Assembly (NCBI GenBank): GCA_947381415.1
Contig: CANCVB010000019.1
Location: forward strand, 1-52,539
Length of the DNA: 52,539 nucleotides
Source of the DNA: Burkholderiales bacterium
GTDB lineage: Bacteria; Pseudomonadota; Gammaproteobacteria; Burkholderiales; Burkholderiaceae_C
Direction of reading: 5' to 3'
In this document: in pieces, positions 1 through 52,539 of the stretch
How positions within the stretch are numbered: position 1 is the first letter of the stretch
Layout: every line of letters begins with the position of its first letter
Program-made: the position numbers and the translations under genes
The notes under the pieces: generated by a model
What the model was told of the DNA's origin: nothing
The model's database searches: none
What the model saw: only the letters and a program-made list of their open reading frames with translations

Positions 1-116
1 TTGATGCCGTCAATCAAGAGATGCGAATCGTCAGCACGCACAGCCACTTTGCCGCGCTTGCCCTTGTCGCGTCCTGTGATGACGATGACCTCGTCGCCTT
101 TGCGAATCTTGTTCAT
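1..116 (-). CDS. rplX: 50S ribosomal protein L24, partial (N-terminal end)
   Basis: Only the first 38 codons lie in the window; the gene continues past the left edge. The translation begins [20 protein letters not shown], the KOW-type RNA-binding start of bacterial L24, a primary binder of 23S rRNA and initiator of large-subunit assembly. It lies 11 bp downstream of rplN, the usual rplN-rplX order of the spc operon, so the two are expected to be cotranscribed. The identification rests on the conserved N-terminus; nothing can be said about the C-terminal part. Confidence 0.95.
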
Positions 117-127
117 GGTCGATGTCC

Positions 128-496
128 TTAAAGTACTTCAGGCGCCAAAGACACGATCTTCATGAACTTCTCAGTACGCAGTTCACGCGTGACTGGGCCG
201 AAGATACGGGTGCCTATGGGTTCGAGTTTGGCGTTAAGCAACACAGCCGCATTGGTGTCGAACTTGACCAAAGAGCCGTCGCTGCGACGGATGCCTTTGG
301 CGGTGCGAACCACCACAGCGCTGTAAACCTCGCCTTTTTTGACGCGGCCACGTGGAGCGGCTTCTTTGATGCTCACCTTGATAACGTCGCCAACGCTGGC
401 GTAACGACGCTTGGAACCGCCCAGCACCTTGATGCACAAAACGGATTTTGCGCCGGTGTTGTCGGCCACTTCTAATCTGGATTCAGTTTGGATCAT
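128..496 (-). CDS. rplN: 50S ribosomal protein L14
   Basis: The 122-residue product has the standard length and sequence of bacterial uL14, starting [17 protein letters not shown] and containing the conserved GGSKRRYA segment. L14 sits at the subunit interface, where it contacts 16S rRNA and is the docking site of the silencing factor RsfS. A TTG four codons upstream is open, but MIQ is the universal family start, so 496 was chosen. In most bacteria rpsQ precedes rplN. Here nothing ribosomal lies upstream: the next gene is divergent glpK, so rplN heads its own transcript (predicted promoter at 653-680). Confidence 0.97.
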
Positions 497-652
497 TTCA
501 TTTCCCAACTTGTACCGGGTATATGGCCGAAAAACTCAACCACTTTGCCCGATCAGTCTTGGGCCCGTCATCCACGCCTTGAACCATTTCAAGGCGCTTT
601 TGCTTGGGGCTGTCGTCTGTCTTTGTCTGCCCTTTTAAAAGCACAGCCGGCT

Positions 653-680
653 ATTATGGCATAGTTTGACTCAACTGCAA
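653..680 (-). promoter_or_regulatory. Predicted sigma-70 promoter for rplN-rplX
   Basis: On the minus strand a TTGCAG box (675-680) is followed after 16 bp by CATAAT (653-658). This lies about 155 bp upstream of the rplN start in a 214-bp gap shared with divergent glpK, and leaves a long 5' leader. No other gene or RNA was recognised in 497-710. The prediction rests on hexamer match and position only. Confidence 0.45.
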
Positions 681-710
681 GCAACTTACACCTGAAAATT
701 GGGCACTTCG

Positions 711-2201
711 ATGAAAAGTAGCACTTATTTACTGTCTTTAGACCAAGGAACCTCGAGTTCTCGCAGCATTGTGTTTAAACCCGATGGCAGTGTTTTAACA
801 ACAGCCCAACAAGAAATTCGGCAAATCTACCCCCAGTCGGGCTGGGTGGAGCACGACCCACAAGACATCTGGTCCAGCCAACTCGCCACCGCCAGACGGG
901 CGCTTGAACAAGCCGGGCTGAGCGCCCAGCAGATCGCCGCAGTGGGTATTACCAACCAAAGGGAAACCACGTTGGTGTGGCGGCGCGATACCGGGCAACC
1001 GCTTTACAACGCGATTGTTTGGCAAGACCGCCGAGGAGAAACCGAATGCTTGCGGTTGCGTGAAGCGGGTTTTGCGCCCATGGTTCAGCAAACAACCGGC
1101 CTGCTGATCGATGCCTATTTTTCCGCTACAAAATTGCAATGGATCTTGGACAACGTGAGCGGTGCGCGCGCCATGGCCGAAGCAGGGCTACTGGCTTTTG
1201 GCACCGTGGACAGCTGGCTGTTGTGGCAACTCAGTGGCGGACGCATTCACGCCACCGACGTCAGCAATGCGGCGCGCACCATGCTTTTCAATGTGCACAC
1301 ACGCCGCTGGGACGATAGCTTATTGGCGCTGTTTCACATCCCTGCGGCTGTTTTGCCCGAGGTGTTTCCATCGGTCAGCGATTTTGGCCATGTCCAAGCG
1401 CAATGGCTGGGCAGTGAAATACCTATAGGGGGGATGGCTGGCGATCAACAAAGTGCTTTGTTGGGTCAAGCCTGCTTTCAAGCTGGCCAAGCCAAAAACA
1501 CCTACGGCACCGGGTGCTTCATGCTGATGCATACCGGCGGTGAGTTTCAAACCAGCCACAACGGCTTGATCTCCACCAGCGCCGCCCAAACCGACAGCGC
1601 ACCCGCGTATGCCTTGGAAGGCAGCGTCTTTATGGGTGGCGCGGTGGTGCAGTGGTTGCGCGATGGCTTGCACGCGTTTGACAAAAGCGCCGATGTTGAG
1701 GCCTTGGCCAAGAGCGTTCCCGACGCTGGCGGTGTGGTGCTGGTGCCGGCTTTCACCGGCTTAGGCGCACCCTATTGGCAAGCCGATGCGCGAGGCACCA
1801 TGGTGGGTTTGTCGCGCGGCACCACGATGGCGCATATCGCCCGCGCCGCATTGGAAAGCATCGCATTTCAAAGCGCGGCTTTGCTGCAAGCCATGAACCG
1901 CGACGCCAAGCAAGCGGTCACAGAGTTGCGGGTGGATGGCGGCGCTTGTGTGAACGATTTGCTGATGCAATTCCAAGCCGACCTGCTGGGCATTCCGGTG
2001 GTGCGCCCTGCGGTGGTGGAAACCACCGCCTTGGGTGCAGCGTATTTGGCGGGCTTGAGCGCTGGCATCTACCAAAGTCCGCAAGAGCTGTCGCAGCATT
2101 GGCGGGCCGAGCGCTGCTTTGCGCCCGACATGTCGCGTGACCAAGCCCAATCCTTGATGGCCCAATGGGAAAAGGCCGTGCGTCAAACAGTGGCACACTG
2201 A
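711..2201 (+). CDS. glpK: Glycerol kinase
   Basis: The 496-residue protein is a full-length FGGY-family kinase that converts glycerol and ATP to sn-glycerol 3-phosphate in the cytoplasm. The N-terminal [15 protein letters not shown] segment (about residues 8-22) is the phosphate-binding loop of the actin-like fold. GITNQRET (about 79-86) and the TGLGAPYW region near residue 350 are typical of GlpK. The length fits E. coli GlpK (502). The ATG at 711 was preferred to an in-frame TTG at 699. No glpF, glpD or glpR is nearby; proC follows by 25 bp on the same strand, probably by chance of layout. Confidence 0.96.
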
Positions 2202-2226
2202 GGTTTTGTTCGATTGCGGGAATGGC

Positions 2227-3057
2227 ATGACGCAGGTTTCTTCACTTTTGCAGCCCATGGCTTTTATAGGCGGGGGCAACATGGCCAGCGCCCTGATCGG
2301 GGGCTTGGTTAAAAACGGTACGCCAGCGTCGGCCATCCATGTGGTGGAGCCGTTGGAAGCCACCCGCCAAGCCTTGCAAGCCCAACATGGCGTGCATGTT
2401 TGGCCCGCCCCTGATGATTCTTTGAAAGACTGTGCATTGGTGGTCTGGGCCGTCAAACCCCAGGTATTCAAAGAGGCGGCTTTGCGCACCAAAGACCATG
2501 TCGCCAAGGCCTTGCACTTGAGCGTTGCCGCGGGTATTGGCAGCGACAGTATCGCGGCTTGGCTGCACACCGAAAGGGTGGTGCGCGCCATGCCCAATAC
2601 ACCTGCCTTGGTGGGTTTAGGGCAAACCGGCTTGTTCGCCAGAAGCGCCGTCAGCGAGGCTGAAAAACAGGCCATCACGGACATGCTGGGCTTGGTGGGT
2701 GCGTCGCTGTGGGTCAACCAAGAAACTTTGCTTGACGCGGTCACCGCTGTCTCGGGTTCAGGACCGGCCTATGTGTTTTATTTTTTAGAAGCCATGGTCG
2801 ATGCCGGTGTGCAAATGGGTCTCACCCAGGCGCAGGCACATCAACTCGCCGTAGGCACGTTTGTGGGTGCGGCCGAACTCGCTCGCAGCAGCAGCGACAC
2901 GCCTGCCGTACTGCGCGAAAAAGTCACGTCCAAAGGGGGCACCACTTTTGCGGCATTGACGGTGATGCAAGAAAAAGCTGTGCACGCCAGCGTGGTTCTA
3001 GCCATGCAAGCAGCCTGCGACAGGGCCCACAGCTTGGGCAAAGAACTGGGCGACTAA
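2227..3057 (+). CDS. proC: Pyrroline-5-carboxylate reductase
   Basis: The 276-residue protein catalyses the last step of proline synthesis, NAD(P)H-dependent reduction of 1-pyrroline-5-carboxylate. The Rossmann motif FIGGGNMASALIGGL is near residues 9-23, and the C-terminal catalytic/dimer domain contains the family signature around VSGSGPAYVFYF and LREKVTSKGGTT. The ATG at 2227 gives the family's usual length; an upstream in-frame TTG at 2206 would add seven unsupported residues. It lies 25 bp after glpK on the same strand and may be cotranscribed with it. Confidence 0.96.
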   Translation: MTQVSSLLQPMAFIGGGNMASALIGGLVKNGTPASAIHVVEPLEATRQALQAQHGVHVWPAPDDSLKDCALVVWAVKPQVFKEAALRTKDHVAKALHLSVAAGIGSDSIAAWLHTERVVRAMPNTPALVGLGQTGLFARSAVSEAEKQAITDMLGLVGASLWVNQETLLDAVTAVSGSGPAYVFYFLEAMVDAGVQMGLTQAQAHQLAVGTFVGAAELARSSSDTPAVLREKVTSKGGTTFAALTVMQEKAVHASVVLAMQAACDRAHSLGKELGD

Positions 3058-3136
3058 ACCGCGTGAAACAGCCTTTACATGGGCCGCAAATGTAGTGTCA
3101 CAATACACTCTGTCTTCACTTTTTAGGTTGTTACCC

Positions 3137-3316
3137 ATGAACAAACTTTTGTTGGTCCTCATCAGCGCATTGGCTTTCTCTGCAACACCCAGTTTTGCAA
3201 CGCCCTCTTCTGAAACCAGCATGGTCTCTGCGGCCTCTTCTGTCACCGATCACCTGCTGATGACCAAGAAAAAGGGCAAGTCGCACAAAAAATCTAAAAA
3301 GCACAAAGCGGGTTAA
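3137..3316 (+). CDS. Small exported Lys/His-rich peptide, unknown function
   Basis: Fifty-nine codons starting at ATG 3137. Residues 1-19 look like a Sec signal peptide (Lys at 3, a hydrophobic stretch, then Ala-rich with ATPSFA as a likely cleavage region). The mature part ends in a strongly basic tail, MTKKKGKSHKKSKKHKAG. I do not recognise a family; such Lys-rich exported peptides recur in Burkholderiales. It is followed at once by a strong terminator (3334-3359), which supports it as the end of a real transcript. The longer frame from 3095 would bury the signal peptide and was rejected. Confidence 0.65.
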   Translation: MNKLLLVLISALAFSATPSFATPSSETSMVSAASSVTDHLLMTKKKGKSHKKSKKHKAG

Positions 3317-3333
3317 TCTACACCCCTGGTTGC

Positions 3334-3359
3334 AAAAGCCACCTGCGGGTGGCTTTTTT
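3334..3359. terminator. Rho-independent terminator, probably bidirectional
   Basis: A 10-bp perfect stem (3334-3343 paired with 3348-3357) with loop TGCG carries A-rich and T-rich flanks on its two sides. It ends the small-peptide transcript on the plus strand and sits exactly at the ubiA stop codon (3359-3361), so it can also end the convergent yggT-recG-oxyR-ubiA transcript. Confidence 0.9.
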
Positions 3360-4294
3360 CATGCCGCAACGCCCGCGCCCACATGCAGGCCCCAAGCCAC
3401 CCCAGCAAACACCGTCGCCCCCAACCAGTGGTTCATGCGAAAAGCTTTGAAGCAGTCGTCTCGCTCGCGCTTGTAAATCAAGCCGAAATGCCATAAGGCT
3501 TGAATTGCGGCGATCTCCATGGCAAACCACAGCGGCCAACCCAAACCAAAACGCTGCAACAACAGCAAACTGCCCAACAGATACGTCACATAAAACCACA
3601 ATACCGCCCACACATCCCAGCGCCCAAGTGTGATGGCAGAGGTTTTCATGCCAATGCGCACATCGTCATCACGGTCGACCATGGCGTATTCGGTGTCATA
3701 GGCCAATACCCAAAAAAGATTGACGCCCAACAAACCCCAGGCAACCGGTGGCACCGCTTGCCACACACCGTCTGGCGTGAGCGGGCCGCCGTTGACAGCC
3801 GCGAACGCCATGGGTATTCCGAAGCTGAAGGCGACACCCAACACGGCTTGCGGCATGGCGACAAACCGTTTGGCATAGGGGTAGACCAGTGTCACAGCCA
3901 AAGCCACGAACGACCACGCCACGGTGACGGCGTTGGTGGTGAGCACCAGGGCAAAGGCGCACATGGCCAATACCGCGCCCGCTGTCAGCGCTTGTTTGAC
4001 AGACAACGCACCCGAGGTCACGGGGCGTTGCGCGGTGCGCTTGACATGTTTGTCAAAGTCACGATCGGCCACATCGTTGATGCAGCAACCGGCACTGCGC
4101 ATCAAAAAAGTGCCCAGCACAAACACCCCCAGCAAATGCCAACCCGGAAAACCACCACTGGCCAGCCACAAAGCGCTCAGGGTGGGCCACAGCAGCAGCA
4201 GCCATCCAGCAGGTCGATCAAAGCGAATCAGGTCAAGATACAGCGCCAACTTGGTTGGTGGGTGCGGCGCATCAGGTGTTGTTGGGTCGTTCAT
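3359..4294 (-). CDS. ubiA: 4-hydroxybenzoate polyprenyltransferase
   Basis: The 311-residue polytopic membrane protein belongs to the UbiA prenyltransferase family, which attaches the polyprenyl tail to 4-hydroxybenzoate in ubiquinone synthesis. The first Asp-rich motif NDVADRDFD is at about residues 72-80 and the second, [12 protein letters not shown], at about 200-211; both bind Mg2+-prenyl diphosphate. Several hydrophobic helices surround them. The length is slightly above E. coli UbiA (290) because of a short N-terminal extension. It is the last gene of the yggT-recG-oxyR-ubiA group, 17 bp after oxyR. Confidence 0.95.
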
Positions 4295-4311
4295 GGCGTG
4301 CAGTGCTGCTG

Positions 4312-5274
4312 TCAGGTGAGTCGGTGCACGCCAGGCAAATCGCTGGCCACGATGGCGTTACGCAAAGCGGCAATGGCTTCGTAGCGGGTAAAACTGCGTC
4401 GCCATGCCAACACCACGCGCCGAGATGGTGGCGCATCGTCACCCTCGACGATGGGTAAATAGCGCACATAGGTGTCTAGCGATTTTTTCTTTTTGGCGCT
4501 GGCCAACAAAGCGTCTTTGGGCACACTCAAACGTGGCACCACAGTGACGCCCATGCCTGCGGCCACCATGTGTTTGATGGTCTCCAGCGATGAGCCTTCA
4601 AAGCTTTTGCGTATACCCTCGGCGTCGCTGGAGAAGCGGGCAAATTCGGGACAGACTTCCAAAACATGGTCGCGAAAACAGTGCCCATTGCCCAAGAGCA
4701 ACATGGTCTCGGCTTTCAATTCGGTGGCGCTGATGCTCTCGCGCTTGGCCAGCGGGTGGTTGTTGGGCAAGGCGGCCAAAAACGGTTCGTCATACAAAGC
4801 CGCGACGGCCAAGCCCGCATCGGGGAAAGGCTCGGCCATGATGGCGCAATCGATCTCGCCGGTGCGCAGCATTTCAAGCAACTTCACCGTGAAATTTTCT
4901 TGCAACATCAGCGGCATTTGCGGCGACATGTCGATGCTGTGGCGCACCAACTCGGGCAACAAATACGGCGCAATGGTGTAGATCACGCCCAAGCGCAAAG
5001 GCCCCGAAAGCGGGTCTTTGCCGCGCTTAGCGGTTTCTTTGATGCTGGCGGTTTGGTCCAACACGCTTTGCGCTTGGCGCACGATTTCTTCGCCCAAGGG
5101 TGTGACAGTCACTTCGTTGGCATTGCGCTCAAACAGTTTGACTTGCAATTCTTCTTCAAGGTTTTTGATGCCTACCGACAGCGTGGGCTGGGAGACAAAG
5201 CAGGCCTCGGCCGCGCGACCAAAATGCTTTTCGCGGGCCACTGCGACGATGTATTTCAGTTCGGTCAGCGTCAT
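4312..5274 (-). CDS. oxyR: OxyR, peroxide-sensing LysR-type regulator
   Basis: The 320-residue protein has an N-terminal LysR helix-turn-helix (about 1-60) and a substrate-binding-like regulatory domain. The redox pair is intact: C199 and C208 in the segment [14 protein letters not shown], at the same numbering as in E. coli OxyR, where H2O2 drives the disulfide that activates antioxidant promoters. No catalase or peroxiredoxin gene lies next to it. It starts 5 bp after the recG stop and precedes ubiA, so it is probably transcribed from an upstream promoter and not from a divergent autoregulated one. Confidence 0.95.
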
Positions 5275-5279
5275 GGGTG

Positions 5280-7409
5280 TCAGGCTTTAAGAAAGTCGGA
5301 TTTTCCACCCAACCAGCGTTCGATGTGGCGAGCGGCTTGTTCAGGGTAGGCATCGAGCATGATGGGTGCGAGATGTTTGGCCCAGTCCAACAGCGCCGTG
5401 TCCACGTTTAAATCCGCAAAGCGCAGCAGCGCAGCACCCGATTGGCGCGCACCCAAAAACTCGCCAGGGCCGCGAATATCGAGGTCGCGCCGCGCGATGT
5501 CAAAACCATCGTTGGTCTCGGCCATGGCACGCAGGCGCTCGCGCGCGGTGTCGCTGAGGCGTCCGTGCTCACCCAAGGCATACAGCAACACACAGGCCGA
5601 AGCCGCCGCGCCACGCCCTACCCGTCCGCGCAACTGGTGCAACTGGCTCAGGCCAAATCGCTCGGCGTGCTCGATCACCATCAGTGAGGCATTGGGCACA
5701 TCCACCCCCACCTCGATGACGGTGGTACTGACCAATACACCCATTTGCCCTTGCACAAACAAGGACATCACCGCTTTTTTCTCGGCTTGCGGCATGCGCG
5801 AGTGCAGCACACCCACCATCACGCCTGGCAGCGCCTCGCACAAGGCTTGGTGGGTGTCAGTGGCGTTGCGCAAGTCCAGCGCCTCGCTTTCTTCAATCAA
5901 GGGACAGACCCAATAGATTTGCCGCCCCTCGGTGAGTTGCACCCGTATGCGCTCGATCACCTCGTCGCGACGCGTGTCGGCCACCAACTTGGTGACGATG
6001 GCGGTGCGCCCCGGCGGTAACTCGTCGATGGTGGAAACGTCCAGGTCATCGTAATAGCTCATGGCCAAGGTGCGTGGAATCGGCGTGGCACTCATCATCA
6101 ACAAATGCGGCTCCTGGGCCTGCGCGGTAGGCGCATCCAAGGTTTCGCTGTCCGACAATTTTTGCCGCAAGGCCAAGCGCTGGGCCACACCAAAGCGGTG
6201 CTGCTCATCGATGATGGCCAGCCCCAGGTGCTTGAACTGCACCTTGTCCTGGATGACCGCGTGGGTGCCCACCACCAACGCGGCTTGTCCACTGGCCACC
6301 AAGGCCAGCATGGCGTCACGTTCTTTTTTCTTTTGGCTGCCGGTGAGCCATGCCACTTGCAAGCCCAGCGGCGCGAGCACAGGTGCCAGCCAACCCACCA
6401 GTTTGGTGAAATGTTGCTCGGCCAAAATTTCCGTGGGCGCCATCAAGGCGCACTGCCAGCCAGCGTCTATGCACTGGGCGGCCGCGAGGGCGGCCACCAC
6501 GGTTTTGCCCGAACCCACATCGCCTTGCAACAAGCGGTGCATCGGCACCGCGCGCGCCAGGTCGTGCGCGATCTCTGCAACCACACGCTGTTGCGCTTGC
6601 GTTAACTGAAACGGCAATGCGGCTCGCAACTGTGCCAACACACCTTGTGGACTGGCGCTGTGGGCCAACACGGGCGCATTGAGCAACTGGCGTTCACGCT
6701 TGGCCTGCAACTGCGAGAGTTGTTGCGCCAACAGTTCCTCGGCTTTCAAGCGCTGCCACGCTGGGTGGGTTTTGTCCTCCAATTGCGCCAGCGACACGCT
6801 GGGGGCGGGGTGGTGCAAAAACTGCAAACCTTGGGCCAAGCCCCAGCTGTGCGGGGGCAGGTGCTGGGCTGGGATGGTGTCGTTAAACGCTTGCGAGCGC
6901 AGCGCTTGGGCCAAGCCACCTTGCACCGCTTTGCGGATATAGGCTTGGGGCAGCTCGGCGCTGCTGGGGTAGACCGGCGTCAAGGCCGTGGCCAACAAAC
7001 CACCTGCCGCCTGTACCGTGGGATGCATCATGGTGCGACCCATGAAGCCACCACGCACCTCGCCACGCAACCGGACTTGGCGTCCCACCTCCAAGGCCTT
7101 TTGCATGTTGGGGTAGAAGTTGAAAAAGCGCAGGGTGCAGGTGTCGCTGCCATCATCGACCACGGCTTGCAACTGGCGGCGCGGCTTGAACACCACCTGA
7201 CAGCTTTTCACCACCGCTTCAATTTGCACCAAATCGCCGTCGCGGGCGTCGGTCAACTTGACCAGACGGGTTTCGTCCTCATAGCGAAACGGCAAGTGCA
7301 GCGCCAAATCGACGGGGCGCAGCAAGCCCATTTTGCGCAAGGCTTTTTGCGGGGCTGACAAAGGCTTGGGCGCTTGCGCTGCGCCTTCAGAGGTTCCAGC
7401 GCCAGCCAT
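5280..7409 (-). CDS. recG: ATP-dependent DNA helicase RecG
   Basis: The 709-residue protein remodels stalled forks and branched DNA. It has the N-terminal wedge/OB domain (about residues 55-140), Walker A GDVGSGKT (296-303), the DEQH box (401-404) and the C-terminal helicase half ending in the ARQSG region of the TRG motif. It is a little longer than E. coli RecG (693) owing to an Ala-rich N-terminus. The start at 7409 overlaps the end of yggT by 23 bp, indicating translational coupling; oxyR follows after 5 bp. Confidence 0.97.
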   Translation of the reverse strand: MAGAGTSEGAAQAPKPLSAPQKALRKMGLLRPVDLALHLPFRYEDETRLVKLTDARDGDLVQIEAVVKSCQVVFKPRRQLQAVVDDGSDTCTLRFFNFYPNMQKALEVGRQVRLRGEVRGGFMGRTMMHPTVQAAGGLLATALTPVYPSSAELPQAYIRKAVQGGLAQALRSQAFNDTIPAQHLPPHSWGLAQGLQFLHHPAPSVSLAQLEDKTHPAWQRLKAEELLAQQLSQLQAKRERQLLNAPVLAHSASPQGVLAQLRAALPFQLTQAQQRVVAEIAHDLARAVPMHRLLQGDVGSGKTVVAALAAAQCIDAGWQCALMAPTEILAEQHFTKLVGWLAPVLAPLGLQVAWLTGSQKKKERDAMLALVASGQAALVVGTHAVIQDKVQFKHLGLAIIDEQHRFGVAQRLALRQKLSDSETLDAPTAQAQEPHLLMMSATPIPRTLAMSYYDDLDVSTIDELPPGRTAIVTKLVADTRRDEVIERIRVQLTEGRQIYWVCPLIEESEALDLRNATDTHQALCEALPGVMVGVLHSRMPQAEKKAVMSLFVQGQMGVLVSTTVIEVGVDVPNASLMVIEHAERFGLSQLHQLRGRVGRGAAASACVLLYALGEHGRLSDTARERLRAMAETNDGFDIARRDLDIRGPGEFLGARQSGAALLRFADLNVDTALLDWAKHLAPIMLDAYPEQAARHIERWLGGKSDFLKA

Positions 7410-7935
7410 GCAGCACCATCTCCAGCACCTTGATCAGCAAAATCAACACCATGGGTGACAAGTCCAAACCCGCCAAGGGCGGCAACCAACGCCGAATGGG
7501 GCGCAGCAAAGGCTCAACCAAGCTTTGGACCCAATAGACGGTGGCCGCATCCACGCGCAGCCAAGATACCAACATGGCGGCCACCAGCAGCCAAAACACG
7601 CCCGACAAGGCCAGACCCACCATTTCGAGCAACGCGCCCAGCAACACCGCTATGGGGTCTAAGTTGGCGCGCCACAGCAAGGCCATGACCACGGTTTGCA
7701 GCACCATGACCAACAACGCGGCCAGCAAACTGCCCAGATCGATGCGCCCTATCTTGGGCAACACGCGTCGCAGCGGCAGCACCAGCCAATCGGTCAATCC
7801 CAGCACCCAAGCGCCTGCGCTGTTGCCCAAACCCATGCGCAAGCCCAACCACAACATATAGGCTCTGAGCAAACACAAACCCGCCAACAAACTGGCGATG
7901 GTTTGCACCACCATCCACACAATTGAATTCAACAT
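7387..7935 (-). CDS. yggT: YggT-family membrane protein
   Basis: The 182-residue protein has two repeats of the YggT domain, each with hydrophobic helices around a loop of the form VLPLRRVLP (first half) and EPLLRPIRRWLPP (second half). The family is widespread and inner-membrane; a role in osmotic or ion homeostasis or in cell division has been proposed but the function is not settled. It is the first gene of the minus-strand group, and its 3' end overlaps recG. The start MLNSIVWMVVQTIASLL leads straight into the first membrane helix. Confidence 0.9.
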   Translation of the reverse strand: MLNSIVWMVVQTIASLLAGLCLLRAYMLWLGLRMGLGNSAGAWVLGLTDWLVLPLRRVLPKIGRIDLGSLLAALLVMVLQTVVMALLWRANLDPIAVLLGALLEMVGLALSGVFWLLVAAMLVSWLRVDAATVYWVQSLVEPLLRPIRRWLPPLAGLDLSPMVLILLIKVLEMVLHGWRWNL

Positions 7936-8020
7936 AGGTGCTTATTGCACCACACTGGAAAGCCAAGTGCGAGAATAAGCCCATCTTCACTTGGAACGGG
8001 CCTGTTCAGCCCTCAAGCCC

Positions 8021-9115
8021 ATGACCGCATCCACCCCCTCGCGTCCGTTCGTCCTCAGCGACTTTGACTTTCACCTCCCCCCCGAACTGATCGCCCAAAC
8101 ACCTGCCCCTGAGCGCAGCGCCTCGCGCTTGCTCGATGGCCGCGACCTGTCGCCCGTGGACCGCATCTTCAAAGAACTGCCCGCCTTGTTGCGCGCTGGC
8201 GACCTCTTGGTGTTCAACGACACCCAGGTGGTGCCCGCGCGCCTCTTCGGTGAAAAGCCCAGCGGCGGGCAATTGGAGTTGCTGATTGAGCGGGTCTTGC
8301 CACTCACAGAGGGACAGGCTCCCCACCAAGTGGTGGCGCACATGAAGGTGAGCAAGAAACCCGCGCTGGGCTCGGTGCTCACCATGTTCAACCGCGATGG
8401 CTCAGCACCTGCGTTTCAAGCCACGCTGTTGGGCCGCTGGCCCACCGACGACGGGCCCTTGTTTCGCTTTGCGTTGAGTGACGAGCCTTTGACGCTGATG
8501 CAAGCACACGGCCATGTGCCCTTGCCGCCCTACATCGCACGCGAGAAACACCTCATGCAAGCCGAGGACGTGAAGCGTTACCAAACCGTGTTTGCCAAAC
8601 ACCCAGGCGCGGCCGCGGCGCCCACGGCGGCCTTGCATTTCGACGAGGCCTTGCTCGCGCAATTGAGCGACATGGGTGTGCAACGCGCCAGCGTCACGCT
8701 GCATGTGGGCGCGGGCACGTTTTCGCCGGTGAAAACTGAAACCTTGAGCGAGCACCGCATGCACAGCGAGTGGTACAGCATTCCCAGTGCCACTTTACAA
8801 GCCATCGCCGATTGCCGCGCACGCGGTGGTCGTGTGGTGGCGGTGGGCACGACCACGGTGCGCACGCTGGAGAGCTGGGCGCGCAGCGGATGCGTGGAAG
8901 GCGATACCGACATCTTCATCACACCAGGTTTTGAGTTTCAGGTGGTCGACCTGTTGGTGACCAACTTCCATTTGCCCAAAAGCAGCTTGCTGATGCTGGT
9001 GGCGGCCTTCACGGGCTACGCGAAGATGCAGGCTTTGTACGCGCATGCCATTGAAAACCGTTATCGGTTTTTCAGTTATGGCGATGCGATGTTGCTTCAA
9101 CAAACTGCCACTTAA
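8021..9115 (+). CDS. queA: S-adenosylmethionine:tRNA ribosyltransferase-isomerase
   Basis: The 364-residue protein transfers and isomerises the ribosyl part of SAM onto 7-aminomethyl-7-deazaguanine at position 34 of tRNAs, giving epoxyqueuosine. Conserved QueA features include [12 protein letters not shown] at the start, [16 protein letters not shown], and the C-terminal [20 protein letters not shown] 8021 was chosen; an open TTG at 7991 adds ten residues not seen in the family. It is followed 9 bp later by tgt, the earlier enzyme of the same pathway, so the two form a queuosine operon. Confidence 0.96.
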
Positions 9116-10291
<1,176 letters not shown>

Positions 10292-10304
10292 AGGCTTTCC
10301 CTGC

Positions 10305-10652
10305 TCAAGAGATGCCCAACAAAGCTCTGATTTTGGCTCTCACATCACGCATGACGGCATCAGGGGCTTGGTCTTTTTTAATGGCTTTGCGCACTTTCCA
10401 GTCAAGAGACTTCACTTGGTCAGACAGCACCACCCCCTCTACGCCGTTCATCGTGAGTTGAACTTCAAAGGGATGCTTTTTCACCTTGGTTGACAAGGGG
10501 CAGCACACCATCAACTGGGCTTTGCTGTTGTAAATAGCGGGGCTCAACACCAATGCTGGACGATGTCCTGCTTGTTCGTGGCCTGCTTGCGGGTCAAACT
10601 GCAACCAGACGATGTCACCCGCTTCTGGCACATAAGCGCGCCGGGTGGCCAT
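10305..10652 (-). CDS. mazF: MazF/PemK-type mRNA interferase toxin
   Basis: The 115-residue protein matches the MazF/PemK/ChpB fold: GDIVWLQFDPQAGHEQAGHRPALVLSP near the N-terminus carries the conserved Gly-Asp and the Arg-Pro-Ala segment, followed by VCCPLSTKVK and LSDQVKSLDW. Family members cleave mRNA at short sequences. The ATG at 10652 overlaps the mazE stop codon as TGATG, tighter than the in-frame TTG one codon before it, so toxin translation is coupled to the antitoxin. The class assignment is firm; the cleavage specificity is unknown. Confidence 0.93.
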   Translation of the reverse strand: MATRRAYVPEAGDIVWLQFDPQAGHEQAGHRPALVLSPAIYNSKAQLMVCCPLSTKVKKHPFEVQLTMNGVEGVVLSDQVKSLDWKVRKAIKKDQAPDAVMRDVRAKIRALLGIS

Positions 10653-10894
10653 CAAAGCACCTCTTGACCAACAGGTTTTCCAAATGAAACTTCACCGTGT
10701 CGATTTTTGGCAGTCATCCCCGCCACCAAGTCGTCAAGTTTGTATTCCAGCTTTTCGCAAGGCTCGATGATGATGCGGCCTTTTCCCGCTTTGATGGTCA
10801 CACGTTGTTCCAAATCAAAGTTGGCCAACTTCATCGTGGCGGCACTGAGTCTGAGGGCGGGGCTATTGCCCCATTTGCGAATCACGGTTTCCAT
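10652..10894 (-). CDS. mazE: MazE-type antitoxin
   Basis: The 80-residue protein has the AbrB/SpoVT swapped-hairpin start METVIRKWGNSPALRLS, typical of MazE and PemI, which bind operator DNA; its acidic or flexible C-terminus would wrap around the toxin. It precedes mazF with an overlapping stop/start. A GGAG ribosome binding site lies about 7 bp before the ATG, and two direct repeats about 14-35 bp upstream (10909-10928) are likely the autoregulatory site. Confidence 0.92.
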   Translation of the reverse strand: METVIRKWGNSPALRLSAATMKLANFDLEQRVTIKAGKGRIIIEPCEKLEYKLDDLVAGMTAKNRHGEVSFGKPVGQEVL

Positions 10895-10908
10895 AGAACA
10901 TCTCCGAA

Positions 10909-10937
10909 TGTAGATACATTGTAGATACTTTGTTCAA
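10909..10937 (-). promoter_or_regulatory. Putative mazEF promoter and operator (direct repeats)
   Basis: The 9-mer TGTAGATAC (plus-strand reading) occurs at 10909-10917 and again at 10920-10928, 11 bp apart, about one helical turn. Read on the minus strand the repeats contain a TACAAT hexamer, and a TTGAAC box lies at 10932-10937. Their position just upstream of mazE fits negative autoregulation by the antitoxin, as known for MazEF families. The exact -10/-35 choice is uncertain. The remaining 100 bp up to the GST gene shows nothing recognisable. Confidence 0.5.
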
Positions 10938-11043
10938 TGTCGACGAATCCATCGAAGTGCGGCTGACTTTCTCGACAGCGCTACTCGTCATGCGTCCACA
11001 TGCGCAGCACCTCGCACACCAAGCGATGTTGAAACCAGTCTTT

Positions 11044-11736
11044 TCAATTGGACTTGCCGTGTCGAAGGTCTTGCGTCAGTTTGCCAAACGCCAACACATC
11101 GGCATCATGGGCAGGCTCGATCCAAGGTTCTGCCAATGCGGCTTGGTACCAGGCTTGCATGGCGGGCAAGGCCAGCAGTGTTTGCACATAGGCCATGCAA
11201 GGCGCGGACAACGTCAGGCCATAGGTCTGCACCCGAAACGCCACGGGGCAGAAAAACGCGTCCACCGCCGTGAAATGTGCCCCCGCCAGAAATGGCCCGC
11301 CAAAGCGTTGCAAACCTTCATGCCAAAGCGCCTGCAAGCGATGCAAGTCTTGCAGCAAACCCTCTGGCAATGGTTGGTGAAGTTCTACCCGCACACCGCA
11401 ACTCATGGGGCAGGTGTTGCGCAGCGCGCCAAAGCCCGAATGCATTTCAGCCGCTGCACTGCGCGCCCATGCGCGGGCGTTTTTATCAGCGGGCCAAACG
11501 GCGCTGTGTTGCTCGGCCAGGTACTCGGCAATGGCCAAGGTGTCCCACACGGTGTGCTCACCATCAACCAACACAGGGACTTTGCCAGTGGGCGAGAACG
11601 CCTCAAAGCCTGTAGGTCCCCCGCCCATGGGAAAAGGGTGCAGGCTTTCTTCAAAAGGCACACCCAAGGTGGTCATGAGCACCCAAGGGCGCAGCGACCA
11701 AGAGGAATAGTTTTTGTTGGCGATGTGAAGTTTCAT
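11044..11736 (-). CDS. Glutathione S-transferase family protein
   Basis: The 230-residue protein has the thioredoxin-like N-terminal GST domain, with the glutathione-site region NKNYSSWSLRPWVL near residues 8-21 and the cis-Pro/Ser-binding segment GKVPVLVDGEHTVWDTLAIAEYL around 51-73. An all-alpha C-terminal domain follows. The class looks like the bacterial group with a Ser-rich active loop. The physiological substrate cannot be told from sequence. It stands alone on the minus strand, 14 bp downstream of the alpha/beta hydrolase gene, and may share its transcript. Confidence 0.9.
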   Translation of the reverse strand: MKLHIANKNYSSWSLRPWVLMTTLGVPFEESLHPFPMGGGPTGFEAFSPTGKVPVLVDGEHTVWDTLAIAEYLAEQHSAVWPADKNARAWARSAAAEMHSGFGALRNTCPMSCGVRVELHQPLPEGLLQDLHRLQALWHEGLQRFGGPFLAGAHFTAVDAFFCPVAFRVQTYGLTLSAPCMAYVQTLLALPAMQAWYQAALAEPWIEPAHDADVLAFGKLTQDLRHGKSN

Positions 11737-11750
11737 CGCTTTACTTTACT

Positions 11751-12668
11751 TCAAATGTACTCATTCAAAAAGGCTTTGACCGCTTGCACCGAAAGCAGTG
11801 GTGCTTCTTCGTGCACCACGTGGCCCGCCTGAGGGATGGTGGCCAACCTAGCCTGTGGGATGGCCTTGAGGTAATCCTGTGCATTGCTGATGGGAATGAA
11901 GGTGTCTTTTTCGCCCCATACCAACAGCACCGGCATCCCCAAGCTTTGCAATCTGGGAACGGGGTCGCTGTTGCGGCTTTGGCGCATGCGCTCGATCAGG
12001 GCCGCCCGCACTCCAGGCGCGCGCATCATGTCTTGGTAGCGCTGCAAGGTGGCAGAACTGGGTTTTGACGCGTCGGCATACGCCGGTGCCACGGCCATTT
12101 TCAAAGCCCACGCTGGCAAGCTGTATCGCATCAAACCCAGCCAAGGTGAGACTTGGTAGGTGAACTCGGAAGCAGCGCGAGGGTCTGGAAATCCATCGGG
12201 CGAGACCAGCACCAAGTGGCTGACGCGCTCAGGGTGAGCGGCCGCAAAATTCCAAGCAATGCGTCCACCCATGGAGTGCCCACCCAAGACCACTTGCTGC
12301 AAGCCCAGGTGGTCCAGCAATGCGGCCAGTCGCGCAACGTCAGCAGCATCCGAATAATCGTTGTTGACTGCGGGCCCCGTCAAACCGAAGGCAGGCACAT
12401 CAATGCGCACCACCCGCCACTGTTTGTCCAACTCGGCTGACCAAGCGTCCCACGTCTGCAAGCTCGCGCCAAAGCCATGCAACAAAACCATGGTGGGTGC
12501 ATCGCGTGGGCCCGTGTCTTGCAAAAAATACGGCTGCTCACCTGCCACCACCTGTGATGTGCCACTGACTGCGTAGTTGTGCAGCAAGCGCTCGCGGGGC
12601 AGGTCGGGCGTCCAAGCCAACCACAATGACAAAGCGATAAGCAGCGCCGCCAAAAAAGTGACTTTCAA
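11751..12668 (-). CDS. Membrane-anchored alpha/beta hydrolase
   Basis: The 305-residue protein has one N-terminal hydrophobic anchor (about residues 4-19) and an alpha/beta hydrolase fold: oxyanion segment LLHGFGAS, nucleophile elbow GGHSMGG, acid region VWGEKD and a C-terminal AGHVVH histidine. The substrate is unknown; esterases and epoxide or lactone hydrolases share this layout. The start is taken as the TTG at 12668, which overlaps the phaM stop as TTGA; it begins exactly at the anchor. The frame stays open much further upstream, but that part is phaM in another frame. Confidence 0.85.
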   Translation of the reverse strand: MKVTFLAALLIALSLWLAWTPDLPRERLLHNYAVSGTSQVVAGEQPYFLQDTGPRDAPTMVLLHGFGASLQTWDAWSAELDKQWRVVRIDVPAFGLTGPAVNNDYSDAADVARLAALLDHLGLQQVVLGGHSMGGRIAWNFAAAHPERVSHLVLVSPDGFPDPRAASEFTYQVSPWLGLMRYSLPAWALKMAVAPAYADASKPSSATLQRYQDMMRAPGVRAALIERMRQSRNSDPVPRLQSLGMPVLLVWGEKDTFIPISNAQDYLKAIPQARLATIPQAGHVVHEEAPLLSVQAVKAFLNEYI

Positions 12669-13228
12669 GACTTCGTGGCGCGTTGCGCGGTTTTGCGCGG
12701 CTTGGTTGGCGTGCCAGACTTGGGCGTTGCGCGGGTTTTGGCAGCCGCTGCTTTGGTGCTGGCAGGTTTCACGCTGGCTGCGACAGGGCTGTGCTGTTGC
12801 ATCTCTTGCAGGGTTTTGGCTGCAATGCTTTGGAATTGATTGCTGATCGCACCCCACCACTGCATGGGGTCCACCACCGGTGGCGCTGTCTTGTCAGCGG
12901 GGCTGGCTTGCCCGGTCTTCGCCTTTCCCGTCATGGCCGAAGCCACATCGGCCATGCCCACGTTCATGCCTTGCAGGGTTTCCAAGGTCATGCGTTGCAC
13001 CTCTAAGGCCTGAATCGTGGCGCTTAAAGCTTTGGCGTTTTGGTCTAACCAAAACTGCACCGACTTCAGTTCTTGAATGCGCTTTTCCAATTCCTTGGGG
13101 TCCAGCGTGGGCGTGACCCACTGCGCGGCTTGCGGCATGCCAGCAGGTCCACCGGCGGCAGCAAACTGTTTTAAAAAATCAAAGCCAGGCAAGAGATGGT
13201 CGAAATTGAACGGAGGTGAACTGGCCAT
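12665..13228 (-). CDS. phaM: PhaM-type polyhydroxyalkanoate granule protein
   Basis: The 187-residue protein starts with a short PFNFDHLLPGFDFLKQF segment and a helical middle that includes LEKRIQELKSVQFWLDQNAKAL. It ends in a Lys/Ala/Pro/Thr-rich basic tail (from about 150) resembling histone H1-like tails. In Cupriavidus necator PhaM binds PHB synthase and the nucleoid, and distributes granules at division. The match is by layout and the conserved N-terminal motif. It sits 10 bp downstream of exbD and just before the alpha/beta hydrolase. No phaC is in the window. Confidence 0.75.
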   Translation of the reverse strand: MASSPPFNFDHLLPGFDFLKQFAAAGGPAGMPQAAQWVTPTLDPKELEKRIQELKSVQFWLDQNAKALSATIQALEVQRMTLETLQGMNVGMADVASAMTGKAKTGQASPADKTAPPVVDPMQWWGAISNQFQSIAAKTLQEMQQHSPVAASVKPASTKAAAAKTRATPKSGTPTKPRKTAQRATKS

Positions 13229-13238
13229 GGTGGTTCCT

Positions 13239-13652
13239 TCAAGGTGAGGTGCGTTCAGTGATAAAGCCTATTTGGGTCATACCCGCGCGTTGCGCTGCCG
13301 CCATCGCTTGCGCCACACGCTCATAGCGTACCGCGCGGTCGCCACGGATATGCAAAGGTGACTGCGGTTTCTTTTGCGCGGCTTCTTGCAACAGGCTTTG
13401 CAACTTGGCGTCATCTACCGCAGCGTCGTTCCAAAAATACCTGCCCTCGGCATCCACTGTCAAACGGATGGTTTGTGGCTTGGCATCTTGCGGTTGGTTG
13501 GTGGCGCGGGGCAATTCGATATTCACCGCATGCTTCATGACAGGGATGGTGATGATGAAGATGATGAGCAAGACCAGCATGACATCCACCAAGGGCGTCA
13601 TATTGATTTCGTTCATGACCTCGTCGCTGTCGTCTTGCGTGCCAAATGCCAT
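13239..13652 (-). CDS. exbD: ExbD/TolR-type biopolymer transport protein
   Basis: The 137-residue protein has one N-terminal membrane helix preceded by NEINMTPLVDVMLVLLIIF, with the proton-carrying Asp of the ExbD/TolR family (D25), and a periplasmic domain. With ExbB it uses the proton gradient to energise TonB. It follows exbB with 3 bp between them in a tonB-exbB-exbD set directly downstream of a PCu(A)C gene and a TonB-dependent receptor, so it most likely powers the copper receptors of this region, although it could serve others too. Confidence 0.92.
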   Translation of the reverse strand: MAFGTQDDSDEVMNEINMTPLVDVMLVLLIIFIITIPVMKHAVNIELPRATNQPQDAKPQTIRLTVDAEGRYFWNDAAVDDAKLQSLLQEAAQKKPQSPLHIRGDRAVRYERVAQAMAAAQRAGMTQIGFITERTSP

Positions 13653-13655
13653 GGT

Positions 13656-14345
13656 TTACTCCTGGGCTTTCACACGCGAACCGGTCATCAACAAGGCATG
13701 CAAATCATGGGCAAAGCGGTTCATGCGAGAGATCACCGCCTTGTTGCCGCGCACCAAGGCGTTGTAGCCCAGCACCGCAGGAATGGCCACGGCCAAACCC
13801 AATGCCGTCATGATCAGCGCCTCGCCAATCGGGCCCGCCACTTTGTCGATGGTAGCTTGGCCCGCCATGCCAATTTGCATGAGCGCGTGGTAGATGCCCC
13901 AGACCGTGCCAAACAAGCCGACAAACGGCGCGGTCGAGCCCACCGAGGCCAACACGGCCATGCCCGATTGCAGTTGCGCGGTAGCGTCGTCAATCGCATT
14001 TTGCAAACTGCGCGTCACCCAGTCACTGGTGTCGAGTTCTTTCAGCAACTCGGGTTGGTTGCTGCTGTTTTTCAAATGCGCCAAAGCCTCCTGGCCGCGC
14101 AGGGCCAGTGCCCTGAAGGGGTTGTTCTCTTCGTTGCCCAATGCCTGCAGACCCCCTGCGACATTGGGGCTGTGCCAAAACGCCTCGATGCGCGCGGCCT
14201 GACTGCGTGCGCCCAGCAAATTGAGGGACTTGACCATGATGACCAACCATGAAGCCAAAGACATGGCCAACAGCAAAATCGCCACAAAGCGGGTGACAGC
14301 GTCGCCCTCGGTCCATAAATTGATGAGTCCAAATTCGTTGTTCAT
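13656..14345 (-). CDS. exbB: ExbB/TolQ-type motor protein
   Basis: The 229-residue protein shows the MotA/TolQ/ExbB channel layout: one helix near the N-terminus (about 15-37), then a long cytoplasmic loop, then two helices around GSTAPFVGLFGTVWGIYHAL and GEALIMTALGLAVAIPAVLGYN. It forms the pentameric proton channel around an ExbD dimer. It lies between tonB (9 bp) and exbD (3 bp) on the minus strand. Confidence 0.94.
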   Translation of the reverse strand: MNNEFGLINLWTEGDAVTRFVAILLLAMSLASWLVIMVKSLNLLGARSQAARIEAFWHSPNVAGGLQALGNEENNPFRALALRGQEALAHLKNSSNQPELLKELDTSDWVTRSLQNAIDDATAQLQSGMAVLASVGSTAPFVGLFGTVWGIYHALMQIGMAGQATIDKVAGPIGEALIMTALGLAVAIPAVLGYNALVRGNKAVISRMNRFAHDLHALLMTGSRVKAQE

Positions 14346-14354
14346 GTCTGCTCT

Positions 14355-15038
14355 TTATTCCAAAGTGAATTGAATGGGCACTTGGTACCACATGGCCTCT
14401 GCCACACCGCCGCGCTTGCCTGGCACATAGCGCCAGCGCATCACCACTTCCAACGCTGATTTGTCCAAACGCTCAAAACCACTCGAGGTCTGCAACTCGG
14501 CTTTTTGGGGTTGCCCATCTTCGCCGATCAACACCTTCAACACCACCCGTCCCTGCTCACCCAAGCGCTTGCTCATGCGCGGGTAATCGGGGGGAGGATT
14601 GTGCAGGTAATCGGCTTTGGACGACGGTAACTCCACTTTGGGTGGGGCCACAGGTGCAGGAGGGGCTGGTGGTGGCGCGGGCGGTGGTGGTGCTGGTGGC
14701 GCGGCTTGCACCGCAGGTGCCGTGGGTGCAGCGGTGGGCGCACTCAACACCGCAGGGGGCTCAGGGCTGGCCACCGGCAGTGCAGGCGTTAACACCGGTT
14801 GCAGGATTTTGGGCGGCGGTGTGAGTGGCACAGGCTTGAGGGGTTCGGGCTTGGGCGGCTCAACGGGTTTGGGGAGGTCAGGCGGTTTGGGTGGTGGTGG
14901 TTCAGACTGGCTGATGACCATGACAGGCACCACCACCTCCACCATTCGCTGCAGCAAGCCTTGGTGCAAAGCCCACAGCCCCGCAAGATGGAACACCACC
15001 ACGCTGGCCACGATGACGGGGGTGCGGGAAAATTTCAA
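14355..15038 (-). CDS. tonB: TonB energy-transducing protein
   Basis: The 227-residue protein has an N-terminal membrane anchor (about 8-28), a Pro-rich periplasmic spacer (about 45-140, PPPPKPP and APPAPPPPAPPP runs) and a C-terminal TonB domain containing DYPRMSKRLGEQGRVVLKV. It links ExbB-ExbD to TonB-dependent outer-membrane receptors by pairing with their TonB box. Its ATG overlaps the stop codon of the PCu(A)C gene as ATGA, so it is translationally coupled to a copper gene. This is the main reason to think it is dedicated to copper uptake. Confidence 0.95.
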   Translation of the reverse strand: MKFSRTPVIVASVVVFHLAGLWALHQGLLQRMVEVVVPVMVISQSEPPPPKPPDLPKPVEPPKPEPLKPVPLTPPPKILQPVLTPALPVASPEPPAVLSAPTAAPTAPAVQAAPPAPPPPAPPPAPPAPVAPPKVELPSSKADYLHNPPPDYPRMSKRLGEQGRVVLKVLIGEDGQPQKAELQTSSGFERLDKSALEVVMRWRYVPGKRGGVAEAMWYQVPIQFTLE

Positions 15039-15535
15039 TGCTTGTGTTCTTCAGGCTTATTGGCGTCAGCAGGTGTCTGAACCCAAACTTCCACTTCAAC
15101 TTGACCGGCTTTTTTGAAAGTGAGCCCTACTGGAAATTTATCGCCTTCTTTAAGAGGTTTTTTCAAACCCATCAACATCAAGTGATAACCGTTGGGATTG
15201 CCTTTGGCAATGGAAACCTCACCACCTACCGGAATATCAATACCAGTCAAAGAACGCATTTTCATGACGTCACCGTCCATTTTCATCTCATGGATTTCAA
15301 CTCGATCTGCCACTTGGGTTGTCGCAGACAGCAATTGATCCAAAACATTGCCCGCGTTTTTAATGCTCTTTATGTAAACAACCCCATTTTTGCCCCCTGC
15401 CATTGAAGGTGTTGAATAAGGGTGCTTGATAGAAATATCACCTACTTCGAACCCATGCGCAGACAGGCCGGGGGACATAAAGATCATTGTCATTGAAATA
15501 GTGGCATAGAAAATTCTTTGTATCCAATGTTTCAT
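15035..15535 (-). CDS. Periplasmic copper chaperone, PCu(A)C family
   Basis: The 166-residue protein has a signal peptide (residues 1 to about 26, ending SAHG) and a cupredoxin-like domain. The Cu(I) ligand set of PCu(A)C proteins is present as H82, M93, H118 and M120; the spacing between the second and third ligand is 24 residues, slightly longer than the commonly quoted 21. The C-terminal tail EEHKH adds possible ligands. Such proteins deliver copper to cytochrome oxidase assembly (CuA or CuB). It is downstream of the OprC-like receptor and overlaps tonB, a context that fits a periplasmic acceptor for imported copper. Confidence 0.9.
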   Translation of the reverse strand: MKHWIQRIFYATISMTMIFMSPGLSAHGFEVGDISIKHPYSTPSMAGGKNGVVYIKSIKNAGNVLDQLLSATTQVADRVEIHEMKMDGDVMKMRSLTGIDIPVGGEVSIAKGNPNGYHLMLMGLKKPLKEGDKFPVGLTFKKAGQVEVEVWVQTPADANKPEEHKH

Positions 15536-15577
15536 TTTTTTCCTTCAGTTAAGTTTTCAAGCAGCTTCGATAGTGAG

Positions 15578-15591
15578 ATTGACTGGTCAAT
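15578..15591. promoter_or_regulatory. 14-bp dyad upstream of the PCu(A)C gene
   Basis: ATTGAC and GTCAAT form a perfect inverted repeat around a 2-bp centre, in the middle of the 90-bp gap between the OprC-like receptor gene and the PCu(A)C gene. It could be an operator or a small hairpin. No good sigma-70 promoter was seen with it, and it does not match the CueR or CsoR site types I know. Confidence 0.3.
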
Positions 15592-15625
15592 TGTTGGAGA
15601 AAGATTTCATGGTGAAAGAGATGGG

Positions 15626-17803
15626 TTAAAAACTCACGGTCATGCCAACATTGACTGAACGTCCCATGGCACGCGTTGGATTTAATTTATTGAACCCCGC
15701 ATAGGAATACTCTAGCCCCCCTAAAGGTAAGTTGTATTGCTTGTTCAACAAATTATCAACCCCTGCGTCCAAGCGCACAGTATTGGATACTTTGTAATTT
15801 GTGCGGTAGTTCGCAACCGAATAGCCACCTGTCCTTTTTTCCGCCCTGACTGTGTTCAAGTCAGTCTTAGCACTCACCAAAACAGCTTCTATAGTATGAG
15901 ACCATGTCCCATTGATGTGTTCTAAAGCCAAACGTGCGTTCAAAGGCATGATGTTGTAAAGATTATCTCCGCTGGTGGATTTTCCACGGGTGTAACTTAA
16001 ATTAATGTGGCCGACCACATTGCCATTGAAGTGAGCGATAAGCTTATTGGCCGACACATCAAATCCATACAAGTAGGCATCTTGATTCTCAAAAGTCAAA
16101 GCCTGACCGATTCCCATGCCGGCAAGAATTGCATCACTGTCCACTGCAGCATTGATGTAGTTTTTAACGTAGGTGTAAAAAGGCGAGATTTTCATCTGCC
16201 AATTGTTGTGATCGGCATCGTGCCAATCTGCACTGACTTTAAAACTGTAGGCTACTTCTGGCTTTAAGTTGATGTTACCGACATAAGAGTTCAAATCGCC
16301 AAACCAATTGTTCATGAGGCCCGCCATCATGTTTTCGTGAGACCACGTGTAACGCTCATGCAAATTAGGCGACCGTGTTTTTCTGGAAAAACCAAAATCA
16401 TATGTTTCGGTTGAGCTCTCAACATACCTTGCGGATGCAGTAATATCAAGATTCAAATCCTTGCGGGAGTGATCCATAGCATTGAATGCATTGGCATTGG
16501 TTTCATAACAACTGCCTCCGCAAATTCCAAATGGATCACCGGAGTAATACCCCTGCACATAGCCTGTATTCATTCTCACTTGCTCAATTCGGACTCCGAA
16601 TTGAGTGGACCACTTTTCATTCACTTGTGTATCCAATTCACCAAATACAGCTAAGCGTTCTCTTTTGCCTCCATTGATATTCCAGAATGTGTCTGGTCCC
16701 ATACCCATCATGGGCAAGTCTCCAGGCCACCAATCATCCAAGGTGTAACGATGAAACTCATGCCCAAATCGTGCAATCTGTGTTTCGTTCATCGGTAGTG
16801 TTCCCAGGAATGAATAACCCAGATCAACAGTTGACGTTTCCATCGGCATTGCAGATGCAGTCGGGTTGTACCCTGCTCCATACGTACTTTTTTGCTTTTC
16901 ATCAAACACGTCCATCTTGTGGCGAACATGCTGACGGAATACTCTGGTTTCCAAACTACCCCATTCAAATACGCCAAGGTAACCAGCGTTGATTGACAAA
17001 CTCTTGTTGGAAGTCATGTCCATAGACTGGTTGGGAAACCCTTGGTAAGGAATGTCTTGCCAACCGATAGCCATGGTGTACAGATCAGCGCCCGATTTAC
17101 TGGCCAGATTGACTTGGTTATTTCTGACTTTATAGGCGCTCGCAAGTACCGCTTGGCCATTGGCATCTTTGTAGCTCTTGGATTCAACAGTATTTCCTGT
17201 GTACCCAATGCTGAATTGCTCTGCGGCCTTTGTCAAGCGAACACTGCCGCCGTTGACATCGCCATTGCTGCGATAAAAAAGAGAGACATCGCCTGAAGAT
17301 TTTAAGCCTTCACCTGAATTTGCAAAAGTGGGTGGCAAAGAGCGCACTGCAATTGCGCCGCCAATGCTGTCACCGCCTTGGCTTACCGGAACGATTCCCG
17401 CAAATACATTGATGGAGCCCAAAGCTGCAGGGTCGATATAAGACAAAGCTGGGTTCATGTGATTGGGACAAGCTGCCGTGATTGACATGCCATCAACAGT
17501 GATCTTTAAACGGTCATCTGCCAACCCGTTGATAACTGGCAAACTTGACACCCCCCCTCCTGTGTACAAGCTCAAGCCAGGAATCCCATCTAACAAAGAT
17601 GCCGTGTCATTGGTTCCAAATCGACGTGCATTTAATTCCTCGCCTTTCAACGACTTGCCAAAATATGGAAACTCACTCCTGCCAATGATCGTAACGGTTG
17701 AAAGCTCTGCTTCATTTTTTAAAGTTTGTGCATTGACTGTATTTGTAGAAGCAACTAACAAACTGGCAAAGATACAAGCTGAAGCGATAAGGGATTTTTT
17801 CAT
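15626..17803 (-). CDS. oprC: TonB-dependent copper receptor, OprC/NosA type
   Basis: The 725-residue outer-membrane receptor has a signal peptide (to about residue 25), a plug domain and a beta-barrel ending in the Phe-terminated strand SVNVGMTVSF. The copper site described for P. aeruginosa OprC is recognisable: CxxxM as C112-P-N-H-M116 in the plug and HxM as H295-K-M297 in the barrel. It starts after a hairpin (17836-17854) and a 19-base leader shared with the second receptor gene. It is more AT-rich than the flanking metabolic genes. PCu(A)C and tonB-exbB-exbD lie downstream. Confidence 0.9.
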   Translation of the reverse strand: MKKSLIASACIFASLLVASTNTVNAQTLKNEAELSTVTIIGRSEFPYFGKSLKGEELNARRFGTNDTASLLDGIPGLSLYTGGGVSSLPVINGLADDRLKITVDGMSITAACPNHMNPALSYIDPAALGSINVFAGIVPVSQGGDSIGGAIAVRSLPPTFANSGEGLKSSGDVSLFYRSNGDVNGGSVRLTKAAEQFSIGYTGNTVESKSYKDANGQAVLASAYKVRNNQVNLASKSGADLYTMAIGWQDIPYQGFPNQSMDMTSNKSLSINAGYLGVFEWGSLETRVFRQHVRHKMDVFDEKQKSTYGAGYNPTASAMPMETSTVDLGYSFLGTLPMNETQIARFGHEFHRYTLDDWWPGDLPMMGMGPDTFWNINGGKRERLAVFGELDTQVNEKWSTQFGVRIEQVRMNTGYVQGYYSGDPFGICGGSCYETNANAFNAMDHSRKDLNLDITASARYVESSTETYDFGFSRKTRSPNLHERYTWSHENMMAGLMNNWFGDLNSYVGNINLKPEVAYSFKVSADWHDADHNNWQMKISPFYTYVKNYINAAVDSDAILAGMGIGQALTFENQDAYLYGFDVSANKLIAHFNGNVVGHINLSYTRGKSTSGDNLYNIMPLNARLALEHINGTWSHTIEAVLVSAKTDLNTVRAEKRTGGYSVANYRTNYKVSNTVRLDAGVDNLLNKQYNLPLGGLEYSYAGFNKLNPTRAMGRSVNVGMTVSF

Positions 17804-17805
17804 GG

Positions 17806-17824
17806 AAACCTCTGAAATTCAAAA
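17806..17824 (-). promoter_or_regulatory. Shared receptor leader with ribosome binding site (copy 1)
   Basis: These 19 bases, directly before the OprC-like receptor start, are identical to 20917-20935 before the second receptor. On the minus strand they include CAGAGGTTT, the Shine-Dalgarno element. The identity ends shortly upstream, where different hairpins follow. Confidence 0.6.
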
Positions 17825-17854
17825 CAACAAAAACACACCAAGCAGTGCTTAGTG
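17823..17854 (-). terminator. Terminator-like hairpin before the OprC-like receptor
   Basis: On the minus strand an 8-bp stem (17847-17854 paired with 17836-17843, one G-U pair) with a 3-nt loop is followed by a T-rich run, TGTTTTTGTTG. It lies between the DUF2946-type gene and the receptor start. It could end the upstream transcript or act as an attenuator. Confidence 0.55.
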
Positions 17855-17871
17855 CAAAAGTCAGATGAAAT

Positions 17872-18225
17872 TCAGAGTGCGGGCGGTCCGCGAGAAGGCA
17901 GCGGCGGCGCGGTGGCCGACGCAATATGCGCCGCTGCAACAGGCTGCAGGGCATGCGCAAGGGGAGAAACAGGCGCGGGCTGAAGGCGAACAGGCGCTGG
18001 TGGCAACACCACAGGCAAACACAAGGCACAGTCCATCGTGCCATGGCTGGGTGCGGCGCTGTCATTGCCATCCACATCCACGATTTTGAGAATGCCTGCG
18101 CTGGTACAAACCCACTCGGTGGCTTTGGGTGCCACCAAAGAAGACGCCATGGCCACACCCAAAGACAAAGCAAACCACACCAGCACGAAGCGGGTGAGGT
18201 GGCGCAGTTGTCTAAAGGCTTGCAT
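17872..18225 (-). CDS. DUF2946-type exported protein, copy A
   Basis: The 117-residue protein starts with a basic segment and a hydrophobic helix (about residues 12-30), then carries C40, the pair C67/C70 in DCALC, and a Pro/Ala-rich C-terminus. The layout fits the DUF2946 group often seen near copper genes; Cys and His residues (SHGTMDCALC) suggest metal binding, which is inference. It is almost identical to the gene at 20980-21333 (two residue differences). It begins 19 bp after the 48-residue membrane peptide and is followed by a terminator-like hairpin before the receptor gene. No clear ribosome binding site is seen, so coupling to the upstream peptide is possible. Confidence 0.8.
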   Translation of the reverse strand: MQAFRQLRHLTRFVLVWFALSLGVAMASSLVAPKATEWVCTSAGILKIVDVDGNDSAAPSHGTMDCALCLPVVLPPAPVRLQPAPVSPLAHALQPVAAAHIASATAPPLPSRGPPAL

Positions 18226-18227
18226 GG
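17880..18227. repeat. 348-bp duplicated segment, copy A
   Basis: It matches 20988-21335 at a constant offset of 3108 bp, with six substitutions and no gaps by direct reading (342/348). It covers nearly all of the DUF2946-type gene and ends two bases upstream of its ATG. Confidence 0.95.
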
Positions 18228-18244
18228 CTTATTGAACTTATCGT

Positions 18245-18391
18245 TCAGGTGCTTGAGTACAAAGGCATCGATTGGTCTATATTCTTGGACCCTTGAACAT
18301 AACCCATCGCCCAAGCGCACCAAACGGTGATTGCGACGATACAGGGAACTAGGCCACGTAAGAAGCCTCTGCGTGAAAAGTACTTTGACAT
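18245..18391 (-). CDS. 48-residue single-span membrane peptide, unknown
   Basis: An ATG at 18391 opens a 48-codon frame starting MSKYFSRRGFLRGLVPCIVA. The basic N-terminus (RR at 7-8, R12) is followed by one hydrophobic helix (about 13-31) with two Cys (17 and 25) and a short polar tail. A GTAGGGA element about 6-8 bp upstream is a good ribosome binding site. It fills the gap between the copper-uptake-associated gene (18 bp) and the DUF2946-type gene (19 bp), so it looks like a member of the operon. The RRGFL start faintly resembles a Tat signal, but the length argues for a membrane peptide. No family is recognised. Confidence 0.6.
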   Translation of the reverse strand: MSKYFSRRGFLRGLVPCIVAITVWCAWAMGYVQGSKNIDQSMPLYSST

Positions 18392-18409
18392 ATGAATTCC
18401 CTACAAAAA

Positions 18410-18913
18410 TCAGTGATGCTTTTTATGACCACCAGCGTCATGGTGGCCCGTTGTCTCAACCTTCACAACTTCGCCAAACAAGGACAGTTGCTTTAGCTGA
18501 GCTTTAGTCAACTTAGCTTCTGCATCCATCACTTTCTTTGACAACAGATCTGCCGACTTGGCTTGCATGCCGGCGAGTTTGAGAGCCTGTGCTTGGCGCA
18601 AACCGTCGCCACCACACACCGTGACTGTCCATTGCCCGTTGACCAGATGCAACAAAGCCCGACCACCCTTGTCTTTTTGAAACCAGCCGGCGACGGCATA
18701 GTCGCCCTCAACCACCACAGGATGAACCGTCAAGGCTGCGTCAGGGCGGTCAAATTGGGACTTCAGTACACGCACAATCTGCTGCTCAGGCTTAGCCATG
18801 TTGTGGGCACCCCCTGCGCTTGGCGAAGAAGGGTCATTTGCGTGTGCACAGTGCATTGCCAAGGCCACTACGCCAAAACCTAGGTACCTAGCCATTGAAA
18901 AATGAAATGTCAT
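18410..18913 (-). CDS. Copper-uptake-associated exported protein
   Basis: The 167-residue protein has a signal peptide (ending CAHAND, about residue 26), a central domain with VEGDYAVAGWFQKDKGGRALL and one conserved Cys in VTVCGGDGLR, and a His-rich tail (GHHDAGGHKKHH). I recognise it as the kind of protein annotated as associated with a copper uptake system in Comamonadaceae, beside a TonB-dependent receptor; its biochemical role is not established. The His tail suggests periplasmic metal handling. It begins 11 bp after the receptor gene at 18925-20913, so the two are cotranscribed. Confidence 0.75.
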   Translation of the reverse strand: MTFHFSMARYLGFGVVALAMHCAHANDPSSPSAGGAHNMAKPEQQIVRVLKSQFDRPDAALTVHPVVVEGDYAVAGWFQKDKGGRALLHLVNGQWTVTVCGGDGLRQAQALKLAGMQAKSADLLSKKVMDAEAKLTKAQLKQLSLFGEVVKVETTGHHDAGGHKKHH

Positions 18914-18924
18914 GATGTTCTCGC

Positions 18925-20913
18925 TTAAAAATGGGTGATCAAACCAACCCGAAAGTTACGGCCTGGCATGGTGTAGCCAGCGTTGTAGACGTAGGTTTTG
19001 TCAAACAAGTTGTTGAGAGAGGCGTAAACCTCGGCGTTTTTTCCTGCCCCTTGTATCGGTCGTGCGATGCGCATATTGGCAATCGTGAAGCCAGACACAT
19101 ATTCAGGGGTGTAGGTGCCGCGCTCCTGCGTCATCGAATACATGGAAGATTGGGTTTGGGTATCGAGCGCCAATTTATAAGCGCCTAGTTGGCCATTTAA
19201 TCCCAGCGACATCACGACTGAAGGTGCGTAGGGAAGAGAGCTTAGCGATGAATCTAGGAATGTGAGGCCAACAAACATTTTCCACGTGGGTGAAAAGCTA
19301 TGCTGAATTGAGATTTCTGCGCCGCTGATTTGGTAATCGGGGTATACGCTGCTAGACCATGATGAAGTTTGAAAGCTGTTGCTCCATGTATAGCGCTTGC
19401 TGATTTCGTCTTGAAAGACACTCATATCAACACGGGTGTTTGGATTGACTTCCCACTTCATGCCAATTTCGCTGTGCTGATCTTCGGTGGGTGAAAGGGT
19501 ATTCCAGCCATTGCTGCCATCAGCCAAGAACATGAAAGGAATAGCCCTTGTCAGCGCATAAGTTTCTGCGCCAGGGTACAGAAGGGCCTTGGCATAGTTG
19601 GCATAAACCGTCAGATCTTGACCAATCAATGACAAGCCTGCATGGGGGGATGATTGGGCATCGTAATGGTTGCTGTCATACGTTCTGACACCTGCTGAAG
19701 GCTGCAAAACCCAATTCTCAGAAATATTGAATTTTTGATTAACGCCGATATACGTGGACATGATTTTGAATGAGGGAATCGTGGCTGAACCCTGAACAAC
19801 GGAGGGAAACCCTCCTAGCGCACCCCCAACATAGGGACCCGACATGTTGCCACTGATGTCATCTTGGTCCAAGCCAGCAATGATTTGTGCGTTTGTCCAA
19901 GGTGTGAATTCTTCACGCCAGCGAAAACCTGTCATTTTGAAAGCGGTATTGAATGTGCCGTAGGAGGCATCCTCCACCAAATCATTATTTCCCTCGGAAT
20001 TGAAAACCTTGAAATCGCCCGTCCACCCTTCATGCTGATGGCTCAAGCTGGCAGACACCATATTGACCGATGAATTGTTTCTGGCAACGCCGTTCGAATA
20101 AATCGTATTGTTGGTACCGCTTATTGCTGTACTGGTCCAGTTGGTGGTGGCGTATCGACTGTCACCTGGGTCACCCACTTTGTTATTCACTGACAAGAGC
20201 ATGGCACTGGCAGACCAAGCGCTGTTGATTTTGATGCCTACGCGTGCCAAGGCGTTTTGTAAATTACTGTCTGAGTTGGATCTGTCGCCATTTGAATCAA
20301 TATAGCCAGCAGCAAACCCATAATCGATATCTTCTTTTTTACCTAGAACATGAGCTTGCAAAGTCTTCGTCGAAAAGGACCCAATAGACATATTGGCCCC
20401 ACCGGTAACCCCATCAACTGAGGCTCGCTGGCTGGTCAAGTTAACAGCGCCAAAGTTGTTTCCGCTGACCTGAGGTTGTGCGCTTTTATAGATGTCCAGT
20501 GACTGCACCGCGTTAAGGGGCAGCAAGTCCATCAAAGGATGGTTCCAAATACCCATGTAAAGCGGCACACCATCAAGATAAGTTTTGATTTCACTGCCGG
20601 GGCGACTCGCTCCCATGCCGCGAATATAAATAGTGCCTCCTTGGTTTCCACTGTAAGAACCCACCTCGTTGTAGCGGGAAATTTGAATGCCGGGCGTCAT
20701 GCGCAGGGATGAAGCCAAATCTAAAGCGCCCAAGTCTTGTAGTTGTGTTCTGGACACAGAGGTTAAATAGCCTGAAAAGCCATCCAATGTGTTGGACTCA
20801 ATGACGGGAGAGGCCGTCACGACGACGTCTGGGAGTGATGCTGTCTGGGCTAAGCTGGATTGTGAATAGGAACAAGCAATGGCAACTGCCATGGCAATTT
20901 GGGCTCTACGCAT
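18925..20913 (-). CDS. TonB-dependent receptor, probable copper/metal uptake
   Basis: The 662-residue outer-membrane protein has a signal peptide (to about residue 23, SLAQ), a TonB-box-like LPDVVVTASP segment, a plug domain (with IYIRGMGASRPG and the LDGVPLYMG loop) and a beta-barrel ending in NFRVGLITHF. The substrate is not readable from motifs. The copper assignment rests on its partner, the His-tailed protein 11 bp downstream, and on the neighbouring OprC-like receptor. It is AT-rich compared with the flanking genes. Its leader shares 19 bases with the other receptor and is preceded by a terminator-like hairpin at 20943-20963. Confidence 0.82.
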   Translation of the reverse strand: MRRAQIAMAVAIACSYSQSSLAQTASLPDVVVTASPVIESNTLDGFSGYLTSVSRTQLQDLGALDLASSLRMTPGIQISRYNEVGSYSGNQGGTIYIRGMGASRPGSEIKTYLDGVPLYMGIWNHPLMDLLPLNAVQSLDIYKSAQPQVSGNNFGAVNLTSQRASVDGVTGGANMSIGSFSTKTLQAHVLGKKEDIDYGFAAGYIDSNGDRSNSDSNLQNALARVGIKINSAWSASAMLLSVNNKVGDPGDSRYATTNWTSTAISGTNNTIYSNGVARNNSSVNMVSASLSHQHEGWTGDFKVFNSEGNNDLVEDASYGTFNTAFKMTGFRWREEFTPWTNAQIIAGLDQDDISGNMSGPYVGGALGGFPSVVQGSATIPSFKIMSTYIGVNQKFNISENWVLQPSAGVRTYDSNHYDAQSSPHAGLSLIGQDLTVYANYAKALLYPGAETYALTRAIPFMFLADGSNGWNTLSPTEDQHSEIGMKWEVNPNTRVDMSVFQDEISKRYTWSNSFQTSSWSSSVYPDYQISGAEISIQHSFSPTWKMFVGLTFLDSSLSSLPYAPSVVMSLGLNGQLGAYKLALDTQTQSSMYSMTQERGTYTPEYVSGFTIANMRIARPIQGAGKNAEVYASLNNLFDKTYVYNAGYTMPGRNFRVGLITHF

Positions 20914-20916
20914 AAA

Positions 20917-20935
20917 AAACCTCTGAAATTCAAAA
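20917..20935 (-). promoter_or_regulatory. Shared receptor leader with ribosome binding site (copy 2)
   Basis: Identical to 17806-17824 over 19 bases, carrying the CAGAGGTTT ribosome binding site of the second receptor. It lies just before the ATG. Confidence 0.6.
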
Positions 20936-20938
20936 TTG

Positions 20939-20963
20939 AAAACTGCCTAAATGTTCTAGGCAG
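20939..20963 (-). terminator. Terminator-like hairpin before the second receptor
   Basis: On the minus strand a perfect 7-bp stem CTGCCTA/TAGGCAG (20957-20963 with 20943-20949) and a 7-nt loop are followed by TTTTC. It sits between the DUF2946-type copy B and the receptor gene, at the same relative place as the unrelated hairpin at 17836-17854. Confidence 0.6.
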
Positions 20964-20979
20964 GGAAAATTTGAAAAGT

Positions 20980-21333
20980 TCAGAGGACGGGCGGGCCGCG
21001 AGAAGGCAGCGGCGGCGCGGCGGCCGACGCAATATGCGCCGCTGCAACAGGCTGCAGGGCATGCGCAAGGGGAGAAACAGGCGCGGGCTGAAGGCGAACA
21101 GGCGCCGGTGGCAACACCACGGGCAAACACAAGGCACAGTCCATCGTGCCATGGCTGGGTGCGGCGCTGTCATTGCCATCCACATCCACGATTTTGAGAA
21201 TGCCTGCGCTGGTACAGACCCACTCGGTGGCTTTGGGTGCCACCAAAGAAGACGCCATGGCCACACCCAAAGACAAAGCAAACCACACCAGCACGAAGCG
21301 GGTGAGGTGGCGCAGTTGTCTGAAGGCTTGCAT
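20980..21333 (-). CDS. DUF2946-type exported protein, copy B
   Basis: This near-identical copy of the gene at 17872-18225 has 117 residues and differs at two positions near the C-terminus (Ala for Thr in SAAAPP, Val for Ala in PPVL); the other DNA differences inside the gene are silent. It shares the N-terminal helix, C40 and the DCALC pair. It starts 26 bp after the enoyl-CoA hydratase-family gene, so it may be transcribed from upstream; an open TTG at 21351 is less likely because the duplicated block begins at the ATG. A terminator-like hairpin follows, then the second receptor. Confidence 0.8.
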   Translation of the reverse strand: MQAFRQLRHLTRFVLVWFALSLGVAMASSLVAPKATEWVCTSAGILKIVDVDGNDSAAPSHGTMDCALCLPVVLPPAPVRLQPAPVSPLAHALQPVAAAHIASAAAPPLPSRGPPVL

Positions 21334-21335
21334 GG
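20988..21335. repeat. 348-bp duplicated segment, copy B
   Basis: Partner of 17880-18227. Outside the block the two loci diverge at once upstream (membrane peptide versus enoyl-CoA hydratase-family gene) and partly downstream, where 52-55 bases differ before the shared 19-base leader. Confidence 0.95.
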
Positions 21336-21359
21336 GTGGAATTGTAAGCAACAGGCGGT

Positions 21360-22166
21360 TCAGCCGAATTGCGGGGGGCGCTTGGCTTTGAGCGAGGCCA
21401 CGCCTTCACGCACATCGGGTCCGCCAAAGCCCATGAACTCCAAAGCCAAGGAGGTATCAAACGCAGGGCCGGCTTGGCGCAGCCAGTTGTTCAAGGCGTA
21501 CTTGGTCCAACGAATGGCACTTTGACTGCCGTTGGCCAGCTTGTCGGCCACCTCATAGGCTTTGTTCAACAGTTCACCGTCTTCCACACACAAAGACACC
21601 AGCCCAATGCGCTCGGCCTCTTCGCCACTGAGCGGTTCGCACAGCATGAGGTAGTACTTGGCCTTGGCCATGCTGCACAACAATGGCCAAATGATGGCGG
21701 CGTGGTCACCCGCGGCGACACCCAGACGGGTGTGGCCATCGACAATCTTGGCGCTCTTGGCAGCTATCGAAATATCGGCCAGCAAGCCCGCCACCAAACC
21801 CGCACCTACCGCTGGGCCATGCATGGCGCTGACGATGGGCTTATCGCAATTGATGACGTTGTAGACCAGGTCGCGCGCCTCTTTCCACACGCGGGTGCGC
21901 ACCTCGAAGTCGTCGACCATGTCTTGCACCAGGTTCAGATCGCCGCCGCCCGAAAACCCCATGCCCTCGCCGCGCAACACCGCGCAACGCACGCTGTCGT
22001 CGCGCCCGACATCGCGCCAAATCTCACACAAGTCTTCGTGGCCGTCGTGACCGGCTGTGGGCAATTTGCCATTCAGGGCTTTCATCTGAATATCAAGCAC
22101 ACTTTGCTGGGGGCCTCGGCGGGTAATCGACAAGGTGGTGTAGGCGCTGTAATCAATGGCTTTCAT
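21360..22166 (-). CDS. Enoyl-CoA hydratase/isomerase family protein
   Basis: The 268-residue crotonase-fold protein has the oxyanion-hole regions [14 protein letters not shown] (about 65-78) and [23 protein letters not shown] (about 115-137). The substrate cannot be assigned: the second region lacks the Glu typical of classical hydratases, so isomerase, hydrolase or another crotonase reaction is possible. The ATG at 22166 (MKAIDYSAY) was chosen over an open start further upstream because the family begins here. DUF2946-type copy B follows 26 bp downstream on the same strand, and a DksA-like gene is divergent upstream. Confidence 0.85.
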
Positions 22167-22304
22167 CTTGGGCTCTTGGGTCAGGTCAGAAAACCAAGAT
22201 TGTGCCTGCTGGCCAGTGCGCAATTTGCGCTTTGTTGACCGAGGTCAATGCGAGGCGCCCAAGCCGAGCGCAACATGGCCAGCGTGGACTTCACAGGAGG
22301 CTTG

Positions 22305-22670
22305 ATGGACGCTGTCACCGCACAGAAATACAAACACCGCCTTGTACTCGAGCGACAAGCCTTGTTGGCGCAAATGGATGCCCAACACGGCGGCCGCATT
22401 GGCAGAGTTGAGGTGGCCAGCGAGTCCTTGGACAAAAGCGAGGACGATAACGCGCAAATTCAAACGGGGCGCGATGTGGCGTTTGCCATCAACGAACATG
22501 AAACCGCAGCATTGAACGCTATTGCGGCGTCACTGCAGCGCATCAAAGAAGGCGTCTATGGCCTGTGCCTGACGTGCGGCACGCACATACCCATACCTCG
22601 CTTGGACGCGGCACCCCATACCCAACGCTGCGTGGCTTGCCAAACCCGCTTTGAACAACAAACCGCATAA
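22305..22670 (+). CDS. TraR/DksA-family zinc-finger protein
   Basis: The 121-residue protein has a helical N-terminal part (coiled-coil hairpin region, about 5-80) and a C-terminal C4 zinc finger with CLTC and CVAC pairs about 17 residues apart. It is shorter than E. coli DksA (151), and the coiled-coil tip does not clearly show the DxxDxA motif; DKSEDDNA is in the middle. It may bind RNA polymerase in the secondary channel. The ATG at 22305 was chosen because AGGAGG lies 4 bp before it; upstream ATGs at 22248 and 22275 lack such a site. Confidence 0.85.
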   Translation: MDAVTAQKYKHRLVLERQALLAQMDAQHGGRIGRVEVASESLDKSEDDNAQIQTGRDVAFAINEHETAALNAIAASLQRIKEGVYGLCLTCGTHIPIPRLDAAPHTQRCVACQTRFEQQTA

Positions 22671-22687
22671 ATTGCCAAAGGATTCCC

Positions 22688-23062
22688 ATGTCTACTTTTC
22701 ACGCTGTCGTTTGGATGGACCATGTTGAAGCCCATGTGCTGATGTTTGACAGCGAGCATGTGCAAGGAGAGCGTATCCATTCACGCAGCAAGCACAGCCA
22801 CCAAGGCAAGCACCCTGATAACAAAGCGTTTTACAGCGAGATCGTGCAAGCTTTGGCGGGCACCCATGAGGTGTTGCTAACGGGGGCAGGCTCTGCGCGC
22901 AGCGAATTCAAAACCTGGTGCGACACCCACGCCAAAGCATGCGCGCACACCATCATTGAAAACATTGCCAGCGACCACCCCACAGACCCTCAGCTGATTG
23001 CGCTGGCCCGAAAATACTTCGTGAAGTTTGACAAGATGGCAGGCAACCCTAGCCTGTTTTAA
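22688..23062 (+). CDS. eRF1-domain-like translational machinery protein
   Basis: The 124-residue protein starts AVVWMDHVEAHVLMFDSE and contains LTGAGSARSEFKTWCDTH. This resembles the small bacterial proteins related to the middle domain of archaeal/eukaryotic release factor 1, usually annotated as translational machinery proteins. The bacterial function is not known. It follows the DksA-like gene by 17 bp, so the two may form a small stress-related operon. Its last 14 bp overlap the convergent FAH-family gene. Confidence 0.7.
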   Translation: MSTFHAVVWMDHVEAHVLMFDSEHVQGERIHSRSKHSHQGKHPDNKAFYSEIVQALAGTHEVLLTGAGSARSEFKTWCDTHAKACAHTIIENIASDHPTDPQLIALARKYFVKFDKMAGNPSLF

Positions 23063-24062
23063 GGGGCGCGATGGTTTGGTCAATGGCGCCAAACACGCTT
23101 TGACCATCCTTGCCCTTCATTTCTATACGCACCGTGTCGCCAAACTGCATGAAGTCGGTGCTGGCTTTGCCATCCAAAATGGTTTCGATGGCGCGCTTTT
23201 CGGCGATGCAGCTGTATCCCTTGGGCCAGTCTTTGCGGCCATCCACCTCGACCGCTTTGTTGCTGACCGTGCCACTGCCAATGATGCTGCCCGCGCGCAC
23301 ATTGCGGGTTTTGCACAGATGCGCAATCAGTTGCCCAAAGTGGAAGGTCATCTCAGGGCCGGCTTCACACATGCCCACACGCTTGCCATTCCAATCCACG
23401 CGCATGCTCAGGTGCAAACGACCCTGCGTCCACGCGTCGCCCAATTCATCCAATGTCACCGCCACGGGGCTGAAGGCGGTGGCGGGTTTGCCTTGCAGAA
23501 AGCCAAAGTTTTTGGCCAACTCATTGGGTATGAGGCGACGCAGTGAGACATCATTGGCAATCATGACCAAACGAATGCCATCCAAGGCCTGCTCGGGCGT
23601 GGCCTGCATGGCCACATCACCGGTGATGACGGCCACCTCGGCCTCAAAGTCAATACCGTAGTCGGTGCTAGGACACACCACATCGTCACAAGGCCCCGCA
23701 AAATCATCGCTGCCGCCTTGGTACATCAAAGGGTCGTCATAGAAGTTGGCGGGGACCTCGCTGTTGCGCGAGGCGCGCACCAACTCCACATGGTTCATAT
23801 AGGCTGACCCGTCGGCCCATTGGTAAGCGCGGGGCAGCGGTGCCATGCACAGCTTGGGGTCAAAAGGGAAAGCATGGCGCGCCTTACCCTGGTTCAAGGT
23901 TTGGGAAAGGTCCTCGAGTTGCGGCGACAGAAAATTCCAATCGTCCAGCACTTGCTGCAATTTGGAAGCGATGCCGCTTGCATAATGGGCAGTGGTTAAA
24001 TCGCGCGAGACCACCACCAATTGCCCATCGCGAGAGCCGTCTTTGTAAGTTGCCAGTTTCAT
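23049..24062 (-). CDS. Fumarylacetoacetate hydrolase family protein
   Basis: The 337-residue protein belongs to the FAH superfamily. It has the metal-binding segment DFEAEVAVITGDV (about 140-152), with the D/E/E pattern, and GSGTVSN near residue 275. Family members cleave C-C bonds in acylpyruvates or fumarylacetoacetate; the length and the N-terminal part (MKLATYKDGSRDGQLVVVSRDL) fit fumarylacetoacetase-like enzymes of aromatic catabolism in betaproteobacteria. No homogentisate pathway gene lies nearby. Its start codon overlaps that of the divergent DUF3108 gene. Confidence 0.88.
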   Translation of the reverse strand: MKLATYKDGSRDGQLVVVSRDLTTAHYASGIASKLQQVLDDWNFLSPQLEDLSQTLNQGKARHAFPFDPKLCMAPLPRAYQWADGSAYMNHVELVRASRNSEVPANFYDDPLMYQGGSDDFAGPCDDVVCPSTDYGIDFEAEVAVITGDVAMQATPEQALDGIRLVMIANDVSLRRLIPNELAKNFGFLQGKPATAFSPVAVTLDELGDAWTQGRLHLSMRVDWNGKRVGMCEAGPEMTFHFGQLIAHLCKTRNVRAGSIIGSGTVSNKAVEVDGRKDWPKGYSCIAEKRAIETILDGKASTDFMQFGDTVRIEMKGKDGQSVFGAIDQTIAPLKTG

Positions 24063-25191
24063 GCATGCATTCTATCCAGCGTCACCTTTGCATCTCCCTT
24101 TGACTTGGGCTTTGGTGCTGTTGGTGATCGTCTTGCACGGACTGGGCCTGCAAACCCTCTCCACCTCCATGGCTTGGCCGCGCATGTCCGAGCCCACGTT
24201 GGTAGCGCATGTGCGCTTATCGGCCCCCGCGCCAGTCGCTACCGACTTGATACCGCTCTTCGCCCCCCGCCAAACATCGGCCCCCAAAGTGGCCAAGGTG
24301 GTTGCGCCGACCCTGTCTGCCAACAACGCCACAGCACCTTCCGATGTCACAGACACACCTACACGGCCCAGCACCACCCAAGCCGATGCGGCCACGCGCC
24401 CGTCGGTGCCCGAGCCTGTGACGCCAGCGGCCAACTCTGCGCCGCCCTCCTTGCCTGCCGAGACACCCATCGCCGCTGAATCCTTGGCGCCGACCCCGCC
24501 GCCGAGTGCACCGCCCGTCGTTGCGCCAGTTTCGTGGTTGGGCAAAGCACAGTTTGTGTGGCCAATGCCCGCTTTGCTTCAATTTGATTTAAGCGGCACT
24601 TCCAAGGGCGTGCGCTACACCGCCAATGCCAGCATCCGTTGGCAGCACCAGGACAACAACTACCAACTGCGCCATGACATTCAAGCGTTTTTGTTTGGCA
24701 CCCGCAGCCAAACCAGTGCGGGTCAACTCGACGCCGCAGGTTTGCTGCCCACGCGTTTTGGGGACCAATTTCGCCAAGAACAGGCCGCGCACTTCGACCG
24801 CACCAAAGGCTTGCTGATCTACAGCGCCAACACGCCCAGCCAACCGCTGGAAGAAGGTGCACAAGACCGTCTCAGCCTGTTTTTTCAAATGGCTGGCGCC
24901 ATGGCGGGCACACCCAGTTTGCGTAGCGCTGGGCAACAACTGTCGATGCAGGTGGTGTCAGCCAAGCAAGCCGAGGCGTGGACCTTTAAGGTGATGGGCT
25001 CCGACACCCTCTCCACGCCTTTGGGGGCTTTGGACAGCTTGCATCTGCATCGGGTGCCGCGCAACGACTACGACCAAAAAATCGATATTTGGCTCAGCCC
25101 TGCCCACGGCTATGTGCCAGCACGCATCCGCATCACCCAAGCCAATGGCGATGTCATTGAAGAAACCCTGAAGTCGCTAGGCAAACCCTGA
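24061..25191 (+). CDS. DUF3108 domain protein with membrane anchor
   Basis: The 376-residue protein has an N-terminal membrane helix (about 13-35), a long Ala/Pro/Thr/Ser-rich linker (about 60-155) and a C-terminal domain (about 165-376) that matches DUF3108, probably periplasmic. The family function is unknown. The start at 24061 shares two bases with the ATG of the divergent FAH gene, so its promoter must lie inside that gene, unless translation starts later. The first ATG is needed to keep the anchor. glcD follows 47 bp later. Confidence 0.8.
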   Translation: MHAFYPASPLHLPLTWALVLLVIVLHGLGLQTLSTSMAWPRMSEPTLVAHVRLSAPAPVATDLIPLFAPRQTSAPKVAKVVAPTLSANNATAPSDVTDTPTRPSTTQADAATRPSVPEPVTPAANSAPPSLPAETPIAAESLAPTPPPSAPPVVAPVSWLGKAQFVWPMPALLQFDLSGTSKGVRYTANASIRWQHQDNNYQLRHDIQAFLFGTRSQTSAGQLDAAGLLPTRFGDQFRQEQAAHFDRTKGLLIYSANTPSQPLEEGAQDRLSLFFQMAGAMAGTPSLRSAGQQLSMQVVSAKQAEAWTFKVMGSDTLSTPLGALDSLHLHRVPRNDYDQKIDIWLSPAHGYVPARIRITQANGDVIEETLKSLGKP

Positions 25192-25238
25192 ACCACGGTT
25201 GCCCGTTACAGTAGCGCTTTTGAGTTGTCTGTAGCCCG

Positions 25239-26714
25239 ATGAACGCTGTCACCTCTGCTGAAAAAACCTCCCTGACACTGGCCGCTTTGCGCCAAGTGCT
25301 GCCCGCGCATGCGGTCTTGTCCTCCAGCGAAAACACCACGCCCTACGAATGCGACGGCCTGACCGCCTACCGCCAGCGCCCCATGTGCGTGGTGCTGCCT
25401 GAAACCGAGAGCCAAGTTCAAGCGGTGCTGCGCACCTGCCATCGCCTGGGCGTGCCCGTGGTGGCGCGAGGCGCGGGAACAGGTTTGTCGGGCGGCGCCA
25501 TGCCGCACCCGCAAGGCGTCACCCTCTCACTCGCCAAGTTCAACCGCATCTTGCGCATGGACTTGCACAGCCGAACCGCCGTGGTGCAAAGCGGTGTGCG
25601 CAACCTCGCCATCAGCGAAGCGGCCGCGCCCTTGGGCCTGTATTACGCGCCCGATCCGTCCAGCCAAATCGCTTGCACCATTGGCGGCAATGTGGCGGAA
25701 AACTCGGGCGGTGTGCATTGCCTGAAATACGGCCTGACCTTGCACAACGTGCTCAAGGTCAAAGGCTTCACCATGGACGGTGAACCCATCGAGATTGGCG
25801 GCGACGCACTGGACGCCCCTGGCCTGGACCTGCTGCCGCTGGTGGTGGGCTCGGAAGGCATGCTGGCCATCACCTTGGAAGTCACGGTCAAACTCACCCC
25901 CAAACCCCAGTTGGCGCGCTGCATCATGGCCAGCTTTGACGACCTGCGCAAAGCGGGTGACGCCGTGGCCGCGGTGATCGCGGCGGGCATCATCCCCGCA
26001 GGTTTGGAGATGATGGACAAGCCCATGACCGCCGCCGTGGAAGACTTTGTGCACGCCGGCTACGACCTGAATGCCGAGGCGATTTTGCTGTGTGAAAGCG
26101 ATGGCACGCCCGAGGAAGTGGAAGAAGAAATTGGCCGCATGAGCGCGGTGCTGCAAGGCTGCGGCGCGACCGCCATCGCGGTGAGCCGTGACGAGGCCGA
26201 GCGGCTGCGCTTTTGGAGCGGCCGCAAAAACGCGTTTCCTGCCAGTGGGCGCATCAGCCCCGACTACATGTGCATGGACTCGACCATTCCGCGCAAACGC
26301 TTGGCCGACATTTTGTTGGCCATTGCCGAGATGGAAAAGAAATACGGCTTGCGTTGTGCCAATGTGTTTCACGCGGGCGACGGCAACTTGCACCCGCTGA
26401 TTTTGTTTGACGCGAACGACCCCGACCAGCTGCACCGTTGCGAACGCTTTGGCGCGGACATTTTGGAAACCAGTGTGGCCATGGGCGGCACGGTGACGGG
26501 CGAGCACGGCGTGGGCGTGGAAAAACTCAACTCCATGTGCGTGCAGTTTTCAGCCGCTGAAAACGAGCAAATGTTCGGTGTGAAGCGCGCCTTCGACCCG
26601 CAAGGTTTGCTCAACCCCGGCAAGGTGATTCCCACCCTGCAGCGCTGCGCCGAGTACGGCAAGATGTTGGTGCGCGGGGGGCAAATCAGCCACCCCGATT
26701 TGCCGAGGTTTTGA
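25239..26714 (+). CDS. glcD: Glycolate oxidase subunit GlcD (FAD-linked oxidase)
   Basis: The 491-residue flavoprotein has the PCMH FAD-binding domain with RGAGTGLSGGAMP (about 76-88) and the C-terminal FAD-oxidase domain ending in the GEHGVGVEKL and FDPQGLLNPGKV motifs. It oxidises glycolate, and perhaps D-lactate, to the 2-oxo acid. The partner genes glcE and glcF, normally adjacent, are not in the window; the next gene is on the other strand. In an organism with RuBisCO (38.3-40.3 kb) it would start the salvage of phosphoglycolate-derived glycolate. Confidence 0.88.
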   Translation: MNAVTSAEKTSLTLAALRQVLPAHAVLSSSENTTPYECDGLTAYRQRPMCVVLPETESQVQAVLRTCHRLGVPVVARGAGTGLSGGAMPHPQGVTLSLAKFNRILRMDLHSRTAVVQSGVRNLAISEAAAPLGLYYAPDPSSQIACTIGGNVAENSGGVHCLKYGLTLHNVLKVKGFTMDGEPIEIGGDALDAPGLDLLPLVVGSEGMLAITLEVTVKLTPKPQLARCIMASFDDLRKAGDAVAAVIAAGIIPAGLEMMDKPMTAAVEDFVHAGYDLNAEAILLCESDGTPEEVEEEIGRMSAVLQGCGATAIAVSRDEAERLRFWSGRKNAFPASGRISPDYMCMDSTIPRKRLADILLAIAEMEKKYGLRCANVFHAGDGNLHPLILFDANDPDQLHRCERFGADILETSVAMGGTVTGEHGVGVEKLNSMCVQFSAAENEQMFGVKRAFDPQGLLNPGKVIPTLQRCAEYGKMLVRGGQISHPDLPRF

Positions 26715-26731
26715 CGCAGCACTTTCAATGT

Positions 26732-27286
26732 TTAAGCGTCGGGCGACCCGGACACCGGCGTACCGCCGGAGCGTGTCGGCACATTTGAAAGGTACGTTTT
26801 CATCGCTGCTGTGATTTGTCCCTCTTCTGTTGTACTGTCAGGGTAAAAGCGGTAACTCGGTGCAAGGATGGGGTAGGCCTGCACAACCTCCACAAGCATC
26901 ACGCCTTGAATATTGAATCTATCGCCAACCATCCCCAGCAAGGGCTTGGCATAGGCATGAAACGCCTCATCGCTGGCATTCACATACTGCGCTTGGCCCA
27001 TCAACTTCCAACCCTTTTGAACAAAAATATCAATCAAGCTGACGCACACCTTGGGGTTTTGCTGGATATTTTTGACGCTGAGGGGGGACGCAATGTGCGC
27101 GATGACCAGGTGCTGTTCGCCGACAACAGCAAAGACCTCTTTGGGGGAGACATTGGGTTGACCTTGCGCATCGACAGTGGCCACCCAACACAGCACACAT
27201 CTTCCTAGAGATGCATGCCAAGGCAGTGGTTTCTGAACTTCAAGTGCGGACACGGGTTTCTCCATTTTTTTCCGCAATATATCCAT
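26732..27286 (-). CDS. Pyridoxamine 5'-phosphate oxidase-like FMN-binding protein
   Basis: The 184-residue protein has a split-barrel FMN-binding fold: CVLCWVATVDAQGQPNVSPKEVFAVV near residues 30-55, followed by IQQNPKVCVSLID. The substrate is unknown; many such proteins are not true PNPOx. An alternative start at 27265 (MEKPVSAL) is also plausible and has a purine-rich stretch before it. The upstream 48-bp gap to yggS is AT-rich. Confidence 0.78.
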   Translation of the reverse strand: MDILRKKMEKPVSALEVQKPLPWHASLGRCVLCWVATVDAQGQPNVSPKEVFAVVGEQHLVIAHIASPLSVKNIQQNPKVCVSLIDIFVQKGWKLMGQAQYVNASDEAFHAYAKPLLGMVGDRFNIQGVMLVEVVQAYPILAPSYRFYPDSTTEEGQITAAMKTYLSNVPTRSGGTPVSGSPDA

Positions 27287-27334
27287 ATTTAATTCGTAAC
27301 GATATTTTTAATAAGAGTTCTTTTACTGTATACG

Positions 27335-28024
27335 TTAACGCCCCCCAAAAACCGCCGTGCCCACCCGCACCATGCTGCTGCCGGCCTGCACCGCGGCTTC
27401 CAAATCGGCGCTCATGCCCATGGACAAGGTGTCAAAGTCGGGCAATCCCAGGGTGACCTGCAAGCCATCAAACAAGCGCTTGGCTTGCATGTGCACCGCC
27501 ACTTGGGCCTCGAAACCTTCCACGGGATCGGGAATCGTCATGAGGCCACGCAAAGCCAAGCGTGGCAAAACGGCAACGGCTTGCGCCAAAGCCAAGGCCT
27601 CGCTGGGGGTCACCCCCGCTTTGGTCGGGCCGCCGTCGATGTTGACTTGCAAACACACTTGCAATGGCGGCAAATGTGCAGGGCGTTGCTCGCTCAAACG
27701 CTGGGCGATTTTCAGGCGGTCCACGCTGTGCACCCAATCGAAGTGCTCGGCGACTTGTCGGGTTTTGTTGCTTTGCAAGGGGCCGATGCAATGCCAAACC
27801 AAACCCGAGACGCCCTTGAGCGCGGCGATTTTGTCGACACCTTCTTGCACATAGTTTTCGCCGAAATCGCGCTGGCCCAAGGCGGCCACGGCGGCAACGG
27901 CATCGGCGGGGAAGGTTTTGGAGACCGCCAGCATGTGCACGCTGTGGGGTGTGCGCCCCGCCCGCAAGGCCGCTTGCGTGACGCGTTCACACACTGCTTG
28001 ATAACGTCTGCTCAATTCATCCAT
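27335..28024 (-). CDS. yggS: YggS-family PLP homeostasis protein
   Basis: The 229-residue protein is of the YggS/PROSC type. It holds PLP on a Lys in AVSKTFPADAV (near residue 37) and has FGENYVQE, HCIGPLQSNK, the SVDRLKIA region and the C-terminal LSMGMSADLEAAVQAGSSMVRVGTAVFG. It regulates vitamin B6 and amino-acid homeostasis. The start at 28024 was preferred to an open upstream start at 28072 because the family begins MDELSRRY. It is divergent from pilT with 27 bp between the starts. Confidence 0.94.
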   Translation of the reverse strand: MDELSRRYQAVCERVTQAALRAGRTPHSVHMLAVSKTFPADAVAAVAALGQRDFGENYVQEGVDKIAALKGVSGLVWHCIGPLQSNKTRQVAEHFDWVHSVDRLKIAQRLSEQRPAHLPPLQVCLQVNIDGGPTKAGVTPSEALALAQAVAVLPRLALRGLMTIPDPVEGFEAQVAVHMQAKRLFDGLQVTLGLPDFDTLSMGMSADLEAAVQAGSSMVRVGTAVFGGR

Positions 28025-28051
28025 GATGGGACTGTAACAAGCGAACTTTCC

Positions 28052-29062
28052 ATGAACCAAACCTTGCTGCATTGGCTGACCCGTACCGTGGGTTCAGGCG
28101 GCTCAGACCTGCACTTGAGTGCGGGTGCGCCACCCATGGCCAGGGTGTTGGGCGAGTTGCACCTCTTGCATGACACACCGATAGACAGCGATGCGATGCG
28201 GCAACAACTCAAAGCGCTTGTGCCTGCTTGGCAAGGGCTTGACCATGATGATGCCGTCAGCATCGCGGGGCTTGGTCGCTTTCGGGTGAATGTCTTTGCA
28301 CAAGCAAGGGGTTGGTCCAGTGTGTGGCGCTGCATCCCCGAGCACATTCCCAGTTTGTCCGATCTGAACGCACCCGCCTGCCTGACACAGTGGTTGCAAC
28401 ACCCCCACGGCCTGTTGCTGGTGACTGGCGCGACCGGTTCGGGCAAATCAACCACATTGGCGGCATTGCTTGCGCATCTGAACCAGACCCAGCCCTTGCA
28501 TATCCTGACGCTGGAAGACCCCATCGAATTTGTCCACGCAAGCCAGCGCAGCTTGGTGCAACAGCGCAGTGTGCCTGGTCACAGCGCAGACTTTGCCACG
28601 GCGTTGCGCGCCGCTTTGCGCCAAGACCCGGATGTGATTTTGGTCGGTGAATTGCGCGACTTGCCAACCATTCAACTGGCCTTGCGCGCCGCCGAGACCG
28701 GTCACTTGGTCCTGGCAACACTGCACACCCGCAGCGCCAGCCAAGCCATAGAGCGCTTGGTAGATGTGTTTCCTGGCGAAGAAAAAGCATTGGTTCGCCA
28801 ACAACTGAGTTTGTCTTTGCTGGGGGTGGTGCACCAGGTGTTGTGCAAAAGTGCAGATGGCCAGCGCCGCGTCGCCGCGCACGAAGTGCTTTATGCCTCA
28901 GCGGCGGTACGGCAAATGATTCGCGACAACAAAGCGGCTCAACTGCCCAATGCCTTGCAGACCGGCGCACAGTTTGGCATGCACACCTTGGCGCAAAGCC
29001 TCGCGCAATTGCGCGCCCAAGGCACCATCTCTGAACTTGAATGGGCTCGCCACACGGCCTAG
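28052..29062 (+). CDS. pilT: Type IV pilus retraction ATPase PilT
   Basis: The 336-residue protein has the N-terminal PAS-like part with GSDLHLSAGAPPM, Walker A TGATGSGKST, the Asp box LEDPIEF, a Walker B region with LVGELRDLPTIQLALRAAETG, and the His box LATLHT. It powers pilus retraction and DNA uptake in related bacteria. The usual second ATPase pilU is not downstream; an NAD(P)-dependent reductase follows. The ATG at 28052 is the family start; the frame is open far upstream because it runs antisense to yggS. Confidence 0.93.
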   Translation: MNQTLLHWLTRTVGSGGSDLHLSAGAPPMARVLGELHLLHDTPIDSDAMRQQLKALVPAWQGLDHDDAVSIAGLGRFRVNVFAQARGWSSVWRCIPEHIPSLSDLNAPACLTQWLQHPHGLLLVTGATGSGKSTTLAALLAHLNQTQPLHILTLEDPIEFVHASQRSLVQQRSVPGHSADFATALRAALRQDPDVILVGELRDLPTIQLALRAAETGHLVLATLHTRSASQAIERLVDVFPGEEKALVRQQLSLSLLGVVHQVLCKSADGQRRVAAHEVLYASAAVRQMIRDNKAAQLPNALQTGAQFGMHTLAQSLAQLRAQGTISELEWARHTA

Positions 29063-29100
29063 CTAAGATAGCTGTATCGCATTTTCAGAAAGTACCCACC

Positions 29101-30006
29101 ATGGCGCGCACCAACCCCAAAACCTACGAACCCAGCACCCCCACCAAAGTGGCATTCATTGGCCTGGGCGTCATGGGCTACCCCATGGCCGGTCACTTGG
29201 CGCTGGCCGGTCACCGTGTGACGGTGTACAACCGCAACCCCGCCAAAGCCAAAGACTGGTGCAACGAGTTCCCCGGTCACGCCAGCGCACCTACACCACG
29301 GGAAGCCGCTCAGGGCGCGGACATGGTGTTTTGTTGTGTCGGCAATGACGACGATTTGCGAGCAGTCATGTTGGGCGCCGATGGCGCTTTAGCCGGCACC
29401 CAAGCGGGCGCGCTGTTGGTCGACCACACCACCGCTTCAGCCAATGTGGCGCGCGAGTTGTTTGCCGCGGCCCAGGCCAAGGGGGTTCACTTTGTGGATG
29501 CGCCCGTCTCAGGCGGTGAAGCAGGTGCCATCAACGGCATGTTGACCGTGATGTGCGGTGGCGAGTCGGCCGCTTTCGAACGCGCCAAACCTGTGGGCAT
29601 GGCCTTTGCCAAAGCCTTCACCTTGATGGGCGACAGCGGCGCGGGACAACTCACCAAAATGGTCAACCAAATTTGCATCGCGGGTCTGGTGCAAGGCCTG
29701 TCTGAGGGCATTGCTTTCGGCATGAAAGCGGGCCTGAACATGACGCAGGTGCTGGAAGTCATTGGCAAAGGCGCGGCCCAAAGCTGGCAAATGGACAACC
29801 GTGGCAAAACCATGGTGGCCGACAAGTTTGACTTTGGCTTTGCGGTGGACTGGATGCGCAAAGACTTGGGGCTGGTGATGGACGAGGCCAAGCACAATGG
29901 CGCCCGCGTGCCAGTCACCGCTTTGGTTGACCAGTTTTATGCCGATGTGCAAGCCATGGGCGGCAACCGCTTTGACACCTCAAGCCTGATCAAACGCTTG
30001 CGTTAA
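29101..30006 (+). CDS. Tartronate-semialdehyde reductase/3-hydroxyisobutyrate dehydrogenase family
   Basis: The 301-residue NAD(P)-dependent dehydrogenase has the Rossmann motif VAFIGLGVMGYPMAGHL (about 18-34), DAPVSGGEAGAINGML (about 140-155) and the catalytic Lys region GDSGAGQLTKMVNQ (about 180-193). Both GlxR/GarR (glycolate salvage) and MmsB (valine catabolism) fit. The presence of glcD and a cbb operon favours GlxR, but that is inference. It starts 38 bp after pilT on the same strand and converges on dolP. Confidence 0.82.
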   Translation: MARTNPKTYEPSTPTKVAFIGLGVMGYPMAGHLALAGHRVTVYNRNPAKAKDWCNEFPGHASAPTPREAAQGADMVFCCVGNDDDLRAVMLGADGALAGTQAGALLVDHTTASANVARELFAAAQAKGVHFVDAPVSGGEAGAINGMLTVMCGGESAAFERAKPVGMAFAKAFTLMGDSGAGQLTKMVNQICIAGLVQGLSEGIAFGMKAGLNMTQVLEVIGKGAAQSWQMDNRGKTMVADKFDFGFAVDWMRKDLGLVMDEAKHNGARVPVTALVDQFYADVQAMGGNRFDTSSLIKRLR

Positions 30007-30011
30007 GCGGC

Positions 30012-30635
30012 TTACTTGGCGGGTGCGGCAGGTGGGGGCAAATAGTTGCGCAATTCATCTTCGGTGATAGGTTCAAACAAACGCACCACCTTGTTCACAC
30101 CGCTCACGTTGCGGGTCAGTTGGGTTGCGCTGTTGGCTTCGCGCTGTGTCACGCGGCCCATCAAATACACCGTGCCACGCTCTGTCACCACCTTGAAGGC
30201 ATTGGCAAACAGGTCTTTGCTGTCGACAAACCGCGCTTTAACTTGCGCTGTCACCAGCAAATCGTTGGAGCGCTCAGACAGGGTCGACATGGGTAAGACA
30301 GCCATCTCGTTCACCACCGACTTGACGTTTTCAATGCGCTCGACCAACTGCAGCACTGCTTGACGGTCTTTTTCGGCAGTGACTTCGCCGGTGATCAACA
30401 CCTGTCGATTAAAGCTGGTGACATTCACATGCACACGCTCTCCCAAGTTGTCGCGAATGCGTGCCTGCGCACGCAATTCAATGGCTTCATCCTCGAGTTG
30501 CGCGCCCGAGGTGCGGCGGTCACTGGCAACCATCACCGTCCCAGCCATGCCAGCAAACATCAATGGGGCACAGGCGCCCAACACGCTGACCAACAAAAGA
30601 CTGCTCACAGCTTTGACGACAAAAGATGATTTCAT
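30012..30635 (-). CDS. dolP: Dual-BON-domain lipoprotein DolP (YraP)
   Basis: The 207-residue lipoprotein has a lipobox (VLGAC, Cys about 22) and two BON domains (about 50-115 and 125-195), the layout of E. coli DolP, which binds anionic phospholipids and supports outer-membrane integrity and division-site peptidoglycan amidases. It is the third gene of yraN-diaA-dolP; its start overlaps the diaA stop by 4 bp. The Pro/Ala-rich tail LPPPAAPAK is an extension. Confidence 0.9.
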
Positions 30636-31231
30636 GGTGTGCTCTCCTGTTCACCTAACAACTGACTGTCCACGCCGTCGCACAAACAGTGCAATACCAG
30701 CAAGTGAACTTCTTGGATTCTGGCGGTGCGGTCGTGGGGCACGCAAATATGCACATCGGTTTCACGCAGCACCTGCCCTATCTTGCCGCCGCCCTTGCCG
30801 GTGAGCGCCACCACAATCAAATCGCGCTCATGTGCGGCCTCAATGGCAGCCAACACATTGCTGGAATTGCCACTGGTGGAAATGGCCAACAACACATCGC
30901 CGGGTTGTCCCAAAGCACGCACTTGCTTGGAAAAAATTTGGTCGAAATGGTAGTCGTTGGCGATCGCGGTGAGGATAGAACTGTCGGTCGTCAAGGCTAT
31001 GGCGCCCAACTCGGGGCGTTCTCGCTCGAAACGCCCGACAAACTCGGCCGCAAAGTGTTGGGCATCAGCGGCTGATCCCCCATTGCCACAGGCCAAGACC
31101 TTACCCCCACCTGTGACACACATCAGCATGGCCCCTACGGCAGCGGCGATGGGTTTGCTTAAAGCCTGGGCCGCCTGGTACTTCAGGTCAGCGCTGTCAA
31201 TGAATTGCTGTTCTATGCGTTGCTCTAACAT
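30632..31231 (-). CDS. diaA: DnaA initiator-associating protein DiaA (SIS domain)
   Basis: The 199-residue protein is a SIS-domain protein of the DiaA/GmhA group with [21 protein letters not shown] near residues 47-67. GmhA enzymes are close relatives, but the yraN-diaA-dolP order matches E. coli diaA, which stimulates DnaA assembly at oriC. The start at 31231 ([10 protein letters not shown]) aligns with E. coli DiaA; an ATG at 31270 overlapping the yraN stop (ATGA) is a real alternative that would add 13 residues. Confidence 0.85.
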
Positions 31232-31266
31232 GGGCGAATCATACCTTTGCACTGTTTCGCTTGGCT

Positions 31267-31650
31267 TCATTCTTCAAACGCGGCTTTGAGCCAGATTAAA
31301 CGCTCTTCTTGCAAGAGCACCACATCAAAGCGACAAGCAGGCGGCGTGCAGTAGCGACGTAAAAAGTGTTTGGCGGCATACACAATGCAGCGGCGCTTGG
31401 TGGCGCTGATACTGGCACCCGCGCCACCAAAATCATCGCGCTGGCGCGACCTGACTTCCACAAACACCAAGGTGGCGTCGCTGTCGCGCACAATCAGGTC
31501 TATTTCACCGCCACCGCGCCCAGGTGTGCGGTAATTGCGCGCCACCAAGGACAAACCTTGTTGGCGCAAATGGTTCAATGCACGCAACTCGGCTGCATCG
31601 CCGCGTTGCTTGGCACTGGGTACAGGGAAAGAGGTGTTTTTTGGCTTCAC
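31267..31650 (-). CDS. yraN: YraN/UPF0102-family endonuclease-like protein
   Basis: From the GTG at 31650 the product has 127 residues with the UPF0102 motifs [22 protein letters not shown] and VFVEVRSR, a PD-(D/E)XK nuclease-like core. Its cellular role is unsettled. The frame is open to 31770, but the upstream residues do not look like the family and overlap rsmI, so the GTG was chosen; no clear ribosome binding site supports it. diaA follows directly. Confidence 0.85.
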
Positions 31651-32555
31651 GTTTTGATTCGGCGTTGAGCGCAGCGCACGATGCCAGCGCAGCGCAAGAC
31701 CATCCGACCGCTTGCTTGTATGTGCTGGCCACGCCCATTGGCAACTTGGCCGATGTGGGTTTGCGGGCATTGCATGTGCTGACGCTGGCCGATGCCTTGG
31801 CCTGTGAAGACACCCGCCACAGCCAGTCGTTGCTGCGCAGCTACGGCATCAGCAAAGCGTCACATGCTTTTTTGGCGCTGCACCAGCACAACGAAATCGC
31901 GGCAGCTGAGGCCGTGATTGTGCGTTTGCAAAGTGGTCAAAGGGTGGCTTATTTAAGTGACGCAGGTACACCCGCGATCAGCGACCCTGGCGCCAAGTTG
32001 GTGGCTTTGGTGCAAGCGGCTGGCTTTCGGGTCATCCCGGTACCGGGTGCCAGCAGTGTCACCGCCTTGCTCAGTGTCAGCGGTTGCCAAGGCGATGGCA
32101 GTTTTGTGTTTCTGGGTTTTTTGCCCAGCAAGTCGAGCGAGCGGCAAAAAGCCTTGCTCACCATGTCGGCCGAATCACGGGCACAGGTGTTTTTAGAGGC
32201 CCCGCACCGCATAGAAGCCTTGGCCAAAGATTTGCAGCTATTGGGTTCACGCGAGCTCAGCGTGGGGCGTGAACTGAGCAAGCAATTTGAAGAGGTTGCC
32301 CGCATGCCTGCCCATGGCTTTGCCAGCTGGCTTGAGGCCAACCCACACCGTGCCAAAGGTGAATTTGCCATGGTGCTGCACCCCTTGGCGCAAGAAGCCT
32401 CGGGCTTGGCAGAGGCCGAGCGGGTATTGGACTTGTTGTTGCCAGAGTTGCCCGTGAAGACCGCGGTGAAACTTGCCGCCGAAATCAGCGGTGCACCGCG
32501 CAATGCGCTGTATGCACTGGCTTTGCAAAAGAAACCACACGCCAACGGCGAGTGA
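31641..32555 (+). CDS. rsmI: 16S rRNA 2'-O-ribose C1402 methyltransferase RsmI
   Basis: The 304-residue protein has the tetrapyrrole-methylase fold: YVLATPIGNLADVGLRAL near the start, then ACEDTRHS, LSDAGTPAISDPGAKLV, PGASSVTALLSVSG and FLGFLP. It methylates the ribose of C1402 in 16S rRNA using SAM. TTG 31641 is supported by a GAGGTG ribosome binding site at the right distance. It is divergent from yraN with overlapping 5' ends (10 bp). In E. coli lpoA separates the two; it is absent here. Confidence 0.93.
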   Translation: MASRFDSALSAAHDASAAQDHPTACLYVLATPIGNLADVGLRALHVLTLADALACEDTRHSQSLLRSYGISKASHAFLALHQHNEIAAAEAVIVRLQSGQRVAYLSDAGTPAISDPGAKLVALVQAAGFRVIPVPGASSVTALLSVSGCQGDGSFVFLGFLPSKSSERQKALLTMSAESRAQVFLEAPHRIEALAKDLQLLGSRELSVGRELSKQFEEVARMPAHGFASWLEANPHRAKGEFAMVLHPLAQEASGLAEAERVLDLLLPELPVKTAVKLAAEISGAPRNALYALALQKKPHANGE

Positions 32556-32558
32556 GGC

Positions 32559-33506
32559 CTACGTCACCAGGTGCTGCGGCTTGTTGGCAACGAAGGCTTC
32601 GACGTTGTCTATCAATTGATCAGCCAAACTTTGCATGGCTTGCTGGGACGCCCATGCCACATGCGGCGTCAAGATGAAATTGGGCGAGGCAATCTCCAGC
32701 AAAGGATTGCCGTTTCGGGGCGGCTCTTGGCTCAGCACATCAAAGCCCGCGCCAGCGATCACGCCGGTTTGCAAAGCCAGTTTCAACGCCGCTTCATCCA
32801 CCAGTCCCCCACGCGAGGTATTGATGAGCAAGGCACTGCGCTTCATTTGCTGCAACTGCGCCATGCCAATGAAATGGCGCGATGCGGGCGTGAGAGGGCA
32901 GTGCAAACTGATGATGTCTGATTCTGCATAGACCTGTTCAGGTGGTACAAAATCCACCCCCGCGGCTTTGGGGGGCGCATGGTCGGCAAACAACACCTTC
33001 ATTCCCAGCGCGCGCGCAATCTGCGCCGTGGCCTGACCCAACACACCTTCGCCAAAAATACCCAAGGTGCTGCCATGCAAATCGCGAATGGGGTAGTCAA
33101 AAAAGCAAAACTGCTCTTCGGTTTGCCAGCGACCTTGGCGCACATCGTCGCGGTAGGCCATCAGATTGCGACGCAAAGCAAAAATCAAGGCGAACGCATG
33201 TTCGGGTACCGTGTGAACCGCGTAGTTGCGGATGTTGGCCACAGCCACGCCGCGTTCCCGGCAGGCCTCCACATCGATCACGTCATAGCCGGTGGCGGCC
33301 ATGGCAATCAACTTCAGATCAGGGAGTTGCTCGAGGGTCTCGCGCCGGATGGGCACTTTGTTGCTGATGGCCACCGTTGCCCCGCGCAAGCGCTGCAGCA
33401 CATCCTCCGGTCGGGTTTGCACATGTTCCACCCACGTATGTTGAAACGCGGGTTGTCTTACATCGGCTTGTAAAGATTGCCTGTCCAGAAACACGATTGT
33501 GTGCAT
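32559..33506 (-). CDS. D-2-hydroxyacid dehydrogenase, glycerate/hydroxypyruvate type
   Basis: The 315-residue NAD(P)-dependent dehydrogenase has LKLIAMAATGYDVIDVEAC, the Rossmann signature GIFGEGVLGQA, and the catalytic triad residues Arg in INTSRGGLVDE, Glu in FDVLSQEPP and His in LTPHVAWAS. This subgroup includes glycerate dehydrogenase/hydroxypyruvate reductase (HprA), a step in glycolate salvage. It lies 29 bp downstream of fba on the same strand and may be the last gene of the cbb transcript, supporting that role. D-lactate or other 2-hydroxyacids cannot be excluded. Confidence 0.85.
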   Translation of the reverse strand: MHTIVFLDRQSLQADVRQPAFQHTWVEHVQTRPEDVLQRLRGATVAISNKVPIRRETLEQLPDLKLIAMAATGYDVIDVEACRERGVAVANIRNYAVHTVPEHAFALIFALRRNLMAYRDDVRQGRWQTEEQFCFFDYPIRDLHGSTLGIFGEGVLGQATAQIARALGMKVLFADHAPPKAAGVDFVPPEQVYAESDIISLHCPLTPASRHFIGMAQLQQMKRSALLINTSRGGLVDEAALKLALQTGVIAGAGFDVLSQEPPRNGNPLLEIASPNFILTPHVAWASQQAMQSLADQLIDNVEAFVANKPQHLVT

Positions 33507-33535
33507 GTGCCCCCCGATGACGGATTGTCAAAAGA

Positions 33536-34573
33536 TCAATGGTAGCGACTCACCATGGCGTCGAGTGACACGACTTTGATACTGGCTGCTTTGCCGGCAC
33601 AGCCAAAGGCTTCAAAGCGTGCTTTGCAAATGCCCTTGGCCGCTTTGCGTGCCGCGATCAAGGCCTTGCGTGGGTCAAACTCGCTGCGGTCTTGGGCAAA
33701 GGCTTGACGCATCGCACCGGTCATGGCCAAGCGGATGTCGGTGTCAATATTGACCTTGCGCACACCAGAGCGAATGCCGCGCTGAATTTCTTCCACGGGC
33801 ACGCCATAGGTTTCTTTGATGTCGCCACCAAACTCGCGGATGATGGCCAGCCACTCTTGCGGCACGCTGCTTGAACCGTGCATCACCAAATGGGTGTTGG
33901 GGATGCTTTGGTGAATCGCCACGATTTGGTCCATGGCCAAAATATCGCCTGTGGGCTTGCGGGTGAATTTGTACGCACCGTGGCTGGTGCCAATGGCAAT
34001 CGCCAAGGCATCCACGCCTGTGCGCTCGACAAAGTCCTTGGCTTGCACCGGGTCGGTTAGCAACATGTCATGGGTCAATTTGCCCACGGCACCCACACCG
34101 TCTTCTTCGCCCGCTTCGCCCGTTTCCAGCGAACCCAAGCAACCCAGCTCACCCTCGACAGACACGCCTACGGCATGTGCCATTTCACAGACACGGCGGG
34201 TCACGTCCACGTTGTAGTCGTAGCTCGATGGGGTCTTGCCGTCTTGCATCAGCGAGCCGTCCATCATCACGCTGGAAAAGCCCGAACGAATGGACTGCTG
34301 ACACACAGCAGGTGACACGCCATGGTCTTGGTGCATCACCACAGGGATGTCAGGGTGGGTTTCAATCGCCGCCAACACCAGGTGACGCAAATAAGCTTCA
34401 CCAGCGTATTTGCGCGCGCCTGCAGAGGCTTGCAAGATGACAGGGCTGTCGGTCTCTTGCGCAGCTTCCATGATGGCTTGCACTTGTTCGAGGTTGTTGA
34501 CGTTGAACGCTGGAATGCCATAGCCATGCTCGGCAGCATGGTCTAACACTTGGCGCAGGGATACAAGGGCCAT
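33536..34573 (-). CDS. fba: Fructose-bisphosphate aldolase, class II, Calvin-cycle type
   Basis: The 345-residue metal-dependent aldolase contains [10 protein letters not shown] (zinc ligand His), the MHGSSSVP phosphate-binding segment and [13 protein letters not shown]. It condenses dihydroxyacetone phosphate with glyceraldehyde 3-phosphate (or erythrose 4-phosphate). The length and subtype are those of CbbA in cbb operons. The start at 34573 has a GGAGAA ribosome binding site. It follows prk by 34 bp. Confidence 0.94.
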
Positions 34574-34607
34574 GAAATTCTCCAATAGGTGTTTAAAAGG
34601 GGTGGCC

Positions 34608-35480
34608 TCAGGCCTTTTTCTTGCGTTCCATCATGCGCCACACAAAGGGCGTGAAGATGAGTTGCATCGCCAGTTCCATCTTGCCGCCTGGCACCACCAC
34701 GGTGTTGGCACGCGACATGAAAGAGTCGTGGATCATGTTGAGCAAATAGGGGAAATCGATGCCCTTGGGGTTGGCAAACCGAATCACCACAAAGCTTTCA
34801 TCGGGCGCGGGAATCTCGCGCGCAATAAAGGGGTTGGAGGTGTCGACACAGGGCACACGTTGGAAGTTCACATGGGTGTGGGCAAACTGCGGGCAGATGT
34901 AGTTCACATAGTCGGGCATGCGACGCAAGATGGTGTCGGTCACGGCTTCGGTGGAGTAGCCCCGCTTGGATTTGTCGCGCCAGAGTTTTTGAATCCACTC
35001 CAGGTTGATGACGGGCACCACGCCAATCAATAAATCGGGGTGCTGGGCAATATTGACTTCAGGCGTGACCACCGCGCCATGCAGGCCTTCGTAAAACAAC
35101 AAGTCAGTGGCGCTGGGCACGTCTTCCCAAGGCGTGAAGGTGCCGGGTTCTTGCTTGTAGGGCGCGGCTTCTTCATGGTCGTGCAGGTACTTGCGGCGCT
35201 TGCCTGTACCGGTTTCGCCGTAGGTTCTGAACAGGGTCTCTAGTTCGGAGAACAAATTGGTGGTCGGTCCAAAGTGGCTGAAATTTTTATCGCCTTGTTT
35301 TTCCGCATCGGCTGCTTTTTTACGCATTTCCAAGCGGTCGTAGCGGTGGAAACTGTCACCCTCAATGATGGCGGCGGTGACTTTTTCGCGGCGAAAAATA
35401 TTCTCAAAGGTGCGGGTGACCGAGGTGGTACCAGCACCAGAAGAGCCAGTGATGGCAATGATGGGGTGTTTGACGGACAT
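34608..35480 (-). CDS. prkB: Phosphoribulokinase
   Basis: The 290-residue protein is a proteobacterial (class I) PRK with the P-loop GSSGAGTTS (12-20), the ribulose-5-phosphate region [10 protein letters not shown], and [10 protein letters not shown]. It makes ribulose 1,5-bisphosphate from ribulose 5-phosphate and ATP, the substrate-regenerating step committed to CO2 fixation. Located between fbp and fba in the cbb operon; also named cbbP. Confidence 0.96.
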
Positions 35481-35514
35481 GGTGTTCTTTCTATCTACTC
35501 AGAGGGGCAAGGCA

Positions 35515-36609
35515 CTAGACCCTGAAAAGGGTGCGCTCGGCAAACAAAGGGTTGTCAATGTCACGCGGTGCTGGTTCGCTGTGGTAACGCTCAATGCGTT
35601 CGACTTCATTTTTGGAGCCAAACACCAAACCAATGCGTTGGTGCAAACCTGTGGGCTGCACACTGAGCATGGCTTCGCGACCGGTGCTGGCGCGCCCGCC
35701 AGCCTGCTCCATGATCATGCCAATCGGGTTGGCTTCGTAGAGCAAGCGCAGGCGCCCGGGCTTGCTGGGGTCCTTGGTGTCGCGCGGGTACATGAACACG
35801 CCGCCACGCATCAGAATGCGGTGAGCCTCGGCCACCATGGAGGCAATCCAGCGCATGTTGAAGTCTTTGCCGCGCTCGCCCGATTTGCCAGCCAAGCACT
35901 CGTCCACATAGCGCTTGATGGGCGGCTCCCAAAAACGGCTGTTAGATGCATTGATCGCAAACTCTTGGGTGTCTGCGGGAACTTGCAGATTCGCATGGGT
36001 CAGCATGAACTCGCCCAGGTTGGGCTCCAAGGTGAAGGCGGAAACACCGTTGCCCACCGTCAACACCAACATGGTGGTGGGGCCGTACAAGGCATAACCA
36101 GCGGCCAATTGGGTGGCGCCCGGTTGCAAAAAGTCTGCCTCGACCACATCGCGTCCGCTGTCGATCACCTCTTGCGGCGCACGCAAGATGGAAAAAATGC
36201 TGCCGACAGAGACGTTGACATCGATGTTGGACGAGCCGTCCAAAGGATCAAACACCAAGAGGTATTTACCGCGAGGAAATTTGCCTGGTATCTGGTGCGG
36301 GTCGGTCATTTCTTCTGACGCCATGCCCGCCAAATGTCCCGCCCATTCGTTCACACGAATGAACAAGTCGTTGCTCAGCACATCGAGTTTCTTTTGTGTT
36401 TCACCTTGCACATTGATGGCGCCGCCTTCTTGGGCCGCATGGTCGCCGTACATGCCGCCCAAGTCACCCATGGCGACCGCGCGCGCAATGGCCTTGCAGG
36501 CCAAGGCCACATCCAAAATCAGCGCATTGAATTCGCCTTTGGAATTGGGAAAGCGGCGACGCTCCTCGATCAGGTATTGGGTCAGTGTGGTGCGTTGACG
36601 TAAGGGCAT
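35515..36609 (-). CDS. fbp: Class I fructose-1,6-bisphosphatase
   Basis: The 364-residue protein has the metal site [13 protein letters not shown] (about 127-139) and the substrate region around [10 protein letters not shown] and [13 protein letters not shown]. It hydrolyses fructose 1,6-bisphosphate, and may also act on sedoheptulose 1,7-bisphosphate in the Calvin cycle. The ATG at 36609 follows an AGGAA ribosome binding site; upstream residues are not family-like. It lies 17 bp after cbbY. Its position suggests the cbbF role. Confidence 0.95.
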
Positions 36610-36626
36610 AGCGTTTCCTTGAATTT

Positions 36627-37340
36627 CTAGTGTTGATGCCAAGCGCGCAGTTGTTCAACATGCACGTCTGCAAGGTCGGGCACGACTTTCAGGGCCCCCG
36701 TGAAATCATGGTGCGCGGTGAATTGGTTGGGTGTGATGATGGTTTGCAGTCCCGCGGCAACGGCTGCACGCAAACCATTGGCCGAGTCTTCGATGGCCAT
36801 GCAGGCTGATGAGGGCAAGCCCAAGCGGGCCAAGGTTTGCACATACACCTGCGGGTGGGGTTTTTTCTTGGGCGCTGTGGAGGCGTCTTCGATCACCACA
36901 AACAAGTCTTTCCAGTCTGGGCCAATCGCGTTGCGAAGCAAGACCGCGATGTTGACCGGCGAGGTGGTGGTGGCAATCGCCAAACGCAAACCCTGTTGGT
37001 GGGCGCTTTGGATCAGGCTCAAAACCCCAGGGCGCAAAGCCACCGCACCGTTTTGCACGGCGTTTTCATAGGCGGCTGTTTTCAAGGCATGCAGGTGATC
37101 GATGGTGTCGGTCAGGCCCGAGCCGTCAATGTCTTTCATGTCTGGATGCACTTGCTTCCAGTAATGGGTCATGCGCTCTTTTCCGCCGGAGATCTCCAAC
37201 AAGCGGGTGTACATGGCCTCATCCCAGTGCCAATCCAAACCTTGCTCTGCAAACGCATGGTTGAACGCGGCCAGGTGCGCACTTTCGGTGTCAGCCAAGG
37301 TGCCGTCCACATCAAATACCAATGCTTGTAAGCTGTTCAT
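36627..37340 (-). CDS. cbbY: CbbY, HAD-family sugar bisphosphate phosphatase
   Basis: The 237-residue HAD-superfamily protein has the nucleophile and acid Asp10 and Asp12 in [11 protein letters not shown], motif II around ATTTSP, Lys in [10 protein letters not shown] and the Asp in [10 protein letters not shown]. In Rhodobacter CbbY removes xylulose 1,5-bisphosphate, a RuBisCO inhibitor released by CbbX-driven remodelling. It overlaps cbbX by 4 bp, fitting that partnership. The ATG at 37340 was chosen over an open upstream start. Confidence 0.93.
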
Positions 37341-38320
37341 GCGACTGCCTTTGGGTTTTGGAATACGCGACTGGCCAATATATCCTCTGCACACAAGGTG
37401 CTGAGGTCGTTGGCGGTGAGCACTTTATCGGGTTGCGCAAACAAGCGACTGGCTTGGCGCAATCGCGCTCTTTCCAAGGCATTGCGGATGCTGCGTGCAT
37501 TGGCAAAGTGCGGTTGCTGCATGCGCAGTTGTATGTATTTTTGAAACGCCGCGTGGGCGCCCGAATCCATGCTGTAGTGCTGCTCTGTGAGCATGCGCTC
37601 GGCAATGTGAGACAGTTCCAGCGGCGCGTAATCGGGAAATTCAATGTGATGGGCGATGCGTGAATTCATCCCCGGGTTGGATTGGAAAAACGTGTCCATG
37701 CGGTCTTTGTAGCCGGCCAAAATGACCACCAAATCGTCGCGCTGGTTTTCCATCACCTGAAGCAATATCTCGATGGCCTCTTGGCCATAGTCGCGCTCGT
37801 TCTCAGGGCGGTACAGGTAGTAAGCCTCGTCGATGAACAGCACACCGCCCATGGCTTTTTTCAGCACTTCCTTGGTCTTGGGTGCGGTGTGGCCGATGTA
37901 CTGGCCCACCAAGTCGTCGCGGGTCACCGCCACCAAATGGCCGCTGCGCACATAGCCCAGGTTGTGCAGAATTTGTGCCATGCGCATGGCCACGGTGGTC
38001 TTGCCCGTGCCGGGGTTGCCAGTGAAGCTCATGTGCAAGGAGGGTGCGCTAGATGCCAAGCCCAGGTTGCGCCGCAACCTGTCTATCACCAACAAGGCCG
38101 CAATGTCGCGCATGCGTGTTTTGACAGGCAGCAAGCCCACCAATTCGGCATCCAACTCATCCAAGATCGAGGTGACTTGCGATCCCGCCAGAACCTCACC
38201 CACGGTACGCGCACCCGTGTCATCCAACGCCCCACCCGTGTTCAAGGCACGGGCAGGGGTTTTCTCAACATCTGTTTCAGGTGTTTTGACACCAGGCAAG
38301 TTGTAGGTCGATGTGTTCAT
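37337..38320 (-). CDS. cbbX: CbbX, red-type RuBisCO activase (AAA+)
   Basis: The 327-residue AAA+ protein has Walker A GNPGTGKT (101-108), Walker [12 protein letters not shown] (160-170) and a substrate pore region in the [18 protein letters not shown] segment (near 135-152). It forms a hexamer that pulls the C-terminal tail of red-type RuBisCO large subunit to release inhibitory sugar phosphates. It lies 27 bp after cbbS and overlaps cbbY, as in other form IC operons. Confidence 0.96.
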
Positions 38321-38347
38321 GGCGAGGTCTGAGTCAAGCGAAGCGCA

Positions 38348-38788
38348 TTACTTGGAATAGCGTTGGTTTTCAGGTTTGTCGCTGGCATAACCATGCGTGG
38401 TGTAACGCAGGCTGCGGCCATTCACCTCTTGACGATCCAGGCGGAAGCCGGGTTCGTTGGCAGGGCGGTGCACGATGAAACTCATGGCCACGGACTCGAT
38501 GCCACGGGTGGAGTCAAACGCCATCAAGCGGATGTAATGGTTGGGGAAGGTTTTGCGGCAGTTGTTCACTTCCATCAACACGCCTGCAGGGTCTTGCAGG
38601 TCGAACATGGGCATGCCAAACATGTCCCAGTAAGTGTTGCGTGGGTGCGGGTCGTCGGTGTATTCCACGCTCCATGCGTAGCCTTTGGACAAGCCGTACT
38701 TGATTTGCAGCCCGATTTCAGCGTCGGTGAGTTCAGGCAAAAAGCTGAACTGGCCTTGGGTGATTTTGCCGGTGGGGTTGGTCAACAT
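38348..38788 (-). CDS. cbbS: RuBisCO small subunit, red type
   Basis: The 146-residue protein starts with the family segment [21 protein letters not shown] and includes [14 protein letters not shown]. The C-terminal extension, absent from green-type small subunits ([15 protein letters not shown]), is typical of form IC/ID and forms the central beta-barrel of the holoenzyme. It lies 18 bp after cbbL and before cbbX. Confidence 0.97.
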
Positions 38789-38806
38789 GTGATGTGCTCC
38801 TGTGTA

Positions 38807-40362
<1,556 letters not shown>

Positions 40363-40363
40363 A

Positions 40364-41311
40364 TTGAAAAACGCCACTTTCCGCCAATTGCGTGTGTTCA
40401 GTGCGGTTGCACGGCACCTGTCCTTTGCCAAAGCTGCCGAGACTTTGCATGTGTCTGCGCCCGCTGTCACTATGCAAATCAAGGAGTTAGAAGCGGAAGT
40501 GGGCATGCCACTGTTTGAGCGACAGGGCCGAAAAGTGTCTTTAACCACCAGTGGCGAGTACATGCTGGTGTACGCCAGAAAGATGCTGGCCTTGCTCAAA
40601 GACGCCGAAGATGCTGCGGCACGTTTACAGCGCATAGAGACAGGCAAGCTGACCATTGGCATGGTCGACACCACCACCTACTTTATTCCGGCCTTGCTCA
40701 ACAAGTTTTTAAAGGAGCATGAGGGAATCGAGTTGGTGCTGAATGTGGGCAACCGCCGCGAACTGGTGCAATGGTTGCAAAACAGTGAAGTCGATATTGC
40801 CATCATGGGCAGCCCACCCTCTGAAATGCCCACCCGCGCCGAGCCTTTTGCCGCCAATCCCTTGGTGTTTGTGGCCTCTCCCGAGCACCCCTTGGCGGGC
40901 GAGTCAGGTTTGCGCGCAGAAGATTTGCGTCAGCAGTCCTTCATTGTTCGCGAGCCAGGCTCGGGCACGCGCAGTGCCATGGAAGCGTTTTTTTCGCAAG
41001 CGCGCTTTCAACCGCGGTTTTCCATGGAGTTGCAAAGCAATGACGCTATCAAGCAGGCGGTGAAAGCCAATTTGGGTTTGAGTTTTTTGTCCCTGCACAC
41101 CATCGGCTTGGAGTTGCAGACCCGCCAACTGTGCATTTTGGATGTGCGCGGCTCGCCTGTGGTGCGTGCTTGGCATGTGATTCATGCGCTGGCTAAGCTG
41201 CTCTCACCGGCGGCTGAAGCCTTTCGCTACTTTGTGCTGGAACATGCGGAAACCGATTTGGCGGCACAGTTTGGCGAGCTTGGTCGACTCTCGTCTTCGT
41301 CAACAAGTTAA
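40364..41311 (+). CDS. cbbR: CbbR, LysR-type regulator of the cbb operon
   Basis: The 315-residue LysR-type protein has the helix-turn-helix in FRQLRVFSAVARHLSFAKAAETLHVSAPAVTMQIKELE terms (residues about 6-43) and a periplasmic-binding-like effector domain. Its divergent position to cbbL identifies it as CbbR, which responds to metabolites such as RuBP, PEP or NADPH depending on species. The TTG at 40364 is the only start that gives the full domain. It immediately follows the inverted repeat, so autoregulation is likely. Confidence 0.92.
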   Translation: MKNATFRQLRVFSAVARHLSFAKAAETLHVSAPAVTMQIKELEAEVGMPLFERQGRKVSLTTSGEYMLVYARKMLALLKDAEDAAARLQRIETGKLTIGMVDTTTYFIPALLNKFLKEHEGIELVLNVGNRRELVQWLQNSEVDIAIMGSPPSEMPTRAEPFAANPLVFVASPEHPLAGESGLRAEDLRQQSFIVREPGSGTRSAMEAFFSQARFQPRFSMELQSNDAIKQAVKANLGLSFLSLHTIGLELQTRQLCILDVRGSPVVRAWHVIHALAKLLSPAAEAFRYFVLEHAETDLAAQFGELGRLSSSSTS

Positions 41312-41328
41312 GGAGGGGGAAACCTCGT

Positions 41329-41404
41329 TGGTGCGGCTGGCGGGGATCGAACCCACGACCCTTGGCTTCGGAGGCCAATACTCTATCCACTGAGCTACAG
41401 CCGC
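41329..41404 (-). tRNA. tRNA-Arg (anticodon CCG)
   Basis: A full cloverleaf can be drawn on the minus strand: acceptor GCGGCTG/CAGCCGC, D-arm with GTAGCTCAGTGGATAGAG, anticodon stem TTGGC/GCCAA around CTCCGAA (anticodon CCG) and T-arm with GGTTCGATCC. Discriminator A and CCA are encoded. The 76-nt gene lies between cbbR and the cytochrome gene, antisense to both. Confidence 0.96.
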
Positions 41405-41461
41405 ATGCAGACTATTGTAGGTGGCGTGTCTGTGTCAGTCTCTTGTAGGGTGTGCGCTGGC

Positions 41462-41467
41462 TATAAT
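41462..41467 (+). promoter_or_regulatory. TATAAT box upstream of the cytochrome c gene
   Basis: A consensus TATAAT lies 34 bp before the cytochrome c ATG. No good -35 box is seen at the right spacing, so the promoter may depend on an activator or be weak. Confidence 0.4.
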
Positions 41468-41501
41468 TTCCTTTTGATTTGACCCTCTACAGAAAGTCTT
41501 T

Positions 41502-42002
41502 ATGAGCGACACCCACGAAGAAGCACATACCGGCCCCATCAAAACACCCAAGGCATTTGCTTGGCTGGTTTTTTTGTCCTTTGTGGGCCCCGTTTTCATC
41601 ATCATCGCTTTGGTGAATTTCGTCGTCTCTGGTAACAAACCTGCTGCTGGCGCCACCAACCAAGCCGAGTCCGTGGCTGCGCGCATCGAAAAAGTGGGTG
41701 CCGTGCAGGTCAAAGATGCCAACCGCCCCCTCAAGACGGGTGAAGAGGTTTTCAAAGCCCAGTGCTCCGCTTGTCATGCGGCCGGTTTGGCTGGTTCACC
41801 CAAGTTTGGCGACACTGCGGCTTGGGCGCCACGCATCAAATCTGGCTATGAGGCTTTGCTCAATTCCGCGCTCAAGGGTAAAAATGCCATGGGTGCACAA
41901 GGCGGTGGCGACCACAGCGACATTGAAATCGGTCGCGCCGTGGTGTACATGGCCAACGCAGGCGGTGCCAAGTTCGCTGAGCCTGCTGCGCCCAAGAACT
42001 GA
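41502..42002 (+). CDS. Membrane-anchored class I cytochrome c (c5-like)
   Basis: The 166-residue protein has an N-terminal membrane anchor (about 20-42), a linker and one heme-binding site C88-S-A-C91-H92; M130 in KNAMGAQGGG is the likely axial ligand. It is related to cytochrome c5 / CycB-type electron carriers to terminal oxidases. It is monocistronic, between tRNA-Arg and the terminator at 42022-42047. Confidence 0.9.
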   Translation: MSDTHEEAHTGPIKTPKAFAWLVFLSFVGPVFIIIALVNFVVSGNKPAAGATNQAESVAARIEKVGAVQVKDANRPLKTGEEVFKAQCSACHAAGLAGSPKFGDTAAWAPRIKSGYEALLNSALKGKNAMGAQGGGDHSDIEIGRAVVYMANAGGAKFAEPAAPKN

Positions 42003-42015
42003 GCTGTCAGTGCTG

Positions 42016-42564
42016 TCAACAAACCGGCTTGTCAGCCGGTTTTTTTTCGCCATTGGCAGGACTGCGCACATAGCCGTAGGTCTGGGGCAACTGTTCTGAC
42101 ACCACCACTTGGGGTGTGGGCCAGCGCTTGTCTTCTATGGCTTTGGCGGCGTGCCATATGTCCATGGAGTGAACCAGCCCCAATCCCATGGAGGTCAGCG
42201 CGTACAAACGGCCGTTTTCATCCAACAAGGTGTCTGTGAGTGCCACGGTTTGTTGCGCATGGGTCAGCGCGCCATCGTCTTGAACACGCCAAACAAATGG
42301 CGTGGACTGCAACTCCACATACACACGCTGGGGCCCATTTTGAAAATACCAACGACCTGAGTCGTCCACACCGTAATTGCGCTCGATAAAGGCAATCAGT
42401 TGGGTATGCACCAGCTTGCTGCCCTTGGCACGGGCAAAGTCACCCTGGGCTTGAACAGCATCGTCGCGCATATACCAGTCACCCCTGTCGTCCAAACCCA
42501 GCCAGCCGTAGCAATCAGGCACCTGCGGCCACTTCGCCATGGCTTGTTTAACGATGTCATCCAT
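42016..42564 (-). CDS. Conserved protein of unknown function (Trp/Tyr-rich)
   Basis: The 182-residue protein has no signal peptide or membrane helix. It shows repeated aromatic motifs such as YGWLGLDDRGDWYMRDDA and DDSGRWYFQNGPQRVYVEL, which look like two copies of a small beta unit (D..G.W(Y).). I do not recognise a named family; similar proteins occur in Burkholderiales. Its last codons lie inside the convergent terminator of the cytochrome gene. It is the last gene after the atp operon, 22 bp after the NTF2-like gene. Confidence 0.7.
   Translation of the reverse strand: MDDIVKQAMAKWPQVPDCYGWLGLDDRGDWYMRDDAVQAQGDFARAKGSKLVHTQLIAFIERNYGVDDSGRWYFQNGPQRVYVELQSTPFVWRVQDDGALTHAQQTVALTDTLLDENGRLYALTSMGLGLVHSMDIWHAAKAIEDKRWPTPQVVVSEQLPQTYGYVRSPANGEKKPADKPVC
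42022..42047. terminator. Rho-independent terminator of the cytochrome c gene
   Basis: An 8-bp stem (42022-42029 with 42034-42041), loop TGTC and a run of eight T (42040-42047) follow the cytochrome gene. The same hairpin overlaps the last codons of the convergent minus-strand gene, so it may end both transcripts. Confidence 0.9.
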
Positions 42565-42586
42565 TGGCTGTCATGCTGGCCCGCTT

Positions 42587-43036
42587 TCAGTGAAGAATGG
42601 TGGGCGTGTCGATGTCGCTGTGAATTTCTGGTGGCGTGCCTGGACTGGCATGGTGGGCGACCATGCGCCAACCTTCTGCCGTACGCATATACACATTGGT
42701 GGTGGTGACAAACGCTATTTGCGCGCCTTCTGGCGTCATCACCTCAACCCGCTCTATGAGGTTGTGCACCGCGCTGGTGATGGTCTCTAATTTGTGCAGT
42801 CTTTCGGGAAATGCGCGTATGGTGCCGTGCCCAAACATGGTTTCGAAGGAATGGCGAATGGCCACCGCGCCGAGTAAACGCGGTCCCCCTGGGTGCACAC
42901 ACACAATGTCTTCTTCATTGGCCCAGCAAGCCATGAGGCGTTCAATATCGCCCGTCTGCAAGGCTTCGTAGAACGTGGCCTCCACATCATCAGCGGACCC
43001 GCCAACGGTGGCTGCGCGCAGATGGGGCTTGGACAA
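42587..43036 (-). CDS. SnoaL/NTF2-like domain protein
   Basis: The 149-residue protein matches the SnoaL-like/DUF4440 NTF2 fold: VEATFYEALQTGDIERLMACW, VHPGGPRLLGAVAIRHSF, and a C-terminal strand with GWRMVAHHAS. Such proteins are small enzymes or ligand binders, with no function assignable here. The start (TTG 43036) is 3 bp after the atpC stop, without a clear ribosome binding site, suggesting reinitiation on the atp message; a later start is possible. Confidence 0.75.
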   Translation of the reverse strand: MSKPHLRAATVGGSADDVEATFYEALQTGDIERLMACWANEEDIVCVHPGGPRLLGAVAIRHSFETMFGHGTIRAFPERLHKLETITSAVHNLIERVEVMTPEGAQIAFVTTTNVYMRTAEGWRMVAHHASPGTPPEIHSDIDTPTILH

Positions 43037-43039
43037 GGT

Positions 43040-43456
43040 TTAGTGTTTGCTGCGGTACTTGCGCAACGCGGCAAGCTGAGCAGCCATCACCGTCAACTCG
43101 GCTTGCGCGGCAGCCATGTCGACTTGGGTTTTCGCGTTTTGCAAATGTTCTTGTGCCGCTTGTTTGGCGGCATTGGCCCGCTCTTCATCCAAGTCTTTGC
43201 CACGCACAGCTGTGTCGGACAAGACGGTTACCGAGTCGGGCTGAACTTCCAAAATGCCGCCCGCGACAAACACGAACTCTTCTTCGCCGTCGGGTTTTTG
43301 TATGCGCACAGAACCGGCTTTGATGCGCGAGATCAAAGGGGTGTGGCGCGGGTAAATGCCTAACTCGCCGACCTCACCCGGCAGCGCCACGAAAGTGGCT
43401 TCGCCAGAGTAAATCAGCTCTTCTGCACTGACCACATCAACATGGATGGTGTTCAT
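43040..43456 (-). CDS. atpC: ATP synthase epsilon subunit
   Basis: The 138-residue subunit has the N-terminal beta-sandwich ([35 protein letters not shown]) and a C-terminal helical hairpin that couples and inhibits F1. Last gene of the canonical atp set, 28 bp after atpD. No terminator follows; the next frame starts almost at once. Confidence 0.96.
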
Positions 43457-43484
43457 CTGAATTCCTTATCGGACACGTTGCTGA

Positions 43485-44933
<1,449 letters not shown>

Positions 44934-45809
44934 TTACACCGCTGCCGCACCGGCCACGATTTCGGACAATTCCTTCGTGATCGCTGCTTGACGGGTTTTG
45001 TTGTAAATGAGTTTGAGTTCGCCAATCACACTGCCGGCGTTGTCGGTGGCGGCCTTCATGGCCACCATGCGTGCAGATTGCTCTGAAGCCATGTTTTCAG
45101 CCACCGCCTGGTAGACCAAGGACTCAATGTAGAGTTCCAACAAGTCATCAATGACGGCGGGGGCATCGGGCTCGTACAAATAGTCCCATGCATAGCTGCC
45201 AGCAGCCTTGGTTTCTTCGCGCATCTTGTCATTCGACAAGGGCAGCAATTGCTCAATCACAGCCTCTTGTTTCATGGTGTTGATGAACTTGGTGTAACAG
45301 ATATACACCGCATCCAACTGACCTTCGGTGTAGGCATCCAACATGACCTTGACAGGACCAATCAAGGTTTCAATGTGTGGCGTGTCTCCCATTTGGGTGA
45401 GCTGTGCGAGCACCTTCACGCCTGCACGGTTGAGAAAACCCAGACCCTTGTTGCCGATCGCCACGGTTTGGGCTGTTTTGCCAGCGGCTTGCAGTTCTTT
45501 GAGCTTGCTCATCAAGGCACGCAAGACATTGGTGTTCATGCCGCCGCACAAGCCTTTGTCGGTGGTCACCACGATGAAGCCGGTGGATGTCGCCGGGTGA
45601 ATCTTCATAAAGGGATGCACATACTCAGGGTTGGCTTGACCCAAATGGGTGGCGATGTTGCGCACTTTTTCGCTGTAAGGGCGAGCTGCACGCATGCGGT
45701 CTTGCGCCTTACGCATTTTGGACGCAGCCACCATTTCCATGGCCTTGGTGATCTTCTTGGTGTTTTCCACCGATTTGATCTTGCCGCGTATTTCCTTGCC
45801 GACTGCCAT
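44934..45809 (-). CDS. atpG: ATP synthase gamma subunit
   Basis: The 291-residue central stalk subunit starts [24 protein letters not shown], the conserved N-terminal helix, and ends with the matching C-terminal helix ([16 protein letters not shown]). The open frame further upstream is not part of the protein. Between atpA (25 bp) and atpD. Confidence 0.97.
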
Positions 45810-45834
45810 GAAGGGCTCCTTGCTGCTTGATGGC

Positions 45835-47388
45835 TTAGACGAACGATTTCTTGAACGCTTCGATGGCAGTGACCAACTCGGCCTCTGCATCTTTGTCCAT
45901 GGCTTTGGCGGCCTCGAGCTTGGCCAACAAGGCAGCGTTTTTCGATTTCAAATGCTGGTGCAAACCGAATTCGAAATGCAACACCTGCTTGACCTCGATG
46001 TCGTCCAAAAAGCCTTTGTTGGCGGCATACAAAGTCGCCGCCATCAAGCTGATAGACAAGGGGCTGTACTGGGCTTGCTTGAGCAATTCAGTCACGCGGG
46101 CACCGCGGTCGAGCTGCTTGCGGGTGGCTTCGTCCAGGTCGGAGGCGAACTGCGCAAAAGCAGCGAGTTCGCGGTACTGCGCCAAGTCGGTACGGATACC
46201 ACCAGAGAGGTTTTTCACCAATTTGGTTTGCGCGGCACCACCCACGCGGGAGACTGAAATACCCGCGTTAATGGCTGGACGGATACCGGCGTTGAACAAG
46301 GAGGTTTCCAAGAAGATTTGGCCGTCGGTGATGGAAATCACGTTGGTGGGCACGAAAGCCGACACGTCACCCGCTTGGGTTTCGATGATGGGCAGCGCTG
46401 TGAGTGAACCGGTTTTGCCTTTGACTTCACCTTTGGTGAAAGCTTCCACATAGTCGGCATTCACGCGGGCGGCACGCTCGAGCAAACGGCTGTGCAAATA
46501 GAACACGTCGCCAGGGTAGGCTTCGCGGCCTGGGGGACGGCGCAACAGCAAAGACACTTGGCGGTAAGCCACGGCTTGTTTGGACAAATCGTCATACACG
46601 ATCAAGGCGTCTTGGCCACGGTCGCGGAAGTATTCGCCCATGGTGCAGCCCGAGTAGGCCGACACGTATTGCATGGCGGCTGACTCAGAAGCGGATGCGG
46701 CCACCACGATGGTGTAGTCCATGGCGCCGGCTTGCTCGAGTGAGCGCACCACGTTTTTGATCGATGAGGCTTTCTGACCAATAGCCACATAGATACAGGT
46801 CATGTTCTGACCTTTTTGGTTGATGATGGCGTCAATGGCCACGGCGGTTTTACCGGTCTGACGGTCACCAATGATCAACTCACGCTGACCACGGCCAATC
46901 GGCACCATGGAGTCGATGGACTTCAGGCCGGTTTGCATGGGCTGGTCGACCGACTTACGTGCGATCACGCCGGGGGCGACTTTTTCGATCACGTCGGTCA
47001 TTTTGGCGTTGATCGGGCCTTTGCCGTCGATCGGTTGACCCAAGGCGTTGACCACGCGGCCAATCAGCTCAGGGCCCACGGGAACTTCCAGAATACGGCC
47101 TGTGCACTTGACAGTGTCGCCTTCCGAGATGTGCTCGTATTCACCCAAGATCACGGCGCCAACCGAGTCACGCTCGAGGTTCAACGCCAGACCGAATGTG
47201 GGCACGCCTTCAGCGGTTGCTGGGAATTCCAACATCTCGCCTTGCATCACGTCCGACAGGCCGTGCACGCGCACGATACCGTCAGTCACAGACACCACGG
47301 TGCCTTGATTGCGGATGTCTGCATCGGCAGACAAGCCTTGAATTCGGCTCTTGATCAGCTCAGAAATTTCTGCGGGATTGAGTTGCAT
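45835..47388 (-). CDS. atpA: ATP synthase alpha subunit
   Basis: The 517-residue non-catalytic nucleotide-binding subunit has the N-terminal part with [13 protein letters not shown], the P-loop GDRQTGKT and the conserved Arg region GRVSRVG-like segment ([10 protein letters not shown]). Length and order are normal. Between atpH (44 bp) and atpG. Confidence 0.98.
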
Positions 47389-47432
47389 GACTCTTTCCTT
47401 CTTTCTTTAAATAGGTCCGGTCCCTTGCCGCC

Positions 47433-47963
47433 TTAAGCGGTAAGAGCCGCTTTCATTTGTTCCAGACGGGCCTTGACGGAAGTGTCGAGCACCTCATCAC
47501 CCACGACCACACGAATGCCACCAATGAGTGACGCATCGATCTCAACACGCAGGTTGAGTTTGCGGGCAAAGCGTTTTTCAAGCGTTGTGGACAGATCGGC
47601 CAATGCAGTTGCATCGATCGCAAAGGCGCTGAAGACGGTGGCGTCCGCAGTGCCGCTCTGTGCATTTTTCAGGGCACGGAATTGCTTGGCAATTTCGGGC
47701 ACTGCAACAAGTCGGCGATTCTCAATCGCCAGTCGCAAGAAGTTTTTTCCGGCCTCTGGCAAAGCGGTTTTCACCACACCAGAGATCAGCTCAAACAACT
47801 GCGCATCGGACACCTTGGGACTGTCGGAAAACTCGAGCAATTGCGCATTCTGCGCAATTGCGGCGAGCTCTTCCAGCCAGGATGCTGTGCCTGCGAGGTC
47901 TGCGGCCTGGGCTTTGTAAAGCGCTTCGGCGTAAGGACGGGCGATGGTTGCAAGTTCGGCCAT
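47433..47963 (-). CDS. atpH: ATP synthase delta subunit
   Basis: The 176-residue peripheral-stalk subunit starts [23 protein letters not shown], the typical N-terminal domain, and ends in the [21 protein letters not shown] segment. It joins F1 alpha to the b subunits. 20 bp after atpF. Confidence 0.96.
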
Positions 47964-47983
47964 GGTCTTCTCTGGCGATGTGA

Positions 47984-48454
47984 TTACAGCTCGGTCTTCA
48001 GACGGCTCAAGAGGTCTGCGTGAACGCCGGCATTGACTTCCTTGCGGAGAATCTGTTCGGCGCCTTTGACAGCCAAGACCGCGACTTGCTCACGCAATTG
48101 CTCACGGGCTTTGACCACTTGCTGTTCGGCTTCCACCTTGGCAGCAGCGATGATCTTGTTACCTTCTTCAGTGGCACGTGCTTTGGCATCCTCAATGAGG
48201 GTCTGAGCACGTCGTTCGGCGTCTGCCAAACGTGTGGCCGTTTCAGCGCGCGATTGGCTCAATTCGACTTCAACACGATGGTAGGCAGTGGCGAGTTCGG
48301 ATTTGGCTTTGTCTGCTGCTGCAAGGCCGCCGGCGATTTTGTGTGCGCGTTCGTCCAGTGCGTTGGCAATGGGCGGCCACACGAATTTCATCGTGAACCA
48401 CACCAGAATTGCAAAAACGACGGCCTGGAAAAACAGGGTTGCATTGATACTCAC
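47984..48454 (-). CDS. atpF: ATP synthase b subunit
   Basis: The 156-residue subunit has one N-terminal membrane helix (about 5-25) and a long, charged, Ala-rich helix that dimerises to form the peripheral stalk. Length equals E. coli b (156). Between atpE (31 bp) and atpH. Confidence 0.96.
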
Positions 48455-48485
48455 GGCAACACCTTTCTTTTGGTTGTTGCAGGAA

Positions 48486-48782
<297 letters not shown>

Positions 48783-49628
48783 TCAGTGCGCGTCGTGCGC
48801 TTGACCGATGTAGACCAAGGTCAACATCATGAAAATAAAGGCTTGCAATGCGACGATCATGATGTGAAACACAGCCCAGATAGAGCCGGCAATCACATGA
48901 CCGATAGGCAACAAAATACCCGTCAAGGACATGGCAGCGGTGCCGCCCATCAGGGCGATCAACATGAAAATCAACTCGCCTGCATACATGTTGCCGAAGA
49001 GTCGCATGCCGTGCGAAACAGTCTTGGCCACAAATTCAATCATCTGAAAGACAAAGTTGAAGGGCCACAAGATAGGGTGCGCGCCGAAGGGGGCTGTGGT
49101 GAGTTCATGGAACCAGCCGCCAATGCCTTTGATTTTGATGTTGTAGAAAACGCAGATTAACAACACCGAAGTAGACATGCCCAAAGTGCTCGACAAGTCG
49201 GCGGTAGGCACCACGCGGAAATAATGGATGCTGTGGTCCAAGCCCGTCCACTCAAACACTTTGTGGAACAAGTCCACAGGCAAAAAGTCCATGGAGTTGA
49301 GCAGGAAAATCCAAACAAACACCGTCAGGGCCAATGGAGAAACCAGCTTGCGACTCTCGGCGTTGTGCACGATGCCCTTGGCTTGGTTGTCCACCATTTC
49401 GACCAGAATCTCGACCGCCGCCTGAAACCGACCGGGCACGCCCGAGGTCACATTGCGCGCCGCTTTCCAGAGCAACAAGCTACCGACCACACCCAACAGG
49501 AGCGACCAGAACATAGAGTCCAGGTTGAAGACCGAAAAATCGATGACACCCGCCATCGGCTTGTTTTGCAAATGGGTAAGGTGGTGACCAATGTAGGCAC
49601 CAGCGCTAGGAGCAGTTTCAGCTGACAT
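48783..49628 (-). CDS. atpB: ATP synthase a subunit
   Basis: The 281-residue membrane subunit has the helix with the essential Arg in MRLFGNMYAGELIF and the QAFIFMMLTLVYIG C-terminal helix with its conserved polar residues. It forms the proton half-channels. Its start overlaps the end of atpI by 11 bp. Confidence 0.96.
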   Translation of the reverse strand: MSAETAPSAGAYIGHHLTHLQNKPMAGVIDFSVFNLDSMFWSLLLGVVGSLLLWKAARNVTSGVPGRFQAAVEILVEMVDNQAKGIVHNAESRKLVSPLALTVFVWIFLLNSMDFLPVDLFHKVFEWTGLDHSIHYFRVVPTADLSSTLGMSTSVLLICVFYNIKIKGIGGWFHELTTAPFGAHPILWPFNFVFQMIEFVAKTVSHGMRLFGNMYAGELIFMLIALMGGTAAMSLTGILLPIGHVIAGSIWAVFHIMIVALQAFIFMMLTLVYIGQAHDAH

Positions 49629-50127
49629 TCGTTTGCTCTGATTTGAAATTGACTTTTGAATAAAACAAGGAGCGCGCGCCCAATGCCATCCAATAAACCT
49701 TCATTGTTAAAACCAGACCCACCAACATGGCAGGCCAACTGACTTGCGGGACCACCCTTGGCGCCACGATAAGCATCGCCAAGGTCAGTCCAATTTTGAC
49801 GATCTCCCACAACAGGAAACCCATTACAGACGCCCCCACACTGGCGGAGGTCACCGGACTGGTCATTCCCCTGGCAAACAATGCCGCTGGCACTGTCACT
49901 GCCAAGGCGCCGTAACCGGCTGACCAGGCCACATTCCATTTCGAAGTGAACAACCCTGCAAGCAAGGCCACCACAACACCCATCAGGACTTGCGCTGCCA
50001 CCACTCTCCACACGGAGAGCAAGGGCAATTTTTGCCTGAGCAACTGGGCCTCTTGCGAGGTCAGCGGCTGAAATGACTCAGCGTCTTGTGAATCTTCAGG
50101 CTCGGTCTGGGTCACGATTGTCATCAT
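49618..50127 (-). CDS. atpI: ATP synthase subunit I
   Basis: The 169-residue protein has four predicted membrane helices after a polar N-terminus; AtpI-type proteins assist c-ring assembly. First gene of the atp operon, about 53 bp downstream of the predicted promoter at 50180-50209. The start is one of two tandem ATGs (50127 or 50124). Confidence 0.85.
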   Translation of the reverse strand: MMTIVTQTEPEDSQDAESFQPLTSQEAQLLRQKLPLLSVWRVVAAQVLMGVVVALLAGLFTSKWNVAWSAGYGALAVTVPAALFARGMTSPVTSASVGASVMGFLLWEIVKIGLTLAMLIVAPRVVPQVSWPAMLVGLVLTMKVYWMALGARSLFYSKVNFKSEQTNVS

Positions 50128-50179
50128 GTTCAATTACACCCAGTTTACAAACCCGACACATTCAACACCAAAGCCCACG

Positions 50180-50209
50180 AGTATAAGGGATAACCCAAAC
50201 GACTGACAA
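50180..50209 (-). promoter_or_regulatory. Predicted sigma-70 promoter of the atp operon
   Basis: On the minus strand TTGTCA (50204-50209) and TATACT (50180-50185) are 18 bp apart, upstream of atpI in the 182-bp gap shared with divergent copD-like. No other feature was recognised in this gap. Confidence 0.6.
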
Positions 50210-50309
50210 GCCCCTTTGGTTCCATGCACCACTTTGGCCTTGTGATTTGGCTGTACGGCACAATCTAGGGGGCTGATATGGCCCGCTCACCCTGAATAAG
50301 AGAACCTCT

Positions 50310-50756
50310 ATGTATGAAGTGACCAAATTTTTCCATTTGGCGGCCGGCTTGATCTGGCTGGGGGGCATGACCACGCTGCTTTGGGCGGTTCGCCCCACCG
50401 CTGCTGCCCTGCTGGAACCCCCGGTGCGCATTCCTTTAATGACCGGTGTTTTGGCAAGGTTTTTTGGTTTGGTGGCCGTGTGTGTTGCCCTGCTCTTGGT
50501 AACCGGCGGCCTGATGTTTGCAGGTGTTGACATGAAAGTGGCCCCCGTGGGCTGGCACGCCATGCTGGGCCTGGGACTGTTGATGTGCGTGATTTTTGGT
50601 CATTTGTACTTTGTGCCTTTTCGCCGCTTGCAGCGCGCCAGTGCGCTGAGCGATTGGCCTGCGGCAGCCAAACAATTGGCTCAAATTCACATTTTGGTTG
50701 TCACTAATTTTGGTTTAGGCTGGCTGGCCGTGGCCGCCGTTGTCATCTGGCGATAA
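50310..50756 (+). CDS. CopD-family membrane protein
   Basis: The 148-residue protein has four hydrophobic helices (about 7-27, 50-70, 80-100, 125-146) with an N-terminal KFFHLAAGLIWLGGMTTL, a motif of the CopD superfamily, whose His may bind copper or heme. The length is about that of the stand-alone CopD domain. Whether it moves copper is not shown. It is divergent from the atp operon and is followed by ybeD after 18 bp. Confidence 0.75.
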   Translation: MYEVTKFFHLAAGLIWLGGMTTLLWAVRPTAAALLEPPVRIPLMTGVLARFFGLVAVCVALLLVTGGLMFAGVDMKVAPVGWHAMLGLGLLMCVIFGHLYFVPFRRLQRASALSDWPAAAKQLAQIHILVVTNFGLGWLAVAAVVIWR

Positions 50757-50774
50757 CTTTTATTTGTCAACGCC

Positions 50775-51074
50775 ATGAGCGCTTCAGCCACACCGCCCGC
50801 TTCCGACGACCCGCGCAAAGACACGCTGATCGAGTACCCCAGCATCTTTCCCATCAAGGTCATGGGTGCATCGCACGATGGTTTTGTTCATGCCATGGTG
50901 CAAGTGGCGCAGCAGTTTGACCCCGGCTTTGATGCCGCCACGGTCGAATTGCGGCCCAGCAAAGGCGGCAAGTATTTAGGCGTGACTTTGTCGGTGACGG
51001 CCACCAGCCGTGAACAGTTGGACGATTTGTACCTCGCCTTGACCTCGCACCCGATGGTCAAAATCGTTCTGTAA
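50775..51074 (+). CDS. ybeD: YbeD/DUF493 protein
   Basis: The 99-residue protein has the DUF493 pattern YPSIFPIKVMGASHDGF and SLTVTATSREQLDDLYLAL-like C-terminal half. ACT-like fold; role in lipoate metabolism is suggested only by its constant place before lipB. It precedes lipB by 9 bp. Confidence 0.9.
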   Translation: MSASATPPASDDPRKDTLIEYPSIFPIKVMGASHDGFVHAMVQVAQQFDPGFDAATVELRPSKGGKYLGVTLSVTATSREQLDDLYLALTSHPMVKIVL

Positions 51075-51083
51075 GGCTTGACC

Positions 51084-51752
51084 ATGGACTTGCGCAACTG
51101 GGGACGGGTGGACTACCTGTCCACCTATGCGGCCATGCAAACCTTCACCGATGATCGCCACGAAAGCACCCTTGATGCCTTGTGGCTGGCCGAGCACCTG
51201 CCGGTCTTTACCCAGGGATTGGCCGGTCTGGCAGGCCATGTATTGAACGCGGGCGACATCCCCGTGATCGCGACCAACCGCGGCGGACAAGTGACCTACC
51301 ACGGCCCAGGTCAGGTGATGGCGTACCCCATGATTGACCTCAAGCGCGCGGGCTATTACGTCAAAGAGTACGTCTACAAGCTCGAAGAAGCCGTGATCCG
51401 CACCCTGGCCCATGTGGGCGTGACGGGTCACCGCGTGGCGGGGGCACCTGGTATCTATGTGCGGCTGGACGACCCGTTTGCCCACACAGCCTTGGTGGGG
51501 CCTGCGGACCCGAACGACCCGTTCAAAGGCCTTGGCAAGATCAGCGCGTTGGGCATCAAGGTCAGCCGCCATTGCACTTACCACGGCTTGGCGCTGAACG
51601 TGGCCATGGACTTGTCGCCGTTTGAATGCATCAATCCGTGTGGTTATGTCGGTTTGCGGGCCGTGGACCTTTCTACAATCGGGGTACAGGTGTCGTGGTC
51701 AGAAGCTGCGAACCTCTTGAGCCAAAAGCTCATGGCCCTTTTAGCCCCTTGA
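51084..51752 (+). CDS. lipB: Octanoyl-[acyl-carrier-protein]:protein octanoyltransferase
   Basis: The 222-residue enzyme transfers octanoate from ACP to lipoyl domains. It contains [17 protein letters not shown], the catalytic Lys in [11 protein letters not shown] and the catalytic Cys in [12 protein letters not shown] 51084 has AAGG 7 bp upstream; an open TTG is at 51078. Operon ybeD-lipB-lipA. Confidence 0.96.
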
Positions 51753-51762
51753 AAAATCCATC

Positions 51763-52539
51763 ATGACGACTCCTAACGTGGTGCGCGAAGCACAATCGGT
51801 CGAGAACTACGACCCCACAGCCAAGCAAAAGGCCGCCGCCAAACTCTCGCGCATACCGGTCAAAGTCGAGGCGGGCGAAGTGCTCAAAAAGCCCGACTGG
51901 ATCCGTGTCAAGGCCGGCTCACCGACCACCCGGTTTTATGAAATCAAAGATGTTCTGCGGGCCAATAAACTGGTCACCGTGTGCGAAGAGGCCAGCTGCC
52001 CCAACATTGGCGAATGCTTTGGCAAGGGCACGGCCACCTTCATGATCATGGGCGACAAGTGCACCCGCCGTTGCCCGTTTTGCGATGTGGGCCATGGCCG
52101 CCCCGACCCGCTGGATGTGAACGAGCCTGAGAACTTGGCCAAGACCATTGCGCAGCTCAAGTTGCAGTACGTGGTGATCACCAGCGTGGACCGTGACGAC
52201 TTGCGCGACGGCGGCAGCCAGCATTTTGTGGATTGCATCAGCCGCACGCGCGCGCTGTCACCCCAAACGCAAATCGAAATCCTGGTGCCCGATTTCCGTG
52301 GGCGCGATGACCGCGCCTTGGACATTTTGAAAGCCGCGCCACCCGACGTCATGAACCACAACATGGAAACCGTGCCCCGCCTGTACAAAGAAGCTCGCCC
52401 CGGCTCGGACTATGCGTTCTCATTGAATTTGCTCAAAAAGTTCAAAGCACTGTTTCCCAATGTGCCGACCAAAAGCGGCCTGATGGTGGGCCTGGGCGAG
52501 ACGGACGAAGAAATTCTGGACGTCATGCGCGATATGCGT
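51763..52539 (+). CDS. lipA: Lipoyl synthase, partial (C-terminal end missing)
   Basis: The first 259 codons are in the window and the frame continues past the right edge. This radical-SAM enzyme inserts two sulfurs into octanoyl groups. The auxiliary cluster Cys (C74, C79, C85) and the radical-SAM CxxxCxxC (C100, C104, C107) are intact. It starts 10 bp after lipB. Nothing suggests a break before the edge. Confidence 0.96.

Follow-up and report, generated by a model that had tools for sequence, protein, structure and literature searches.

Two probable DUF2946 leaders with ends predicted to pair with receptor Shine-Dalgarno sequences in a copper-associated locus of a Burkholderiales bacterium

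Two DUF2946 leaders offer the closest comparison for the locus described here. The CruR-CrtA(BfrG)-CrpH operon of Bordetella pertussis begins with a DUF2946 leader that carries a CXXC motif and a C-terminal RxPP and immediately precedes a TonB-dependent receptor; the setting is one of copper import (PMC9426467, PMC12914433, PMC13038864). According to the main text of PMC9426467, the RAPP of CruR is required for expression and the CXXC for copper control, and the leader acts through Rho. CruR arrests translation in vitro with two Pro codons in the P and A sites, and of the motifs of this kind RGPP is reported to arrest most stably (PMC12992588). The receptor CrtA and the CrpH protein have also been described (PMC12914433, PMC13038864). 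In Rhodobacter capsulatus, the DUF2946 leader CutF lies ahead of a stem-loop in which the Shine-Dalgarno (SD) sequence of cutO is hidden; cutO encodes a detoxifying oxidase turned on by copper; CutF has CxxxC in place of CXXC (PMC9973294). CruR is reported to work through Rho, a shielded SD is the readout reported for CutF, and the two respond to copper in opposite ways (PMC9426467, PMC9973294). In the leaders SecM, VemP and MifM, as PMC9973294 summarizes them, stalling likewise opens a stem-loop and makes a ribosome-binding site further downstream accessible, but they sense protein export and not copper.

The window analyzed here is a stretch of 52,539 nt from a Burkholderiales bacterium. The source genome assembly is 2.5 Mb and 99.9% complete. 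Ten genes form one minus-strand block at positions 13239-21333 (Table 1, in transcription order). A preliminary description had presented it as a self-contained copper-acquisition region, and all the genes that it named were recovered on this strand from open reading frames and profile matches; the reported overlap of the tonB start with the PCu(A)C stop amounts to 4 nt (TTGA), with TTG as the tonB start codon. The block consists of two modules, each headed by a DUF2946 gene. The first would serve the receptor TBDT-A and the His-tailed protein, and the second would serve the OprC-like receptor TBDT-B, PCu(A)C and TonB-ExbBD. A search of positions 13000-22300 against Rfam at gathering thresholds gave no match.

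Table 1. Features of the block in the window, in transcription order
Feature	Position	Strand	Evidence
Leader 1, DUF2946/CruR-like arrest leader (predicted), 117 aa; CALC 66-69, RGPP 112-115, then two residues and stop	20980..21333	-	PF11162 27.1 bits; motif spacing 42
5' arm (anti-SD), gap A, CCUCUGAA: from the last base of V116 through L117 and the stop to +1; P+9..P+16 (P114 in P site)	20979..20986	-	gap fold
Inner hairpin, gap A, then TTTT	20943..20963	-	gap fold
3' arm, gap A, UUCAGAGG, contains TBDT-A SD	20920..20927	-	gap fold
TBDT-A, TonB-dependent receptor, 662 aa, BtuB/PqqU-like, without OprC ligand motif	18925..20913	-	
His-tailed "copper uptake system-associated protein"	18410..18913	-	NF033672 123.4 bits, cut-off 50
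Small protein, 48 aa, one membrane stretch (by eye)	18245..18391	-	10 homologues
Leader 2, DUF2946/CruR-like arrest leader (predicted)	17872..18225	-	PF11162 27.7 bits
5' arm (anti-SD), gap B, CUCUGAA; P+10..P+16	17871..17877	-	gap fold
Inner hairpin, gap B, then TTTTTGTTGT	17834..17856	-	gap fold
3' arm, gap B, UUCAGAG, contains TBDT-B SD	17810..17816	-	gap fold
TBDT-B, OprC-like receptor, 725 aa, with C112/M116/H295/M297	15626..17803	-	profile, alignment, fold searches
PCu(A)C periplasmic copper chaperone	15035..15535	-	PF04314 112.7 bits
tonB, TTG start overlaps PCu(A)C stop	14355..15038	-	PF03544 83.8 bits
exbB, named by context	13656..14345	-	PF01618 118 bits; below curated cut-offs of TolQ and ExbB models
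exbD, named by context	13239..13652	-	PF02472 111 bits; below curated cut-offs of TolR and ExbD models

Both DUF2946 proteins score above the Pfam cut-off of 23.7 bits. As DNA the two copies are 98% identical. Of 354 bases, 8 differ, which affects 7 codons, 5 of them synonymously; the high identity sets in two bases upstream of the ATG and tapers off at the stop codon. Because of this upstream boundary, ATG 21333 was taken as the start of leader 1 in place of the listed TTG 21351. The N-terminus resembles a signal peptide by eye. Both copies have CALC and, where Bordetella CruR has RAPP, RGPP followed by two residues, with 42 residues between CXXC and RGPP, in comparison with the 45 given for Bordetella, where the spacing is conserved within one or two residues (PMC9426467). 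Among 121 leaders, the two of the window included, the spacing is 42 in 97, 43 in 21, 41 in 2 and 44 in 1, and although the residues after RGPP vary, they number two to four in 112. Each leader lies directly upstream of a TonB-dependent receptor on the same strand, leader 2 itself lying behind module 1, and the two receptors are unrelated to each other. Since DUF2946 leaders are known from Bordetella CruR and Rhodobacter CutF, the two genes are best read as leaders, and their sequences make it likely that they are of the CruR type.

The gaps behind the leaders suggest how such leaders could be read out. In gap A (66 nt), CCUCUGAA, made up of the leader end with its stop codon, is predicted to form 8 bp with UUCAGAGG, the SD of TBDT-A, and in gap B (68 nt) CUCUGAA is predicted to form 7 bp with UUCAGAG, the SD of TBDT-B. 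The calculated folds are stable: -27.2 kcal/mol for gap A (z -5.5, equalled or surpassed by none of 200 shuffles) and -25.9 kcal/mol for gap B (z -3.5, 2 of 200). By prediction and statistics, both gaps thus contain a stem-loop over the downstream SD as in CutF-type leaders, but here the leader itself supplies the anti-SD arm with its final codons and stop codon. The sequence between the arms differs between the gaps, and an inner hairpin is present in both. A ribosome covers about 16 nt counted from the first base of its P site. With P114 in the P site, the two 5' arms fall within this presumed footprint. Masking the footprint raised the mean unpaired fraction of the SD from 0.00 to 0.45 in gap A, a partial release, and from 0.15 to 0.26 in gap B, where little changed. 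Pairing of the SD into the footprint was 0.72 in gap A and only 0.57 in gap B, and values as high as these were reached with random tails in 1 of 12 swaps for gap A and 3 of 12 for gap B.

The same relationship was analyzed in relatives at 38 non-redundant junctions between a leader and the next gene. The leader tail pairs with its own SD at -9.58 kcal/mol and with the SDs of others at -7.40 kcal/mol (permutation Z -6.6; Z -5.7 with GC-binned permutation). An upstream leader segment showed no preference for its own SD at these junctions (Z +1.3), nor did 27 ordinary junctions (Z +1.2). When tails were swapped, mean SD pairing into the footprint fell from 0.68 to 0.44 (Wilcoxon 2.6e-7). This pairing is at least 0.7 in 26 of the 38, and the longest helix reaches at least 7 bp in 26, where 5000 permutations gave a mean of 13.0 and a maximum of 22 junctions; the chosen helix extends beyond P+17 in 14. 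Pairing below 0.3 was found in six (L004, L006, L066, L104, L136 and L143), the first two being close relatives. In a genus hold-out (n = 9) the preference persisted (Z -2.6, p 0.0057), but only three junctions reached 0.7 and three (L199, L204 and L215) had no pairing. Order-level loci outside the family gave a weak signal (n = 15, Z -1.9, p 0.034). With the set widened to all 103 non-redundant junctions, the control segment from upstream is low as well, at -7.40 against -8.50 for matched pairs, so base composition contributes there. One junction, L200, has CUCUGAC and GUCAGAG where the window has CUCUGAA and UUCAGAG, one base pair being changed on both sides; its whole gap folds with a z of only -1.5. 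Within leader gaps, the inner parts fold more strongly than their shuffles do, with a mean z of -1.96 and values below -1 in 29 of 38, as compared with -0.41 in ordinary gaps (n = 27).

These results favor, with a probability of roughly 0.6, a CruR-type control that turns each receptor off with copper and has occlusion of the SD as its readout, like CutF, perhaps together with Rho. When copper is scarce, stalling at RGPP would leave the ribosome over the last codons of the leader, and the receptor SD would stay free for translation. Copper bound to the nascent CXXC would relieve the stall, and once the ribosome had left at the stop codon, the leader tail would pair with the receptor SD and shut off translation, with Rho termination likely to follow. 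If this is true, CruR-type sensing is joined to a CutF-type readout, which would explain why the residues after RGPP vary and yet mostly number two to four. The element that appears to be new is the predicted complementarity of the leader's last codons and stop to the receptor SD inside the presumed footprint of the stalled ribosome. No SD readout of a CruR leader was found in open-licence PMC text, although supplements and subscription papers may contain one, and the word "Shine" is absent from the main text of PMC9426467.

The evidence for own-partner pairing also bears on Rho-only attenuation as in Bordetella, where a stall at RGPP would keep Rho off and the SD helix would be incidental. 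The protein family and motifs are the same as those of CruR, and windows of 78 nt over the 3' half of either leader contain C at 0.40-0.46 and G at 0.22-0.29, the sort of stretch that pointed to a rut site in PMC9426467 and that could suffice alone. However, the gaps here are far from the 162 nt of the Bordetella gap (PMC9426467); moreover, a preference of leader tails for their own SDs would not be expected of an incidental helix. Rho alone is therefore an unlikely explanation, albeit one to be taken seriously, and since the two readouts can coexist, Rho may act in addition to SD occlusion.

The sign of the response could also be that of CutF, with copper strengthening the stall and the receptors being made at high copper. 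CutF is likewise a DUF2946 leader followed by a stem-loop shielding the next SD (PMC9973294), but the genes controlled here are import genes and the leaders carry CXXC like CruR and not CxxxC, so this sign is improbable. Slightly more improbable is intrinsic attenuation, by which the inner hairpins and the T-runs behind them would end transcription ahead of each receptor. The two inner hairpins do have the most pairs (10 and 9) among the 11 terminator-like sites of the region, yet such sites are no commoner there than in shuffles (12.6), and the enrichment of hairpins of this kind over shuffles is about as high in ordinary gaps (0.19, shuffled 0.04) as in leader gaps (0.24, shuffled 0.07); in addition, the footprint of a ribosome at RGPP stops short of the inner hairpin. 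The reading of the preliminary description, that the DUF2946 proteins are themselves parts of copper transport or chaperones, is very improbable, because, despite a CXXC able to bind copper and the signal-peptide-like N-terminus, the Bordetella protein was absent from proteomics and gave no complementation from another locus (PMC9426467), and two near-identical copies precede unrelated receptors here.

In TBDT-B, the four residues previously proposed as copper ligands are present and align with C143, M147, H323 and M325 of Pseudomonas aeruginosa OprC, forming a CxxxM-HxM site (ligands from PMC8610252). All four are conserved without exception across 28 aligned sequences, comprising the TBDT-B of the window and 27 chosen among the 120 homologues listed. 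OprC chains also head both searches with the predicted fold (28 and 13 rows), although identity to OprC is only about 21% and the score against the OprC model TIGR01778 (127.4 bits) lies far under its curated cut-off of 472.45. For TBDT-A, a single-sequence search of PDB sequences found no match, a profile search was led by YncD and PqqU, and Foldseek placed PqqU first. A second look at the fold gave BtuB as best with many receptors close behind; no row of that list was named CrtA, which excludes nothing. The protein has a single Cys, at residue 14, and is 23% alike over 269 columns to a PepSY-linked receptor of the close relative L004. The CrtA sequence cluster mostly occurs with a PepSY_TM partner, whereas PepSY_TM had no match among the ten proteins of the block, which, unlike the Bordetella operon, contains two leaders. 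Relatives of TBDT-A lie behind leaders in L050/L079, L122 and L187/L213, and those of TBDT-B in L069 and L092. Because of its leader, the adjoining copper-uptake-associated protein and these relatives, TBDT-A may well transport copper.

Of 61 genomes of the genus, 35 carry leaders; only 26 of the 61 reach 90% completeness with contamination of 5% or less. Among the 61, full-length TBDT-A and TBDT-B were found only in the genome of the window, the other matches being weak save a 54% stretch of TBDT-A in one genome (G651). Two close relatives keep the frame with different receptors in between: compared with the window, ECH is 93%, the leader 85% and TonB 93% in L003, and the leader is 85%, TonB 93%, ExbB 89% and ExbD 95% in L004. 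The GC content of TBDT-B (45%), PCu(A)C (43%) and TBDT-A (49%) is lower than that of the leaders (62-63%) and tonB (62%). Exchange of cargo behind a retained leader would be the simplest account. There is slightly better than an even chance that, in Burkholderiaceae-type bacteria, the last codons of the CruR peptide double as the anti-SD strand, such that one and the same position of the ribosome reads copper via the nascent chain and acts directly on the next gene, opening or closing it. Leader and tail would then form a portable cassette for switching off with copper, with unrelated receptors exchanged behind it, and its duplication here would place two unrelated receptors under one copper threshold. 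Complementarity of the leader tail to the next SD could serve as a sequence rule for locating genes under copper control, among them receptors whose substrate is unknown, TBDT-A being one.

As to the accessory genes, the His-tailed protein had no match in the PDB at E 0.1, and a relative lies directly behind a leader in L200. The ten homologues of the 48-aa peptide are 73-94% identical, and six of them are also 48 aa long. The peptide resembles receptor N-termini, with a DNA score of 39 against a shuffled maximum of 32 for L006 and less so for L004 (26 against 36). Its origin as a fossil of the signal peptide of a lost receptor was considered and dropped, because ten homologues, six of the same length, indicate a conserved small protein. 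A scan of viral contigs for this peptide yielded 27 stretches matching the pattern, none of which was confirmed. The TonB set is present as previously described, but it is not the only one in the genome: genome-wide there are four Plug, three TonB_C and four ExbD/TolR matches, with the local TonB scoring best among those to TonB_C.

Immediately upstream of leader 1, the first of the two DUF2946/CruR-like genes predicted to act as copper-sensing arrest leaders, lies a same-strand gene, by eye resembling an enoyl-CoA hydratase. The two are 26 nt apart, and this gap could hardly accommodate a promoter. The same gene order, an enoyl-CoA hydratase-like gene followed by the leader, recurs in the related loci L003, L005 and L012. 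L003 and L004, both metagenome bins, bear the titles Bordetella parapertussis and Rickettsia typhi; their genes agree with the genus of the window (TonB, 93%), and the titles are apparently incorrect.

No clear Shine-Dalgarno sequence was found upstream of either leader start (21333 and 18225), which is in line with the low translation described for CruR, the Bordetella pertussis DUF2946 leader (PMC9426467).

Leaders also precede other cargo. At L206, a leader is followed by a short protein that weakly matches a Crp-type HTH model (23.4 bits, under the cut-off of 27) and is possibly a copper-gated regulator; similar-looking starts occur at L205, L207, L208 and L215. L092 likewise carries two leaders close together, which share 86% of 118 residues and precede different cargo.

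Homologues of the conserved 48-aa protein are annotated "hypothetical protein" and carry no other name; one weaker match (47%) is located behind the leader at L207.

Positions of features in the window and in related loci
Feature	Position	Strand	Remark
Gap upstream of leader 1	21334-21359
48-aa conserved protein	18245-18391	-	One membrane stretch by eye
Two small ORFs	10305-10894		Putative MazEF-type toxin-antitoxin pair (by eye)
L206, leader and short protein	832-1395
L092, leader pair	11041-17109	-
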